Source of the DNA: Arachnia propionica
GTDB taxonomy: Bacteria; Actinomycetota; Actinomycetes; Propionibacteriales; Propionibacteriaceae
Length of the DNA stretch: 64,000 nucleotides
Direction of reading: 5' to 3'
NCBI RefSeq assembly: GCF_003932785.1
Contig: NZ_RQYT01000001.1
Span: 124,001-188,000 of the forward strand
Shown here: positions 1 through 64,000 of the stretch, piece after piece
Layout of the letters: each line of letters opens with the position of its first letter
Position numbering within the stretch: the first letter of the stretch is position 1
The notes under the pieces: generated by a model
Databases searched by the model: none
The model's input: the letters and a program-made list of their open reading frames with translations, nothing else
What the model was told of the DNA's origin: nothing
Translations under genes and position numbers: made by a program

Positions 1-914
1 ACGAACTTCGCCCCCGGCGCCTGAATGTGGTGCGTGAGGATCGGCCAGTCGGAGTTGTAGAGGTTGAACTCGGGGTCGATGCTCACGAGATCCATGTGGG
101 CCTCGTGGTAGGCGTCGATGGTTCCCACGTCGCGCCAGTAGTTGCGGTCCTTGTCGGTGGCCCCCGGGACCAGGTTGTCGCAGAAGTCGTAGACCTGCGC
201 CTGCCCCTGGGCTGTGAACCACGGCACGATGTCGCCGCCCATGTCGTGCTTGGCAGTGGGGTTCTCCGCATCCGCCCGCAGCGCCTCGACGAGGGCGTGT
301 CGGTTGAACACGTAGTTGCCCATGGAGGCGAACGACTCGTTCGGGGAGTCGGGCAGGCCGGGCGGATCAGCGGGCTTCTCCAGGAAGTTCTTGATCCGCT
401 TGTCCTCGGCCGCATCGATGATGCCGAAGGCGGAGGCCTCGTGGCGCGGCACCCGGATCCCCGCGACGGTGCATCCCAGGCCGGAGTCGATGTGCGCGTC
501 CACCATCGCCTCGATGTCCATCCGGTAGATGTTGTCCGCGCCGAACACGACCACGTAGTCGGGGTTCGCGTCGCGGATGAGGTTGAGCGACTGGTAGATC
601 GCATCGGCCGAGCCCTGGTACCACCGCGGCCCGAGCCGCTGCTGGGCCGGGACCGGGGTGACGTAGGCGCCCATGAGCGTGGAGAAGCGCCACGTCATGG
701 AGATGTGCCGGTCGAGGGAGTGGGACTTGTACTGGGTGAGCACCGCCACCCGGGTCAGACCCGAGTTGGCGAGGTTCGACAGCACGAAGTCGATGAGTCG
801 GTAACTACCACCGAACGGGACGGCGGGTTTGGCACGATCGGCCGTGAGCGGCATCAGCCGCTTCCCCTCCCCTCCGGCGAGGACAATGGACAGGATCTTC
901 GGGCGTGCCACCAT
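1..914 (-). CDS. glgC: Glucose-1-phosphate adenylyltransferase, 3' end cut by window edge
   Basis: Makes ADP-glucose from glucose-1-phosphate and ATP, the committed step of glycogen and maltose-1-phosphate synthesis in the cytoplasm. The protein starts [19 protein letters not shown], with the nucleotidyltransferase signature LAGGEGKRL at about residues 12-20, followed by the activator-site segment AKPAVPFGG and a product-binding FLEKP further on. About 304 codons are present, and the family is normally a little over 400 residues, so the C-terminal left-handed beta-helix part lies off the window. The ATG at 912-914 is preceded by TAGGTT with a 6-nt spacer and no ribosome binding site, which suggests a leaderless start. 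It is divergent from glgM/glgA, as in Mycobacterium. Confidence 0.95.
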
Positions 915-920
915 GCCTGA

Positions 921-926
921 AACCTA
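921..926 (-). promoter_or_regulatory. -10-like hexamer of glgC, leaderless
   Basis: TAGGTT on the minus strand, 6 nt before the glgC ATG. No Shine-Dalgarno lies between them. Confidence 0.6.
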
Positions 927-1035
927 GCGTGTCCGGGGGCGCCTCACAACAGATTCCGAAAAGAGGACCTCAAGGCCGGGCGAACAGAGTGTTCGCCTTG
1001 CACGGGGAGGCTGCCGGAGCCCTGACCCACCACCG

Positions 1036-1041
1036 TAGGAT
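1036..1041 (+). promoter_or_regulatory. -10-like hexamer of glgM/glgA, leaderless
   Basis: TAGGAT, 6 nt before the ATG at 1048. The glgC and glgM promoters are back to back in a 133-bp gap. Confidence 0.6.
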
Positions 1042-1047
1042 GCGGTC

Positions 1048-2238
1048 ATGAAGACATCGCTGTTGACCCGTGAGTACCCACCCTCGATCTACGGGGGGGC
1101 CGGAGTGCACGTGGCCCAGCTCGTCCCGCAGTTGCGCGCCCTCATCGATGTGGACGTCCACTGCATGGGCGAGCCCCGCGACGGCGCCGTCGCCCACCCC
1201 GAGACGTGGCCCGAGGGGGCCAATGCGGCCCTGCGTGTGCTCGGCGCCGACCTGTCCATGGCCGCGGCCGTCCAACCGGACACCGACGTCATCCACTCCC
1301 ACACCTGGTACGCCAACATGGGGGGCCACCTCGCCGGGCTCATGCTCGACCGTCCCCACGTCGTGACCTCCCACTCGCTCGAACCACACCGTCCCTGGAA
1401 GGCCGAACAGCTGGGCGGCGGCTACCGCGTGAGCTCCTGGGCCGAGCGGACCGCATTCCTCGCCGCGGATGCCGTGATCTCCGTCTCGGCGGGGATGAGG
1501 AAGGACGTCCTCGACTCCTACCCCGATCTGGATCCCGACCGGGTCCTCGTCGTGCGCAACGGCATCGACACCGACGAGTTCCGCCCCGATCCCGGCACCG
1601 ACGTCGTCACGGGCCTCGGGATGGACCCCGACCGCCCCTCCGTGGTCTTCGTCGGCCGGATCACCCGGCAGAAGGGACTGGTCCACCTCGTCCGCGCCGC
1701 ACAGCAGTTCGATCCGGAGACCCAGGTCGTGCTCCTCGCCGGCGCCCCGGACACCCCGGAGATCGCCGCGGAGTTCGAGGAGGCCTTCGGAGCCCTCCAG
1801 GCCCGTCGCGATGCCCCCGTCATCTGGGTGCAGGAGATGCTCCCCCGGGCCTCGGTGCGGCAGGTCCTCACCCACGCCACCGTCTTCGCCTGCCCCAGCA
1901 TCTACGAACCTCTCGGGATCGTGAACCTCGAGGCCATGGCGTGCGAGACCGCGGTGGTCGCCTCCGCAGTCGGCGGCATCCCCGAGGTCGTCGTCGACGA
2001 GGCGACGGGCCTGCTCGTCCCCTACGACCCCGCGCAGGCCGAGGACCCGGCCTTCGTCGCCGCCTTCGAGGCGGACTTCGCCGCCAAGGTCAACACCCTG
2101 ACCGGGGACCCCGCCCTCGCGGCGCGCTACGGCAGGGCGGGACGCCAACGCTGCATCGACGAGTTCTCATGGAGCCGGATCGCCCGGGAGACGGTCGCCG
2201 TCTACGAGCGGGCGATCGCCCACCACGGCTCCCGCTGA
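1048..2238 (+). CDS. glgM: GT4 glycosyltransferase: maltose-1-phosphate synthase / glycogen synthase (GlgM/GlgA)
   Basis: A 396-residue actinobacterial GlgA-type retaining GT-B enzyme that uses ADP-glucose. The N-terminal Rossmann domain begins MKTSLLTREYPPSIYGGAG, the usual start of this family. The C-terminal donor domain carries VFVGRITRQKGL (about residue 200) and the catalytic E-x7-E region SIYEPLGIVNLEAMA (about 288-302). The Mycobacterium tuberculosis orthologue in the same genomic setting (Rv1212c, next to glgC) was shown to build maltose-1-phosphate for the GlgE route, so GlgM is the better name, but glycogen elongation cannot be excluded from sequence. It is divergent from glgC and is followed by a strong hairpin. 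Confidence 0.92.
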   Translation: MKTSLLTREYPPSIYGGAGVHVAQLVPQLRALIDVDVHCMGEPRDGAVAHPETWPEGANAALRVLGADLSMAAAVQPDTDVIHSHTWYANMGGHLAGLMLDRPHVVTSHSLEPHRPWKAEQLGGGYRVSSWAERTAFLAADAVISVSAGMRKDVLDSYPDLDPDRVLVVRNGIDTDEFRPDPGTDVVTGLGMDPDRPSVVFVGRITRQKGLVHLVRAAQQFDPETQVVLLAGAPDTPEIAAEFEEAFGALQARRDAPVIWVQEMLPRASVRQVLTHATVFACPSIYEPLGIVNLEAMACETAVVASAVGGIPEVVVDEATGLLVPYDPAQAEDPAFVAAFEADFAAKVNTLTGDPALAARYGRAGRQRCIDEFSWSRIARETVAVYERAIAHHGSR

Positions 2239-2252
2239 GGCGGGAACGGAAA

Positions 2253-2282
2253 GGGCCGCTCGAGGATTCCCCCGAGCGGCCC
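2253..2282. terminator. Bidirectional hairpin between glgM and the DUF3117 gene
   Basis: A perfect 10-bp inverted repeat (GGGCCGCTCG / CGAGCGGCCC) with a 10-nt loop lies 15 nt after the glgM stop and 19 nt beyond the convergent DUF3117 stop. There is no long T run, as is common for actinobacterial terminators. Confidence 0.75.
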
Positions 2283-2300
2283 CCAACGCCTGGATCGGTC

Positions 2301-2468
2301 TCAGCCGACGACACCCTTGAGGGCGTTGAGCAGATCGGTTGCCTCGGTGGCGTTCATCTCGACCACGAGGCGGCCACCACCGTCGACCGGGACACGCATG
2401 ACGATGCCGCGCCCTTCCTTGGTGACCTCCATCGGCCCGTCACCGGTGCGGGGTTTCATTGCTGCCAT
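2301..2468 (-). CDS. DUF3117 family small protein
   Basis: A 55-residue protein beginning MAAMKPRTGDGPMEVTKEGR and ending NALKGVVG. It is a near-textbook member of the DUF3117 family, which is almost confined to actinobacteria and has no established function. The gene is too short for many ORF callers. In Mycobacterium the homologue (Rv1211) also sits beside glgM/glgC, so the neighbourhood supports the call. A GGAATGAGG stretch upstream of the ATG serves as ribosome binding site. No membrane segment or cysteine is present. Confidence 0.9.
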   Translation of the reverse strand: MAAMKPRTGDGPMEVTKEGRGIVMRVPVDGGGRLVVEMNATEATDLLNALKGVVG

Positions 2469-2510
2469 GAGCCAACCTCATTCCTTCTCAAAGTCGAGCG
2501 AATACCACCA

Positions 2511-2948
2511 TTATTCCGCATCCCCGGTGTCGCTCGCCCCTCGCCGGGGAGTTGCCGGCTCCGCAACCGCCCCGGGCGCCTCGTCGGCATGGGTGGGAGC
2601 GATCAGCTCCGACGGCGCCGGTGCACGTTCGGCACCCATCACGTCGTCGACGACCCGGTCCACGGCCTGCATGTCGAACCCGCCGGGGACGACGTCGAAG
2701 ACGGGCTCCTCGGCCGGGACCTGCGCGAGCGAGGAGGACAGGAACTCGTGGACCTGCCCCGGGTCATAGCCCGTGGCGGCGTGGGGCAACCGCAACTTCA
2801 CCAGGTACTCCATCCCGAAGGGCCCGGACGGGATCAACGGCTTGGGGCGATCATGGACGGGCTCCGGCATCTCCCCGAACCTGCCGGTCCCCGCCGCCAC
2901 GGCAAGGCCCATCACCACCATCGCCGAAACGACGATCAACCACACCAT
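2511..2948 (-). CDS. Membrane-anchored DivIVA-motif protein
   Basis: This 145-residue protein has an N-terminal membrane helix (about residues 1-20, MVWLIVVSAMVVMGLAVAAG). Two short DivIVA-like segments follow, one with the ATGYDPGQVHEFL pattern and a weaker GGFDMQAVDRVVDDVM. The C-terminus is Pro/Ala rich. Proteins with this arrangement occupy the same place in Mycobacterium (Rv1209 region), between the glycogen genes and the LOG/dap genes. A role in cell-wall growth or polarity is only inferred from the DivIVA motif. TAGGCT stands 7 nt before the ATG. Confidence 0.75.
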   Translation of the reverse strand: MVWLIVVSAMVVMGLAVAAGTGRFGEMPEPVHDRPKPLIPSGPFGMEYLVKLRLPHAATGYDPGQVHEFLSSSLAQVPAEEPVFDVVPGGFDMQAVDRVVDDVMGAERAPAPSELIAPTHADEAPGAVAEPATPRRGASDTGDAE

Positions 2949-2955
2949 GGACTCG

Positions 2956-2961
2956 AGCCTA
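2956..2961 (-). promoter_or_regulatory. -10-like hexamer of the DivIVA-motif gene, leaderless
   Basis: TAGGCT on the minus strand with a 7-nt spacer to the ATG ending at 2948. Confidence 0.6.
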
Positions 2962-2984
2962 GCGCCCGGCGAACCACACAGCCA

Positions 2985-3698
2985 TCAGCTCCGCGGGTCC
3001 CCCATCGCCGCCACGGCCTCGTGGATGTCGTCGGTGAGGGTGAGCAGGTCGAGGTCACCGGGGCTGATGAACCCACCCGCCTCCATGGTGGAGCGGATCC
3101 AGTCGACCAGCGGCCCCCAGAACTCCGTGCCGACCAGCACCACGGGGAAGTGCCGCACCTTGCCGGTCTGGATGAGCGTGAGGGACTCGAACAGCTCGTC
3201 GAGGGTGCCGAAGCCACCGGGCATCGCGATGAAGCCCCGCGAGTACTTCAGGAACATCGTCTTGCGGGCGAAGAAGTACCGGAAGTTGATACCGAGCCCG
3301 ACATAGGGGTTGAGCCCCTGTTCGTGGGGCAGCTCGATGCCCAACCCCACCGAGGTTCCCCCCGCGTCGTGGGCACCCTTGTTGCCCGCCTCCATGATGC
3401 CGGGGCCGCCTCCCGTGATGACCGCCCAGCCGCGGGCCGTGAGTTCCCCGGCGATCCGCTCCGCGGCCTCGTACATGGGATGCCCCGCAGGGGTGCGTGC
3501 GGAACCGAAGATGCTCACGGCCGGCGGCAGCCCCTGGAGAGTGTCGAAACCCTCGACGAACTCCGACTGGATCCGCAGCACACGCCACGGGTCCTTGGTC
3601 GACCACTCGGAGCCGTCCGACGCGAGGAGGGCCTCGTCGGCCGTGGGCATCTGGGCATCGGCGCGGCGCACCACGGCCCCCTGTCGACGATGATTCAT
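2985..3698 (-). CDS. LOG family protein (TIGR00730), probable cytokinin-type nucleotide phosphoribohydrolase
   Basis: A 237-residue single-domain Rossmann-like protein. It carries the two family signatures GGGPGIMEAGNKGA and PGGFGTLDE, the latter matching the PGGxGTxxE catalytic motif. LOG enzymes cleave ribose-5-phosphate from N6-modified AMP or other nucleoside monophosphates in the cytosol. The M. tuberculosis relative Rv1205 is a proven LOG in the same neighbourhood. I chose the ATG at 3698 (MNHRRQGAVV) because GGGAAGGAG lies just upstream. The longer start at 3758 would run into dapE. It follows dapE by 26 nt and is probably co-transcribed. Confidence 0.88.
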   Translation of the reverse strand: MNHRRQGAVVRRADAQMPTADEALLASDGSEWSTKDPWRVLRIQSEFVEGFDTLQGLPPAVSIFGSARTPAGHPMYEAAERIAGELTARGWAVITGGGPGIMEAGNKGAHDAGGTSVGLGIELPHEQGLNPYVGLGINFRYFFARKTMFLKYSRGFIAMPGGFGTLDELFESLTLIQTGKVRHFPVVLVGTEFWGPLVDWIRSTMEAGGFISPGDLDLLTLTDDIHEAVAAMGDPRS

Positions 3699-3724
3699 CC
3701 GTTCTCCTTCCCGTTTTCTCGGGC

Positions 3725-4792
3725 TCACGCGAGCCAGCGGCGCAGCCCCTCGGCGCACCGGTCGAGATCAGTTGCCGGGCACCGTTCGTCATCGCGGTGC
3801 GCCAATGAGGGGTCCCCCGGTCCGTAGTTGACGGCGGGGATCCCCAGCGCCGCGAAGCGCGCGACATCGGTCCACCCGTACTTGGGCCTCGCCCGGCCTC
3901 CCACCGCCGCGACGAACTCCTTCGCCAACGGCCGGTCCAGCCCCGGCCCCGCCGCCGGGGAGACGTCCAGGACCTCGTGGGCGACCCCACCCAAGAATTC
4001 CGACAGCCGGGCCAACGCCTCCTCCGGTGACTTGTCGGGGGCGTAGCGGTAGTTGATCTCCACCCACGCCTCGGGAGGGATGACGTTGCCCGCGAGGCCG
4101 CCGCCGATACGGACGGCGTTGAGCCCTTCCCGGTACACCAGCCCCTCCACCTCGATCTGTTGGGGCTCGTGATCGGCCAGCCGGGCGAGGACGTCGGCCA
4201 GGTCATGGATGGCGTTGTGCCCCATCCAGGCGCGGGCGCTGTGGGCGGCCCGTCCCGTCGTGTGCACCCTGACACGGATGGTCCCCTGGCACCCGCCCTC
4301 GACCTCGGCGGAGGTCGGCTCCATGAGAACCGCGAAGTCCGCGTTCAGCAGGTCCGGCCGGTTCCGAGACAGCCGTCCCAGACCATTGAGGTCGGAGTCG
4401 ACCTCCTCGTGGTCGTAGAAGATCCACGTCACGTCGACTCTCGGCGTGGCGAGTTCACAGGCGAGTTTGAGGGCGACGGCGATCCCGCCCTTCATGTCGC
4501 AGGTTCCCCGGCCGTGGATCACCGGCCCCTCCGGGGTCCCGACCACGAACGAGGGCAGGTTGGCCACGACCGGGACCGTGTCGAGATGCCCCGCGATGAC
4601 GACCCGCTGGCCCCGTCCCAGATCGGTCCGGGCGACCACGCAGTCGCCGTCCCGTTCCACCGTGAGGTGGGGTTGATCACGGAGCACCGCCGCCACGAGA
4701 TCCGCCAGCTCCGTCTCATTGCCCGAGACACTCTCGACATCCACCACGGCGCGGAGCAGGGTGACGAGATCAACCGTGGGATCGATGGCCAT
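3725..4792 (-). CDS. dapE: Succinyl-diaminopimelate desuccinylase
   Basis: This 355-residue M20 metallopeptidase-family enzyme hydrolyses N-succinyl-LL-diaminopimelate to LL-diaminopimelate in lysine and peptidoglycan synthesis. Metal and catalytic positions are visible in order: AGHLDTVP, GTCDMKGG, YDHEEVDS (tandem catalytic glutamates), LMEPTSAEVEGGCQGT, and a C-terminal LAHRDDE with the last zinc histidine. Length is normal for the actinobacterial type. It is divergent from dapD and shares a 75-bp gap with it. TAGGCT lies 6 nt before the ATG and no ribosome binding site is seen. Confidence 0.93.
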   Translation of the reverse strand: MAIDPTVDLVTLLRAVVDVESVSGNETELADLVAAVLRDQPHLTVERDGDCVVARTDLGRGQRVVIAGHLDTVPVVANLPSFVVGTPEGPVIHGRGTCDMKGGIAVALKLACELATPRVDVTWIFYDHEEVDSDLNGLGRLSRNRPDLLNADFAVLMEPTSAEVEGGCQGTIRVRVHTTGRAAHSARAWMGHNAIHDLADVLARLADHEPQQIEVEGLVYREGLNAVRIGGGLAGNVIPPEAWVEINYRYAPDKSPEEALARLSEFLGGVAHEVLDVSPAAGPGLDRPLAKEFVAAVGGRARPKYGWTDVARFAALGIPAVNYGPGDPSLAHRDDERCPATDLDRCAEGLRRWLA

Positions 4793-4798
4793 GGGGGA

Positions 4799-4804
4799 AG
4801 CCTA
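4799..4804 (-). promoter_or_regulatory. -10-like hexamer of dapE, leaderless
   Basis: TAGGCT on the minus strand, 6 nt before the ATG. Confidence 0.6.
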
Positions 4805-4854
4805 GTCGTCCTGGATGATTCGGGCGGACCCGACACGTTGTCACCCTGATCTCA

Positions 4855-4860
4855 TAGACT
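4855..4860 (+). promoter_or_regulatory. -10-like hexamer of dapD, leaderless
   Basis: TAGACT, 7 nt before the ATG at 4868. It faces the dapE hexamer across about 50 bp. Confidence 0.6.
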
Positions 4861-4867
4861 CTTCGCC

Positions 4868-5800
4868 ATGACTGATTCACAGCGTCTCGCCTGGGGCTGG
4901 GGCCTCGCAACCGTCCATGACTCGGGCACCGTGCTCGACGTGTTCTTCCCCGAGCCGACACTGGGCGACGCGATCACCGAGACCGCCCCCGAGAACCTGG
5001 CGGGCGCTGAGGGCGATGACCCGATCCGCCGCACCAGTTCGAGGGTGGTCCGGGTCGAGTGCGACCTCGACCAGCCCCCCACCTCCACCGAGGACGCCTA
5101 TCTGCGACTCCACCTGCTGTCCCACCGGCTGGTGCAGCCCCACGGGGTGAACCTCGAGGGTGTCTTCGGCAAGCTGCCGAACAACGCCTGGACCAATGTC
5201 GGCCCCGTGCGGGTGGAGGATGTCACGGCGGTGCGGCTGGCCCTGCGCAGCAGGGGCGAGCAGTTGCTGGTCCACGGCATCGACCGGTTCCCCCGGATGA
5301 CCGATTACGTCACCCCGTCCGGGGTGCGCATCGCCGACGCCGACCGCGTACGCCTCGGTGCCCACGTCGCCTCGGGCACCACCGTCATGCACGAGGGCTT
5401 CATCAACTTCAACGCCGGCACCCTCGGCACCTCCATGGTCGAGGGCAGGATCTCCGCCGGCGTGGTCGTCGGCAACGGGTCCGACATCGGTGGCGGCGCC
5501 TCCATCATGGGCACCCTCTCCGGCGGGGGCCAGGAGGTCATCACGATCGGCGAACGCTGCCTGCTGGGCGCGGAGGCGGGCATCGGCATCTCGCTCGGCG
5601 ATGACTGCGTCGTCGAGGCGGGGCTGTACGTCACCGCCGGCACGAAGGTCGAACTGCCGGACGGCCGGGTCGTCAAGGCCCGCTCCCTGTCGGGGGTCGC
5701 GGATCTGCTGTACCTGCGGGACTCGCAGTCGGGTAAGGTCCTCGCCCGCCCCCGACACGGGCGCACCGTCACCCTCAACGACGAATTGCACGCGAACTGA
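4868..5800 (+). CDS. dapD: 2,3,4,5-tetrahydropyridine-2,6-dicarboxylate N-succinyltransferase
   Basis: A 310-residue enzyme that transfers succinyl from succinyl-CoA to tetrahydrodipicolinate. It is the long actinobacterial DapD type, with an N-terminal domain beginning [12 protein letters not shown] and a C-terminal left-handed beta helix of hexapeptide repeats (about residues 155-265). The conserved stretches [19 protein letters not shown] and [19 protein letters not shown] line the active site. Together with dapE, and with dapC 2 kb away, it shows that lysine/DAP is made by the succinylase route. The stop overlaps the next start (TGATG). Confidence 0.95.
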
Positions 5801-6639
5801 TGAGCCGGAAGTCCGTGGTGGCCCTCGTCGCCGCCCTCAGTCTCGTCGCGGTTCTCGGTGTCGCCGGGTGGAAGGGGTGGGAGTGGCTGAACACCCGCCT
5901 CAACCCGCAACGCTGCTTCCTCCAGGTGGAGGGGGCGGAGTCCCCGCTGCGGCTCACCCACGAGCAGTCCGTGAACGCGGCGATCATCGTCGCGGAATCC
6001 TTCAACCGTGACCTGCCGGAGCAGGCCGCCGTCGTGGCACTGGCCACCGCGTGGCAGGAGTCGGGGTTGCGGAACCTCGATCACGGTGACCGCGACTCCC
6101 TGGGCCTGTTCCAGCAGCGTCCCTCCTACGGCTGGGGCACCGAGGAGCAGATCATGGACCCCTGGTACAGCTCCGGACGGTTCTACGAGGAGATCGTCAA
6201 GTTCGACAACTGGGAGACCACCGACGTCAACGACATGGCCCAGAAGGTGCAGCGCTCCGGCCATCCGGAGGCCTACCGCAAGCATGAGACGAATGCCCGC
6301 GCCCTTGCCGGCGCGTTCCGCGGTTCCCGCCCCGCCATCCTCGCCTGCATCGACCGCGACGGTCAGGGGCAGGATCGCGGCACGCTCGAGAAGGTGCTCG
6401 CCGCGGTGCCCGGGGTGGAGGTCGCCAACGATCCCTCCCGGATTGTCGTCAGGGGCGGCGACCCGACCGCCCGTTGGGCCGCCGCGCAACTGGCGATGGC
6501 GAACAGCAGGTCCGCAGGGATCACCCGCATCACGCACGGGGAACGGGAATGGACCCCTGACCGGAAGGAGTGGGGTACGAGCCGAGCGGTTCCGGGTGAG
6601 ACCGACGCCGTGGTGATCGCCCTGCGCAGCTCCGAGTAG
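5800..6639 (+). CDS. Secreted or membrane-anchored lysozyme-like fold protein
   Basis: This 279-residue protein has an N-terminal hydrophobic segment (about residues 5-23), so it is exported or anchored. The segment VALATAWQESGLRNLDHGDRD followed by SLGLFQQRPSYGWGT resembles the active-site region of lytic-transglycosylase and goose-lysozyme folds, with a glutamate in the catalytic place and a GLFQ motif. Homologous actinobacterial proteins are often labelled heavy metal transporter, which the sequence does not support. The C-terminal 80 residues look like a separate small domain. It is translationally coupled to dapD (TGATG), so a cell-wall link is plausible but unproven. Confidence 0.7.
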   Translation: MSRKSVVALVAALSLVAVLGVAGWKGWEWLNTRLNPQRCFLQVEGAESPLRLTHEQSVNAAIIVAESFNRDLPEQAAVVALATAWQESGLRNLDHGDRDSLGLFQQRPSYGWGTEEQIMDPWYSSGRFYEEIVKFDNWETTDVNDMAQKVQRSGHPEAYRKHETNARALAGAFRGSRPAILACIDRDGQGQDRGTLEKVLAAVPGVEVANDPSRIVVRGGDPTARWAAAQLAMANSRSAGITRITHGEREWTPDRKEWGTSRAVPGETDAVVIALRSSE

Positions 6640-6720
6640 CGGGGACAGGAGGAGCCCACTGGCGTGAACCTTTCGGCGGGAACAATCGTCTGGAAGGGCA
6701 GAACCGACGGAGGAGGATCG

Positions 6721-7959
6721 ATGAAGCTCACCCGACGTACCCTCATGCTCGGCGGTCTGGCGGCCGCGGCACTCAGCGGCTGTGGAAGCACGCCACTCAA
6801 GCCGACGGAGACGCTCATATCAGCCGTCACCCACGAGACATTCCCGCCCACCACGCCGCACGTCGCGGAACTGGCCGCCTTCTCGCGTACCCTCGGTTGG
6901 AACATCCTGCGCTCCGGTGAGGAGGGGGCCAACCGGCTGCTCTCCCCCAGCTCCCTGATCTCCGCGCTGGTCCTCGTCGGTCTCGGTGCCTCCGGTAGGA
7001 CCGCCAGCTCCCTCGACGCGGCCTTCGGCATGTCCGCCGAGGAACGCGCCGCCGCCACCAACGCGCTCCGCTACACCCTTGCCGCCTACGAACACCTGCC
7101 CGAGAAGGTCGATGTGGACTCACCACCCGAGCATCCCATCGCCCACCAGGCATCACGGATCCTGCTCATCGACGACACCACGCCCAAGGACCCCTTCCTG
7201 GACGCCGCGAAACGCTACTTCGACATGGGCGTCGACCGTGTTGCCCGCAGCGACGCCGAGGGGAACCTCCATGCCTGGGTGAAACAACACACTGCAGGAC
7301 TCATCGAGACATCAGCCATCGAGGTCACGGCCGACACCCTCCTGGTGCTCCAGGACGCCATCCTGTTCGCGGCGCGCTGGGCGACAGAGTTCTCCATCGA
7401 GGCCATACTGCCCTTCACCACCCCGACCGGGACCAAGGACATCGAGGTCGTCGAGGACACCCTCACGTGCCGATACGCCACAGCGCACGACTGGCAGGCC
7501 ATCCGACTGCCCTACACCGAGGGCTTCGCCATGGATGTCCTGCTCCCCCCACCGGGCACCCTGCCCCTGGACGCAGAAGCCGACCTCATCACCGAGCTGA
7601 CCGATCTGCTGACCGGTGCCACCCCGCAACCGGTCGAGGTGGGACTACCGAAACTCGACACCCGCCACACCACCGACCTGCTCACAGCCCTGGCCGGTCA
7701 GGGCATCGAACTGGGCGAAGTGGGAGGCATCGTCGACGGAGCCGGGGTCGGCCAGGCCATGCAGCAGGCGAGGCTGCAGATCTCAGCCAAGGGCACCGTC
7801 GGCGCCGCGGTCACGGAGATCACGGTTGAGACATCCGCCCAGATCCCGCCGGCTGTCAGCTTCATCGTGGATCGTCCCTACGCGATCAATGTCATCGCGG
7901 AGGACACCCAGTGGAGCCTGTTCCTCGCCGCCATCACCGACCCGACCGACAAGGGCTGA
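6721..7959 (+). CDS. Serpin-family protease inhibitor, lipoprotein
   Basis: A 412-residue serpin with a lipoprotein signal: MKLTRRTLMLGG, then lipobox LSGC with Cys21. It also carries a twin arginine. Serpin landmarks include LLSPSSLISALVLV (helix B region), the hinge KGTVGAAVTEITVE (about residues 348-361), and PPAVSFIVDRPYAINV after the reactive loop. By alignment with alpha-1-antitrypsin, P1-P1' falls near Thr-Ser-Ala, though the loop appears one residue longer. The flexible small-residue hinge suggests an inhibitory serpin. The ATG at 6721 has a GGAGGAGG ribosome binding site. The earlier start at 6664 lacks one. The 3' end overlaps the convergent dapC by 26 nt. Base composition is slightly lower in GC than its neighbours. 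Confidence 0.9.
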   Translation: MKLTRRTLMLGGLAAAALSGCGSTPLKPTETLISAVTHETFPPTTPHVAELAAFSRTLGWNILRSGEEGANRLLSPSSLISALVLVGLGASGRTASSLDAAFGMSAEERAAATNALRYTLAAYEHLPEKVDVDSPPEHPIAHQASRILLIDDTTPKDPFLDAAKRYFDMGVDRVARSDAEGNLHAWVKQHTAGLIETSAIEVTADTLLVLQDAILFAARWATEFSIEAILPFTTPTGTKDIEVVEDTLTCRYATAHDWQAIRLPYTEGFAMDVLLPPPGTLPLDAEADLITELTDLLTGATPQPVEVGLPKLDTRHTTDLLTALAGQGIELGEVGGIVDGAGVGQAMQQARLQISAKGTVGAAVTEITVETSAQIPPAVSFIVDRPYAINVIAEDTQWSLFLAAITDPTDKG

Positions 7960-9040
7960 GCCGCGCCGCGGCCGCCTCGATCCGCTCGGTCGGGGCGGTC
8001 AGTGCGATCCTGACGTGCTCACCGGAGCGCGAGCCGTAGAAGTCGCCGGGCGCGACGAGGATGCCACGTTCGGCGAACCAGTCGACGGTGCTGCGGCACG
8101 ACTCGTCCCGGGTGGCCCACAGGTAGAGCGATCCCTCCGAGTGGTCGACCCGGAATCCCGCATCCTCGAGCGCCCTCCGGAGCACTGCACGACGCTCCAG
8201 ATAGCGTTCCCGCTGCTCGATCACGTGATCCTGATCCCCCAACACGGCGATGAGGGCGGCCTGGATCGGAGTGGGCACCATCATGCCGAGGTGCTTGCGG
8301 GCCTGGACCAATTCCTGCACCACGGTCGGATCCCCCGCGACGAACCCGGCCCGGTAGCCAGCGGCATTGGACCGCTTGGAGACCGAGTGGACCGCGAGCA
8401 GTCCGGTGATGTCGCCGTCATTGATCCGGGGATCCAGCACGCTGCATGCTTCCCTCTCCCAGGCGAACTCGCCGTAGCACTCGTCGCTGGCCAGGAGCGC
8501 CCCGTGGCGTCGGGAGGCCGCCACCCAGCCCCGCAGCTCCGCGACGTCGAGAATCCTTCCCGTGGGATTGGCCGGGGAGTTGATCCAGATGAGGCGGGTC
8601 CCCTCGGGCAGCGCGTCCGGGTCGTCGCACGCCACGGGCTCCGCCCCGACGACCCTGGCCCCCACCTCGTAGGTCGGGTAGGCGATCTCAGGGAACACGA
8701 CGACGTCGCCCGCCCCCAGACCGAGCAGTTCCGGCAGCCAGCCCACCAGCTCCTTGGTCCCGATGACCGGGAGGATTCCCTCATGGGTGAGCCCGTGTGC
8801 GGACCAACGGTTCTCGAGATACCCGATGATCGCGTCCCGGAGCCGCGGCGTCCCCCACACGGTGGGGTAATGGTGCGCGTCGGCAGCGGCCACGAGGGCC
8901 TGCCGGGCAATCTCGGGGGTCGGGTCGACGGGAGTGCCGACGGACAGGTCGACGAGGCCATCCGGATGGGTCGAGGCCACCCGCTTGGCCTCGAGGAGGC
9001 TGTCCCAGGGAAAGTCGGGCAGCGAGTCCGCGAGAGCCAT
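7934..9040 (-). CDS. dapC: Succinyldiaminopimelate aminotransferase
   Basis: A 368-residue PLP fold-type I aminotransferase converting N-succinyl-2-amino-6-ketopimelate to N-succinyl-LL-DAP. The PLP lysine lies in VHSVSKRSNAAGYRAGF, and INSPANPTGR and a late EHVRIALTAP complete the family pattern. The fdxA-dapC gene pair is a conserved actinobacterial arrangement. The ATG ending at 9040 overlaps the fdxA stop (TGATG). A GTG one codon earlier is the alternative. With dapD and dapE it supplies the complete succinylase branch in this window. Confidence 0.9.
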   Translation of the reverse strand: MALADSLPDFPWDSLLEAKRVASTHPDGLVDLSVGTPVDPTPEIARQALVAAADAHHYPTVWGTPRLRDAIIGYLENRWSAHGLTHEGILPVIGTKELVGWLPELLGLGAGDVVVFPEIAYPTYEVGARVVGAEPVACDDPDALPEGTRLIWINSPANPTGRILDVAELRGWVAASRRHGALLASDECYGEFAWEREACSVLDPRINDGDITGLLAVHSVSKRSNAAGYRAGFVAGDPTVVQELVQARKHLGMMVPTPIQAALIAVLGDQDHVIEQRERYLERRAVLRRALEDAGFRVDHSEGSLYLWATRDESCRSTVDWFAERGILVAPGDFYGSRSGEHVRIALTAPTERIEAAAARLSPCRSGR

Positions 9041-9360
9041 CACTCCCCCTGCGGGGGAAGCGCCTCCACGTGCGGGTGATCGGCATCGATGACGCCCAGC
9101 CGCGCTGCACCCCCGGGGGAGCCGATGGAGTCGAAGAACTGGGCGTTGACGTCGTAGAACTCGGCCTGATCCGCGGGCAGGTCATCCTCGTAGTAGATGG
9201 CCTCCACGGGGCACACCGGCTCGCAGGCGCCGCAGTCGACGCACTCCTCCGGGTGGATGTAGAGCATCCGGTTTCCCTCGTAGATGCAGTCGACAGGACA
9301 CTCCTCGACACAGGCTCGATCCTTGATGTCGACGCACGGCAAACCGATGATGTAGGTCAC
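9040..9360 (-). CDS. fdxA: Seven-iron ferredoxin
   Basis: This 106-residue protein has the 7Fe ferredoxin pattern PCVDIKDRACVEECPVDC (3Fe-4S plus one 4Fe-4S ligand) followed by CVDCGACEPVCPVEAI. It is a low-potential electron carrier of the mycobacterial FdxA/FdxC type and carries the usual longer C-terminal tail. Translation begins at a GTG (9358-9360) with AGGAG 6 nt upstream, so the longer open frame to 9549 is not coding. It is coupled to dapC downstream. Confidence 0.93.
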   Translation of the reverse strand: MTYIIGLPCVDIKDRACVEECPVDCIYEGNRMLYIHPEECVDCGACEPVCPVEAIYYEDDLPADQAEFYDVNAQFFDSIGSPGGAARLGVIDADHPHVEALPPQGE

Positions 9361-9415
9361 TTCCGCTCCTTCAGCTGATTCAGGGCAAGTGTAGGGCCTG
9401 TTGCGCCCGTCGCGA

Positions 9416-11167
9416 TCAGCTCTCCCCCTCGGGCTGCTTCGGAGCGCAGGAGATCTTGTCCCCAGCCGAGTACTTCCAGGAGTAGTTCTCGGTCTTGGCC
9501 ACCGCGCCGTCCTTGTAGAAGATCCGCTGCCAGGTGGCGGTGAATCCACGGATCGGGGCCTGAGGCTTGCAGTCGGGCGTGTCGAGCACCCGCTCGCGAC
9601 CGTGGTAGTAGTCGGACTTCACCGGCTCCGTCGACTCGACCTTGTCCCACGTGGGGATGGAGTGGATCCGGAAGGTGACGCTTCCCTTGTTCCCGGAGCT
9701 GGAGGGCTGGATGAACCCCTCGATGTAGGCGGGGTACTCGGTGTTGTTCTTGAAGGACATGTCGAGGGCCCCGTACACGACCGTCGCCTCCCGCCCCGCC
9801 GGGTAGCGGTCGAAGTAGAGGGTGTGCGGTTTGTGCTCGATGTCCTCGTACCCGGCGAAGAAGCCCGCGTTGTAGAGGGTGGTGGCCGCCTGCGAGACGC
9901 CGCCCCCGAGGTCCTGGACCAGGATGCCGTCCTTGATCATGTAGCCCTCGGTGAAGCCGTTGGCAGCGGTCCGCTCCCCCACCCGGCCGTTGAGGCTGAA
10001 GATCTCGCCCGGCATGAGGACGGTCCCGTTGACGAGTTCGGCCGCCCGGCCGATGTTGGTGTTCCGGTAGGGGGCGTGGGGGTAGTGGGTGGTGAACTCC
10101 CCGATCACCTGGGTGGGCTTGAGCTTCTCGGCATCCTCGGTGGAGAACTCGGCGGGGCCCTGGATGACCTCGACGTTCGCCGTCCGGTCGGCTCCACTCC
10201 TGACTGCGGCCTCACGGACGCCATTGGCCAGACCGTCGATGTCCACCTGCTGGCCGTCCTCGGACGGCACCACCTTGATGGCACCGTCGACCATCGCGTA
10301 GGACGCGTTCTTGCCGACCTGCAGACCGAGCGCCGCGCGGGCCTCCTTGGTGAGGTCGAAGAGCTTCTTCGGATCGACGTGGGGCACGAGCTTGTCCCCC
10401 TCCACCGCGAAGGTGGTGGCCCCGGCGATCTGCTCGGGGGTCACCTCGAAGCTGCCCGACCCGACCTGAATGGTGACGGGACCACTCAGGGCGGGCTCCG
10501 CGAACGAGCTCCGCGCCTCGGCGACCATGTCGGAGGTGACGGCGGGGGGCTCCTTCACGAGCACCGCCTGCGCCTTGCGTTGTTCATCCCCGGCCGGCGC
10601 GGCGAGGAGGACCTCCGTGACCTTGCCGGTGGTGGCCGTCACGTCGAGGACGGTGGCGTCGGAGGACTCGGTGGCCACGATGCTGCCGCCCTCGAAGGCC
10701 AGGGTCGCGTCCACGCCATCGACCTGGAAGACCCCGGCCCCCTCCTGGAGAACGCTGGCGAGCTTCGCGTCGTCGACGGACATCACCAGCGGGGACTCCC
10801 CACCCCCGAACAGGGTCTTGGCGATGTCGACCGGATTCCAGCTGGCTCCCCCGCCCGCAGTGGAAACGGTCCTCCCCCAGTCGATGGTGAGCCCGCTCTC
10901 GAGCGGCTGGATGGTCAACTCGCGGCCCTGGTCGTCGACGACCGTCACGGGTTGCGAGTACCTCTCCTTCAGTTCCTCGCGCAGCTTCTGCTCCGCGTCA
11001 TCCGGGGCCAGACCGCCGATGGCGACCCCCGCAACCGTCGCATTCGCCGGCACCTTGTCCCCCGCGGCGAAATGGGCTGCCACATAGCCACCGGCCAGGA
11101 GCAACAGCGCCCCGACGCTGCCGCCGATCAACCACTTCCGGGCAGCTCCCGGCTTCTTCTCAGCCAT
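9416..11167 (-). CDS. VanW-domain cell-surface protein with peptidoglycan-binding-like repeats
   Basis: A 583-residue membrane-anchored protein. It has one N-terminal transmembrane helix (about residues 10-33), two repeated extracytoplasmic domains of the PG_binding_4 type (for example VAGVAIGGLAPDDAEQKLRE), and a C-terminal VanW domain (about residues 350-500) with YRNTNIGRAAELVNGTVLMPGE and QDLGGGVSQAATTLYNA. The VanW biochemical role is unknown. The family is linked to cell wall and vancomycin clusters but is common in actinobacteria without them. The ATG at 11167 has AAGGAGAT upstream, which excludes the longer ATG at 11191. It is divergent from the MFS gene. Confidence 0.87.
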   Translation of the reverse strand: MAEKKPGAARKWLIGGSVGALLLLAGGYVAAHFAAGDKVPANATVAGVAIGGLAPDDAEQKLREELKERYSQPVTVVDDQGRELTIQPLESGLTIDWGRTVSTAGGGASWNPVDIAKTLFGGGESPLVMSVDDAKLASVLQEGAGVFQVDGVDATLAFEGGSIVATESSDATVLDVTATTGKVTEVLLAAPAGDEQRKAQAVLVKEPPAVTSDMVAEARSSFAEPALSGPVTIQVGSGSFEVTPEQIAGATTFAVEGDKLVPHVDPKKLFDLTKEARAALGLQVGKNASYAMVDGAIKVVPSEDGQQVDIDGLANGVREAAVRSGADRTANVEVIQGPAEFSTEDAEKLKPTQVIGEFTTHYPHAPYRNTNIGRAAELVNGTVLMPGEIFSLNGRVGERTAANGFTEGYMIKDGILVQDLGGGVSQAATTLYNAGFFAGYEDIEHKPHTLYFDRYPAGREATVVYGALDMSFKNNTEYPAYIEGFIQPSSSGNKGSVTFRIHSIPTWDKVESTEPVKSDYYHGRERVLDTPDCKPQAPIRGFTATWQRIFYKDGAVAKTENYSWKYSAGDKISCAPKQPEGES

Positions 11168-11268
11168 GCATCTCCTTGCATTCTCAACCATTGGTGGGGG
11201 ACAACGGCATCCATGGTACGCGAGTAGGGTGACAGGTTGGCTGGACCGAGCGATGGAGGAGACGACGG

Positions 11269-12474
11269 ATGAACCTGCGTGAGCGACTCAACCGTGCCGG
11301 CCTGCCCCGCACCGTCTGGGTTCTCGCCATCACCAACTTTCTCGTGGCCATCGGTTTCGGGGTGGTGATCCCGGTGCTGAGCCCGTTCGCACGGACCTTC
11401 GGCGCCACGAACTTCCAGCTCGGGCTCGTCGTGTCGATGTTCGCCTTCATGCGGCTCATCACCTCCCCCTGGGCCACCCGCATCTCGCGCCGCATCGGTG
11501 AACGCAACGCCATCACCCTCGGCATGGTCATCGTGGCGACGACGACGCTCGGGGTGGCGTTGTCACCGAACCTGTGGTGGATGATCGTCGTCCGGGCGCT
11601 CGGCGGCATCGGTTCGGCCACGTTCACCATCGCCGCCTTCAACCTGATGATCTCCACCACCCCCCAGCAGCTCCGGGGCAGGGCCTCGGGGCTGAACCAG
11701 GGCGGTTTCCTGCTGGGCAACATGGCGGGCCCCGCGTTGGGTGGCCTGCTGGGCGCGATCTCCCTGCAGGCGCCGTTCTACTTCTACTCGGTGATGCTGC
11801 TCGTCGCCGGCCTCGTGGCCCACGTCCTGCTGCCCGTCCGCTCCGAGCCGCTCCCCACCGCCTCGAAGGAGGCATTGCCCTTCCGCGAGGTGCTCCGGGA
11901 CATCCGCTACCGCGCCGCCTGTCTCATGGGGTTCGCGCAGGGGTGGCAGTCCATCGGGGTGCGGTCGGCGCTCGTCCCGGTCATCATCACCGAGGTCCAC
12001 GCCATGGGAACGAGCTGGTCCGGCATCGCCTTCGCCACCGCCGCCGTCGTCCAGACCCTCGCGCTGCCCGGCGCGGGCATGGCCACCGACCGGATGGGTC
12101 GGCGCCCCGTCATGATGACGGCCGGGCTGCTCTGCGGGCTTGCCACCCTCGCCATCCCGTTCGCCCCGAACATCTGGGTGCTCATCGTGCTGCTGTGTGT
12201 CTACGGCATCGGCGGCGCCATGCAGGGAACCGCCCCCGCCTCCGCGGTCGGGGACGCCTCCCGGGGCCGCGGCGGCGCGCCCGTCGCCGCCTACTCGATG
12301 ATCGTGGACCTGGGTGCCATCATCGGACCGCTGGTGGCCGGGGCGATCGTCGACCATGCCGGCCACGGTGCAGGATTCGCCGTCGGGGGTGTCATCCTCC
12401 TCGTCGGGGCCGCCGTCGCCGCCCTGATCCCGAAGGACCTGGACCGCTCCTTCCTCACCCGCCCCACGACGTGA
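11269..12474 (+). CDS. MFS transporter, drug-efflux-like
   Basis: A 401-residue major facilitator with about 12 transmembrane segments. The first loop shows WATRISRRIGERNAI, and the motif A-like TDRMGRRPVMM sits between TM8 and TM9. The overall pattern resembles DHA1-type exporters, but nothing identifies the substrate. A TAGGGT box at about 11227 and a GGAGGAG ribosome binding site precede the ATG. The stop lies four bases from the convergent sppA stop, so transcripts from the two sides must meet here. Confidence 0.85.
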   Translation: MNLRERLNRAGLPRTVWVLAITNFLVAIGFGVVIPVLSPFARTFGATNFQLGLVVSMFAFMRLITSPWATRISRRIGERNAITLGMVIVATTTLGVALSPNLWWMIVVRALGGIGSATFTIAAFNLMISTTPQQLRGRASGLNQGGFLLGNMAGPALGGLLGAISLQAPFYFYSVMLLVAGLVAHVLLPVRSEPLPTASKEALPFREVLRDIRYRAACLMGFAQGWQSIGVRSALVPVIITEVHAMGTSWSGIAFATAAVVQTLALPGAGMATDRMGRRPVMMTAGLLCGLATLAIPFAPNIWVLIVLLCVYGIGGAMQGTAPASAVGDASRGRGGAPVAAYSMIVDLGAIIGPLVAGAIVDHAGHGAGFAVGGVILLVGAAVAALIPKDLDRSFLTRPTT

Positions 12475-12478
12475 TCCG

Positions 12479-14164
12479 TCACCGCAGGTCGAGACGCCAC
12501 GGCAGGGCCAGCACCCCCTCCACGTGGAGACCGACGTGGGCCGCGAGGCCCGCCCAGGTGCGCTCCCCCATCGGCCACGTCATCCGGGTGGCACCCGCCC
12601 GGTGCTCGCTGGACCGGGCGGGGAGCACCCGCTCCAGCACCGAGCCCAGCCCGATGCGCACCGGCTCAGCCGTCGCGGGGTCGATGTCGGCCAGCGCGCA
12701 GGCGCGACGCCAGGCGAGGTTCCAGCCGCCGAGATGGTCCACGAGCCCCAGCCCGTGGGCGTCGGCCCCGGTCCACACCCGGCCCTTCGCGACGGCCTCG
12801 AGGGCGTCGAGCTCCATGCCCCGGTCCTGCGCAGCCAGGCTCGTGAAGGTCCGGTAGATTCGGTCGAGTTCCTCGTTGAGCCGGTGCCAGTCCTCCTCGC
12901 TGAACTCCGTGAGCGAGCTCAGGCGCCCTGCCGAGGCGCCGATGCGCACCGGCTCCTGCGTGATCCCCAGCAGGTCGTGGAGCCTGCGGGTGACGAACTT
13001 GCCCGCGACCACACCGATCGAGCCCGTGAGGGTCGTCGGGAGGGCGACGATCTCCGTGGCGGGCATGGCGACGTAGTAGCCGCCGGAGGCCGCGACGCTG
13101 CCCATCCGCGCCACCACGGGCAGACCCGCTTCCCGCACGCGCAGCACGCTGCGCCGAATGAAGTCGGAGGCGACGGCTGACCCACCGGGGCTGTCGACGT
13201 CGAAGAGGACGGCCCTGTAGGCGTCGTCACGCAGCACCGCCCGGAAGTGCTCGTCGACGATGTCGGCCCCAGCGGTCTCACCTCCGAACGGGGACCTTCC
13301 GCCGCGCCCGGTGACGATGCGGCCACGCAGGGAGATCACCGCCACCTTCTCCCGCCTGCCCCTGAGACGACGCGCGGCGCCACGGCGGTCGCGGTACCGG
13401 GAGACGAACAGCAGGTCGTCGGTGTCGGCACCCCATTCGGTGAGCAGCTTCGTGTACACCTCGTCGCGGTAGGCGATGCCGTCGACGAGGCCCGCCGCCA
13501 GGGCAGCGTCGGGGGTCAACGGGGAGGCATTGACGGCCTCCCACACCCGGTCGGTGTCGAGGCCGCGACGTCGTGCGATCGTCGCGACCGCGTCGTCCAC
13601 GACCGACTGGGCGATGCGGGTGGTCATCTCGCGGTTCGGCTCGGTCACCTCGTCGGCGGCGAACTGGTCGGCGGCGGTCTTGTACTCGTGGCGCTGCCCG
13701 AACTGCGGGTCGATGCCCACCTTCTCGAGGAGCCCCTTGAGCAGGGTGATCCTGAGCTCCGCCCCGCCGATCCCCACGGTTCCCGTGGGCTGGACGTGGA
13801 CCCGACGGCAGGCCGTCGCGAGCTTGAACAGGCCGAGGGCGTCGCCCATCTCGCCGTAGGTCTCCGCCCAGGCGGCCGTCGGTTTGACGGCGGCGAACTC
13901 GGCGATGGTCTCCCCGATCTCGTCGAGGATCTGCAGCGGCTGCCCGCACTCGGCGACGTGGACGATGAGGCCGACGACACGATCATCGTTGGCGGCGTCC
14001 TGGAGATGCTCCCGCAGCGAGGTCACGGAGGTCGCGCCAACGGCCTGGAGCATCTGCAGTGGGTTGCGGGGGAAGGTCTCGAGCACGCCCCGGGCCAGGT
14101 CGAGTTCGAGGACGACACGACGAGCGGGGCAGTTCAGCTTGCCGAGCAGTTTCTTGAGCGCCAT
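12479..14164 (-). CDS. sppA: Signal peptide peptidase SppA, double-domain 67 kDa type
   Basis: A 561-residue S49 serine protease with two tandem domains, as in Escherichia coli SppA. The general-base lysine is in the N-terminal half (HEYKTAADQF) and the nucleophilic serine in the C-terminal half (VAASGGYYVAM), together with VDSPGGSAVASD. It degrades cleaved signal peptides in the membrane. There is no obvious N-terminal transmembrane helix, so it may be peripheral or cytoplasmic here, unlike the E. coli enzyme. TAGCCT lies 6 nt before the ATG with no ribosome binding site. Confidence 0.9.
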   Translation of the reverse strand: MALKKLLGKLNCPARRVVLELDLARGVLETFPRNPLQMLQAVGATSVTSLREHLQDAANDDRVVGLIVHVAECGQPLQILDEIGETIAEFAAVKPTAAWAETYGEMGDALGLFKLATACRRVHVQPTGTVGIGGAELRITLLKGLLEKVGIDPQFGQRHEYKTAADQFAADEVTEPNREMTTRIAQSVVDDAVATIARRRGLDTDRVWEAVNASPLTPDAALAAGLVDGIAYRDEVYTKLLTEWGADTDDLLFVSRYRDRRGAARRLRGRREKVAVISLRGRIVTGRGGRSPFGGETAGADIVDEHFRAVLRDDAYRAVLFDVDSPGGSAVASDFIRRSVLRVREAGLPVVARMGSVAASGGYYVAMPATEIVALPTTLTGSIGVVAGKFVTRRLHDLLGITQEPVRIGASAGRLSSLTEFSEEDWHRLNEELDRIYRTFTSLAAQDRGMELDALEAVAKGRVWTGADAHGLGLVDHLGGWNLAWRRACALADIDPATAEPVRIGLGSVLERVLPARSSEHRAGATRMTWPMGERTWAGLAAHVGLHVEGVLALPWRLDLR

Positions 14165-14170
14165 GGCTCA

Positions 14171-14176
14171 AGGCTA
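14171..14176 (-). promoter_or_regulatory. -10-like hexamer of sppA, leaderless
   Basis: TAGCCT on the minus strand with a 6-nt spacer to the ATG ending at 14164. Confidence 0.6.
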
Positions 14177-14218
14177 CCCAAACGCCGACCTGCCCCGCTC
14201 GGGGAGATGCGCGGTGGC

Positions 14219-16273
14219 TCAGAGGACGCCGCGGGCCACCTTCACGACGTTGTCGACGGTGAACCCGAACTCCTCGAAGCAACGCGCTCCGGCCGCCGAG
14301 GCTCCGAAGTGCTCGATGCTCACCGAGGCCCCCTGGGCACCCACGTACTTGGCCCAGCCCATGGCGATGCCGGCCTCGATCGAGACACGGGCCGTCACCG
14401 ACGCAGGCAGCACCTGCTCCCGGTACTCGTCGCTCTGCTGGTCGAACCACTCCTGGCACGGCATGGAGACGACCCGGGTCGGCACGCCCTCCTCCTCGAG
14501 CCTGGCAGCCGCATCGATGGCCAGGGAGACCTCGGAGCCCGAGGCGATGAGGATGAGCCTCGGCTCGGCGGAGGCCTCCTTGAGGATGTAGGCACCCGAT
14601 GCCACTCCCTCGGCGGAGGCGAACTCGTCACCGCGGGGCACGGTGCGCAGGTCCTGGCGGGAGAGGATGATGCCGGCCGGGTGGTCGGTGCGGCGCAGGA
14701 TCTCACCCCACGCGACGGCGGTCTCGTTGGCATCGGCCGGACGCACCACGTCGAGGTTCGGGATCGCGCGCAGCGAGGCGAGGTGCTCGATCGGCTGGTG
14801 GGTGGGCCCGTCCTCGCCGACCCCGATCGAGTCGTGGGTCCACACGAAGATCGAGGGCACACCCATGAGTGCGGCCAACCGGACCGGCGGGCGCATGTAG
14901 TCGGCGAAGACCAGGAAGGTGCCACCGTAGGCCCGGGTGAGCCCGGAGAGGTTGATGCCGTTGAGGATTCCACCCATGGCGTGCTCACGGATGCCGAAGT
15001 GCAGGGTGCGGCCGTACTCGCTGCCGGACCAGTCCTTCGTCTGTCGCGCGGCCGGGAGGAAACTCGGTTCGCCCTTCATCGTGGTGTTGTTGGAACCAGC
15101 GAGGTCGGCGGAGCCACCCCACAGCTCGGGAAGCTGGGGTGCCAGAGCGGTGAGGACCTCACCCGAGGCCTTGCGGGTGGACATCTTGCCCTCGTCGAAG
15201 ACCGGGAGCTTGAGGTCCTCCGGGAGCTTGCGGGCGCGGGCTCGATCGAGCAGCGCCGCACGGTCCGGATGGGCGCTGCGCCACGCCTCGAACCGCTGAT
15301 CCCAGGCCTTACGGGCCTTCTCACCCCTGGCCGCGGCGTTCGCGCGGGTCTTCGCGACGAGTTCCTCGTCGATCGCGAAGGGCTCCGGGTCGAAGCCGAG
15401 GCGCTTCTTCAGTGCGGCGACCTCATCGGCGCCGATCTTGTTGCCGTGCACGTCGTGGGAGCCGGCCTTGTTCGGCAGCGGCCACCCGATGATGGTGTTG
15501 AGCTTGATGATCGAGGGGCGGTCGGTGACCTCCTTGGCGGCCTCGATGGCGGCGAGGAGGGCGTCCATGTCCTCCTCGTACCGGGTGCCGCCCCGGGTCC
15601 AGTCAACCTCCTGGGTGTGCCACCCGTAGGCCTCGTGACGCGCCAGGACGTCCTCGGTGAAGGAGATGTTGGTGTCGCCCTCGATCGTGATCCGGTTGGC
15701 GTCGTAGATGACGATGAGGTTGCCAAGGTTCTGCGTCGCGGCGAGGGACGCGGCCTCGGCGGCAACCCCCTCCTGCAGGCAGCCGTCACCCACGAGGCAG
15801 TAGACGTGGTGGTCGAAGATCGACTTGCCCTTCGGCGCCTCCGGGTCGAACAGGCCACGTTCGCGACGTGCGGCCATGGCCATGCCGACGGCGTTGCTCA
15901 CACCGGCCCCCAGCGGCCCCGTGGTGCACTCGACGAACTTCGTGTGTCCGTACTCCGGGTGGCCGGCGCACTTGGAACCCCACGTCCGCAGGGATTTCAG
16001 ATCGTCGAGTTCGAGGTCGCACCCGGCGAGGTACAGCTGGCAGTACTGGGTCAGCGAGGCGTGCCCCACGGAGAGGATGAACCGGTCACGCCCCAACCAC
16101 GTGTCGTCGGTGGGGTCGAGGTTCATGACCTTCTGGTAGAGCAGGTAGGCGACGGGGGCCAGGGAGATCGGGGTTCCGGGGTGGCCGTTGCCCACCTTCT
16201 CCACAGCGTCGGCGGCGAGGATTCGGGCTGTGTCGACAGCGCGCGAGTCCAGTTCGGTCCAGTCGAGGGTCAT
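14219..16273 (-). CDS. tkt: Transketolase
   Basis: A 684-residue thiamine-diphosphate enzyme of the pentose phosphate pathway. The N-terminal TPP-binding motif GDGCLQEGVAAEAASLA through VIYDANRITIEG is followed by the pyrimidine domain with HDSIGVGEDGPTHQP, the transketolase signature. Length is standard. A ribosome binding site AAGGAAG precedes the ATG. A near-perfect LacI/GalR-type operator lies about 60 bp upstream (16334-16351), suggesting sugar-dependent control. Xylulose-5-phosphate from the operon at 19.6-25 kb would feed into this enzyme. Confidence 0.96.
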   Translation of the reverse strand: MTLDWTELDSRAVDTARILAADAVEKVGNGHPGTPISLAPVAYLLYQKVMNLDPTDDTWLGRDRFILSVGHASLTQYCQLYLAGCDLELDDLKSLRTWGSKCAGHPEYGHTKFVECTTGPLGAGVSNAVGMAMAARRERGLFDPEAPKGKSIFDHHVYCLVGDGCLQEGVAAEAASLAATQNLGNLIVIYDANRITIEGDTNISFTEDVLARHEAYGWHTQEVDWTRGGTRYEEDMDALLAAIEAAKEVTDRPSIIKLNTIIGWPLPNKAGSHDVHGNKIGADEVAALKKRLGFDPEPFAIDEELVAKTRANAAARGEKARKAWDQRFEAWRSAHPDRAALLDRARARKLPEDLKLPVFDEGKMSTRKASGEVLTALAPQLPELWGGSADLAGSNNTTMKGEPSFLPAARQTKDWSGSEYGRTLHFGIREHAMGGILNGINLSGLTRAYGGTFLVFADYMRPPVRLAALMGVPSIFVWTHDSIGVGEDGPTHQPIEHLASLRAIPNLDVVRPADANETAVAWGEILRRTDHPAGIILSRQDLRTVPRGDEFASAEGVASGAYILKEASAEPRLILIASGSEVSLAIDAAARLEEEGVPTRVVSMPCQEWFDQQSDEYREQVLPASVTARVSIEAGIAMGWAKYVGAQGASVSIEHFGASAAGARCFEEFGFTVDNVVKVARGVL

Positions 16274-16333
16274 GTGTCTTCCTTAGGGATACCGGTGCGG
16301 GCTGCTGTGCCCGCGCGAAATACAGACTAGCGA

Positions 16334-16351
16334 ATTGTTAGCGTAAACAAT
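16334..16351. promoter_or_regulatory. LacI/GalR-family operator upstream of tkt
   Basis: The 18-bp site ATTGTTAGCGTAAACAAT has symmetric arms ATTGTT/AACAAT around a central CG. Its inner 16 bp differ at two positions from the idealised LacI-family palindrome TTGTTAGCGCTAACAA. It sits 61 bp upstream of the tkt ATG and just beyond the stop of the preceding small gene. No LacI gene is in the window, so a trans-acting global regulator is inferred. Confidence 0.6.
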
Positions 16352-16360
16352 GGTCGGGGG

Positions 16361-16558
16361 TCAGAAGTCGACGATGTCGATGGTGGGTCCGGAGAACGGC
16401 ATGAGCGTCGCCGGATCGACGACGTCGACGGGTTCCTCGGCCACGGTCTCGACCTTGGAACCGGGTACCACGGGACGGATGTCCTCGCCCAGCGCCTCCA
16501 TCACGAGGCGTCGGATCTCGGAGCCACCCTCCGGATCATGGGTACGTATCTCTGCCAT
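16361..16558 (-). CDS. Hypothetical 65-residue acidic protein
   Basis: I do not recognise this protein. It begins MAEIRTHDPEGGSEIRR and ends GPTIDIVDF, is acidic, and has no cysteine or membrane segment. Coding is supported by a good ribosome binding site (AAGGAGCGAG before the ATG), third-position GC like its neighbours, and a position 15 nt after the phosphoribosyltransferase stop on the same strand, so it is probably co-transcribed. The LacI-type operator of tkt follows its stop directly. Confidence 0.6.
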   Translation of the reverse strand: MAEIRTHDPEGGSEIRRLVMEALGEDIRPVVPGSKVETVAEEPVDVVDPATLMPFSGPTIDIVDF

Positions 16559-16573
16559 CTCGCTCCTTGGGTC

Positions 16574-17068
16574 TCAACTCAGCGGCGGTTTGTCCGACCA
16601 GGGGAACACGATCCACTGGTCAGTGCGTTTCCAACAGAAGTCGGGCTCCACGATGGTGGAGGGTTTGGTGTAGAGCACCGCACTGCGGACATCTGCCCCG
16701 AAGCCCCGCAGCAGCTTGACCACCAGGGCGAGGGTCCGGCCGGAATCGGCGACGTCATCGACGATGAGCAGCTGACGGCCGGCGATGGATTCGGTGTCGA
16801 GCATCGGGGCCAGCAGGACCGGGTCGGGCAGGGTCTGATTGACATCCGTGTAGAACTCGACGTTGATCGCATCCGTCAGCTTGATCCCGAGACGGTAGGT
16901 GAGCACCCCCGCCGGGATCATGCCGCCCCTGGCGATGGCGATGACGACGCTCGGTCTGAAGCCCGAGTCGTGGATCTGCTGCGCGAGTTCGTCGGTGGCG
17001 ACACCCAGGCCGTCCCAGGTCAGGACCTCCTTGCCCTCGGTGTCGCTGCTGTCCGCGTGATAGGCCAT
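16574..17068 (-). CDS. Type I phosphoribosyltransferase, Gpt/Hpt-like
   Basis: This 164-residue protein carries the PRPP-binding motif LLIVDDVADSGRTL at about residues 98-111 and an upstream VVIAIARGGMIPAGVL loop. The C-terminal FPWS resembles the end of xanthine-guanine phosphoribosyltransferases, so purine base salvage is the likely role. The exact base cannot be told from sequence. TAGGAT with a 6-nt spacer precedes the ATG. The 65-residue gene follows it. Confidence 0.82.
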   Translation of the reverse strand: MAYHADSSDTEGKEVLTWDGLGVATDELAQQIHDSGFRPSVVIAIARGGMIPAGVLTYRLGIKLTDAINVEFYTDVNQTLPDPVLLAPMLDTESIAGRQLLIVDDVADSGRTLALVVKLLRGFGADVRSAVLYTKPSTIVEPDFCWKRTDQWIVFPWSDKPPLS

Positions 17069-17074
17069 GGCCGC

Positions 17075-17080
17075 ATCCTA
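17075..17080 (-). promoter_or_regulatory. -10-like hexamer of the phosphoribosyltransferase gene, leaderless
   Basis: TAGGAT on the minus strand with a 6-nt spacer to the ATG ending at 17068. Confidence 0.6.
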
Positions 17081-17094
17081 CCCACGCGACGCGT

Positions 17095-17592
17095 TCACCC
17101 CAGATGCTGGGTGACGAACACCACGTCCAGCCATCGACCGAACTTGAACCCCACCTCCCGGAGCACACCGACCTCCTCGAAACCCATGCGGGCGTGGAAG
17201 GCGCGCGACGCGGCGTTCTCGGCGTCGAGCACCCCCACCATCGTGTGGACGCCGTGCCCCCGGGCGTGATCGAGCAACGCCCCCATGAGCATGCGCCCCG
17301 CCCCGGAGGCCCGATGCGGCGCGGCCACGTAGAGGGAGTGCTCGACGGTGTGCCGATACGCGTCCTTGTCGCGGAAGGGGCCGTAGTTGGCGTACCCGAC
17401 GATCTCCCCATCCTTGACGAGCACGAGCACGGGATGGTTCCTGCTGCGGAGCCGCTCGAACCACTCGGTCCGTTCCTCCACCGTCACGGGCTCCAGGTCA
17501 TACGAGGCCGTGGTGGCGACCCCGGCCTCGTTGTAGATCTCCACGATGCTGGGCAGGTCCTCCAGCCCGGCGGGTCGAATCGTCACAGCCAT
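17095..17592 (-). CDS. GNAT acetyltransferase of the phosphinothricin/methionine-sulfoximine type
   Basis: This 165-residue single GNAT domain opens MAVTIRPAGLEDLPSIVEIY, contains the acetyl-CoA motif HRASGAGRMLMGALLDHA, and ends in FKFGRWLDVVFVTQHLG. This pattern fits the PAT/MddA group, which N-acetylates phosphinothricin or methionine sulfoximine; real substrates may be other amino acids. I set the start at 17592 because TACGAT lies 7 nt upstream, the leaderless spacing seen at neighbouring genes. The ATG at 17601 is the alternative. The longer frame to 17862 runs through the divergent mutarotase gene and is rejected. Confidence 0.83.
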   Translation of the reverse strand: MAVTIRPAGLEDLPSIVEIYNEAGVATTASYDLEPVTVEERTEWFERLRSRNHPVLVLVKDGEIVGYANYGPFRDKDAYRHTVEHSLYVAAPHRASGAGRMLMGALLDHARGHGVHTMVGVLDAENAASRAFHARMGFEEVGVLREVGFKFGRWLDVVFVTQHLG

Positions 17593-17599
17593 GGCCACC

Positions 17600-17605
17600 A
17601 TCGTA
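17600..17605 (-). promoter_or_regulatory. -10-like hexamer of the GNAT gene, leaderless
   Basis: TACGAT on the minus strand with a 7-nt spacer. It is the weakest match of the set in base composition. Confidence 0.5.
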
Positions 17606-17611
17606 GGGGCG

Positions 17612-17617
17612 TAGGCT
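17612..17617 (+). promoter_or_regulatory. -10-like hexamer of the mutarotase gene, leaderless
   Basis: TAGGCT with a 6-nt spacer to the ATG at 17624. It lies 6 bp from the opposing hexamer at 17600-17605. Confidence 0.6.
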
Positions 17618-17623
17618 CCTCGC

Positions 17624-18460
17624 ATGGCCACTGACGACGACCTCCGCGCCGCGGGACTGCGCACCATCCACGGCGACACCGCCGAGGGCGCCGCTGTCGA
17701 CCTGGGCGCGACGGTGCTGTCCTGGCGCCCCCGCGACCACGACGAGGTGCTGTTCGTGAGCCGCGAGGCGCTCGTGGCGCCGGGGGACGAGATCCACGGC
17801 GGCATCCCCGTGTGTGCGCCGTGGTTCGGGCGGGGGCGCGACGGCGTCACCGTGCCCCACATCCACGGCCTGGTCCGGTGGGTGCCGTGGCGGCTCGCCC
17901 GGGCCGACCCCGATCGCCTGGCCTGGGAGCTCCGGCAACACGACGTCGCACACCTCCCCGGGGCCGACGCCTACCCGGACGACCTCACCTACCGGCTGGA
18001 GGCACGGTTCGGCACCACCCTGGAGCTCAGGCTCACTGTGACCTCGCCGACAACCGCGTTCGTCCTGGACGAGGGCCTCCACGTCTATCTCCGGGTGGCG
18101 GACGTGACCGCCTGCCGGGTCGAGGGGCTCGAGGGGGCCACCTTCCGCGACTTCGCGACGGGGGCCGCACCGGACGTCGAACACGAGCCGGTCCGGTTCG
18201 GGCATCCCGTCGATCGGGTGTACCGCCACAGTGGCCCCGCCACCCTCGTCGAGGGAGACCGACGGGTGACCGTCTCGCAGGAGGGCGGCTCAAATGTCGT
18301 GGTGTGGAATCCGGGACCGGGCGTCGACCTCCTCGGATTCGGTGAGGACGAGTGGCGTTCCATGGTCTGCGTCGAGGTGGGCAACGTCCAGCAGGACGCG
18401 GTGGTCGTCGAGGCTGGTCAGCAGCACACCCTGACCCTACGCATCACGGTTGATAGCTGA
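17624..18460 (+). CDS. D-hexose-6-phosphate mutarotase (YeaD-type aldose epimerase)
   Basis: A 278-residue galactose-mutarotase-like beta-sandwich. Family features are LGATVLSWRP near the N-terminus, GGIPVCAPWFG, the conserved HIHGLVRW with the catalytic histidine, and a late catalytic glutamate in MVCVEVGNV. It interconverts alpha and beta anomers of glucose-6-phosphate or related phosphates. Its 3' end overlaps the convergent SorC-type regulator by 17 nt, so it is not obviously part of that regulator's operon. Confidence 0.85.
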   Translation: MATDDDLRAAGLRTIHGDTAEGAAVDLGATVLSWRPRDHDEVLFVSREALVAPGDEIHGGIPVCAPWFGRGRDGVTVPHIHGLVRWVPWRLARADPDRLAWELRQHDVAHLPGADAYPDDLTYRLEARFGTTLELRLTVTSPTTAFVLDEGLHVYLRVADVTACRVEGLEGATFRDFATGAAPDVEHEPVRFGHPVDRVYRHSGPATLVEGDRRVTVSQEGGSNVVVWNPGPGVDLLGFGEDEWRSMVCVEVGNVQQDAVVVEAGQQHTLTLRITVDS

Positions 18461-19415
18461 GCAGGAGCCGGGCCGTGGCCTCGTCCGTGGCCAGCCCCGA
18501 GACCAGGCCGGTGCGGAGGACGGCGTGGAGGGCGGCCACCTTCTCCACCCCCCATGCGACGACGAGGGCAAGCCCCACATCGGCGAGACGTTCGGGTTCC
18601 ATCGCGATGAGGCGGTCACACATCGGGTCCCTGACGTGTTCCCCGGAGGCGTTGAAGTAGTGACCCGCGATGTGCGCGACCGCCCCGCGTCGATGGACCT
18701 CCGCCGCCAGCCGGGGCGTCATCCACGGCTCCAGGATGGCACCGGGGTGGCCGCGGGGCCCGACCACTCCCACACCGGTGAGCGCGATGTCGGAGCGGGC
18801 CGCCAGCTCCAGGGTCGTCAACACGAGTTCCTCCTGCCGCATCGCCTGGGCCATCGCCGCCGAGCCCAGCACGAGCGGCACGGGCATCGGCCGGTAGGTG
18901 CCGCCGAGACGGCGGGCCATCCGTCGGCACAGTTCCGGGGAGTCCACCAGGTCGGCCCCCTCCCGGGCCAGCGACCCCACCATCTGGACGACGCTGCTGT
19001 ACTGCCAGTGCCGCTTGGGCATGGCCTGCACCACTGAGGCGACCGACCTCCCGTTCGAGAGCGCCAGCACGGTGCGGTCGTGCCCGACCTCCGAGATGAG
19101 CGATGCAGCCACCGCGCCCACCGCCTCGCCGGGGCTCCGGTTCTCTGCGGCCGCGACGACGACCGTACCGAGCCCGAACCGCTTGGCGAGCTTCTGCTCC
19201 CAGGCGAACGCCTGCTCCATGGGGTGCTCGATGGTGATCCGCACCATGCCCCGTCGTCGGGCCTCCGTGAGCATCCGGGAGATGGTCGGCCTGGACCAGC
19301 CGAGCCGGTTCGCAATCTCCGCCTGGGACAGTCCCTCCAAGTGGTAGAGACGCGCCACCTCGAGGAGGCGCTGGGCCTGTTCACGACTGGTGGGGCGAGT
19401 CCCGAGGGCGCACAT
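18444..19415 (-). CDS. SorC/DeoR-type sugar-binding transcriptional regulator
   Basis: A 323-residue regulator with an N-terminal helix-turn-helix (LSQAEIANRLGWSRPTISRM) and a C-terminal SIS-like effector domain (about residues 60-323) containing NGRSVASVVQAMP. SorC-family proteins bind phosphorylated sugars. The divergent position beside the six-gene sugar-acid operon makes it the likely controller of that operon. I prefer the ATG at 19415 with GGGAAAG upstream. A GTG at 19439 in the same frame would add eight residues. It overlaps the mutarotase 3' end. Confidence 0.87.
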   Translation of the reverse strand: MCALGTRPTSREQAQRLLEVARLYHLEGLSQAEIANRLGWSRPTISRMLTEARRRGMVRITIEHPMEQAFAWEQKLAKRFGLGTVVVAAAENRSPGEAVGAVAASLISEVGHDRTVLALSNGRSVASVVQAMPKRHWQYSSVVQMVGSLAREGADLVDSPELCRRMARRLGGTYRPMPVPLVLGSAAMAQAMRQEELVLTTLELAARSDIALTGVGVVGPRGHPGAILEPWMTPRLAAEVHRRGAVAHIAGHYFNASGEHVRDPMCDRLIAMEPERLADVGLALVVAWGVEKVAALHAVLRTGLVSGLATDEATARLLLSYQP

Positions 19416-19533
19416 CTGTGCTTCTTTCCCGTTCTCCACGACGTCCGGAGTAACGATGGTTGCTTGTCAAAAGGTAATACTACGTGAGCCCACCAACCAG
19501 GGTGCACAGATGTTCAGAGGCGACCTTGGAACC

Positions 19534-19571
19534 CCCCTCCGGTTCACCCACCATGTGGATCACCGGAGGGG
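19534..19571 (+). promoter_or_regulatory. Strong hairpin in the leader of the sugar-acid operon
   Basis: Perfect 10-bp arms CCCCTCCGGT (19534-19543) and ACCGGAGGGG (19562-19571) enclose 18 nt, with an inner CCAC/GTGG pair. The hairpin ends 36 nt before the operon start. A possible -10 TAATAC lies at 19475-19480, so the hairpin would be transcribed. There is no following T run. It could be an attenuator, an mRNA stabiliser, or a DNA palindrome bound by the SorC-type regulator. Confidence 0.55.
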
Positions 19572-19607
19572 CCAACGGAGGCCCCCGGACACCGAGGAGG
19601 CACCATC

Positions 19608-20591
19608 ATGAGAGTCCGCACGATCCTGGGCGATGTCGCTCCCGAGACACTCGGCGTCGTCAACGCTCACGACCACCTCATCCGCGTGGGAGCCGGAGAG
19701 GTCTACATCGACCCGGACCATCAACTCGATGACGTGGACAAGGCCGTTGAGGAGGCCACTCACTTCGTCACGGCGTCGAAGAACTGGGCCGCCGCCGGCA
19801 CCGTCATCGACATGTGCCCGGCGAACTGCGGCCGTGATCTCGTCAAGCTCGCCGAGGTCAACCGCCGCGTGCCCGACCTGCACGTGGTGGCGGCCACAGG
19901 CTTCCACCGGGAACACGTGTACCTGGAGACCCAGTCCCACTGGGTGTCCCGCTACACCGTCGACCAGATCGCCGATCTGCTCATCGCGGACATCACCGAG
20001 GGGATCGACGCCAACGACTACTCCGGCCCCATCGTCAACCGCACGGAGTACAGGGCCGGTGTCATCAAGGTCGCGACCGCCTACGGCAAGATCACGAAGT
20101 TCGAACGCAAGTGCATGGAGGCGGCGGCCGCGGCATCGCTCGCGACGGGCGCCCCCATCAACACCCACACCACGTACGGCACCTGCGGGCTCGAACAGGC
20201 CCAGGAACTCATCAAGCTCGGGGTGGCGCCCGAGAAGATCGCGATCGGTCACATCCAGCGCAACGCCGACGTCTACTACCTCAGCCAGATCCTGGACACC
20301 GGCGCCTACCTGGAGATCGACGGCACCTACCGGATCAAGTACCAGCCCGACTCGAACCGCATCATGGAGCTGCGCGAACTCGGCGCGAAGGGCTACGGCC
20401 AGCGCATCCTGCTCGGCACGGACTCCGGGAAGCGCTCCTACCAGAAGGCCTACGGCGCGGTGACGGGGGTCGACTACAACCCCGCCGTCGACGGTCCGCG
20501 GATGATCGCCGAGGGCTTCGACCGGGCCTACGTCGAGGACCTGCTCATGTACAACGGGCAGCGGTTCTTCGCCTTCGTCGAGGACGACTGA
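19608..20591 (+). CDS. Phosphotriesterase-family (cog1735) amidohydrolase, probable sugar-lactone phosphate lactonase
   Basis: A 327-residue TIM-barrel amidohydrolase. All binuclear metal ligands of the family are present: His21 and His23 (NAHDHL), carboxylated Lys154 (GVIKVATAYG), His187 (NTHTTYG), His215 (IGHIQRN) and Asp272 (LLGTDSG). Members of cog1735 from mycoplasmas are known to hydrolyse pentonolactone phosphates, so a lactone-phosphate hydrolase is the best guess. Here it would take the place of the unrelated UlaG lactonase of ascorbate pathways. A GAGGAGG ribosome binding site precedes the ATG. The stop overlaps the next start (TGATG). Confidence 0.82.
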   Translation: MRVRTILGDVAPETLGVVNAHDHLIRVGAGEVYIDPDHQLDDVDKAVEEATHFVTASKNWAAAGTVIDMCPANCGRDLVKLAEVNRRVPDLHVVAATGFHREHVYLETQSHWVSRYTVDQIADLLIADITEGIDANDYSGPIVNRTEYRAGVIKVATAYGKITKFERKCMEAAAAASLATGAPINTHTTYGTCGLEQAQELIKLGVAPEKIAIGHIQRNADVYYLSQILDTGAYLEIDGTYRIKYQPDSNRIMELRELGAKGYGQRILLGTDSGKRSYQKAYGAVTGVDYNPAVDGPRMIAEGFDRAYVEDLLMYNGQRFFAFVEDD

Positions 20592-21241
20592 TGCGTCCCC
20601 GGTTGCAGGTCGCGGTGGACAACCCGGACCTGGTGCACGCCCTGTCGGCCCTGAACCGCGCCGAGCCCGCGGTCGACATCATCGAGTGCGGCACGATCCT
20701 CATCATCTCCGAGGGACTGCGCGCGGTGAGGACGATCCGCTCGCTCTACCCCGACCGGACGATCCTGGCGGATGTCCGCATCGCGGAGGCCGGGTCCCTC
20801 ATCTCCCGCCACTGCTTCGAGGCGGGGGCCGACTGGGTCTCGTGCGTCGCGGGCGCCTCGCTGACCACCATCGACCAGGTGGTGCAGGTGGCGGCCGAGT
20901 TCGGCGGCGAGGTGCAGGTCGAACTCGGGGAGGACTACGACCCGACCCAGGCCCGGGCGTGGCGTGACCTCGGGGTCCAGCACGTCATCGTCAAGCGCTC
21001 CCGCGACCGCGAGGCGGCCGGGGAGCTGAGCTGGGGGCCGTCGGACCTGGCGCGGGTCGGTGAACTGGCGGAGCTGGGGTTCACGGTCACGATCACGGGC
21101 GGGATCGGCGTCGGCGAACTCGACACCTTCGCCGGCTACCCCGTCGGCGTGGTGATCGTCGGCCGCAACATCATGGGGGCCGACGATCCGCTGGCCGCCG
21201 CCCGCGCCTTCAAGGAGGCCATCGCCGAGGTGTGGCCATGA
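20591..21241 (+). CDS. KGPDC-fold protein (3-keto-L-gulonate-6-phosphate decarboxylase homologue) with altered active site
   Basis: A 216-residue single beta/alpha barrel clearly homologous to UlaD/SgbH. Metal and core residues are kept: Asp10, Glu32, Asp61, Glu111 and Arg138. Three catalytic positions differ from E. coli UlaD. The hallmark DxKxxD motif reads DVRIAE, so Lys64 has become Arg63 and Asp67 has become Glu66. UlaD His136 is Lys135 (VKRSRD). The reaction may therefore not be the canonical decarboxylation. It is coupled on both sides (TGATG upstream, ATGA downstream), which argues for a real role in the pathway. Confidence 0.8.
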   Translation: MRPRLQVAVDNPDLVHALSALNRAEPAVDIIECGTILIISEGLRAVRTIRSLYPDRTILADVRIAEAGSLISRHCFEAGADWVSCVAGASLTTIDQVVQVAAEFGGEVQVELGEDYDPTQARAWRDLGVQHVIVKRSRDREAAGELSWGPSDLARVGELAELGFTVTITGGIGVGELDTFAGYPVGVVIVGRNIMGADDPLAAARAFKEAIAEVWP

Positions 21242-22095
21242 GTGACATCCAGCTCGGCATCTACGAGAAGGCCCTCATCGGGATCGAGGACTGGACGCGG
21301 TTCTTCGCCCAGGTCCCCGAGGCGGGGTTCAGCTTCGTCGACCTGTCGATCGATGAGTCACCGGAACGGGCAGCTCGGCTGGACTGGGACCGGGACATCC
21401 GACGCCGGGTCCGGCGGGCCGCCGAGGACACCGGAACCCGGATCGGGGGGCTGTGCCTCAGCCTCCACCGGAGGGTGATGCCGGGATCCAGGGATCCGGA
21501 GATCCGACGCCAGGCAGCCGAGGTGTACCGCAAGGGCATCCGCCTGGCCGCCGACCTCGGGGTCAGCGTCCTCCAGGTCGCCGGGTACTACGCCCACTAC
21601 GAGGAACCCGACGAGGGGGCGCGGCAGCGCTGGATCGACTCCCTCATGGCGGCGCTGCCCCAGGCGGCCCACGAGGGGGTCATCCTCGCCGTCGAGAACG
21701 TCGACGGCACCGACATCACCTCGGTGCCCGACGTGATGGACATCGTCGACCTGGCGCGATCCCCATGGCTCCAGTGCTACCCCGACGTCGGCAACATCGC
21801 CGGTCACGGAGGAAGCTCGGGGCCCGAACTGGCGGCCTGCGAGGGTCATCTGGTGGCGCTCCACGTCAAGGACGTGCTGCCGGGTCAACCCCGTCGGGTG
21901 CCGTTCGGCACCGGCATCGCGGACTTCGACCAGGCCTTCGCGGAACTCCACCGCCAGGAGTGGTCCGGTCGCGTGATGTTGGAGATGTGGCACGACGATG
22001 CCCCGGATTCCCTGGACCGGTGCCGCGAGGCACGGCGATTCATCGAGGAGAAGGCGTCCAACGCAGGACTGAGGATCATCAAGGAGGAGCCATGA
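21238..22095 (+). CDS. UlaE/SgbU-type L-xylulose-5-phosphate 3-epimerase
   Basis: A 285-residue AP-endonuclease-like TIM barrel. The metal ligands expected for this epimerase family appear in order in AVENVDGTD (Glu), YPDVGN (Asp), ALHVKD (His) and VMLEMW (Glu). In the L-ascorbate and L-lyxose routes it converts L-xylulose-5-phosphate to L-ribulose-5-phosphate. The start at 21238 overlaps the preceding stop (ATGA). A GTG at 21232 is in frame but less likely. Substrate identity depends on what the altered KGPDC-fold protein makes. Confidence 0.82.
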   Translation: MSDIQLGIYEKALIGIEDWTRFFAQVPEAGFSFVDLSIDESPERAARLDWDRDIRRRVRRAAEDTGTRIGGLCLSLHRRVMPGSRDPEIRRQAAEVYRKGIRLAADLGVSVLQVAGYYAHYEEPDEGARQRWIDSLMAALPQAAHEGVILAVENVDGTDITSVPDVMDIVDLARSPWLQCYPDVGNIAGHGGSSGPELAACEGHLVALHVKDVLPGQPRRVPFGTGIADFDQAFAELHRQEWSGRVMLEMWHDDAPDSLDRCREARRFIEEKASNAGLRIIKEEP

Positions 22096-22763
22096 TGTTG
22101 CAGGAACTCCGCGAGCAGGTCTGGAAGGGCAACCTGGCCCTCCCCGAGAACGGCCTGGTCGCCTGGACCGGCGGGAACCTGTCCGCCATCACCGAGGACC
22201 GGGACCTCATCGTCATCAAGCCCTCGGGCATGCTCTACCCGGAGATGCGCCCCGAGGACATGGTCGTCGTCGACATGACGGGACGGATCGTCGAGGGGGA
22301 CCACGGCCCCTCGTCGGACACCGCGTCACACCTTGCGATCTACGCCGGGCGCGAGGACGTCGGCTCCGTGGTGCACACCCACTCCCGCTACGCGACCGCG
22401 TTCGCGGCCGTGGGGAAACCCATTCCCTGTGTCCTCACGGCCATCGCCGACGAGTTCGGGGGCCCTGTCCCCTGCGGCGGCTACGCCCCCATCGGGTCGG
22501 ATGCCATCGGCAGAACCCTGTTGGCGGCCATCGGGGACTCCCCTGCCGTACTCATGAGGCAACACGGGGTCTTCACCATCGGACCAACCATCACCAAGGC
22601 ACTGCAGGCCGCCGTCATGGTGGAGGATGTGGCCCGAACCGTTTTCGCTGCGATGCAGATCGGCCGGGTCGAAGAACTCCCGGCCGAGGAGATCAAGGCG
22701 AACCATGAGCGGTACACCCATCGATACGGAACCATCCATGCTTCCACCGGAGTGAGCAGGTGA
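22092..22763 (+). CDS. L-ribulose-5-phosphate 4-epimerase (AraD/UlaF/SgbE class II aldolase family)
   Basis: A 223-residue class II aldolase-fold enzyme making D-xylulose-5-phosphate. Substrate-phosphate motifs are WTGGNLSA and PSSDTASH. Zinc histidines lie in VHTHSR and the later QHGVF. The sequence is close to UlaF/SgbE but has a shortened central loop. Two adjacent in-frame ATGs (22092 and 22095) fall in the ATGA overlap with the upstream gene, behind AAGGAGGAG. The product would enter the pentose phosphate pathway, where the window also encodes transketolase. Confidence 0.85.
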   Translation: MMLQELREQVWKGNLALPENGLVAWTGGNLSAITEDRDLIVIKPSGMLYPEMRPEDMVVVDMTGRIVEGDHGPSSDTASHLAIYAGREDVGSVVHTHSRYATAFAAVGKPIPCVLTAIADEFGGPVPCGGYAPIGSDAIGRTLLAAIGDSPAVLMRQHGVFTIGPTITKALQAAVMVEDVARTVFAAMQIGRVEELPAEEIKANHERYTHRYGTIHASTGVSR

Positions 22764-23713
22764 CAACAATGTTTGATTTGACCACCATCGGCGAGGGCCA
22801 GATCCGTCTGACGGTCCCTCAGGGCGAACGACTGTCCAACACGAGACAGCTCCGGATGACCGCCGCCTGTTCCGAGGCGAACGTCTCCGGGCTGCTCTCC
22901 CAACTCGGGCGCCGGACTTCCTGGTGCTCGGTCATGCCCGAATCCGACCTGGCGGAACGCTGCCTGTGCGAGTTCCGGGCCGTCGGCGTCGACATGAGCA
23001 ACATGATCCGGGTGCCGGAGGGTCGCGTGGCCCTCTACTTCATGGAACCCGGCGAGCCGCCCATGCCATCCCGGGTCACCTACGACCGCCTCAACACGGC
23101 GTTCCGGGACATCAGCGTCGACGACGTCAACTGGGAGTCGATGCTCAACACGCGGCTGGCCTTCGTCACGGGCATCACCACCGCCCTGACCGAGAACACC
23201 GCCCGGGTCATCACCCATTTCGTCGACGCCGCACACGAACGCGGCATCGAGGTGGCCCTCGACGTCAACTACCGCAGCCTGCTGTGGGACCCCGACCAGG
23301 CGGATCGAATCCTGAGTCGGATCGCCTCGAAGTGCCGAATCATCTTCTGCTCCCGCAAGGACGCCGGGGTCCTGTGGGGGCTGGACGGAGCCCGGGCCGA
23401 GGTGTCCCGGCAGCTGAGGGAACGGTTCGGCGCCGAGCACGTCGTCTCCACGGACGGACACAACGGGGTCTACTACGCGGGTCCGAACGGCATCGAGGAC
23501 CGCCCCGTCGAACTCGTCCCGGTCATCGACCGGCCGGGGGCGGGCGACTCCTTCGTCGCCGCGACGCTCCACGGCCACCTCGGCGGCGACATCGTCAAGG
23601 GCATCGACTACGGGCTGCGTGTCTCCAAGTACGCCCTGACCCACCACGGCGATCTCACGCTCATCACGCCCTCGGAGCTCGCCATCCCCACGACCACCGA
23701 CATCATTCGTTGA
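22760..23713 (+). CDS. PfkB-family carbohydrate kinase
   Basis: A 317-residue ribokinase-fold sugar kinase with the PfkB signature 2 motif DRPGAGDSFVAATLHG (catalytic Asp in GAGDSF) at about residues 254-269 and a KDG-kinase-like body. In a cluster lacking any PTS gene it probably phosphorylates the imported sugar acid or lactone, giving the phosphate group needed by the other enzymes. It starts at GTG 22760, overlapping the previous stop (GTGA). An ATG at 22769 is possible. It is unusual for ascorbate-type clusters, which normally rely on PTS phosphorylation. Confidence 0.83.
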   Translation: MTTMFDLTTIGEGQIRLTVPQGERLSNTRQLRMTAACSEANVSGLLSQLGRRTSWCSVMPESDLAERCLCEFRAVGVDMSNMIRVPEGRVALYFMEPGEPPMPSRVTYDRLNTAFRDISVDDVNWESMLNTRLAFVTGITTALTENTARVITHFVDAAHERGIEVALDVNYRSLLWDPDQADRILSRIASKCRIIFCSRKDAGVLWGLDGARAEVSRQLRERFGAEHVVSTDGHNGVYYAGPNGIEDRPVELVPVIDRPGAGDSFVAATLHGHLGGDIVKGIDYGLRVSKYALTHHGDLTLITPSELAIPTTTDIIR

Positions 23714-23723
23714 GCGAGCCATC

Positions 23724-25076
23724 ATGACCACAACACCTTCCGCCCGCCCGACGGCGAGCGAACTCATCGATTCCCGCCCACTCACGGGCAATCAGAAGAA
23801 CCTCATCGCCCTGGTCATCGTCGCGAACATCGCTGAGTTCTTCGACATGTTCCTCATCGGCTTCGTCGTGTCGTTGCTGACGAAACCCTGGAACCTCACC
23901 GGGTTCGAGGCCGCCTGGATCCTCGGGGCATCCGGCGCGGGCACCGTGCTCGGCGCCATCCTGTGGGGCGCGCTCGCGGACCGGATCGGGCGCCGACGTT
24001 CCTTCTTCTGGTGCGTCGTCCTGTTCACCGTCTTCACGGCCCTCACCCTCCTCACCCCCGAGCGGGGCTGGATCATGCTGGCGGTCCTCAGGGTCATCGT
24101 CGGTGCCGGCGTCGGCGGCCTCAACATCACCTCCATCCCCTACGTCCAGGAGTTCGTCCCGGCGAAGCGCCGTGGCCTGTTGGCCGGCCTGGCGTCGGTG
24201 TTCATCCCGATCGGGCTGCTGCTCGGCGCCCAGGCCCAGCTGTGGTTGGGCGAACCGATCGGTTGGCGTGGCCTCATCGCGCTGGGTGCCCTGCCCATCT
24301 TCCTGCTGCTGTGGCTGCGCATGGTTCCCGAGTCACCACGCTTCCTGCAGTCCCGGGGGCGGGATGACGAGGCCCGGGCCGCCTACGCCTGGGCGCTGGA
24401 GATGCCCGTCGACGAGGTCGGTGACCTGCCCGACGTGGAGGAGACGAAGAAGTCCTCGCTCGGGGTCATCTTCTCCCGTTACCCGAAGGAACTCATCATC
24501 ATCACGGTGGGATCGTTCAGCTTCATCCTGGGCTCCTTCACCGTCCAGTCGTGGGGGCAGACCCTCCTCAAGGACGGCTTCGGGTTCTCCGCCGCGATGG
24601 TGGGCGGCCTGTTCACCATCGTCTCGCTGGCCGATGTGGCGGGTCGGCTGGGGTCCGCCTGGCTGGCCGACCGGATCGGGCGACGCATGGTGATGCTCCT
24701 GTTCGGGCTCCTGGGAGCCGTGGGCTGCGTCATCGCGGCGACGACGGACAACGCCTGGGTGTTCTTCATCGGCATCGTCGTCACGATGACCTTCGGCGAC
24801 GGCGCCTTCGGCATCCTCAACGCTTTCGGCGCGGAGCAGTTCCCGAACGAGGCCCGCTCCACCGGCCTCGGCCTCGGCTACGGGATCGGCGCCACGGCGA
24901 AGATCATCGGCCCCTTCCTCATGGGTTGGCTCATCGGCGGGGACGCCATCAAGCAGAACGTGACCCGCGATGCGGTCCCGCCCGCGTTCCTGCTCTTCGC
25001 AGCCCTCCTGGTGGTCGGCGGCATCACCTACCTCTTCGCCAAGGAGACGCGCAACGTCTCGCTGGAGAAGATCTGA
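23724..25076 (+). CDS. MFS transporter, sugar or organic acid uptake
   Basis: A 450-residue permease with 12 predicted transmembrane segments. The duplicated motif A appears as GALADRIGRRRSFF and AWLADRIGRRMVML, and PESPRFLQSRGR follows TM6, a pattern of the sugar porter and aromatic/organic acid symporters. As the last gene of the coupled operon and the only transporter in it, it is the presumed importer of the unphosphorylated substrate. A strong terminator follows 10 nt later. Confidence 0.85.
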   Translation: MTTTPSARPTASELIDSRPLTGNQKNLIALVIVANIAEFFDMFLIGFVVSLLTKPWNLTGFEAAWILGASGAGTVLGAILWGALADRIGRRRSFFWCVVLFTVFTALTLLTPERGWIMLAVLRVIVGAGVGGLNITSIPYVQEFVPAKRRGLLAGLASVFIPIGLLLGAQAQLWLGEPIGWRGLIALGALPIFLLLWLRMVPESPRFLQSRGRDDEARAAYAWALEMPVDEVGDLPDVEETKKSSLGVIFSRYPKELIIITVGSFSFILGSFTVQSWGQTLLKDGFGFSAAMVGGLFTIVSLADVAGRLGSAWLADRIGRRMVMLLFGLLGAVGCVIAATTDNAWVFFIGIVVTMTFGDGAFGILNAFGAEQFPNEARSTGLGLGYGIGATAKIIGPFLMGWLIGGDAIKQNVTRDAVPPAFLLFAALLVVGGITYLFAKETRNVSLEKI

Positions 25077-25085
25077 CGCGTCGAC

Positions 25086-25125
25086 GGGTGGTGGGGCCTC
25101 GACCGGGATCGGGGCCCCACCACCC
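25086..25125 (+). terminator. Rho-independent-like terminator of the sugar-acid operon
   Basis: Perfect 13-bp arms (GGGTGGTGGGGCC at 25086-25098, complement at 25113-25125) with a 14-nt loop, placed directly after the MFS stop. No T run follows. Confidence 0.8.
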
Positions 25126-25172
25126 CGCGCGTCGCGAAGAAACCGGCCGGAGGTGGAAGAATCGGGAACGCC

Positions 25173-27704
25173 ATGACCACGTTGACGGACCTGACCCCCA
25201 CCGACCCCACCCCCGACGCACTGTTCGAGACCTTCACCGCCTGGGTGGAGGAGCAGGGGATCACGCTGTACCCCCATCAGGAGGAGTCGTTGCTGGCGAT
25301 CCTGGCCGGGGACCATGCCATCGTCACCACCCCCACCGGGTCGGGCAAGTCCCTCATCGCGCTCGGCGCACACTTCGCCGCCCTCGCGGAGGGACGTCGC
25401 ACCTACTACACCGCCCCCATCAAGGCACTGGTCAACGAGAAGTTCTTCGCCCTGTGCGACGCCTTCGGGGCCGACAACGTCGGGATGGTCACGGGGGACG
25501 CCTCCGTCAACGCCGACGCCCCTGTCATCTGCTGCACGGCGGAGATCCTCGCCAACCTGGCGCTCAGGGAGGGGCGCGGGGCGGAGGTCGGCCAGGTCGT
25601 CATGGACGAGTTCCACTTCCTCGCCGATCCGGACCGCGGCTGGGCCTGGCTGGTGCCGCTGGTCGAGCTGCCCCAGGCGCAGTTCGTCATCATGTCCGCA
25701 ACGCTGGGGGATGTCACCCGGCTCGCCTCGGACCTGACCGACCGCACCGGGCGGGAGACCGCCGTGATCGGCGGCGTCACCCGCCCGGTCCCCCTCACCT
25801 ACCGGTGGGCGCTCACCCCCATCCACGAGACGATCGCCGAGATCGTCGCCACCCATCAGGCTCCCGTCTACATCGTGCACTCCACGCAGGGGGCCGCGGT
25901 GGACCAGGCGACGGCCCTGCTGAGCCAGGGGGTGGTGCGCAAGGCCTCGGCGGCGGTACCCCAGGAACTGAAGGAGGCCCTGGCGGGATTCCCCTTCGCG
26001 GGTGGTTTCGGGCAGACGCTGGCCAAGCTGCTGCGTGGCGGGATCGGCGTCCACCATGCGGGGATGCTGCCCCGTTACCGTCGACTGGTCGAGCAGCTGG
26101 CCCAGCGGGGCCTCCTGGCGGTGATCTGTGGCACCGACACCCTTGGGGTGGGCATCAACGTCCCCATCCGCACGGTGCTGTTCAGTGCACTCACGAAGTT
26201 CGACGGGAGGCGCTCCCGAGTGCTGAGGAGCCGCGAGTTCCACCAGATCGCTGGGCGGGCGGGACGAGCAGGATTCGACACGCTCGGCAATGTCGTCGCC
26301 CAGGCACCCGAGCACGAGGTGGAGAACGCCCGGATCCTGGCGAAGTTCGAGGGGGACGAGAAGAAGCTCCGCTCCGTGCGACGGAAGAAACCGCCGGAGG
26401 GATTCGTCAACTACACGGAGGCCACCTTCACCAAACTCATCGAATCCACACCGGAGTCGCTGAACGGCAGGATGCGCATCACGCACGCGCTCCTGCTCAA
26501 CCTCCTGCAACGCGACGAGGCGACGAGCACGGCAGTCACCCGACTCGTCGACGCGACCGGGGTGGATGGGAAGGCCCGCCGGGCCCTGCTGCGTCGAGCG
26601 GTCCAGCTCGGACGGTCCCTGCTACGGGCAGGTGTGGTGACCCGGCTCAAGGAGCCCACCCCCGGGGGGCGACGTCACGAACTCAACGTGGACCTGCAAC
26701 GGGACTTCGCCCTCAACCAGCCCCTGTCCGCCTTCGCCCTCGCGGTCATCGAGACCCTGGACGACCAGTCCCCGGACCACGCCCTCGACGTCGTCTCGGT
26801 CATCGAGGCCACGCTGGAGGATCCACGCGTGCTGCTCCTGGCCCAGCAGTTCAAGGCGCGGGGCGAGGCGATGGCCGAGATGAAGGCAGATGGATGGGAG
26901 TACGACGAGCGGATGGAGGCCCTCGAGGAGGTGACCTGGCCGCAGCCGCTGGCGGACATGCTGGAGCAGGCCCACCTCGAGTACTCCGCCGCCCACCCGT
27001 GGCTGGTGGAGACGCCGGTGCATCCGAAGTCGGTGGTGCGGGACATGTACCAACAGGGAATGACGTTCGGTGAGTACGTCGCGCACTACAAGCTGCAACG
27101 CACCGAGGGGGTGCTGCTGCGGTACCTCACCGACGCCTACCGGGCGTTGCGGCAGACCGTGCCGGAGTCACTGCGCACCGAGGAACTCGAGGACCTCATC
27201 GACTGGCTGGGGGCCTCGACGCGACTGGTCGACTCGTCGCTGCTCGACGAGTGGAGCGAGTTGGCGAACCTGGCCGGACTCCCCGTCGAACAACGCGCGG
27301 AGGCCGCCCAGCCGGCCCGCCCCGTCACGGGCAACGCCCGTGCGTTCCGCGTGATGGTGCGCAACGCGATGTGGCGTCGGGTCGAGCTGTGCGCCGACGA
27401 CGACGTCGAGGCCCTCGCAGCGTTGACGAGCGGGGACCCGATGACCCGGCGGCGTTGGGACGAGGCGCTCGGCGACTACTGGGACGAGCACGAGGACATC
27501 GGCGTCGGGCAGGACGCCCGCGGCCCGGCCTTCTTCGTCGTGGAGACGAAACGCGGCGGCAGGCTGTGGGAGGTGCGGCAGATCCTCGACGACCCCGCGG
27601 GCAACCGCGACTGGTCGATCCTCGCCACGGTGGATCTCGACGAGTGCGACGAGGCCGGGGAACTGGTGCTGCGGACCCTGGACCTCAGCCGCCTCGACGG
27701 CTGA
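25173..27704 (+). CDS. Ski2-like DEAD/DEAH helicase with DUF3516 C-terminal domain
   Basis: An 843-residue SF2 helicase. Motif I is TTPTGSGKS, motif II is MDEFHFL (DEFH instead of DEAH), motif III is MSATLG, and motif VI is HQIAGRAGRAGFD. The C-terminal 400 residues match the DUF3516 module seen in actinobacterial helicases of this size. Its RNA or DNA target is not known. The arrangement is shorter than HelY. It stands alone between the operon terminator and a convergent gene. Confidence 0.88.
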   Translation: MTTLTDLTPTDPTPDALFETFTAWVEEQGITLYPHQEESLLAILAGDHAIVTTPTGSGKSLIALGAHFAALAEGRRTYYTAPIKALVNEKFFALCDAFGADNVGMVTGDASVNADAPVICCTAEILANLALREGRGAEVGQVVMDEFHFLADPDRGWAWLVPLVELPQAQFVIMSATLGDVTRLASDLTDRTGRETAVIGGVTRPVPLTYRWALTPIHETIAEIVATHQAPVYIVHSTQGAAVDQATALLSQGVVRKASAAVPQELKEALAGFPFAGGFGQTLAKLLRGGIGVHHAGMLPRYRRLVEQLAQRGLLAVICGTDTLGVGINVPIRTVLFSALTKFDGRRSRVLRSREFHQIAGRAGRAGFDTLGNVVAQAPEHEVENARILAKFEGDEKKLRSVRRKKPPEGFVNYTEATFTKLIESTPESLNGRMRITHALLLNLLQRDEATSTAVTRLVDATGVDGKARRALLRRAVQLGRSLLRAGVVTRLKEPTPGGRRHELNVDLQRDFALNQPLSAFALAVIETLDDQSPDHALDVVSVIEATLEDPRVLLLAQQFKARGEAMAEMKADGWEYDERMEALEEVTWPQPLADMLEQAHLEYSAAHPWLVETPVHPKSVVRDMYQQGMTFGEYVAHYKLQRTEGVLLRYLTDAYRALRQTVPESLRTEELEDLIDWLGASTRLVDSSLLDEWSELANLAGLPVEQRAEAAQPARPVTGNARAFRVMVRNAMWRRVELCADDDVEALAALTSGDPMTRRRWDEALGDYWDEHEDIGVGQDARGPAFFVVETKRGGRLWEVRQILDDPAGNRDWSILATVDLDECDEAGELVLRTLDLSRLDG

Positions 27705-27725
27705 CCAGGGGATCATCACGGCTCC

Positions 27726-28553
27726 TCACAGCAGGTGCCGGATGCGGTGGGTGAACAGCGGGGACCAGTCGGGCTCCACGCGATGTGGATCAACGAACCG
27801 GACCTCCTCGATCTCGGCCCTGGGCCGGGGCAGGACCGAGATCGGGTGCGGGGCACGGAAGATGTCGGCGACGACGACGTGACCGGGCTCATTGGCCGCC
27901 GCCTCCCGCACCTGCCCCAACGGGATGAGGTCCCCGGCCGGGATGTGGATCCCGGTCTCCTCCGCCAGCTCCCGGGCCGCACACTGTGCTGGCTCCTCTC
28001 CCGGTTCGGGCTTGCCGCCGGGATTGAGGAAGCGGCTTGTCCCTCGTTTGCGGACCATGAGGACGCGGCCGTCGTCGTCGGTGATCAGGACCGCGCTGAC
28101 CCGGATCTCGGGGGCAGGGCGAATCATGGTGCGGTGGGGGATCCCACCCTCGATGAACTCACCACCGACAGGAACGAAGCCGAAGCGTTCATAGAGGCCC
28201 ATCACGGAGCTCTGCGAATGGATGACCACGGGTTCCGTGGCCACCTCGTCGAGGATGGCCGCCACCAGGGCGGCAGCGAGGCCCTCCCCCCGTCGATCAA
28301 CACGCACCGCGACCCGCCCGAAGCTGGCCGTCGCCCCGCGCTCGGGGCGGGGCAGCCGGACGGATCGGGCATAGGCGGCCACACCCTCCTCATCGGGGAT
28401 CCACCAGTGCCTCGTCGCCCCGCAGCGGTCGAGGTCGTCGAAGTCGGGGACGTCGACGCGTTGCTCGACGTAGAAGACCTCGTTGCGCAGCCGCGCGATC
28501 CCGAAGAACTCATCCACAGTGAGCTCGGCGAAGCTCCTCGAATCGATCCGCAC
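27726..28553 (-). CDS. ElaA-like GNAT acetyltransferase fused to a NUDIX hydrolase
   Basis: A 275-residue two-domain protein. Residues 1 to about 150 form an ElaA-type GNAT (RLRNEVFYVEQRV near the start, acetyl-CoA loop RVDRRGEGLAAALVAA). Residues about 151-275 carry a perfect Nudix box, GGKPEPGEEPAQCAARELAE followed by ETGI. The two activities usually occur in separate genes. The start is the GTG at 28553 with GGGGAGGAG upstream. The longer frame to 28922 would run across the divergent gene. The substrate of either domain is unknown. Nucleotide detoxification or ADP-ribose cleavage is possible for the Nudix part. Confidence 0.82.
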   Translation of the reverse strand: MRIDSRSFAELTVDEFFGIARLRNEVFYVEQRVDVPDFDDLDRCGATRHWWIPDEEGVAAYARSVRLPRPERGATASFGRVAVRVDRRGEGLAAALVAAILDEVATEPVVIHSQSSVMGLYERFGFVPVGGEFIEGGIPHRTMIRPAPEIRVSAVLITDDDGRVLMVRKRGTSRFLNPGGKPEPGEEPAQCAARELAEETGIHIPAGDLIPLGQVREAAANEPGHVVVADIFRAPHPISVLPRPRAEIEEVRFVDPHRVEPDWSPLFTHRIRHLL

Positions 28554-28647
28554 CTTGTCTCCTCCCCGTCGGCGACATGCTACGCGGCCACTGGTTGGGC
28601 GCCCACGTACCATGGGTTGAGTCAACGAATCCCAGGAGTGATGACAG

Positions 28648-29391
28648 ATGTCCGGCCTTTTCACCCTCATGCTGCTCATGTTCATGGTGGTGTTCGCCGT
28701 GGGTGTGCTGCGCACCCTCAGCGACCGCGACGAGGACCGGCAGACCATGTTGGTGAGCCCAAGGACCATGCCACCGCTCGGCGCCCCGGTGGATCCGCCG
28801 CTGTCCGATGCGGCGCGCTCCTCCCTCGACGCGGACATCACCCGCTTCGGGGACGAACTGCGTGACCTGGACCTCGACGTCGTCGGGTACGAGCTCGACG
28901 CTGCAGCCCAGGCGAAGTACACCGAGGCCTTGGACGCCTACGAGAACGCGAAGCAGGCGATGGCCATGGCCCGGTTGTCCTCCGACGCCGCCGCGGTCGC
29001 CCACATCCTGGAGGAGGGGCGCTACGCCATGGCCTGCGTCCGAGCCGGGGCACGCGGCGAGGAGATGCCGGAACGCCGTCCCCCGTGCTTCTTCGACCCG
29101 TCCCACGGCCCCTCGACCCGCAATGTCATGTGGACCCCGGACGGCGGCACGCCCCGCGAGGTTCCGGCCTGCGCCCTCGACGCAGCCCGGGTCAGCTCCG
29201 GCGCCAACCCCCACATCCGGATGGTGCAGCAGGGCTACCAGACGGTGCCGTACTGGCAGGACCAGGGACACGCCGCCTACACCCGCGGCTACTACCAGCC
29301 CTATGTGAACAACCCGCTCAGCGGCGGCCTCGTCAAGGGGGCGCTCATGATCGGCGGCATGTCGCTGCTCATGGGGTTGCTCGACGACTGA
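28648..29391 (+). CDS. Hypothetical protein with N- and C-terminal membrane segments
   Basis: A 247-residue protein with a hydrophobic N-terminus (about residues 3-20) and a second hydrophobic stretch at the very end (GALMIGGMSLLMGLL). The middle contains an acidic helical region (about residues 55-115) and a conserved-looking CFFDPSHGPSTRNVMW segment with three cysteines nearby, then a Gln/Tyr-rich tail. It resembles uncharacterised actinobacterial membrane proteins. I cannot assign a function. A CCCAGGAG ribosome binding site precedes the ATG. Confidence 0.75.
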   Translation: MSGLFTLMLLMFMVVFAVGVLRTLSDRDEDRQTMLVSPRTMPPLGAPVDPPLSDAARSSLDADITRFGDELRDLDLDVVGYELDAAAQAKYTEALDAYENAKQAMAMARLSSDAAAVAHILEEGRYAMACVRAGARGEEMPERRPPCFFDPSHGPSTRNVMWTPDGGTPREVPACALDAARVSSGANPHIRMVQQGYQTVPYWQDQGHAAYTRGYYQPYVNNPLSGGLVKGALMIGGMSLLMGLLDD

Positions 29392-29410
29392 GCGGCCGCC
29401 TGACGACGGG

Positions 29411-29452
29411 TTCGCCTGCCCTGAGTGCGGTTTGCGCGCCAAGGCAGGCGAA
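29411..29452. repeat. TTCGCCTGCC inverted repeat
   Basis: TTCGCCTGCC at 29411-29420 and its exact complement GGCAGGCGAA at 29443-29452 flank 22 nt. The same core appears several times in the gap at 35.4-35.6 kb. It could form a terminator hairpin after the upstream membrane-protein gene. Confidence 0.6.
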
Positions 29453-29514
29453 ACTGCTCGCCCGGGAGTGTGGCCGCGACCGTGCCACCCCACTCCGGTA
29501 GCCTTGCTCGCCGT

Positions 29515-31263
29515 ATGTCCTCCTCTGCGTTCGAGCACCTCTCCCCCGCCTATCCCCAGCGCGCCGCCTGGGGCACGGCGCAGAGCCTGCGTGCCTGGCA
29601 GGTCGCGGCCCTCGACCTGTACGAGCGGGAGCAGCCCCGCGACTTCCTGTGTGTGGCGACCCCCGGCGCCGGGAAGACCACCTTCGCGCTGCGGGTGGCC
29701 CACCAGCTGCTGAGCTCCCGGACCGTGCGCCGCATCGTCGTCGTCACGCCCACCGAACATCTCAAGACCCAGTGGGCCGATGCCGCAGCCCGCGTCGGGA
29801 TCCACCTCGACCCGGGGACGGGGGGCACCCGCCGCGGCCGTTCCAAGCAGTTCGACGGCTCGGTCGTTACCTACGCCGGGGTGTCGATCCGGGCCCACAT
29901 CTACGAGGCCCTGTGCCATGACGTGCGGACCTTGGTGATCTTCGACGAGCTCCACCACGCCGGTGACGCCAAGAGCTGGGGGGACGGCATCCGGGAGGCG
30001 TTCAGCGCCGCCACCCGTCGGCTGGCGTTGACCGGGACACCGTTTCGCTCCGACGACAACCCCATCCCGTTCGTCACCTACGAGGAGACCGCCTCCGGGG
30101 TCAGGACCTCGCGGGCCGACTACACCTACGGCTACAAGGAGGCCCTCGCCGACCACGTGGTGCGGCCAGTCATCTTCATGAACTACGGCGGCCAGATGAA
30201 GTGGCGGACCCGCTCCGGGGAGGTGCTCGACGCGGATCTGGGTTCGATGCTCACGAAGGATCTCACGGCCCATGCGTGGCGGACGGCCCTGTCCCCCACC
30301 GGCGAGTGGATCCCCGCGGTGCTGCGGGCCGCGGACCAGCGGCTGACGCAGGTTCGCCGCACCCTGCCCGACGCCGGGGGCCTGGTCATCGCCACGAACC
30401 AGACCGTCGCCCGCGCCTACGCGAAGCTGCTCACCGAGATCACCGGGGCCAAGCCGACCGTGATCCTCTCTGACGACGCCAAGGCCGGCAAACGTATCGA
30501 GGAGTTCTCCGCCTCCGAGGACCGCTGGATGGTGGCGGTGCGGATGGTCTCGGAGGGTGTCGATGTGCCACGCCTGGCGGTCGGGGTCTACGCCACCTCC
30601 ACCTCGACGCCGTTGTTCTTCGCCCAGGCTGTCGGTCGTTTCGTCCGGTCGAGGCGACGGGGTGAAGTGGCCACGGTGTTCCTCCCGACCGTGCCGGTCC
30701 TGCTGGCCCATGCCGCCACCCTGGAGCGGGCCCGGGACCACGTGCTGGGCCGCCCCCGCGGCGACCAGGAGGACCTCTGGGCCGAGACGGAGGCCCTCAT
30801 CGAGGCGGCGAACCGCTCCGAGTCCGCCGCCGACGACCTGCTGGGCGAGTTCGAGGCTCTCGACTCGCAGGCCACCTTCGACCATGTGCTCTTCGACTCG
30901 CAGGCCTTCGGCATGCACGCCGAACCGACGAGCCAGGACGAGCTCGACTACCTGGGCCTGCCCGGCCTGCTCGAACCCGATCAGGTGAGCGCCCTGCTCG
31001 CCGACCGGCAGCGTCGCCAGATCCGACGGCGGGAACGCAAGGACCCGAAGTCGCAGCCCGAGGTGCCGCTGCACCGGGCGCTGGCCAGCCAGCGGAAGGA
31101 ACTGAACTCATTGGTGAGCCAGCTGGCCCGCCTCGAGCAGCGCCCCCACAGTCACGTCCACGCCGACCTCAGGCGAGAGTGCGGTGGCCCGCCGCTGGCC
31201 CAGGCCACCACGGAGCAGGTGGCGGAACGCATCGCCCAGGCCCGGAAGTGGCTGCGGCGCTGA
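29515..31263 (+). CDS. DEAD/DEAH-box (SSL2-type) helicase
   Basis: A 582-residue SF2 helicase of the restriction-helicase/XPB-like group. Motif I is ATPGAGKTT, motif II FDELHHAG (DELH), motif III ALTGTPFRSDD, and the C-terminal core has MVSEGVDVPR and QAVGRFVRSRR. The tail (about residues 500-582) is charged and may be helical. The ATG at 29515 has TAGCCT 10 nt upstream and no ribosome binding site, so the transcript is probably leaderless or nearly so. No nuclease or methylase gene adjoins it. It converges tail to tail with the quinone reductase gene, their stop codons abutting. Confidence 0.85.
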   Translation: MSSSAFEHLSPAYPQRAAWGTAQSLRAWQVAALDLYEREQPRDFLCVATPGAGKTTFALRVAHQLLSSRTVRRIVVVTPTEHLKTQWADAAARVGIHLDPGTGGTRRGRSKQFDGSVVTYAGVSIRAHIYEALCHDVRTLVIFDELHHAGDAKSWGDGIREAFSAATRRLALTGTPFRSDDNPIPFVTYEETASGVRTSRADYTYGYKEALADHVVRPVIFMNYGGQMKWRTRSGEVLDADLGSMLTKDLTAHAWRTALSPTGEWIPAVLRAADQRLTQVRRTLPDAGGLVIATNQTVARAYAKLLTEITGAKPTVILSDDAKAGKRIEEFSASEDRWMVAVRMVSEGVDVPRLAVGVYATSTSTPLFFAQAVGRFVRSRRRGEVATVFLPTVPVLLAHAATLERARDHVLGRPRGDQEDLWAETEALIEAANRSESAADDLLGEFEALDSQATFDHVLFDSQAFGMHAEPTSQDELDYLGLPGLLEPDQVSALLADRQRRQIRRRERKDPKSQPEVPLHRALASQRKELNSLVSQLARLEQRPHSHVHADLRRECGGPPLAQATTEQVAERIAQARKWLRR

Positions 31264-32667
31264 TCAGAACTCGTTCATCTCCGCGTGATGTTTGTGGAGC
31301 CGCCTGGCCGCCTCCGCAAGCGACCCGGACATCGACGGGTAGACGGTGAAGCTGGAACTGAACTGGTCGACGGTGAGTCCCTGGCTGACGGCCACGGAGA
31401 CGGAGTGGATGAGTTCCGAGGCGTTCGGGGCGACGACGACACCGCCGATGATGATGCCCGTGGTGGGCAGGCAGAGGAGCTTGACGAAGCCGTCGGTGAA
31501 ACCCTGCATCTTGGCTCTGGCGTTGGGGGCGAGCGGCAGCAGCACCGAGGCGACCCGCACCGCTCCCGCGTCGACCTGCCGCTGCGACACCCCGACCGTC
31601 GCGATCTCCGGGGAGGTGAACACGTTGGAGGAGACGTTGCGGAGGTTGAGCGGGGAGACGGCGTCGCCCAGCGAGTGGTACATCGCGATGCGTCCCTGCA
31701 TCGCAGCGACGGAGGCGAGGGCGAACACGCCGGTCACGTCCCCGGCGGCGTAGATGTTGCGCACCGAGGTGCGGGAGACCTTGTCCACCACGATGTGCCC
31801 CGACGCCAACAACTCGACCCCGGCCTCCTCCAGGCCCATGTCCGCCGTGTTGGGGATGGACCCGACCGCCATGAGGCAGTGGGAGCCGCGCACCTCGCGG
31901 CCATCGGCGAGGGTGACGACCACCTCGTTGCCGTCGGTCCGCGCGGCCATGGCGCGGGACTCGCTCATGACCTCCATGCCGCGGTCGGTGAAGGCCCGCT
32001 GCAGCACGTTGGCGGCGTCGGCATCCTCGCCGGGGAGAACCTGGCTGCGGGAGCTGACCAGGACCACCTCGACGCCGAGGGCGTCGTAGGCGGAGGCGAA
32101 CTCGGCACCGGTGACGCCGGAGCCGACGACGATGAGCCGACTCGGCAGCTCCTCCAGGTCGTAGAGCTGCTTCCAGTTGAGGACCCGACGGCCGTCGCAG
32201 GGGGCGTCGGGCAGTTCCCTGGGGGTGGTGCCGGTGGCCACGAGGATGATGTCGGCGTGGAGTCGGTGCTCGCCGAAGGCCTCGCGGACGATGACGGTGT
32301 TCCTCCCGTCAAGACGCGCCGTGCCCTGGATGAGGGTGACGCCCTCATGGTTGAGTCGGCCCGCGATGTCCCGCGACTGGGCCGCGGCGAGGGAACGCAC
32401 CCGCCCGTTGAGCTCCGCGAGGTTGACCTCGACGACGTTGGTGGCGTCGTTGCCCGGGAAGTGCAGTCCCAACGCACCGGCCCGCTCCATCGAACTCATG
32501 ACCTCGGCTGCGGCGATCAGCGCCTTGGAAGGCACACAGTCGGTCAGCACCGCAGCACCCCCGAGACCATCCCGTTCGACCAGGGTCACCTCCCCTCCGA
32601 GCTGGGCCGCGACGAGAGCCGCTTCATATCCGCCAGGACCGCCACCGATGATCACTACCTTTGCCAC
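31264..32667 (-). CDS. lpdA: NAD(P)H quinone reductase of the LpdA type (dihydrolipoamide dehydrogenase-like)
   Basis: A 467-residue FAD/NAD flavoprotein. The N-terminal GGGPGGYEAALVAAQLG binds FAD. The second dinucleotide motif is VVGSGVTGAEFA, and IYAAGDVTG is the late FAD contact. The redox site reads GGAAVLTDCVPSK, with only one of the two cysteines of true lipoamide dehydrogenases. This matches M. tuberculosis LpdA (Rv3303c), a quinone reductase. The start is a GTG at 32667 with CAAGAT 6 nt upstream, a weaker version of the window's leaderless pattern. It is divergent from punA, as in Mycobacterium. Confidence 0.87.
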   Translation of the reverse strand: MAKVVIIGGGPGGYEAALVAAQLGGEVTLVERDGLGGAAVLTDCVPSKALIAAAEVMSSMERAGALGLHFPGNDATNVVEVNLAELNGRVRSLAAAQSRDIAGRLNHEGVTLIQGTARLDGRNTVIVREAFGEHRLHADIILVATGTTPRELPDAPCDGRRVLNWKQLYDLEELPSRLIVVGSGVTGAEFASAYDALGVEVVLVSSRSQVLPGEDADAANVLQRAFTDRGMEVMSESRAMAARTDGNEVVVTLADGREVRGSHCLMAVGSIPNTADMGLEEAGVELLASGHIVVDKVSRTSVRNIYAAGDVTGVFALASVAAMQGRIAMYHSLGDAVSPLNLRNVSSNVFTSPEIATVGVSQRQVDAGAVRVASVLLPLAPNARAKMQGFTDGFVKLLCLPTTGIIIGGVVVAPNASELIHSVSVAVSQGLTVDQFSSSFTVYPSMSGSLAEAARRLHKHHAEMNEF

Positions 32668-32752
32668 TCGCTCATCTTGGCACAGCCCTTCCCGCGAGGC
32701 AGGAGCTCTGGCCATGTCCGACGAAGCGCCGACCTTGGTCGGTCATCGCCAG

Positions 32753-32758
32753 TAGGCT
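32753..32758 (+). promoter_or_regulatory. -10-like hexamer of punA, leaderless
   Basis: TAGGCT with a 6-nt spacer to the ATG at 32765. Confidence 0.6.
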
Positions 32759-32764
32759 GGCTTC

Positions 32765-33565
32765 ATGACTGACAACGCCAAGCAGCTCGCGGCCGAGGCG
32801 GCCGCCTTCCTCAGGACCCACTTCGACGTCGAGGGGATCAACCTGGCGCTGGTGCTCGGCTCCGGCTGGTCCAGCGGCGCCGACCAGTTGGGTGATCCGA
32901 TCGGTGAGATCGAGCTCGGTGAGGTGCCGGGCTTCAGCCGCCCCGTGGTGAGTGGCCATGGCGGGAAGCTGCTGCTGAAGCGGACGACTGGGGGCAAGGT
33001 GGCGGCGGTCCTCACGGGACGCACCCACTACTACGAGGGGCGCGGGGTCGCCCCGGTCGTGCACGGGGTCCGTACCGTCGCCGCGTGGGGGGCGACGACG
33101 CTGGTGCTGACCAACGGCTGTGGCGGGCTGAACCCGCAATGGGCCCCCGGCACGGTGGTGCTCATCAAGGACCACATCAACCTCACCGGGGACACCCCGC
33201 TGGAGGGGGCAACGTTCATCGACCTGTCCGAGGCCTACTCGAAGCGGCTGCGGGACCTTGCACACGGTGTGGCACCCGAGTTGCCGGAGGGTGTCTACGT
33301 CCAGTTCCGAGGACCGCAGTACGAAACCCCGGCCGAGGTCCGGATGGCCGGGATCCTCGGCGGCGACCTGGTGGGCATGTCCACGACGCTGGAGACCATC
33401 GCCGCCCGCGAGGCCGGCCTGGAGGTACTCGGGCTGTCGCTGGTCACCAATGCCGCGGCAGGGCTGTCGGAGTCCAACCTGGACCACACCGAGGTGCTGC
33501 AGACCGGTCGCGACGCCGGTCCACGACTCGCCGGGTTGCTGGCGGGGATCGTGGGTGCGCTGTGA
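32765..33565 (+). CDS. punA: Purine-nucleoside phosphorylase, trimeric type
   Basis: This 266-residue enzyme cleaves purine nucleosides with phosphate to base and ribose-1-phosphate. Family motifs are LGSGWSSGAD (phosphate site), GRTHYYEG, LTNGCGGLN, FRGPQYETPAE and the late TNAAAG. It works downstream of adenosine deaminase and the nucleoside uptake system at 41-48 kb. The next gene, a phosphohexomutase, overlaps it by four bases (GTGA). Confidence 0.93.
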   Translation: MTDNAKQLAAEAAAFLRTHFDVEGINLALVLGSGWSSGADQLGDPIGEIELGEVPGFSRPVVSGHGGKLLLKRTTGGKVAAVLTGRTHYYEGRGVAPVVHGVRTVAAWGATTLVLTNGCGGLNPQWAPGTVVLIKDHINLTGDTPLEGATFIDLSEAYSKRLRDLAHGVAPELPEGVYVQFRGPQYETPAEVRMAGILGGDLVGMSTTLETIAAREAGLEVLGLSLVTNAAAGLSESNLDHTEVLQTGRDAGPRLAGLLAGIVGAL

Positions 33566-35190
33566 GCGCCCACGAAGCGGCCCGCGCCTGGCTGGCCGTC
33601 GACCCTGATCCGGACACCCGAGCCGAGCTGGAACGACTCCTGGCCGAGGATGACCGAACCGAACTCGACGACGCCTTCAGCGGCCCGCTCGAGTTCGGCA
33701 CTGCTGGGCTCAGAGGGCGTATGGGCCCCGGCCCGAACCGGATGAACCGGGTGGTCGTGGCCCAGGCCGCGGCAGGCATCGGTGACTGGCTGGTGCAGCA
33801 CGGCCACGCCGGCGGCCGGGTCATCATCGGTTTCGACGCCCGGCTCAAGTCCCGGGACTTCGCGACGGAGTCGGCGAGACTGCTGGCGGGGGCTGGGTTC
33901 AAGGTGTTGCTGACCGCATCCCCGACCCCGACCCCGGTCGTGGCGTTCGGGATCCGGCACCACGGGTGCGTGGCGGGCATCGTCGTCACGGCCTCCCACA
34001 ACCCGGCCGCGGACAACGGCTACAAGGTGTACCTGGGGGACGGCTCCCAGATCATCCCGCCGACGGATTCCGAGATGGCGACCTGCATCGCCGCCCACAC
34101 CATCGACTCGCTGGCCGATCTGCCCCGCTCCGATGAGTACGGTGTCCTCGGCGAGGAACTGCTCGACACCTACATCGACCAGACGGCGAGGCTGGTGCCC
34201 TCGACGAGCCCGCGCGAGTTGTCGTGGGTGCACACCGCGATGCACGGGGTGGGCGCCCACGCGATGCGACGCCTGAGCGCGGCGGCCGGGTTCGCGGCGC
34301 CGACGGAGGTCGCGGAGCAGGCGGAGCCGGATCCGGCCTTTCCGACGGTGGCCTTCCCCAATCCCGAGGAGGCGGGGGCGATCGACCTGGCACTGGCACG
34401 CGCCGCCGAGGTGGGTGCCGATGTCGTCATCGCGAACGATCCTGACGCCGACCGGTGCGCCGTGGCGGCGGTCGTCGACGGCGGATGGCGCATGCTGACC
34501 GGGGACGAGCTGGGGCTCCTGCTGGGCGACCACATGATCGCCCGCGGCGCCCCCGGGGTGCTGGCGAACTCGGTGGTGTCCTCCCGGGGCCTGGAGAAGC
34601 TCGCCCAGCTGCGGGACCGCCGTCACGTCACCACCCTCACCGGTTTCAAGTGGATCGGCAGGGTGCCGGATCTGGCCTTCGGTTACGAGGAGGCCATCGG
34701 CTACTGCTGCGACTCGGACCGGGTCCCCGACAAGGACGGCCTGTCCGCCGCCCTCATGGTCCTGGAACTGGCCGCCACCCTCAAGGCCCGTGGACTAACC
34801 CTGGCGGATCGGCTCGATGAGCTGGCGGCCGAACTGGGCCTGTTCGCCACGGCCCAGCTGTCCCTGCGGTTCGAGGACCTCAGCCTCATCTCGGCGGCGG
34901 TGGATCGTCTCCGTCAGGCGCCCCCCGCCACCCTTCTCGGGGTGCCGGTGGTGTTCCATGACCTCGCGGAGGGCTCCCCCGACCTGCCGCCGACGAACGC
35001 GGTCATGCTCGTCAGCGACGCGGTCCGGGTGATCGTCCGCCCGTCCGGAACCGAACCGAAGCTGAAGTGCTACCTGGAGGTGTGCCTGCCGAAGGACCGC
35101 ACCCAGATCGGCTCGGCGGCCCGCTTCGCCGCAGCCACCCGCCTGACCACCCTGCGCGAACAGGTCCGCCAGATCCTCGGCGTCGGCTGA
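33562..35190 (+). CDS. pmmB: Phosphohexomutase (phosphomannomutase/phosphopentomutase-like, PmmB type)
   Basis: A 542-residue alpha-D-phosphohexomutase. The active-site serine is in TASHNPAADNGYKVY, the magnesium loop in ANDPDADRCAV, the sugar-binding loop in GYEEAIGY, and the phosphate-binding loop in RPSGTEPKLKCYLE. The pairing with punA suggests it may isomerise ribose-1-phosphate to ribose-5-phosphate, as some members do, or phosphohexoses as its name implies. The start is the GTG at 33562. The upstream extension runs in the punA region out of frame and is not coding. Confidence 0.88.
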   Translation: MSAHEAARAWLAVDPDPDTRAELERLLAEDDRTELDDAFSGPLEFGTAGLRGRMGPGPNRMNRVVVAQAAAGIGDWLVQHGHAGGRVIIGFDARLKSRDFATESARLLAGAGFKVLLTASPTPTPVVAFGIRHHGCVAGIVVTASHNPAADNGYKVYLGDGSQIIPPTDSEMATCIAAHTIDSLADLPRSDEYGVLGEELLDTYIDQTARLVPSTSPRELSWVHTAMHGVGAHAMRRLSAAAGFAAPTEVAEQAEPDPAFPTVAFPNPEEAGAIDLALARAAEVGADVVIANDPDADRCAVAAVVDGGWRMLTGDELGLLLGDHMIARGAPGVLANSVVSSRGLEKLAQLRDRRHVTTLTGFKWIGRVPDLAFGYEEAIGYCCDSDRVPDKDGLSAALMVLELAATLKARGLTLADRLDELAAELGLFATAQLSLRFEDLSLISAAVDRLRQAPPATLLGVPVVFHDLAEGSPDLPPTNAVMLVSDAVRVIVRPSGTEPKLKCYLEVCLPKDRTQIGSAARFAAATRLTTLREQVRQILGVG

Positions 35191-35202
35191 CCCTCAGCCG
35201 AC
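35182..35202 (+). terminator. Tight hairpin across the pmmB stop codon
   Basis: GTCGGCTGA (35182-35190) pairs with TCAGCCGAC (35194-35202) around a 3-nt loop. It includes the stop codon itself. Probable end of the punA-pmmB transcript. Confidence 0.55.
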
Positions 35203-35684
35203 CGTGTTGAGGCCGACGAGGATCGGCCAGTGTTCGGTGGGGGCTCCGCTCCCCCACCCGTCCACCCTCGGCAGCATCACTGTTCCTGAGGCTCAAACCG
35301 GTGGCGGGCGTCGCCGATCTCCTCAAGGCATTGATGACGCCCGCTGCTCACACCGGACCACGCGTGCCAGCGCGCAGTCCATGTCGAGACCTCTGGCACT
35401 CATCCTTCAGTCACCCCCTCCCACCGGCTTCCGCAGCACGCAGATTCGCCTGCCTTGGGCCGGAAACGCCTGCCGATTCTCTTCGCCTGTCCAGTTGGAC
35501 AGGCGAGCCACACCCAACACGGGCGAACCCGGGACAGGACAGGCGAAACCACCACGGTCAGGAAACACCATCCTGGAGGGTCGTGCAGGGGGTAGACCTC
35601 GGGTCAGGGCGACCTTGAAGCCTCCGCTGAACAACCCTCCTGCTCTGACTCTCGTGAGCAACGCCGCAACCGTGCCGACCCCCG
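35203..35684. other. Gene-free stretch of lower GC
   Basis: About 480 bp with no convincing coding frame. Open frames here lack ribosome binding sites and recognisable similarity. It holds the repeat cluster at 35445-35550, and its base composition is visibly less GC-rich than the flanking genes. Confidence 0.6.
35445..35550. repeat. Cluster of TTCGCCTG(C/T)C repeats in both orientations
   Basis: Copies lie at 35445 (TTCGCCTGCC), 35466 (ACGCCTGCC), 35482 (TTCGCCTGTCC) and, inverted, at 35497 (GGACAGGCGA) and 35537 (GGACAGGCGAA). The pair 35483-35492/35497-35506 is a perfect 10-bp palindrome with a 4-nt loop. The core is shared with the inverted repeat at 29411-29452, so this looks like a dispersed REP-type family. 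Confidence 0.6.
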
Positions 35685-36548
35685 CTACTGCTCCGAGAGG
35701 GCACACCGAGTCATCGTGGCCGCAAAACCAGTCGGTTCCCCCTTGAGCAATCTCCTCAGGTCATCAGCTGGACCCTCAAATCCTGCAGCGGAATAATGCG
35801 CAAACATTGCTTTCAGCAGCGCACGGGAACCATGGTCATAACGACGAGCCGCCACCCGGGCCACCAACCACGACGGCCAGCGCTGCACGGAGACGTCATG
35901 TCCCCAGGCGTCAGCCATACGTTCAGCCATCTGCCGCATGGTCAGCCGCTCGGCTCCGGCCAAGGTGTACGTCTGGCGCTCATGCCCGCCCTCGACCAGC
36001 ACGATCGCCGCAGCTCGACCCACGTCGGCCACGTCGATGGGGGTGAACCAGCTGTCGGGCGAAAACGGCAATCGCAACCGCGTTCTTGCCCGGTTGAGGA
36101 AAGCCAAGGCGGTTTGCGCATACATCGCCGGGCGAACTATCGTCCACGACAACGCCGACTCCCGAAGCAGTTCCTCGACCTGCCACTTGCGCCAATGATG
36201 CGGCATGTCAGGTGTCTCGGCGTGCATCACCGAGTGGTACACCAGGCGCACCCCACCCACCCGCGTTGCCGCTTTCATCACGTGCCGACCAAATGCCACC
36301 TCATGCGGGGAATATGTCGGCGGGATGTGATACACCGCGTCAATCCCGGACAGCGCTTCCGTCAACGCCTCGACGTCGGCAAAATCAGCTTCAGCTCTCT
36401 CAACCCCCTCGGGCAGAGAAACCGAGGCCCCGGGTCGGACCACTGCCCGCACCGCTGCTCCACGAGCCACCAACTCGGGAAGTAAGGTTGCGCCCGTCTG
36501 GCCAGCTGCGCCCAGCACAGCGACACGAGGTTGACCGACACGGTTCAT
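35685..36548 (-). CDS. NmrA-like NAD(P)-binding oxidoreductase or regulator
   Basis: A 287-residue atypical short-chain dehydrogenase fold. The dinucleotide motif is VAVLGAAGQTGATLLPEL (GxxGxxG). The later SVMH and WTIVRPAMY segments resemble the NmrA/HSCARG group, and the catalytic YxxxK is not evident. The likely role is NAD(P)H sensing or a reductase of unknown substrate. The start at 36548 follows GGGAGAAGTGAG. GC content and codon use are lower than in neighbours, and it sits alone between pmmB and metG, which suggests horizontal acquisition. Confidence 0.8.
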   Translation of the reverse strand: MNRVGQPRVAVLGAAGQTGATLLPELVARGAAVRAVVRPGASVSLPEGVERAEADFADVEALTEALSGIDAVYHIPPTYSPHEVAFGRHVMKAATRVGGVRLVYHSVMHAETPDMPHHWRKWQVEELLRESALSWTIVRPAMYAQTALAFLNRARTRLRLPFSPDSWFTPIDVADVGRAAAIVLVEGGHERQTYTLAGAERLTMRQMAERMADAWGHDVSVQRWPSWLVARVAARRYDHGSRALLKAMFAHYSAAGFEGPADDLRRLLKGEPTGFAATMTRCALSEQ

Positions 36549-36650
36549 CTCACTTCTCCCATTCGAAGCTGTTGGCATCTTCAGGTTCACTCACCAACCG
36601 ACGCTGCCGCAGCACCACATTCCTACTCATCGGCCGGAATCACGTGCCGC

Positions 36651-38438
36651 CTATCCGCGGATGGGGGCCCAGCTCGGGCCCTCGGTGGCGAGCTTCTCGT
36701 CAAGCTTACGGAACAGCGGGGTCGGCTTGGCCAGCGGGGTCCCGGGGACGATGTCCCGTCGCTCCCAGGTGGCCTGCTGGGCGGCGTAGTCGCCGGTGAG
36801 AATGGGGTAGGTCAGGTCACCGTCGCTGACCTCGACCAGCTCCGGCTGCGCCGCCCACACCCCCTCGTTGCCAAGGGCCTCGAAGATGGCCTGCGCCGCG
36901 TGGGGCAGGTACGGGGTGAGCAGGGTGTTGCAGTCGCTGACCACCTGCAGGGCGACGTGGAGGATGGTGTCCCGACGCGCCGGGTCGTCCTTCTTCTTCC
37001 ACGGCTCCTCGTCGGAGAGGTACTTGTTCGCCAGCGACACGATCCGCATCGCCTCGGTGATCCCCGCCTTGAAACGACGCTCGGCGATGTGCTCACCGAC
37101 GGTGTCGAAGGCCGCTGCCGAGGCGTCGAGCAGTGCCTGGTCCTCGTCGGTGAACTCCCCCGGCTCCGGGATCGCTCCGACGTTCTTGTGGGCCATCGAG
37201 ATGGACCGGTTGACGAGGTTGCCCCATTCGTTGGCGAGCTCGAAGTTCGTGCGGCGGACGAACTCCTCCCACGTGAAGTCCGTGTCCTGGTTCTCCGGGC
37301 CGGCCACGGCGATGAAGTACCGCAGCGCGTCCGGGCCGAACTCGGCGAGGAAGTCGCCGACGAAGATGTTGGCGCCACGAGAGCTGGAGACCTTCGAGCC
37401 CTTCATCGTCATGAACTCCGAACTCACCACCTCGGTCGGCAGCTGCAACTCGCCGAGCTCCGGCTTGATCTCCCCACCCTCGGCCCCCTGACCGTTGGCG
37501 CCGAGCAGGATGCCCGGCCAGATCACCGAGTGGAAGACGATGTTGTCCTTGCCCATGAAGTAGTAGCTCTGCGCGGTCTCGGCGTTCCAGAAGGTGCGCC
37601 ACGCCTCGGGGTCGCCGCTGCGCCTGGCCCATTCGATGGACGCGGACAGGTAGCCGATCACGGCGTCGAACCACACGTAGATCCGCTTCATCGGGGCGTC
37701 GATCCAGCCCTCCAGCGGGATCGGGACCCCCCAGTCGAGGTCCCGGGTGATGGCCCGGGGACGGATCTCCTTGAGCAGGTTGTGGCTGAACTTCAGCACG
37801 TTGGGACGCCAGCCCTCGCGGGTGTCGAGCCACTGGGTCAGCTGCTCAGCCACCTTCGGCAGGTCCAGGAAGAAGTGCTCCGTCTCCACGAACTCGGGGG
37901 TCTCCCCGTTGATCCGGGAGACGGGGTTGATGAGGTCGGCGGGGTCCAGCTGGTTGCCGCACTGGTCACACTGGTCGCCACGGGCGCCGGTGTATCCGCA
38001 GATCGGGCAGGTGCCCTCGATGAACCGGTCCGGGAGAGTGCGGCCCGTCGACGGGGAGATGGCCCCCATCTGCACCTGCGAGAAGACGTAGCCGTTGTCG
38101 TGCAGGGCGGTGAACATCGCCTGCACCACCTCGTGGTGGTTCGGCGTGGTGGTCCGGGTGAAAAGGTCGTAGGACAGGCCGAGACCCTGCAGATCCGTGG
38201 CGATGATCCGGTGGTACCTGTCGGCGCACTCCCTGGCGGTCAGACCCTCCTGGTCCGCCTTGACCTGGATCGCCGTGCCGTGCTCGTCGGAGCCCGAGAC
38301 CATCAGCACGTTGTGCCCGGCCATCCGCATGTAGCGGGCGAAGACATCCGAGGGGACACCGAAGCCGGACACGTGACCGATGTGACGGGGGCCATTGGCG
38401 TAGGGCCACGCCACCGCCGCGAGAACGTCTGCACACAT
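36651..38438 (-). CDS. metG: Methionine-tRNA ligase
   Basis: A 595-residue class I aminoacyl-tRNA synthetase. The HIGH box is intact at residues 19-22 ([10 protein letters not shown]). The KMSKS box is KVSSS ([10 protein letters not shown]), a variant found in actinobacterial MetRS. A four-cysteine zinc knuckle ([18 protein letters not shown]) lies near residue 150. There is no C-terminal dimerisation domain, giving the shorter MetG form. TACAAT stands 7 nt before the ATG. The gene is essential for protein synthesis. Confidence 0.95.
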
Positions 38439-38445
38439 GCGCCGA

Positions 38446-38451
38446 ATTGTA
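38446..38451 (-). promoter_or_regulatory. -10 hexamer of metG, leaderless
   Basis: TACAAT on the minus strand, the closest to the sigma-70 consensus in the set, with a 7-nt spacer to the ATG. Confidence 0.65.
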
Positions 38452-38499
38452 TCGGCCCGGCACCTGCCTGTTCACGCCATGGGAGGGCTCGACGACGGG

Positions 38500-39099
38500 T
38501 CAGGCCCTGGCGTGGCGGAACCCCAGCCATCCGGCCCAACAGCCCACGGAGAAGAACGACACGATCCCGACGCTGCCGCCGATGAACTGGTTGCCCGTCA
38601 CCTCGTCAAGGAGCGGCCACACAACGGCGTAGAACCCCGCCGCCAACCCCGCCCACAACAGAACCGACACGGCCACGCCGCGCCAACCGGCTCCCAGGGC
38701 AGAAGTGCAGACCATGAGGAACAACGCCGTCAGGGGCAGCCCGTAGAAGACGAACAGGGGAACGGCGTCGCGCAGCTCATCCCGCCCGAGCAGGACCCCG
38801 CTGACCCCGGTGAGTCCCGCCCACGCGGCGATGCTCGTGAACGTGGCGAGCACCCCGACGGGGTACACGTGCCGACGCGCATGCCCCAGGCTCACCGCGA
38901 ACCTCGCACCCCACAGCCACAGCATGGCCACGCCGAACAGGGCCGCGACGAGCAGCACGCCCGCCGGTTCCTCGATGGCACCGCGACGGAACCCCAGGAC
39001 CATCCCGACATCAACGAGCCACGGCAGCACCGGCCACCAGAAGCGCCACCCCCATCGGCCGCCGAGAGCGGACAGGATGGGCGTCATCGTCACGTTCAC
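38500..39099 (-). CDS. Integral membrane protein, partner of the ABC ATPase
   Basis: This 199-residue protein has about five to six hydrophobic segments and no recognised domain. The GTG start at 39099 overlaps the ATPase stop (GTGA) and is preceded by GGAGGAACCAG, so the two are translated together. It is probably the membrane half of a small ABC system. The pairing recalls YtrB/YtrC-like exporters, but the substrate is unknown. Confidence 0.75.
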   Translation of the reverse strand: MNVTMTPILSALGGRWGWRFWWPVLPWLVDVGMVLGFRRGAIEEPAGVLLVAALFGVAMLWLWGARFAVSLGHARRHVYPVGVLATFTSIAAWAGLTGVSGVLLGRDELRDAVPLFVFYGLPLTALFLMVCTSALGAGWRGVAVSVLLWAGLAAGFYAVVWPLLDEVTGNQFIGGSVGIVSFFSVGCWAGWLGFRHARA

Positions 39100-39965
39100 C
39101 TGGTTCCTCCAGCATCCTCGGACATGGCCTCGCGCCGGGGTCCGATGAGGAGATCCGCCAGTTCCCGGAGGGTGACCGGCGAGCCCTTCAGACCTCCCTC
39201 GCTGCCGCGCCTCACGACGACGCTGCCGTTGCCGCCGACCCGGTCCAGCCGTCCCAGTCTCGGCAGCCGTGCGATCTGTTCCACCGGGCCCGAGACCCGG
39301 GTGAAGGACGACACGAGCCCGGGCACGGTGTCGGAGGCGATGACCCGCCCGGCCTCCATCATCGCGACCCGGTGGAACAGCGGCTCGGCCTCGTCGACGA
39401 GATGGGTGGACAGCACGAGGGTGCGGGGATGGGCGGCCAGTTCCTCGGTGAGCAGCCGGGTGAAGCGTCGCCGCGCCGGGACGTCGAGGCCGAGATAGGG
39501 CTCGTCGAGCAGGGTCAGCGGCGCCCTGGCCGCCAGGGCGAGGGACAGGAAGGCCGCGGTCCGTTGCCCCCGGCTCACGGCGAAGGAGTAGCGGTTGGCC
39601 GGGACGTCGAACCAGGCGAGGAGTTCCAGGGCCCGTTCCTCGTCGAAGTTGGGGTGCACCCTCCGCAGGTGGCGGATGAGATCCCTGAACCTCAGATCCG
39701 CGCCGAAGGGCCAGTGTTCCGCGGTGAGGAAGACCCGCCCCGAGGCGGCATCCGGCAGCGGCGTGCCGAAGACCCGGGCCTCACCGGAGAAACGCCCCTC
39801 CCGTCCCGCCAGCAGGCGCATGAGGGTGGACTTGCCGGCCCCGTTGCGACCGATGAGGCCGAGCACGGTGCCCGGCAGCACCGCGAGGTTCACCTCCTGC
39901 AGCACCGCACGCGCCCCGAGCCCGACGGACGCGGAGCGCAACTCGAAGGCAAGCTCGTCAGCCAA
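39096..39965 (-). CDS. ABC transporter ATP-binding protein, YtrB-like
   Basis: A 289-residue ATPase with Walker A GRNGAGKST, a degenerate signature SRGQR in place of LSGGQ, Walker B LTLLDEPYLGLD and a switch histidine in LSTHLVDEAE. The SRGQ signature and the small membrane partner resemble the Bacillus YtrB family, usually controlled by a GntR-type YtrA. No such regulator adjoins here. Translation begins at TTG 39965 behind AGAGGA. About 75 C-terminal residues extend past the core domain. Confidence 0.85.
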   Translation of the reverse strand: MADELAFELRSASVGLGARAVLQEVNLAVLPGTVLGLIGRNGAGKSTLMRLLAGREGRFSGEARVFGTPLPDAASGRVFLTAEHWPFGADLRFRDLIRHLRRVHPNFDEERALELLAWFDVPANRYSFAVSRGQRTAAFLSLALAARAPLTLLDEPYLGLDVPARRRFTRLLTEELAAHPRTLVLSTHLVDEAEPLFHRVAMMEAGRVIASDTVPGLVSSFTRVSGPVEQIARLPRLGRLDRVGGNGSVVVRRGSEGGLKGSPVTLRELADLLIGPRREAMSEDAGGTR

Positions 39966-40043
39966 GGGAGTCCTCTCCGCCCGGTCGGTCCCGGGACCTC
40001 ATCATGAATCAACCTGTGTCCCACAGGCAGGGATGAGTCTATG

Positions 40044-40081
40044 GCCAAAGTGACGGGTGGGCACCTGTCCACCCCAAAGTG
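40044..40081. promoter_or_regulatory. Inverted repeat flanked by direct repeats upstream of the ABC operon
   Basis: GGGTGG-8 nt-CCACCC is flanked by two copies of CCAAAGTG (40044-40051 and 40074-40081). A TAGACT hexamer on the minus strand lies just downstream near 40033. It may be an operator for a GntR-type regulator encoded elsewhere. Confidence 0.35.
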
Positions 40082-40121
40082 TCATCCTTTTGCTGAACCC
40101 GGTTGCCCGATTCGCGGTTAC

Positions 40122-40994
40122 TCAGACCGGGGTGACCTGGGCGAACCTCAGCTGCCACCCCAGCGGGGTCTGCTGCCACAGACTGAACCGGAGTCGATCC
40201 CGCTGCCGCCACCTCACCCCGACACACCCGGGCTGGTACTGGTCGATGGCGAGGATCTCGATCTCCGGGTCGTCGAGCGGCTGCCACGCCCCGTGGTCGG
40301 CGTCAATGATCCGCCCGTCCACGGCGTGGGCGACGAAGTCGGGGTGGAGCAGCTCTCTCAGGCGCGCGGCGTCGGTACGGACCGCCGGGTCGAGGAGCTG
40401 CTGGGTGAGGGTGGTGAGCAGCGCCTTGATCCGCAGACTGGCTGTGCCGGGGGTGGTGGGCACCTCGTCCACGACAACGCTGAACAGGTCCGGCTCCGGT
40501 TCCGGTTCCTCGACGGGGGCCGCGGCCGCCCTCGGGGCGCCGAAACCGGGCCCGGTGTCGACGGCGGTGCCGTCGCGGTAGGCGGTGGCGGCGGCACGGG
40601 CCCGCTCGTCGGCGGCCTCGTTGAGCTCATGGCCGGAATGGCCCTTCACCCATTCGAAGCGGACCCGCCTGCCCTGCAGGGCGGCATCGAGTTGCTTCAT
40701 GAGTTCCACGTTGAGCACCGGTTTGCCATCGCCCTTGCGCCAGCCCTTGCGCTTCCAGCCCGGCAGCCATTTCGTGAGCGAGTTGATGACGTACTGGGAG
40801 TCGCACAGCACGAGAAGTTCCTCATCGCTGGCCGCCGTGGCGAGTAGCAGGTCGAGGACCGCCTGCAACTCCCCCATGTTGTTGGTGCCGTGGACCCAGC
40901 CTCCCGCGGCCCAACGCTCCTCGTCGATGTACCAGGCCCAGCCGGCCGGGCCGGGGTTGGCAAGGGACGACCCGTCGGCGGCGGCGACGATCAC
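40122..40994 (-). CDS. RNase HI fused to an NTF2-like (DUF4440) domain
   Basis: This 290-residue protein has an N-terminal ribonuclease HI domain (residues 1 to about 138). All catalytic acids are present (Asp7, Glu42, Asp65, Asp129), with KGHSG (His119) in the active-site loop. After a Pro/Glu linker (about 150-175) the C-terminus (about 190-290) looks like a DUF4440/NTF2-like fold with LLHPDFVAHAVDGR. RNase HI removes RNA from RNA-DNA hybrids. The added domain has no known role. Its GTG start overlaps the add stop (GTGA). Confidence 0.82.
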   Translation of the reverse strand: MIVAAADGSSLANPGPAGWAWYIDEERWAAGGWVHGTNNMGELQAVLDLLLATAASDEELLVLCDSQYVINSLTKWLPGWKRKGWRKGDGKPVLNVELMKQLDAALQGRRVRFEWVKGHSGHELNEAADERARAAATAYRDGTAVDTGPGFGAPRAAAAPVEEPEPEPDLFSVVVDEVPTTPGTASLRIKALLTTLTQQLLDPAVRTDAARLRELLHPDFVAHAVDGRIIDADHGAWQPLDDPEIEILAIDQYQPGCVGVRWRQRDRLRFSLWQQTPLGWQLRFAQVTPV

Positions 40995-42082
40995 GCGGTC
41001 TCCCCGCGGCGCGCGGCACGGTAGGCGGGACGGATGATGCCCTCCACGAGGGCCTCCCGCTCGTCATGGTGGAGGAAGGCGGCCCGCATGGCCGCCACGG
41101 TGGCCTTCTCCACCTCCGCCAGCCCCCACCCGAAGGCCTCGCTCAGCAGCGCGAACTCCCGGCTCAGCGAGGTGCCGCTCATGAGGCGGTTGTCACAGTG
41201 GATGGTGACGTTGAAGCCCAGTTCCGCGAGTCGCCCCACCGGATGTTCCGCGATGGTGGCGGCGATCCCCGTCTGAGTGTTCGACGTGGGGCACACCTCG
41301 AGTGGGATCTGCTGGTCACGCACGTAGGCGGCGAGCCGACCCAGGCGGGGCCTCGGCCCGTGGAGGTCCTCGATGTCCTCGACGATCCTCACCCCGTGGC
41401 CGATCCGCTGCGCCCCGCACAGCTGGATGGCCTCCCACATCGACTCGGGGCCGTCGGCCTCGCCCGCGTGGATGGTGAAGTGGGCGTTGTGCCGCCGCAA
41501 CAGGTCGAAGGACTCCTGGAATCGGGACGGCCGGAACCCGTGCTCGGCGCCGGCGATGTCGAAGCCCACCACTGAGTCGTCCCGATACTCCACCGCCAGT
41601 TCGGCGATCTCGGTGGTCGGGGTCTCGACGTGCCTCATGGCGGTCACCAGCTGGGTGGCGACGATGGCACGGCCGTCCCGTTCGGCCTCGGCCATTCCCT
41701 CGGCGAGGCCGTCACGCACGGCCTCGACGGCCTCCCGCAGGGTCAGCCCCCGTTCCAGGTGCTGCTCCGGCGCCCAGCGCGCCTCCGCGTGGACCACGCC
41801 GTCGGCTGCCTGGTCCAGGACGAACTCCCGGGCCACCCGCACGAGCTGCTCCCGGGTCTGCATGGCGGCGCAGGTGTGGGCGAAGCCCTCGAGGTAGCGC
41901 ACCAGCGAGCCGGAGTCGGCCGCTTCGAAGAACCAACGGCCCAGCGCCTCGGGGTCGGTGGTCGGCAGCTCATGCCCGTTCTCGGCGCAGTGGTCGATGA
42001 CGGTCTGCGGCCTGAGCCCGCCGTCGAGGTGGTCGTGGAGGGCAACCTTGGGCAGGGAACGCAGTTCGTCGACAGTCAGCAT
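40991..42082 (-). CDS. add: Adenosine deaminase
   Basis: This 363-residue amidohydrolase converts adenosine and deoxyadenosine to inosine forms. Zinc ligands appear in KVALHDHLDGG (HxH), IHAGEADGP and, late, CDNRLMSG. The catalytic glutamate is in HAGEA and SNTQTGI closes the site. It is shorter than vertebrate enzymes but normal for actinobacteria. It lies downstream of cdd with a 10-nt gap, yet has its own TAGAAT promoter hexamer 7 nt before the ATG. Confidence 0.93.
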   Translation of the reverse strand: MLTVDELRSLPKVALHDHLDGGLRPQTVIDHCAENGHELPTTDPEALGRWFFEAADSGSLVRYLEGFAHTCAAMQTREQLVRVAREFVLDQAADGVVHAEARWAPEQHLERGLTLREAVEAVRDGLAEGMAEAERDGRAIVATQLVTAMRHVETPTTEIAELAVEYRDDSVVGFDIAGAEHGFRPSRFQESFDLLRRHNAHFTIHAGEADGPESMWEAIQLCGAQRIGHGVRIVEDIEDLHGPRPRLGRLAAYVRDQQIPLEVCPTSNTQTGIAATIAEHPVGRLAELGFNVTIHCDNRLMSGTSLSREFALLSEAFGWGLAEVEKATVAAMRAAFLHHDEREALVEGIIRPAYRAARRGETA

Positions 42083-42089
42083 GCCCGTG

Positions 42090-42095
42090 ATTCTA
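42090..42095 (-). promoter_or_regulatory. -10-like hexamer of add, leaderless, overlapping the cdd stop
   Basis: TAGAAT on the minus strand with a 7-nt spacer. It shares bases 42093-42095 with the cdd stop codon (TAG), so add can be expressed apart from the uptake operon. Confidence 0.6.
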
Positions 42096-42494
42096 CGGGG
42101 CGACGGCTGTCAGGTCTTCCGGCCCGAAGGCCTGGGGCAGGACCTCACTCATCGGCAGGATGCCGAGGGGGGTGTCCACGAGGAGCTCGTTGCCGCCGAA
42201 CTCGAACAGCAGCTGCCGGCACCGCCCGCACGGCATGATCCGCTCCCCCAGCTTGTTGCAGCAGGTGAAGGCGACGAGTCTGCCCCCTCCGGTGGCGTGG
42301 AGTTGGGAGACCAGACCGCACTCGGCGCACAGCCCCACACCGTAGGAGGCGTTCTCCACGTTGCAGCCACTCACGATCCGGCCATCGTCGACGAGGGCGG
42401 CGCAACCCACCTGGTAGTCCGAGTAGGGGGCGTAGGCGTGCTCGGCCGCGGCACGGGACTCCTGGCGGAGTTGCTCCCAGTCGATGTCGCTCAC
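42093..42494 (-). CDS. cdd: Cytidine deaminase
   Basis: This 133-residue zinc hydrolase deaminates cytidine and deoxycytidine. It shows SGCNVENASYGVGLCAE, with catalytic glutamate and first zinc cysteine, then MPCGRCRQLLFEF with the other two cysteines. This is the tetrameric form. The GTG start at 42494 overlaps the permease stop (GTGA), tying it to nucleoside import. Confidence 0.93.
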   Translation of the reverse strand: MSDIDWEQLRQESRAAAEHAYAPYSDYQVGCAALVDDGRIVSGCNVENASYGVGLCAECGLVSQLHATGGGRLVAFTCCNKLGERIMPCGRCRQLLFEFGGNELLVDTPLGILPMSEVLPQAFGPEDLTAVAP

Positions 42495-43783
42495 GAGTGT
42501 CCCTTGACGAAGTGCATGCCGTCGGCAGCGGGCGGCCTCACCCGACCCACCAGCCCCGCGACCGCGATGATCGTGGCGAGGTAGGGCAGCATCTCGATGA
42601 AGTGGCTCGGGATGGGCAGCGCCATGAGCTTGGTGGACTGGGCGAAGGCGCGGGTGAAACCGAAGAACAGCGCCATCGCCGCCGCGAGCAACGGATGCCA
42701 GCGGCCCATGATGACGGCGGCCAGGGCGATGAAGCCGTTGCCCGCGGTGATGTTGTTGTCCTGGAAGCCCCCGCCGAAACCGACGGTGAAGTACGCGCCA
42801 CCGAGACCGGCCAGCAACCCGCCCAGCAGCACCGACTGCGCCTTGGTGGAGATCACCTTGATGCCGACGGTGTCCGCCGCGTGCGGGTGCTCGCCCACCG
42901 CGCGGACCCGCAGCCCCCACTTGGTGCGGTAGAGCAGGAACCACACCAGCGGCACCGCGATGATCGCGAGGAAGGACAGCGGACGCTGGGTGAACAGGAT
43001 GGGGCCGATGAACGGCAGGTCCGACAGCCACGGCACGTCCCACGGCAGCGTCGCCGTCACCGAGTTCCACCTGCCCGGGTCGCGCTTGACCAGCTGGTTG
43101 AAGATGAAGCTCGTCAGCCCCGTCGCCAGCAGGTTCACCACCACACCGACGATGACGTGATCCACCAGGTACTTCAACGTGAACAGCGCCAGCACACCGG
43201 CCATGAGGAAGCCTGCGATGGCCGCGGCGACCAGGGCCGCCACGACCGACTTCGTGACCGAGAACGTGACGGCGGCGGCGAAGGCGGCGGCGAGGAACTG
43301 CCCCTCGATGGCGATGTTGACCACACCGGCACGTTCCGACAGGACCCCGGCGAGCACCCCGAACAGCAGCGGGGTGGAGTACTCGATCGTGGAGTTGAGC
43401 TGGCTCGTCAACGTGAAGGCCAGGGAGGAGGACGCAGCGGCCCACACGATGAACCCGACGAGGATCCCGGCACCGGCCAGGCAGCCCGCCAGCACCCGGA
43501 GGCGCGGCGACAGCCGCCCTGACAGGATCCCGATCCCGCCACCCACGGTGAGCAGCGCACACATCAACAGCGTCGGCGGGCCCGGCACCTCGATGGTGGG
43601 CAGCTGCACATCAGCGAAGGCATCGGACAGCGCGATCCGGCCCGTGGCCGAGGCCGTGAACATCATGACCAGCAGCAGCAGACCGAGGACGACGACCAGC
43701 ACTCCGCTCGAGATGCGGGTGAACCGCGCCTCCGGGGACTCGACCTGCTCCACCGTCTCAACGATCTGGGTGTCGGCGCTCAT
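42491..43783 (-). CDS. Nucleoside ABC transporter permease (second)
   Basis: A 430-residue permease of the BPD_transp_2/NupQ-like family with about ten transmembrane segments. Typical conserved stretches include VNIAIEGQFL, AGFIALAAVIMGRWHP and VRAVGEHPHAADTVG. It forms the membrane channel with the upstream permease for nucleosides delivered by the BMP lipoprotein. The ATG overlaps the upstream stop by four bases. Confidence 0.9.
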   Translation of the reverse strand: MSADTQIVETVEQVESPEARFTRISSGVLVVVLGLLLLVMMFTASATGRIALSDAFADVQLPTIEVPGPPTLLMCALLTVGGGIGILSGRLSPRLRVLAGCLAGAGILVGFIVWAAASSSLAFTLTSQLNSTIEYSTPLLFGVLAGVLSERAGVVNIAIEGQFLAAAFAAAVTFSVTKSVVAALVAAAIAGFLMAGVLALFTLKYLVDHVIVGVVVNLLATGLTSFIFNQLVKRDPGRWNSVTATLPWDVPWLSDLPFIGPILFTQRPLSFLAIIAVPLVWFLLYRTKWGLRVRAVGEHPHAADTVGIKVISTKAQSVLLGGLLAGLGGAYFTVGFGGGFQDNNITAGNGFIALAAVIMGRWHPLLAAAMALFFGFTRAFAQSTKLMALPIPSHFIEMLPYLATIIAVAGLVGRVRPPAADGMHFVKGHS

Positions 43784-44961
43784 GCCGCGACCTCCTTGGA
43801 CTTGACGGATTCAGCGCGGCTGGCTCGCCGTTGCTTGAGGAAGGGCAGCAGCCACACGACGAAGGCGGGGGCGGCGACGAAGAGGACGATGAGGGCCTGG
43901 ATGAGGTCGGTCAGTTCCTTCGGCGTGTTGGCCAGGGTCTGCATCGAGGTCCGACTGGCCTTGAGAGCCCCGAAGAGCAGGCCGCCCAGGACCACACCGA
44001 GTGGGCGGGAACGCCCGAGCAGGGCCACGGTGATGGCGTCGAAGCCCAGGGTCCCGATGATCGTCCCGGTGAGCTGGGGCGGGAACCCGGTCAGGGTGTC
44101 GGGGGCGGTGACGAGGATGACGCCACCCAGTCCGGCGAGTCCACCGGCGATCGCCATCGAGAGGAAGGTGATCCTGGCCACGGAGGCGCCCGAGGTGGCG
44201 GCAGCGTGCGGGTTGATGCCGACGGCCTGCAGCTGGAGTCCGAACTTGGTGCGTTCCAGCAGCCACCAGCACCCGAAGGCCGCGAGGAGGGCAAGGACGA
44301 ACCCGAGATGAAGTCGGCCGCCATCGACCCGTGGCAATGTCGCCGACCACTCCAGCACCGGGGCGATCGGGTCGTTGCGGCGGGGATCCCTCATGAAGGG
44401 TTGCAGCATGAGGTAGGCGAGGATGTTGAGCGCCACGTAGTTCATCATGATGGTGAGGATCACCTCATGGGCCCCGGTGCGGGCCTTGATGAGGCCGACG
44501 ATCCCGCCCCAGACCGCGCCCAGCACGATGGCGGCGGCGATGACGAGGGGAAGATGGATGAACAGGGGCAGGCCCTTGATGGAGAAGCCGAGGTAGGCGC
44601 CGATCAGGGCACCCATGATGGCCTGCCCCTGGGCCCCGATGTTGAACAGCCCGGTGCGGAAGGCCAGGACCACACTGAGCCCGGCCGCGATGAGCGGGGC
44701 CGCCTCGGCGGTGGTGTTGCTCAGGGCGACGAGCGACCCCACGGACCCGATGAACATCGCACCGTAGGTGCTGGAGATCTTCGTCCAGGTGGCGGCGAGA
44801 GCGTCAGACGGTCGGGCGAAGAAGTACGAGTAGGTGGCCATGATGTCCGCGTCGGAGACCACCATGATGACGGCGGCGACGAGAAAGGCCAGCAACAGGG
44901 AAGCCGCCGTGATGAGGGCGCCTGTCAGCCAGGCCGAGCGGCCCCGGTTCGTGGTGCTCAT
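43780..44961 (-). CDS. Nucleoside ABC transporter permease (first)
   Basis: A 393-residue NupP/YufP-like permease. The pattern FNIGAQGQAIMGALIGAYLGF near residue 110 and QLQAVGINPHAAATSG later are characteristic. About eight to ten membrane segments are predicted. It is coupled to the ATPase upstream and the second permease downstream by 4-nt overlaps. Confidence 0.9.
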   Translation of the reverse strand: MSTTNRGRSAWLTGALITAASLLLAFLVAAVIMVVSDADIMATYSYFFARPSDALAATWTKISSTYGAMFIGSVGSLVALSNTTAEAAPLIAAGLSVVLAFRTGLFNIGAQGQAIMGALIGAYLGFSIKGLPLFIHLPLVIAAAIVLGAVWGGIVGLIKARTGAHEVILTIMMNYVALNILAYLMLQPFMRDPRRNDPIAPVLEWSATLPRVDGGRLHLGFVLALLAAFGCWWLLERTKFGLQLQAVGINPHAAATSGASVARITFLSMAIAGGLAGLGGVILVTAPDTLTGFPPQLTGTIIGTLGFDAITVALLGRSRPLGVVLGGLLFGALKASRTSMQTLANTPKELTDLIQALIVLFVAAPAFVVWLLPFLKQRRASRAESVKSKEVAA

Positions 44962-46505
44962 GCCCCTGCCTCCTCTTCCTGGACCGATGCCACGGCGTCC
45001 TCATGACTGATCCCGGCCATCATGAGGCCGAGCACGTTGCGTGGGGTGTCCGGTGGGACGATCCCGACGATGCGGCCGCGGTACATCACCGCGATGCGGT
45101 CGGCCAACGACTCCACCTCGTCGAGCTCGGTGGAGATGATGAGCACCGCGGTCCCCTTGTCCCGTTCCGCGACGATCCGGCCGTGGAGGAACTCGATGGC
45201 GCCGACGTCGACGCCACGGGTCGGCTGGTTGGCCAGCAGCAGCGACAGCGGTCGGGACAACTCTCGGGCGAGCACGACCTTCTGCTGGTTTCCTCCCGAG
45301 AGGGACTTCACCGGCTGGGTGTGGGAACCGGTACGGATGTCGAACTCCTCGACCCGCTCGATGGCATTCCGGTTGATCCGTTCCAGGTCGAGGTTGCCCC
45401 GCTTCGAGAAGGCGTCGAGGTTGTCCAGAACGAGGTTCTGCGCGATGGAGAAATCGCCGACGAAGCCATCCCGGTGCCGGTCCTCGGGGACGTAACCCAG
45501 ACCTGCCGCCAAGGTCCTCGCCGGAGACATCCGGGTGATGTCGACCCCGTCGAGGGTGATCGTCCCCGACACCGGGGTGGTGGTGCCGAGCAGCGCCTCG
45601 GCGAGCTCGGACTGGCCATTGCCCTGAACACCCGCGATGACGATGATCTCCCCGCCGCGCACGTCGAGGTTCAGATGGTCGACGGCGACGGAACCGGACG
45701 GAGCCGTGACGACGAGGTCCTGGATCCGGAGCCGCTCCGCCGAGGGGGTGGCCTCCTCCTTGGCCACCTTGAGCTCCACGGCCCGACCAACCATGAGGGC
45801 GGCCAGGTCGGCCTCCGAGGAGTCCGGCTCGGCCCGGCCCACCACCTTGCCGCGCCGGATCACCGTGATGTCGTCGGCGACCTGCCGGACCTCGCGGAGC
45901 TTGTGGGTGATGAAGACGATGGCCCGACCCTCATCACGAAGGGCCTGCATGACCCCCATGAGTTCTTCGATCTCCTGAGGGGTGAGGACGGCGGTGGGCT
46001 CGTCGAAGATGAGGTACCGCGCATCCAGCGCCAGCGATTTGAGGATCTCGACGCGCTGCTGGATGCCGACGGGGAGGTCCTCGACGAGGGCGTCCGGGTC
46101 GACGTGGAGCCGGTAGCGGGCGGAGAGCTCCTTCACCTTCTCCCGGGCCTGCCGGACGTCGAGGAGACCGAACGATCCCGGCTCGTGGCCGAGCACCATG
46201 TTCTCCGCCACCGTGAAGGGGGGGATGAGCATGAAGTGCTGGTGCACCATGCCGATACCCGCCGCCATCGCCTGGCGTGGATCACCCAGCCGCAGCACCT
46301 CATCGCCGAGGACGATCTCTCCCTCGTCAGGGGTGAGCAGGCCGAAGAGGATGTTCATCAGCGTGGACTTCCCGGCCCCGTTCTCACCGAGCAGACAGTG
46401 GATGCGTCCGGGAACCACGTCGATGCTGATGTCGTCATTGGCGGTCAGGGCGCCGAATCGCTTGGTGATGCCTCGCAGGGACAGCACCGGGGGCGTCTGG
46501 GTCAC
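44958..46505 (-). CDS. Nucleoside ABC transporter ATP-binding protein, tandem domains
   Basis: A 515-residue double ABC ATPase (NupO/RbsA-like). The N-terminal domain has GENGAGKSTLMNILFG and YLIFDEPTAVLTP. The C-terminal domain has a modified Walker A GVQGNGQSELAEALLG, the signature LSGGNQQK and LLANQPTRGVDVGA. Degeneracy of the second Walker A is normal for this class. I chose GTG 46505 behind GAAGGAGGAG; the ATG at 46544 has no such site. A large hairpin separates it from the lipoprotein gene. Confidence 0.92.
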   Translation of the reverse strand: MTQTPPVLSLRGITKRFGALTANDDISIDVVPGRIHCLLGENGAGKSTLMNILFGLLTPDEGEIVLGDEVLRLGDPRQAMAAGIGMVHQHFMLIPPFTVAENMVLGHEPGSFGLLDVRQAREKVKELSARYRLHVDPDALVEDLPVGIQQRVEILKSLALDARYLIFDEPTAVLTPQEIEELMGVMQALRDEGRAIVFITHKLREVRQVADDITVIRRGKVVGRAEPDSSEADLAALMVGRAVELKVAKEEATPSAERLRIQDLVVTAPSGSVAVDHLNLDVRGGEIIVIAGVQGNGQSELAEALLGTTTPVSGTITLDGVDITRMSPARTLAAGLGYVPEDRHRDGFVGDFSIAQNLVLDNLDAFSKRGNLDLERINRNAIERVEEFDIRTGSHTQPVKSLSGGNQQKVVLARELSRPLSLLLANQPTRGVDVGAIEFLHGRIVAERDKGTAVLIISTELDEVESLADRIAVMYRGRIVGIVPPDTPRNVLGLMMAGISHEDAVASVQEEEAGA

Positions 46506-46595
46506 GGCTCCTCCTTCATCGGGGCGCACACACTCTAGCGTCACTTCTCCTCCTCGTGGTCCGGCTCGGCGGGCTGGACCCGGAAGAGAGCATTG

Positions 46596-46656
46596 CGGGT
46601 GACGGACGTGGAGGGAGCGCCCGATGCGGGCACCCCCTCCAGAGTCGCGTCACCCG
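46596..46656 (-). terminator. Three-tier hairpin between the BMP lipoprotein and ATPase genes
   Basis: Nested perfect arms: CGGGTGACG/CGTCACCCG (46596-46604, 46648-46656), TGGAGGG/CCCTCCA (46609-46615, 46635-46641) and GCCC/GGGC (46619-46622, 46628-46631). Starting 4 nt after the lipoprotein stop, it probably lets only part of transcription through and raises lipoprotein over ATPase. Confidence 0.7.
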
Positions 46657-46660
46657 TGGC

Positions 46661-47791
46661 TCACTGCTGCTTGGGCAGCTCCACCACGATCTTTCCGGCG
46701 ATGATGTCGGCCTTGATCGCCTCGAGCTCCGACTTGGTCTCCGCGGAGACCTTGGAGTCGAAGTCGTGGAACTCGGAGAGGTTCACTCCACCGTTGGCGA
46801 GGGTCCCGACGTACTCCTCGGCGGAGAAGGAACCGTCCTTGGCGGCCTTGATGGCGTCGAAGACGGCGACGTCCATGGCCTTCTCGACGGAGGTGATGAT
46901 GACGTCCTTGTAGTCGGGGGCGGAGACGTAACCGTCGGTGTCGACCCAGATGGCGTTGACCTTGCCTCCGCTCTCCTTCACCGCGGCCAGCGCACCCAGA
47001 CCCGCGGGACCGGCGACCGGCAGGATGATGTCGGCTCCCTGGGACATGAGGGTGTTGGCGGTGTTCTTGCCGCCGGTCGTGTCACCGAAGGGGTCGTTGC
47101 CGCCGATGAACTGACCGTCCTGGGCCTCGTGGCTCCAGCCGAGGACCTCGACGTTGGCGTTCTTGGCCTTGTTGTAGTGGGCCACGCCCTGGGCGAAGCC
47201 GTCCATGAAGATGGTGACGGTCGGGTAGTTGGCCCCACCGAAGGTTCCGACCTTGCCGGTCTGGGTCAACGACGCGGCGACGTAACCAGCCATGAAGGCA
47301 GGCTCGGCGGTGTTGAAGGTGAGGCCCTTGGCGTTGTCGACGCCCTCGAAGGAGCCGAAGTCGACGATGGCGAACTTGGACTCGGGGTTCTGCTTCGCGG
47401 CGGACTCGGTGGCCTTGGCCAGGGCGAAGCCCACGGTGATGACGATGTTGCACTTCTGATCGATCATGGCGGCGACGTTGCCCGCGTAGTCGGCCTCGGC
47501 CTGGGACTCAAGTTCGGCGGTCTGGACGCCGAGCTCCTCCTTGGCCATCTGAAGCCCCTTGTAGGAGGTCTCATTGAAGGACTTGTCGTCGAAGCCTCCG
47601 AAGTCGGAGACCATGCAGGCCTTGAAGTCACCGGTGGGGGCCTCGCCACCGCCGGTGCTGGAGGAGGCGGAGGCCGAACCGGACGCAGCGGTGCTGCCCG
47701 ACGGGGTGCTGGTCGGGGCCTGGGCGCAGCTGGTGAGCGCGAGGGCGCCAGCGGCGGCGAGGGTGGCGAACTTGAGGAGGGACTTGGTCAC
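46661..47791 (-). CDS. BMP-family nucleoside-binding lipoprotein
   Basis: A 376-residue substrate-binding lipoprotein with signal peptide, lipobox LTSC and a Ser/Gly/Thr-rich linker, followed by a BmpA/PnrA domain. The domain shows CMVSDFGGFDDKSFNETSYK, the purine-nucleoside-binding start, and KAKNANVEVLGWSHEAQ. It captures nucleosides outside the membrane for the ABC permeases. The GTG at 47791 has CTGGAG upstream. The long N-terminal extension of the open frame is not coding. Confidence 0.9.
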   Translation of the reverse strand: MTKSLLKFATLAAAGALALTSCAQAPTSTPSGSTAASGSASASSSTGGGEAPTGDFKACMVSDFGGFDDKSFNETSYKGLQMAKEELGVQTAELESQAEADYAGNVAAMIDQKCNIVITVGFALAKATESAAKQNPESKFAIVDFGSFEGVDNAKGLTFNTAEPAFMAGYVAASLTQTGKVGTFGGANYPTVTIFMDGFAQGVAHYNKAKNANVEVLGWSHEAQDGQFIGGNDPFGDTTGGKNTANTLMSQGADIILPVAGPAGLGALAAVKESGGKVNAIWVDTDGYVSAPDYKDVIITSVEKAMDVAVFDAIKAAKDGSFSAEEYVGTLANGGVNLSEFHDFDSKVSAETKSELEAIKADIIAGKIVVELPKQQ

Positions 47792-47885
47792 AGGGACACT
47801 CCAGACTGCTCGATGTGATTGATGAGAGGTCGATTGACGATACCCCGCGCGAGTGTCCCGATCCCACCTCCGCGCCGAATCGTTA

Positions 47886-49100
47886 TCAGCTTGAAACCTG
47901 ATTGACCAAAGCGATGGCGGAACGCACCATGCGTCGGGTGGTCTCCTGCCAGAAGGGCTCCTGACCACGGAACGGGCCGGTTGCCAGGGAGATCACGACG
48001 GCGGCGGCGCGCAGCCTCAGCTCAACCGGGTCGACCCGCCTGTCGAACACCGGCACCCAGCGTGCGAGGAGGTCACGGACGCGAGCCTCCTGCTCCCGGT
48101 TCATCCGTTGGATCGTGGACAGGTGCGCGATGAGGCAGGCCAGGTCGTCGGCCCTGCTTCCCGGCCCGATCGTGTCGATGTCGAGGATGCCCACCACGCG
48201 CCCCCCGTCGACGTGGACCTGACCCTCGTGGAAGTCACCGTGGGTGGGTTCATGGCCCGGCGGGACACCGGCGAGGCCGGACTGGATGCGTCGGGTGACC
48301 CGGTCCAGGTCGTCACGGACCTCCGGCAGCGCCGCGGCGACCACCTCCGAGTAGTGTTCGACGGCGTCGCTCCACGGCGGCCGCCGGTCCAGGCGCGTCA
48401 CCGAACGCGGCATGGAGTCGAGGACCTCGACGAGCTCCTCCGCCGTGCACGGATCCACCGGGTCGAAGATGGCCTTGGCGAGGGGACGGCCCGGCAGGGC
48501 CTCCAGGAACATGAGGTTGTCCCTCGTGGTGAAGGCCACCCTCGGTGAGGGAACCCCGGCCGCCTCCAGCAGCCGGTGCCTGGCGAGGGTGTCCTCGAAC
48601 TGCTTGCCCCGGATCGCCTTGACGTAGTAGGTGGTGCCCTTCGCCGCGAACCGGACGACGGCCCGCCGCCGGGGCCGGTAGCCGACGATGTTGAGCTCCA
48701 GGTCCTGCCCGGTGACGGGTTCGTGGAAGAGGCGTGCCGCGTTGACCAGGTCGGCGAGCCGCTGCGGGTAGGCCACGCGGGCCAGGCCGGGAAGGTCGGG
48801 ATCGTTCGGGTAGATCCACACCGCGACCTCCCGATTCCCGTCGGCGAAGACCTCCGCCCCCCGGTCGGACTTCGACAGCTTGCCGCGGCGGGCCGACACC
48901 CCCAGCAGCTCGGTGCGCTCGCCGTGCGGCCAGGCGACGCGGGCGAGGTAGGTGGCGGTGGTCGACTGGTTGGGGTTGGAGTCAACATGCTCCAGCGCCC
49001 AGGTGAGAAGTCTCCCCCCGGCGTGCTCGATGGCCGCCCTGAGCAGCGGTCCCGCCCCGGGGCCCGTCAGGAGCTCGGATCCGTCGTCACTGGGTCTCAA
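47886..49100 (-). CDS. Aminoglycoside-phosphotransferase-fold kinase
   Basis: A 404-residue protein whose C-terminal half is an APH/choline-kinase fold, with catalytic loop PTHGDFHEGQVHV and metal motif GILDIDTIGPGSRADDLA. The N-terminal 140 residues look like a cap domain and recall maltokinases and other actinobacterial APH-like kinases. The substrate is not evident. Resistance is not implied. The TTG start at 49100 follows AGGTGGACG and overlaps the CBS-domain gene by 14 nt, so they are translated together. Confidence 0.75.
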   Translation of the reverse strand: MRPSDDGSELLTGPGAGPLLRAAIEHAGGRLLTWALEHVDSNPNQSTTATYLARVAWPHGERTELLGVSARRGKLSKSDRGAEVFADGNREVAVWIYPNDPDLPGLARVAYPQRLADLVNAARLFHEPVTGQDLELNIVGYRPRRRAVVRFAAKGTTYYVKAIRGKQFEDTLARHRLLEAAGVPSPRVAFTTRDNLMFLEALPGRPLAKAIFDPVDPCTAEELVEVLDSMPRSVTRLDRRPPWSDAVEHYSEVVAAALPEVRDDLDRVTRRIQSGLAGVPPGHEPTHGDFHEGQVHVDGGRVVGILDIDTIGPGSRADDLACLIAHLSTIQRMNREQEARVRDLLARWVPVFDRRVDPVELRLRAAAVVISLATGPFRGQEPFWQETTRRMVRSAIALVNQVSS

Positions 49101-50415
49101 CGTCCACCTGCCTCACCGACAACCAGGCGGCTCGACGGCCGTCCATCTCCTCAACCGTGAACCGCCAGGTCGTGCTCGCGTCCGGGGCCTCGCCCGGCTC
49201 GACGGGGGACAGCCCGACCTCCACCGAGGCACCCTGCCAGGGCAGGCGCCCCAGCACCGCCATGACGTAGCCGGCGACGGTGTCGTACGGACCGTCCGGG
49301 ATGACGTGGCCGGTGAGCTGGGCGAACTCCTCGATCGTGGCGAGACCGTCCAGCCGGTTCAGCGGGTCGAGACGCGACGGCCCCGAGGCGTCGTCGACGT
49401 CGTACTCATCGGTGATGTCCCCGATGAGTTCCTCCACGAGGTCCTCGAGGGTGACGATCCCCGCGGTCCCCCCGAACTCGTCGCGCACGATCGCCATGTG
49501 CGAGCGGGCCGCCCGCATGGCGGAGAGGGCCCGCAGCAGCTTCACGGTCTCGGGCAGGCTCAACACGGGTCGAACGATGGTTCGGAGCTGCCCCGACCGG
49601 GCGGACTCGTCGAGGTCCATGAGGTCGCGGACATGGCAGAAACCGATGACCCTGTCGACGGAGCCGTCGGTGACGGGGTAACGGGAGTGCGGCGCCCCCC
49701 GCACCTCCTTGTAGGCGCGCTGGAGCGGCATGTCCGCGGGCAGGAAGTCGACCTCGGTCCGCGGCACCATCACCTCACGGAGGCTGAGCTGGCCGGCGTC
49801 GAAGACCTCATCGACGATGCTGCGTTCCTCCTTGCCCAGCGTCGTCGACACCGAAACCATGGCCCGAAGCTCCTCATCGGTGACGCCGTCCTTGGCGCGG
49901 TTGGGATCGCCGCCGAAGACCCGGACGACGAGATCGGTCGACACCCCGAGGAACCAGATGACGGGACGGGCCAGCGCGGCGATCCCCGCCACGAGCGGGG
50001 CCAGGGCCAGGGCGTACCCCTCGGCCCGCTGCATGGCCAGCCGCTTCGCGCTCAGCTCCCCGACGACAATGGAGAAGTAGGACACCACCACGGTGATCGC
50101 CACCAGCGCCACGCTCGCAGCCACCGACTCCGGCAGCCCCCAGCCGACCAGCACCGGGGTCAGCCGGGCCGCGATCGTCGCGCCACCGTAGGCCGCCGAG
50201 AGGAACCCGGACAGGGTCACCCCGATCTGCACCGCGGACAGGAAGAGGTTCGGGTCACTCGTGAGCCGCTCGATGGCGCGCCCCCGCTTGCCCCTGGTGG
50301 CCAGCTGCTTGACCTGGGACTCCCGCAGGGTCACCAGGGCCATCTCGGCGGCAGCGAATGTGCCCCCGATCAGGATGAACAACGCGATGAGCGCGATGTC
50401 GCCTGCCACCGACAT
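49087..50415 (-). CDS. CNNM/CorC-type membrane protein with CBS pair
   Basis: A 442-residue protein of the so-called hemolysin family. Three to four transmembrane helices in the N-terminal CNNM domain (residues about 1-180) are followed by two CBS domains (VMVPRTEVDFLP; RDEFGGTAGIVTLEDLVEELIGDI) and a C-terminal CorC_HlyC domain. Members are linked to magnesium or cobalt homeostasis. Toxicity is a historical label. The start overlaps the purU stop (TGATG). Confidence 0.87.
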   Translation of the reverse strand: MSVAGDIALIALFILIGGTFAAAEMALVTLRESQVKQLATRGKRGRAIERLTSDPNLFLSAVQIGVTLSGFLSAAYGGATIAARLTPVLVGWGLPESVAASVALVAITVVVSYFSIVVGELSAKRLAMQRAEGYALALAPLVAGIAALARPVIWFLGVSTDLVVRVFGGDPNRAKDGVTDEELRAMVSVSTTLGKEERSIVDEVFDAGQLSLREVMVPRTEVDFLPADMPLQRAYKEVRGAPHSRYPVTDGSVDRVIGFCHVRDLMDLDESARSGQLRTIVRPVLSLPETVKLLRALSAMRAARSHMAIVRDEFGGTAGIVTLEDLVEELIGDITDEYDVDDASGPSRLDPLNRLDGLATIEEFAQLTGHVIPDGPYDTVAGYVMAVLGRLPWQGASVEVGLSPVEPGEAPDASTTWRFTVEEMDGRRAAWLSVRQVDVETQ

Positions 50416-51254
50416 CAGCGGAAGATCACCGTCCGGTGCCCGTCGCTGAGGACCCGGTGCTCCGCGAAGAGCCTGACCGCCTCGGCGAGGGTCTGCGACT
50501 CCTGGGCCTGCCCCTTGCGCACGAGCTTCGCCACACTCATGGTGTGGTCGACCCGCACGACGTTCTGCTCGATGATGGGGCCCTCGTCGAGATCGCTCGT
50601 CACGAAGTGCGCGGTGGCCCCGATGAGCTTCACCCCGCGCGTGTGCGCCTGACGGTAAGGGTTGGCCCCCTTGAACCCGGGCAGGAAGGAGTGGTGGATG
50701 TTGATGGCGCGCCCCGCGAGCCGCTCACACAGCTCAGGGCTCAGGATCTGCATGTAGCGGGCCAGGACCACCAGTTCGACCTGCTGCTCCTCGACGACCC
50801 GCAGCACCTCCGCCTCGAAGTCCGCCTTCGTCTCGGGCAGGACCACCCGGTGGGTGAACGGGATGCCGTAGAACTGCGCCATCGAGGCCAGTACCTCGTG
50901 GTTCGCCATGATCCCGACGATGTCCACGGGCAGCTCACCGGCCCGCCACCGGAACAGCAGGTCGTTGACGCAGTGGCCGGCCTTCGACGCCAGCACGAGG
51001 GTGCGGGTGGGGCGAGAGGCGTCGTGCACCTGGAAGGTGGCGCCGAGCCCGTCGGCGACCTCCGCGACCCGGGCGCGAAGCCCCTCCAGCGATGCCCCCT
51101 CGACGGCGATGCGGGTGAAGAAACGTCCCGAGTCCGGCGAGCTGAACTGCTGGAGCTCCGTGATGTTGCCACGGGCGGCGACGATCGATCCCGTGAGGGC
51201 GTGCACGATCCCCGGCCGATCGGGGCAGTCGAGCGTCATGACGAGTTCCTGCAT
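50415..51254 (-). CDS. purU: Formyltetrahydrofolate deformylase
   Basis: This 279-residue enzyme hydrolyses 10-formyl-THF to THF and formate. The N-terminal ACT domain (LTLDCPDRPGIVHALTG, residues about 1-80) is followed by a formyltransferase core with the catalytic Asn-His-Asp triad in AINIHHSFLPGFKG and TSDLDEGPIIEQ. It balances one-carbon units for purine synthesis. TAGGGT lies 7 nt before the ATG. It is divergent from the cobN riboswitch. Confidence 0.93.
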   Translation of the reverse strand: MQELVMTLDCPDRPGIVHALTGSIVAARGNITELQQFSSPDSGRFFTRIAVEGASLEGLRARVAEVADGLGATFQVHDASRPTRTLVLASKAGHCVNDLLFRWRAGELPVDIVGIMANHEVLASMAQFYGIPFTHRVVLPETKADFEAEVLRVVEEQQVELVVLARYMQILSPELCERLAGRAINIHHSFLPGFKGANPYRQAHTRGVKLIGATAHFVTSDLDEGPIIEQNVVRVDHTMSVAKLVRKGQAQESQTLAEAVRLFAEHRVLSDGHRTVIFR

Positions 51255-51261
51255 GGGCGCA

Positions 51262-51267
51262 ACCCTA
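51262..51267 (-). promoter_or_regulatory. -10-like hexamer of purU, leaderless
   Basis: TAGGGT on the minus strand with a 7-nt spacer. Confidence 0.6.
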
Positions 51268-51312
51268 TTGCATCGGCGTCGCTGCGCCCTGCACCAACGG
51301 GTGAGGAGCCGC

Positions 51313-51318
51313 TAGGCT
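51313..51318 (+). promoter_or_regulatory. -10-like hexamer for the cobN leader RNA
   Basis: TAGGCT. Using the spacing of the leaderless genes, it predicts a transcript start at about 51325, at the first base pairs of the riboswitch P1 helix. Confidence 0.55.
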
Positions 51319-51323
51319 GAGGC

Positions 51324-51409
51324 TGCCCTGAGGCTCTGGAACCCGGTTGGATTCCGGGACGGTCCCGCCACTGTGACGCAACAGCGAAGTCAGGAACATC
51401 CACAGGGCA
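51324..51409 (+). promoter_or_regulatory. Cobalamin riboswitch upstream of cobN
   Basis: An 86-nt element with the family landmarks: GGAACCCGGTTGGATTCCGG (P3 region), GGTCCCGCCACTGTGACG, and the B12 box AGTCAGGAACATCC. It is closed by a 7-bp P1 helix, TGCCCTG (51324-51330) with CAGGGCA (51403-51409). It ends 40 nt before the cobN start. Repression of cobN by adenosylcobalamin is expected. It is shorter than the classic 180-200 nt form, lacking much of the peripheral region. Confidence 0.87.
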
Positions 51410-51449
51410 CCTCAACCACCCGGACGCGGATCCAGACGGAGGACAGACC

Positions 51450-55111
<3,662 letters not shown>

Positions 55112-55115
<4 letters not shown>

Positions 55116-55135
55116 GGGAGCGCCCGCGTCCTCAC
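55112..55135. terminator. Small hairpin between convergent cobN and cobF
   Basis: GTGAGG (55112-55117) and CCTCAC (55130-55135) flank a 12-nt loop. The arms overlap both stop regions, so it is a weak bidirectional candidate. Confidence 0.35.
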
Positions 55136-55887
55136 CCCAGGGCGTAGACGTCCATGACCCAGCCATGGTCGGCGCGCACCCGGGCGCGGGTGGCGATGAT
55201 CTCGTCGATGACCTCGGCCAGCCGGCCGGAACGGAGCTGTTGGGAGGGCAACCCGAGGTTCGCCCCCCACCAGATCCGGGAGTCCCCGGCACGGTCCACG
55301 AGTCGCTGCACCGCGAGGTGGCCGTCGAGCATCACCACGGTGGTGCCGAGTTCCGGCGACCACTCGTCGACGAGGCGACGTCCCGTCGTGATGTGGACCG
55401 GCCCGCCGACCTGGTGCAGCACGATCCCGTGGGCGGCGGCCAGGGCCTGGAAGGCCGTGATCCCCGGCACGACGTGCGGTTCGACGTCGATGAACTCCCG
55501 GATGCGTTCGACGATGCGGATGGTGGAGTCGTAGAAGGCCGGGTCCCCCCACACGAGGAACCCGACGACGCTGCCCGCGGCCAGCCCGCGCATCACCTCG
55601 GCGTAGTTGCGGGCGCGGGCCGCGTGCCAGTCGGCCACCCCCGCCTCGTACTGGGCCCGGTCCCGTTCCGCGTCGGGCCCCCGCACCGGGTCGTCGACCG
55701 CGACGAAGCGGTAACTGCCCGGCGCCAGGTGGGCCTCGCACAGGGCCCGCCTCGAGGCGACGAGATCGGCCTTGACCTCTCCCTTGTCCGCGACGAGGAA
55801 CACGTCGACCTCGCGCATCGCCTCGATGGCCTCGAGGGTCAGGTGCGCCGGGCTCCCGGCCCCGATCCCGATGATGTTGACCTTCAT
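55132..55887 (-). CDS. cobF: Precorrin-6A synthase (deacetylating)
   Basis: This 251-residue SAM-dependent methyltransferase of the tetrapyrrole methylase fold methylates C1 of precorrin-5 and releases acetate, a step specific to the aerobic pathway. The N-terminus MKVNIIGIGAGSPAHLTLEA is the family start. FLVWGDPAFYDST and VVPGITAFQALAAAHGI form the SAM site. The start overlaps the cobQ stop (ATGA). It is the last gene of the cobTUSDQF operon. Confidence 0.9.
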   Translation of the reverse strand: MKVNIIGIGAGSPAHLTLEAIEAMREVDVFLVADKGEVKADLVASRRALCEAHLAPGSYRFVAVDDPVRGPDAERDRAQYEAGVADWHAARARNYAEVMRGLAAGSVVGFLVWGDPAFYDSTIRIVERIREFIDVEPHVVPGITAFQALAAAHGIVLHQVGGPVHITTGRRLVDEWSPELGTTVVMLDGHLAVQRLVDRAGDSRIWWGANLGLPSQQLRSGRLAEVIDEIIATRARVRADHGWVMDVYALG

Positions 55888-57317
55888 CCCGCCACCTCCA
55901 GCAGCGCATCGACGTCCAGATGGTGCTCGCACGCGTCCGCGAGCCCTTCGATCATCGCCTCCCGGCGGGCGGCGAACCCGGGGGCGTCCTCCACCGGCCG
56001 CCAGTCGCTCCCCGTGATCGCGGCGACCTCGGTGAGGAAGGCACGCCGGAACGCGTCGGACTCGAAGGCCCCGTGCCACATGGTGCCGAAGACGGCGCCG
56101 ACCCGGCGGCCCGCCAGGAACTCCTCCCCCGCCGTCGCGTGCACCCGACCGTGGTGGATGGTGTACCCCGCCACCGGTTCGCCCCGCCACGTCCCGGTGG
56201 GACGTCCGAGCACCTTCTCGGCCCCGAACCGCACCTCGCCGGGGATGAGCCCGAGTCCAAGGGCCTCCCCTTCCCCGGACTCGACGTCGTCGAGGATCCG
56301 CTCGGTGAGCATCTGGTAGCCGCCGCAGATCCCGACCACGGGTCTGCCCTCCGCCGCCCGCGCAGTGACGGCCTCGGCCAGGCCGCGCTCCCGCAGCCAG
56401 GCGAGATCGGACAGCGTCGCCCGTGATCCGGGAAGCACCACCAGATCCGCGCCGTGGACCTCGGCGGGAGAGGTGGTGACGACGACCTGCACCCCGGGTT
56501 CAGCCGCGAGGGCGTCCACATCCGTGGCGTTGGAGGTGCGGGGCAGGTGCACCACCGCTACCCGCAGCACCCCGGTCCCGGGCCGCAGCGGCCGCGACCC
56601 GATGGTGAGGGCGTCCTCCCCGTCGAGCCACACGTCGGCCAGCCACGGCAGCACCCCGAAGCTGCGCAGCCCGGTGCGCCGGCTGAGCTCGTCGAGTCCG
56701 GGCCGCAGCACCCCTTCGTCCCCGCGGAACTTGTTGATGAGGTACCCGACGAGCCTGGCCCGGTCGGCCTCGGCGACGATCCCGTGGGTGCCGAAGATGG
56801 CGGCCAACGCCCCACCGCGGTCGATGTCCGCCGCCAGCACGACGGGAAGGTCGAAACGCTCCGCGAGCCCGAAGTTGACGTAGTCCCCGGGGCGCAGGTT
56901 GATCTCGGCGGGTGAACCGGCCCCCTCACACAGCACGAGGTCGTGGTGCGCGGCGAGTTCCTCGTAGGCCGCGAAGGCCGCCTGAGCCAGATGGGCACGC
57001 CCGGTGGCGTACTCCCCCGCTGCGAGTTCTCCCGCCGGTCGTCCCCGCAGCACCACGAAGCTCCGTCGGTCGCTGCCCGGCTTGAGGAGCACCGGGTTCA
57101 GCAGGCTGGTGGGCTCCACCCCCGCGGCCAACGCCTGGAGGTACTGGGCCCGGCCGATCTCCGCGCCGTCGGAACACACCATGGAGTTGTTCGACATGTT
57201 CTGCGACTTGAACGGCGCCACCCGGATGCCCCGGCGACGCAGCGCCCTGGCGAGCCCCGTCACGACGAGGGACTTGCCCGCGTCCGACGCCGTCCCCGCG
57301 ATGAGCAGTCCCGTCAC
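55884..57317 (-). CDS. cobQ: Cobyric acid synthase
   Basis: A 477-residue glutamine-dependent amidotransferase amidating four side chains of adenosylcobyrinate a,c-diamide. The N-terminal P-loop-like GTASDAGKSLVVTGLARAL and FKSQNMSNNS are diagnostic. The C-terminal class I glutaminase has its cysteine in VGICGGYQML and a late catalytic histidine in TMWHGAFES. It starts at GTG 57317, overlapping the cobD stop (GTGA). Confidence 0.95.
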   Translation of the reverse strand: MTGLLIAGTASDAGKSLVVTGLARALRRRGIRVAPFKSQNMSNNSMVCSDGAEIGRAQYLQALAAGVEPTSLLNPVLLKPGSDRRSFVVLRGRPAGELAAGEYATGRAHLAQAAFAAYEELAAHHDLVLCEGAGSPAEINLRPGDYVNFGLAERFDLPVVLAADIDRGGALAAIFGTHGIVAEADRARLVGYLINKFRGDEGVLRPGLDELSRRTGLRSFGVLPWLADVWLDGEDALTIGSRPLRPGTGVLRVAVVHLPRTSNATDVDALAAEPGVQVVVTTSPAEVHGADLVVLPGSRATLSDLAWLRERGLAEAVTARAAEGRPVVGICGGYQMLTERILDDVESGEGEALGLGLIPGEVRFGAEKVLGRPTGTWRGEPVAGYTIHHGRVHATAGEEFLAGRRVGAVFGTMWHGAFESDAFRRAFLTEVAAITGSDWRPVEDAPGFAARREAMIEGLADACEHHLDVDALLEVAG

Positions 57318-58276
57318 CGTCGTCGTCCCCTTCCTCTCATGCCTCCCAGCGCGGCCAGTGCCGCGACCGCGACCCCCGTCGCCGCCCAGGTGACGGCGGT
57401 CACCAGCCGGGAGGCCCTTTGGACCTCGGCCGGTCCGGGGCGTGGACCGTCCCCGAGGGTGGGGCGCGTCTCCACCCGTTCACCGTAACGGTTCTCGCCC
57501 CCCAGCCGGATGCCGAGGACCCCCGCCCACGCGGCCTCGCACCAGCCCCCGTTCGGGCTGGGGTGCTGTGCCCCGTCGCGACGCATGATGTGCCACGCCC
57601 GTCGGCGATCCCCACCGACGAGCGGCGCGGTGGCGCAGGCCAGGGCCCCCGTGATGCGGGCCGGGATCCAGGCGACGGCGTCATCGGACAGGGCCGCGGC
57701 GCTCCCGAACCTGCCGTAACGCTCGTTGCGATGGCCCACCATGGCGTCGAGGGTGTTGAGGCAGCGATGGGTGAGGATCCCCGGCACCCCCGCCACCGCG
57801 CCCCAGAACAGGGTGCACACGCCGGCGTCATTGGTGTTCTCGGCCATGGACTCGACCGTGGCCCGGCCGAGTCCCTCCGCGTCGAGTCGGGAGGGATCCC
57901 GACCGCACAGATTGGGGAGCTGCTCCCTCGCCAGGCTCAGGTCCCCCGAGGCGAGTCGCTGCGCCATGGTGGCCCCCTCATCCGCGAGGCGACGGGTTCC
58001 GAGTGCCGCCCAGGTCGCGATCGCGGTCGTCGCGACCTGCGCCCAGGGGCGAGGCCGGGACAGCCCCTCGACGGCGAGCGCGGCCAGGGTGACGGGGGCG
58101 ACGGCGGCGACGGTGAACCGGGCCCCGGCCCGGTGGTCGTCCGCCCAGGTCCGCCGTTCCACCGTCGTGGCCCACGACCCGAACCACGCCACGGGGTGGT
58201 GGCGTCGCGGATCGGAGAGGATCTGGTCGGCGAGGGTGCCGAGCACCAACCCGAGGGCACGATGGATGACGGTCAC
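57314..58276 (-). CDS. cobD: Adenosylcobinamide-phosphate synthase
   Basis: A 320-residue membrane enzyme (CobD/CbiB) attaching aminopropanol to adenosylcobyric acid. Family motifs are DPRRHHPVAWFGSW near residue 25 and VESMAENTNDAGVCTLFWGA in the middle, followed by HRNERYGRFG. Several hydrophobic segments are present. The GTG at 58276 overlaps the cobS stop. The upstream extension of the open frame lies within cobS and is not coding. Confidence 0.92.
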   Translation of the reverse strand: MTVIHRALGLVLGTLADQILSDPRRHHPVAWFGSWATTVERRTWADDHRAGARFTVAAVAPVTLAALAVEGLSRPRPWAQVATTAIATWAALGTRRLADEGATMAQRLASGDLSLAREQLPNLCGRDPSRLDAEGLGRATVESMAENTNDAGVCTLFWGAVAGVPGILTHRCLNTLDAMVGHRNERYGRFGSAAALSDDAVAWIPARITGALACATAPLVGGDRRRAWHIMRRDGAQHPSPNGGWCEAAWAGVLGIRLGGENRYGERVETRPTLGDGPRPGPAEVQRASRLVTAVTWAATGVAVAALAALGGMRGRGRRR

Positions 58277-59055
58277 AGCACTCCCATCACGATGGCGGCC
58301 AGCAGCCACACGGCAACCTGGGTCAGCTCGATGAGGCTGCCGTAGCAGTCACCGTTGAGCCTGGCGAGGCGGCGCAGCAGGTGCCGCTGCCACGCGGCGG
58401 CGAGAAGCCAGGCCGCGACGACGACCGCACCGAGGGCCACGGCCCGGGACACACCGAGCCACGGCCAGGTGGCCCCGACCGTGATCCCGAGGACGAGCAG
58501 CCTCGTGACCCACAGCCCGGTCCGCCCACTCGTCCCCGCGGTGAGGGCGGAGAGCGTTCCCCGATCGGCGGCCTCGCCGAGGCCGGGGAGGGTGGCGGCG
58601 AGCGGGGTCGTGCGTCCGGCCGCGAGCCCGACCGCCACGACGACGGGCCAGATCCCGGCGGGCAGGGAGGCGAGGGCGGCCGCATCCAGGATGAGGACGA
58701 TGACGAGGGCCGCGACGCCCATGGGCCCGATGTCCGAGCGTTTCATGATGGCCCGGGCCTGCTCCGCCGGCTTCCTCGAACCGAGGGCGTCGGCCACGTC
58801 CGCCACCCCGTCGAGGTGCATCGCCCCCGTGACGAGGGCCAGGAGGGCCAGCGCCACGCAGGCCCCGAGGAGCGTGGAACCGCTCGCCCACGCCGTCGCC
58901 CAGCCGAGGCCACCGAGCACCAGCCCGAGCAGCGCCCCCAACCAGGGGAAGGCCGTCAACGAGTCCGCGAAGTCGCGCTGCTGCCACTCCTCACGGCGCA
59001 CCGGAACCACGGTGTACATGGCCACGGAGCTGAGCAGGGAACGGACGGGACGCAT
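58273..59055 (-). CDS. cobS: Adenosylcobinamide-GDP ribazoletransferase
   Basis: A 260-residue integral membrane enzyme joining alpha-ribazole to adenosylcobinamide-GDP, the last major assembly step. The signature GAMHLDGVADVADALG lies at about residues 89-104. Five or six transmembrane segments follow. The ATG ending at 59055 overlaps the cobU stop (TGATG). This CobS is the cobalamin synthase, not the cobaltochelatase subunit of the same name. Confidence 0.92.
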   Translation of the reverse strand: MRPVRSLLSSVAMYTVVPVRREEWQQRDFADSLTAFPWLGALLGLVLGGLGWATAWASGSTLLGACVALALLALVTGAMHLDGVADVADALGSRKPAEQARAIMKRSDIGPMGVAALVIVLILDAAALASLPAGIWPVVVAVGLAAGRTTPLAATLPGLGEAADRGTLSALTAGTSGRTGLWVTRLLVLGITVGATWPWLGVSRAVALGAVVVAAWLLAAAWQRHLLRRLARLNGDCYGSLIELTQVAVWLLAAIVMGVL

Positions 59056-59591
59056 CAGGTCCCCTTGACCGTGACGGGAATGCCCGCCACGCACAACCAC
59101 ACGTGGTCGGCGAGCGAGGCGACCCTCATGTTGAGCCGCCCGAGCTGGTCGGCGAAGAGCCTGCCGGAACTCGTCGCGGGCACCACCGCCATGCCCACCT
59201 CGTTGCTGACGAGCAGCACCCGCCTGGTGGTCCGCTCCAACGCGTCGAGGAAGGCACCGATCCGTTCCTCGAGGCGGGCCATGGCTGCCTCGTCGCGGTC
59301 CCAGCAACCGTCGTCGAGAAGGCGGGTCAACCACACGCCGAGGCAGTCGATGAGAAGCGGCGCGGGATCGTCACGCAGCAGTTCCGTCGCGAGGTCGAGG
59401 GTCTCGACCGTCGCCCAGTGGGCGGGGCGACGGGCCCGGTGCAGGGCGATCCGCTCCACCCACTCCGGATCATCGGGACGCTGCTGGGAGGTCGCGACGT
59501 AGACGACCCGTTCCTCGTCCGCGAGCCGTCCCTCCGCGAAGGTCGACTTGCCGGATCGGGTGCCGCCCAGCACCAGCCCGACGTCCCTCAC
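59055..59591 (-). CDS. cobU: Adenosylcobinamide kinase / GTP:adenosylcobinamide-phosphate guanylyltransferase
   Basis: A 178-residue bifunctional enzyme with P-loop GGTRSGKSTFAEG at the N-terminus and RIALHRARRPAHWATVE, whose histidine is the guanylylation site. LLIDCLGVWLTRLL and LVSNEVGMAVVP complete the family pattern. It starts at GTG 59591 in a GTGA overlap with cobT. Confidence 0.93.
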   Translation of the reverse strand: MRDVGLVLGGTRSGKSTFAEGRLADEERVVYVATSQQRPDDPEWVERIALHRARRPAHWATVETLDLATELLRDDPAPLLIDCLGVWLTRLLDDGCWDRDEAAMARLEERIGAFLDALERTTRRVLLVSNEVGMAVVPATSSGRLFADQLGRLNMRVASLADHVWLCVAGIPVTVKGT

Positions 59592-60658
59592 GCCTTCGAC
59601 ACCCCGTGCCCGCTGAAGGTGCCCATCTCGTTCATCACGAGTGCCGCGGCCCGGACCAGGGGCAGGGCGAGCGCGCCGCCGGACCCCTCCCCGAGCCGGA
59701 GACCGAGATCCACGAGTCCGCGCAGTCCGAGCGAGCCCAGGGCGACCCGGATGGCGGGCTCCACCCCCGCGTGCCCGGCGAACAGGTAATCGGTGACGGC
59801 CGGCGCGATGGCCCTCGCCACCAGCGCCGCCGCGCAGGAGACCACCCCGTCCAGAACGACGGGGACCCTTCGGGACGCGGCCACCAGGATGAAACCGACC
59901 ATCGCCGCGTGCTCGAAACCACCGACGGCGGCGAGGACGGTCACCGGATCGGTGTCGGCGGTGATCCCGTTGACCTCGAGGCCACGCTCGATGACCTCGA
60001 CCTTGTGGCGCAGCATCTCGTCATCGGCACCGGCTCCCCGCCCCGTCACCTCGCTGACGGGGGTCCCGGTCATGGCGGCCGTGAGGGCCGCGGCGGGGGT
60101 GGTGTTGGCGAGCCCCACCTCTCCCGGCACCACCACGTCCGCACCCTCGTCGATGGCGGTGTTCGCCGCCTCGATCCCGACGGCGATGGCGGTGAGCACC
60201 TCGTCACGGGACATGGCCGGTCCGGTCGTGAAGTCCTTCGTCCCCGCGGCGATCCGCCGGTCGACGCAGCCCTCGGCCGGGGCCAGGAGGCCCACGTCGT
60301 GGACGGTCACCCTCGCCCCGTGGGCGCGCGCGATGACGCTCACTCCCGCGAAACCGACGACGATGCCCGCAGCCATCTGGACGCTGACCTCCTGGGGCCA
60401 GGGCGTCACCTGCTGGGCGTAGACGCCGTGATCCCCCGCGAAGACGACGACGTGGGGCCGACTCGGGACGGGGGGCGGGCACTGCCCCGCCACACCGCAC
60501 AGCCGGATGCCGATCTCCTCGAGACCGCCGAGCGAGCCGGGGGGCTTGGTGAGGTCGTTCTGTCGGTCCGTGCCCGCCCGGAGCCACTGGGGATCCACGG
60601 GCTGGATCCTCTCGGCGAGCTGGTCGAGCTGGGCCTGGGTGAGGGCGGGCATCGCCAT
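59588..60658 (-). CDS. cobT: Nicotinate-nucleotide-dimethylbenzimidazole phosphoribosyltransferase
   Basis: A 356-residue enzyme making alpha-ribazole phosphate, which activates the lower ligand. Substrate-binding VVPGEVGLANTTPAAAL and the late LRLGEGSGGALALP, with the catalytic glutamate, match the CobT/CobU family. It is the first gene of the operon. AAGGA lies 8 nt before the ATG at 60658. A structured leader at 60686-60763 precedes it. Confidence 0.93.
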   Translation of the reverse strand: MAMPALTQAQLDQLAERIQPVDPQWLRAGTDRQNDLTKPPGSLGGLEEIGIRLCGVAGQCPPPVPSRPHVVVFAGDHGVYAQQVTPWPQEVSVQMAAGIVVGFAGVSVIARAHGARVTVHDVGLLAPAEGCVDRRIAAGTKDFTTGPAMSRDEVLTAIAVGIEAANTAIDEGADVVVPGEVGLANTTPAAALTAAMTGTPVSEVTGRGAGADDEMLRHKVEVIERGLEVNGITADTDPVTVLAAVGGFEHAAMVGFILVAASRRVPVVLDGVVSCAAALVARAIAPAVTDYLFAGHAGVEPAIRVALGSLGLRGLVDLGLRLGEGSGGALALPLVRAAALVMNEMGTFSGHGVSKA

Positions 60659-60685
60659 GGGTCACGTCCTTCTGGTAGTGGTGGC

Positions 60686-60763
60686 GCATCCGGGGCGACC
60701 GGACCAGCGAGCGGCACGCCGCCCCGACACGGCGCCGGGTTCCCACCGGCTTCACCCGGATGC
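60686..60763 (-). promoter_or_regulatory. Compact structured leader of the cobT operon, cobalamin-riboswitch-like
   Basis: On the minus strand a 9-bp helix closes the element: GCATCCGGG (60755-60763) pairs with CCCGGATGC (60686-60694). Inside, GAAGCCGGTGGGAACCCGGC matches the start of cobalamin riboswitches, and GGATGCGCCACCACT after it resembles their junction strand. The usual B12 box (AGTCAGGA-type) was not found. It is either a diverged short cobalamin riboswitch or a different B12-linked leader. The cobT ribosome binding site lies about 15 nt downstream. Confidence 0.5.
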
Positions 60764-60770
60764 AGCCATG

Positions 60771-60776
60771 AGGCTA
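60771..60776 (-). promoter_or_regulatory. -10-like hexamer for the cobT leader RNA
   Basis: TAGCCT on the minus strand. With the 6-7 nt spacing seen at leaderless genes, the transcript would begin at 60763-60764, exactly where the closing helix of the leader starts. Confidence 0.55.
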
Positions 60777-60807
60777 GCAGCCCCCGTCCAGCCCACGTCC
60801 GCAGGGC

Positions 60808-62094
60808 TCAGAACAGCTTCACCGGGCTGATGAGGTCGGCCAGGATGAGCACCAGGCCCGTGACGAGGAGGAACCCACCGACGACATAGGCCACGGGCAG
60901 GAGCTTCGCGGTGTCGACGGGGCCGGGATCCACCTTGCCTCGCAGCCTCGCCACCCCGCGTCGCAGGGCCTCGTAGAGGGCTCCCGCCACGTGTCCGCCG
61001 TCGAGCGGCAGCAACGGGACGAGGTTGAAGATGAACAGGAACAGGTTGACACTGGCGAGGAGGCCGGCGAAGGAGGCGATCCGGTCGCTCGTGGTCAGCC
61101 CCTCCACGGTGGCGATCTCCCCCGCCACGCGGCTGGCCCCGAGGATGGAGATGGGGCCGTTGACGTCGCGTTCCTGTCCCGTGACGAGATCCACGCCGAC
61201 GTTCCACACGTTGACGGGGAAGGCTGCGAGGGCCGCCATCGAGCTGCGGGTGTAGAACCACATCTGATCCACCGTCTCCGCCGGGCCGCCCTTGATGAGC
61301 GCCCTGTCGGGGGAGAACCCCATGAATCCGGCCTCGACCGTCGCCCGGGGGTTGAGCCGGTCCGGTAGCGTCTGGATGACCGTCGCGACCTCCGGCAACT
61401 CGACGACCTTCCCGTCGCGCTCGACGACGAGGCGGGCGGGACCGGCCCCGTTGGCCCGGATGAGGTCCCCGAGCTGGGTCCAGTCGTTGATGGTCACGCC
61501 GTTGAACGACACGACCCGGTCCCCCACCTGCACCCCGGCGCGCTTGGCCGGGGTCTCCGGATCACCGGGCTGGCAGGTGGCCGGTGTCCGGTCGGCGGGG
61601 ATGATGCAGTCGTTGACGACGGTGATCGTCGTCGTGGACTGCCACGTGCCGTGGAAGACGTTGATGCCGAGGAAGATGAGGAAGGCGATGAGGAGGTTCA
61701 TGGTCGGCCCACCGAGCATGATGATGATGCGCTGCCACACCGGCTTCTGGTGGAACAGACGACCGTCATCCGCCGGGGTGATCTCCTCGTACTCGTAGGA
61801 GCGGGCCCGATCCGCCATCCGGGTGAGCCATCCCTTCGGCCGGTCGCTCGGCCGTTCCGGCGGGAACATCCCCAGCATCCGGACGAAGCCGCCCAGCGGG
61901 AACGCCTTGAGACCGTACTCGGTCTCCCCCTTCGTCCGGGACCACACGGTGCGGCCGAACCCGACGAAGAACTGGGTGGTCCTGACGCCGAACAGCTTCG
62001 CGGGCACGAAGTGGCCCACCTCGTGCAGGGCGATGCACGCCATGATGAGCACGAAGAACGCGATCGCGAGCAGGATCGTCAGCAACAGGGTCAT
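60808..62094 (-). CDS. rip: Site-2 zinc metalloprotease, RseP/Rip1 type
   Basis: A 428-residue intramembrane protease. The zinc motif HEVGH is at residues 24-28 in the first membrane segment. A PDZ domain follows ([18 protein letters not shown]). The third zinc ligand is in [14 protein letters not shown] near the C-terminus. It cleaves anti-sigma factors or other membrane proteins. The pairing with dxr is the same as Rv2869c-Rv2870c. The ATG overlaps the dxr stop (ATGA). Confidence 0.92.
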
Positions 62095-63266
62095 GAGAGT
62101 TCCTCCACGAGTCGGGCCGCCTGCTCCCTGGCGGCGGCATCCGCCGCCAGCACCGCGGCGACCGTCAGGTCACCGTCCTCGACGTGGGCGGTGGCGAGGT
62201 GCTCCGTGAGGCAGCGTCCGATGAGGTCCGGGATGTCGAGGAATCCGATGCGGCCATCACAGAATGCGTCGACGAGGACCTCGTTGGCGGCGTTGTAGAC
62301 CGCCGGGGCCGTCCCCGCCGCACGTCCGGCCCGCCTGGCCAGCTCCACGGCGGGGAAGGTCCCGGAGTCGAGCGGCTCGAAGGTCCAGGTCGCCGCCGTC
62401 GTCCAGTCGCAGGGGCGGGCGGCGTCAGCGAGGCGGTCGGGCCAGGTGAGCGCCAGGGCGATGGGGAGCCTCATGTCCGGCGGCGAGGCCTGCGCCAGGG
62501 TGGAGCCGTCGCAGAACTCCACCATCGAGTGGACCACGGACTGCGGGTGCACCGTGACGACGATGTCGTCGTAGTCGACGCCGTACAGGAGGGCCGCCTC
62601 GATGAGTTCCAGCCCCTTGTTGACCAGCGTCGAGGAGTTGATGGTGATGACACGGCCCATGTTCCAGGTCGGATGGGCCATGGCCTGCTCCGGTGTGACG
62701 TCGCGGAGCTCCTCCCGGGTCCGGCCCCGGAAGGGGCCACCCGAGGCGGTGAGGATCAGCCTCCTCACCTCGTCCGCCCGGCCGCCGCGCAGCGCCTGCG
62801 CGAAGGCGGAGTGCTCGGAATCCACGGCGACGAGCTGGCCGGGCGCTGCCGCCTCGGTGACCAGCCGCCCCCCGATGACGAGGGACTCCTTGTTGGCCAG
62901 GGCGAGGGTGGTGCCTGCGGCGAGGGCGGCGAGGGTGGGTCCCAGACCGGCCGCCCCGGTGATGGCGTTGAGGACGACGTCGCAGTCCTGGGCGGCCAGC
63001 TGGGATGCGGCCTGCGCCCCGGTCAGGAACTCCGGATGCCGGATCCCGCGCGCGGTCAACTGCTCGAGAAGGCCCGGCAGGACGTCCTCACGGGCGAGGG
63101 CGACCCGGGCGGGTGCGAAACGCTCGATCTGGTCGACGAGTGTGGCGAGGTTCCCGCCCGACGCGGCCAGGGCGGCCACCTCGAACCGGTCACGACGCGA
63201 CGCGATCACATCGAGGGTCTGGGTACCGATGGAGCCGGTCGACCCGAGCAGGACAATTCTTCGCAC
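62091..63266 (-). CDS. dxr: 1-deoxy-D-xylulose 5-phosphate reductoisomerase
   Basis: A 391-residue enzyme of the MEP isoprenoid pathway. NADPH binds at [14 protein letters not shown]. Metal and substrate residues lie in [24 protein letters not shown] and [12 protein letters not shown]. The start is the GTG at 63266, with CAGACT 7 nt upstream, an imperfect copy of the leaderless hexamer. The earlier start at 63308 has no support. Confidence 0.94.
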
Positions 63267-63273
63267 GGCGCCC

Positions 63274-63279
63274 AGTCTG
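63274..63279 (-). promoter_or_regulatory. Imperfect -10-like hexamer of dxr
   Basis: CAGACT on the minus strand with a 7-nt spacer to GTG. Only the first base departs from the TAGACT form used by dapD. Confidence 0.4.
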
Positions 63280-63295
63280 TCATGCCGAGGGGACA

Positions 63296-63315
63296 GGACG
63301 CGTGTCACCGCGTCC
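63296..63315 (-). terminator. Terminator hairpin downstream of gdhA
   Basis: GGACGCG (63296-63302) pairs with CGCGTCC (63309-63315) around 6 nt. Imperfect pairing extends it outward. It begins about 20 nt after the gdhA stop. Confidence 0.6.
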
Positions 63316-63335
63316 CGCCCCCCATTCGCATCCTC

Positions 63336-64000
<665 letters not shown>

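Follow-up and report, generated by a model that had tools for sequence, protein, structure and literature searches.

A putative 3-keto-L-gulonate 6-phosphate decarboxylase clade with a paired Lys/Asp to Arg/Glu exchange, and a predicted PTS-free L-ascorbate pathway

The window, i.e. the whole stretch of 64,000 nucleotides of Arachnia propionica DNA analysed in this study, contains a SorC-type regulator gene that points away from a run of six genes, which overlap or lie close together. The six encode a PTE-family lactonase, a variant of 3-keto-L-gulonate 6-phosphate decarboxylase (KGPDC), UlaE-type and UlaF/AraD-type epimerases, a PfkB-family kinase and an MFS transporter (Table 1). Neither a dehydrogenase nor a hexuloisomerase was seen in this operon. 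The start of the UlaE-type gene is more likely the ATG at position 21238, which overlaps the KGPDC stop, and E. coli UlaE is the sole solved relative of its product at E 1e-10. Searches of the window genome for an EIIC-GAT permease (PF03611) and for UlaG (NF008688) gave no matches at E 0.001, with the E. coli control positive for both.

Table 1. Genes and active-site features of the operon and its regulator (positions within the window)
Feature	Position	Strand	Evidence
SorC-type transcriptional regulator (HTH and sugar-binding domain)	18444..19439	-	PF04198 Sugar-bind, 177 bits
PTE-family lactonase, predicted L-ascorbate-6-phosphate lactonase replacing UlaG	19608..20591	+	Pfam PTE, 151.6 bits
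Variant KGPDC gene	20591..21241	+	Start codon overlaps lactonase stop by one base
D61-x-R63-x-x-E66 motif (codons 61 to 66)	20771..20788	+	Translation, alignment, model
K135 to R138 (codons 135 to 138)	20993..21004	+	Lys at UlaD His136 position, conserved Arg at UlaD Arg139
UlaE-type L-xylulose/L-ribulose-5-phosphate 3-epimerase	21232..22095	+	NF009688, 316.3 (cut-off 317); NF009689, 251.3 (cut-off 200)
UlaF/AraD-type L-ribulose-5-phosphate 4-epimerase	22095..22763	+	NF005123, 308.9 bits (above cut-off 251); aligned to E. coli UlaF
Sugar kinase of the PfkB family, predicted to be an L-ascorbate 6-kinase using ATP	22760..23713	+	Pfam PfkB, 91 bits
MFS transporter (acid/H+ symporter type), predicted L-ascorbate uptake	23724..25076	+	PF07690, PF00083

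The lactonase scored 244 bits against the phospho-furanose lactonase model NF045706, short of its curated cut-off of 630, and its nearest solved relative is 3msr/3ovg. By column counts, K154, H187, H215 and D272 occur in 60/60 aligned rows and H21/H23 in 58/60, with two gaps; we take these six residues to be the ligands of the binuclear metal centre of the PTE family. The PfkB kinase carries GAGD at residues 260-263, and its nearest solved relatives are KDG kinases and other PfkB kinases. The MFS transporter reached 209.8 bits against TIGR00895, below the cut-off of 418.55.

The protein encoded at 20591..21241 (216 aa) is 46% identical to E. coli UlaD in a nearly gapless alignment. The lysine at the UlaD Lys64 position has long been considered the defining feature of the OMP decarboxylase suprafamily. 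Translation and alignment gave D61, R63, E66, E111, K135 and R138 for the catalytic set of the window protein, so that the residue changes described in the first-pass annotation, including the replacement of the suprafamily lysine by Arg at 63, are real. The protein thus carries DxRxxE instead of DxKxxD, and a lysine in place of UlaD His136. The claim that the protein retains its fold, metal ligands and operon coupling also held. On superposition, the model agrees with crystal structures of UlaD at 1.2-1.3 A and has D61 and R63 on strand 57-64; its top structure matches are wild-type and mutant UlaD, an E112D/R139V/T169A design being among the solved mutants. The metal-binding Glu and Asp (E32 and D61) are present, and both are invariant in alignment A2. 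The KGPDC catalytic residues for 1xbv and 3exr are listed in PMC5980557.

Against the curated KGPDC model of NCBIfam the window protein scored 231.4 bits, just under the cut-off of 250, which several of its variant relatives exceed (e.g. L132 with 266.2 and L153 with 277.3). As DxKxxD and His136 are absent and the NCBIfam cut-off is narrowly missed, we file the protein as belonging to a variant sister clade, not as a canonical member of the family, although by its context it appears to behave as a KGPDC.

The first relatives came from a pattern scan of genome contigs, in which 80 of 104 hits were kept; all 80 carry DxRxxE, which proves little, as one of the search patterns contained the motif itself (ADVRIAEA). 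Pattern-free profile searches were run on 39 genomes of the genus, 296 of the window's own phylum and, with an E limit of 1e-35, 301, 111, 198, 398 and 199 genomes of the phyla of five centre genomes. Among their intact matches with Glu111, 19 are DxRxxE and 24 DxKxxD; six of the 19 come from the window genome itself and from the five centres, which had been chosen as variant carriers, and excluding them leaves 13 variant and 24 classical matches. Apart from the centres, all variant carriers met in these searches belonged to the window's genus or phylum, to Chloroflexota or to Deinococcota. In the Acidobacteriota, Spirochaetota and Pseudomonadota-labelled searches it was confined to the centre genome, and classical enzymes were encountered in the latter two (phyla inferred from the centre used).

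After de-duplication, the sequences from all sources comprised 87 variant, 29 classical KGPDC and 15 HPS-like rows, some genes being present twice among the last. A mycoplasma row, which needs code 4, was left out of the counts, and two frame-broken fragments, L087 and L090, were dropped. These come from one genome of the window's genus (G032), where the KGPDC match lies in two overlapping pieces with stops, which is due to either damage or an assembly error. The named variant rows belong to Actinomycetota, Chloroflexota and Deinococcota, with one MAG each from Acidobacteriota, Spirochaetota and "Pseudomonadota" (L056). The last of these MAGs is labelled Acetobacteraceae, yet in the tree its variant KGPDC clusters with those of Actinomyces; either the label is doubtful or the genes have been transferred.

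R63 and E66 are invariant in all 87 distinct variant sequences, which are chiefly from Actinomycetota, Chloroflexota and Deinococcota. Only two motif combinations, D-R-E and D-K-D, were seen, and a single change occurs in none of the 116 KGPDC rows. E111 is kept in 116/116 KGPDC rows (87/87 variant), R138 in 115/116 (86/87 variant) and T169 in 105/116 (76/87 variant, Ala in the other 11). Together with G191-R192, the fold, the register, the metal ligands and the UlaE- and UlaF-type neighbours, these residues are shared with E. coli UlaD, from which the variant differs at Lys64 (Arg), Asp67 (Glu) and His136 (Lys, or His in part of the clade). Position 134 differs as well, with Tyr in 29/29 classical rows against Val, Ala, Ile, Thr or Phe in variant rows. 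At position 113, classical rows have Tyr, Thr or Phe and variant rows mostly Ala, Gly, Ser or Ile, and one residue is inserted in the variant at or near 146. Positions 71, 84, 86, 97, 132, 146 and 167 likewise separate the two groups.

In a tree of 130 rows (L059, of 175 aa, was left out of all trees), built with the trait columns included, the variant forms one clade with support of 99/92, the bootstrap not having settled. Trait-free trees omitted columns 63, 66 and 135, and seven long or duplicate HPS-like rows were dropped from them. In the quick version, row L187 falls outside the variant clade; a tree constrained to one variant clade nevertheless scored better in likelihood, so that a single clade is not rejected (AU 0.90), and when L187 is removed the remaining variant rows form one clade (SH-aLRT 99). 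L187, found in the Chloroflexota search, sits on a long, deep branch and is possibly an early form.

Neighbours were counted as tblastn matches within loci of at least 5 kb, available for 84 variant rows; as these rows are mutually related and such matches do not prove co-transcription, the counts given below should be read with this in mind. A PfkB match accompanies the variant in 80/84 loci versus 0/29 classical loci, a link that may go back to a single evolutionary event. The kinase is lacking from L009, L010, L074 and L187, whose loci span 6.6-7.5 kb. An FGGY-kinase (LyxK) match was found in four variant and 7/29 classical rows. UlaE is matched in 79/84 variant loci (none in 5), UlaF in 67/84 (none in 17) and SorC in 69/84. 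Among classical rows, 22/29 have a PTS and 20/29 UlaG; a UlaA-like PTS occurs in one variant row, L187, where the KGPDC gene adjoins UlaG and the PTS permease and the locus also holds a PTE lactonase.

The first-pass annotation had raised the question of whether the variant motif always accompanies a PTE-family lactonase. This strict coupling fails in both directions. The PTE lactonase alone is matched in 61 of the 84 variant loci, UlaG alone in 15, both in 1 and neither in 7, so that 22 lack a PTE match, the seven with neither (L070, L071, L072, L078, L079, L181 and L185) being cut by contig ends on the UlaG side. Conversely, the ascorbate PTS operon of Mesomycoplasma hyorhinis combines a PTE-type lactonase with a KGPDC of the classical DxKxxD type. 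Within variant loci, UlaG and the PTE lactonase are almost mutually exclusive.

The gene set of the window recurs, partly reordered, across Actinomycetota. In Chloroflexota, Deinococcota and the Spirochaetota MAG, the variant is accompanied by PfkB, UlaG and a sugar-type ABC transporter, in most cases by UlaE and frequently by UlaF; in the Acidobacteriota MAG, UlaG is joined by an MFS gene rather than by the ABC transporter. The UlaG of L062 scored 644.8 bits against the L-ascorbate 6-phosphate lactonase cut-off of 306, while the remaining UlaG assignments are tblastn matches. In L056, one of the 15 UlaG-only loci, the variant KGPDC lies with PfkB, MFS and UlaG, and a second, partial KGPDC with UlaE and UlaF is located at the contig edge. 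Two Chloroflexota variant operons (L066:8193-10011 and L071:4734-5438) also include a HAD phosphatase gene, and the former an MtaA/URO-D family gene. Among classical loci, two plasmids, L191 of Ligilactobacillus salivarius and L192 of Lacticaseibacillus paracasei, carry KGPDC with gnd (NAD-dependent 6-phosphogluconate dehydrogenase), a fructose-type PTS and the UlaE and UlaF types. Annotated UlaG is absent from both, which looks like another feed into KGPDC, by phospho-aldonate oxidation.

The operon resembles three known systems. As in the E. coli ula regulon, which follows the PTS route, a lactonase, a decarboxylase, a 3-epimerase and a 4-epimerase are clustered. However, in the window an MFS transporter (usually an ABC transporter outside Actinomycetota) and the PfkB kinase stand in place of UlaABC, the PTE-family lactonase in place of UlaG and the SorC-type regulator in place of UlaR. 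With the E. coli yia-sgb system for 2,3-diketo-L-gulonate it has in common a kinase, KGPDC, two epimerases and no PTS, but yia-sgb uses LyxK and the reductase YiaK, whereas the window has the PfkB kinase, a lactonase and no reductase. The mycoplasma ascorbate operon (Ms0025/Mag6390 type) also has a PTE-family lactonase adjoining KGPDC, UlaE and UlaF, and differs by its PTS uptake, its canonical DxKxxD KGPDC and the lack of a PfkB kinase in the annotated stretch. A PTE-type lactonase replacing UlaG in mycoplasmas was proposed in PMC4866288 and PMC11092275, and by analogy the PTE-family lactonase of Actinomycetota may take the place of UlaG in the same way.

Based on fold, register, conservation, clade and operon partners, we consider it likely that the window protein is a functional KGPDC, releasing L-xylulose 5-phosphate and CO2, which belongs to a sister clade with paired Lys64/Asp67 to Arg/Glu replacement and acts in a non-PTS L-ascorbate pathway; from these data we infer its substrate, the order of steps, the catalytic roles and the activity. 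As the operon encodes a lactonase, a beta-keto-acid decarboxylase and two epimerases and no dehydrogenase, the compound taken up would be a lactone that is already as oxidised as ascorbate. Ascorbate would enter through the MFS protein and be phosphorylated at O6 by the PfkB kinase, at the expense of ATP. The PTE-family lactonase would then open the ascorbate 6-phosphate, the variant KGPDC would decarboxylate the resulting compound, and the two epimerases, of UlaE and UlaF type, would lead to D-xylulose 5-phosphate. UlaE and UlaF can come into play only once the product of a UlaG-type step, 3-keto-L-gulonate 6-phosphate, has been converted to L-xylulose 5-phosphate, and the neighbours, including the UlaG of non-actinobacterial loci, correspond to the route from 3-keto-L-gulonate 6-phosphate to D-xylulose 5-phosphate. 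A limited literature search found no paper on an ascorbate kinase.

In the active site, Mg2+ held by E32 and D61, together with the guanidinium group of R63, would stabilise the enediolate left after CO2 loss. E66 would hold R63 in place, the arginine retaining the positive charge and the glutamate serving as its partner. If the mechanism of UlaD applies, E111, R138 and residue 135, which is Lys in the window protein and His in roughly half of the variant rows, would position a water molecule and deliver the proton. Several points speak against the proposal. Arginine is a poor acid, and a step that needs Lys64 as an acid would not work unchanged; the remodelled positions 113, 134 and 146 leave room for another substrate; and the lactonase lies well below the phospho-furanose lactonase cut-off. 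The characterised PTE-type lactonases of mycoplasmas are reported in PMC10971088 to act on pentono-lactone 5-phosphates.

It is conceivable, if rather unlikely, that the chemistry is the same and the substrate another 3-keto-aldonate 6-phosphate, derived e.g. from an ascorbate stereoisomer or another hexonolactone, with the pocket remodelled along with R63 and E66. Besides the changes at 113, 134 and 146, the KDG-kinase-like kinase, the acid-type transporter and the distance of the PTE lactonase from characterised ones would agree with this. On the other hand, the UlaE and UlaF partners indicate L-xylulose 5-phosphate as the product, D-erythorbate would be expected to yield D-ribulose 5-phosphate and to need neither enzyme, and in the 15 UlaG-only loci the lactonase is UlaG itself.

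A new reaction, such as an isomerisation or aldol cleavage, with the catalytic lysine moved to 135, as had been suggested in the first-pass annotation, seems improbable. The defining lysine is indeed absent, and K135 is one of just two lysines in the window protein. However, position 135 is Lys in only 45 of the 87 variant rows and His in the other 42 (as in 29/29 classical rows), and the alternation occurs within one operon type. The careful tree requires four H/K changes; the quick trait-free tree requires five and rejects a single origin of K135 (p 0.0008). Since K135 alternates with His inside one operon type, it does not mark a new chemistry. Nor does any other conserved lysine column offer a plausible substitute: the Lys/Arg columns conserved in more than 80% of the clade are 47, 50, 56, 63, 136, 138 and 192, and the one that is mainly Lys, column 56, is Arg in the window protein and Lys in UlaD as well. 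About half of the clade thus has no lysine at either 63 or 135, and therefore the chemistry, if it is shared, needs no lysine at these positions. As the KGPDC discriminators E111, R138 and T169 and the pathway partners are also kept, a new chemistry was rejected as the leading explanation.

The identity of a 3-hexulose-6-phosphate synthase-like aldolase, fixing or releasing formaldehyde, is very improbable and was ruled out on E111 and T169, as residues 111 and 169 are Asp and Ala in the HPS-like rows (with DxKxxD in 15/15), and the operon shows no hexuloisomerase. That the gene is a dead or decaying paralogue is scarcely credible and was likewise discarded: two textbook catalytic residues have changed together, and roughly half of the variant rows have lost a third, but the motif is invariant in 87 conserved sequences from several phyla, the gene overlaps its neighbours in a tight operon, and no second KGPDC that could perform the ascorbate step was matched in the window genome at E 0.01.

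The initial observation was therefore right, and more general than it had first seemed, while its radical interpretation is not supported. To the functional KGPDC proposed here for the window we would add, with somewhat less assurance, a broader picture: a multi-phylum decarboxylase clade that performs the enediolate chemistry of the OMPDC suprafamily without the defining lysine, relying instead on an Arg-Glu pair and on a proton relay in which His and Lys are interchangeable. The clade would have emerged or expanded together with a vitamin C pathway that needs no PTS and includes an undescribed PfkB-type ATP-dependent L-ascorbate 6-kinase and, in Actinomycetota, a PTE-family ascorbate-6-phosphate lactonase. 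What is new here, as far as the limited literature search goes, is the clade-wide exchange of Lys/Asp for Arg/Glu and the predicted kinase-dependent, PTS-free ascorbate pathway. If true, this would be a natural swap of a suprafamily-hallmark lysine, paired with that of its aspartate throughout the 116 KGPDC rows, and the role of the lysine might be tested by comparing natural enzymes. For Bifidobacterium, Cutibacterium, Actinomyces and Chloroflexota, it would also predict a way of using vitamin C that does not depend on a PTS.
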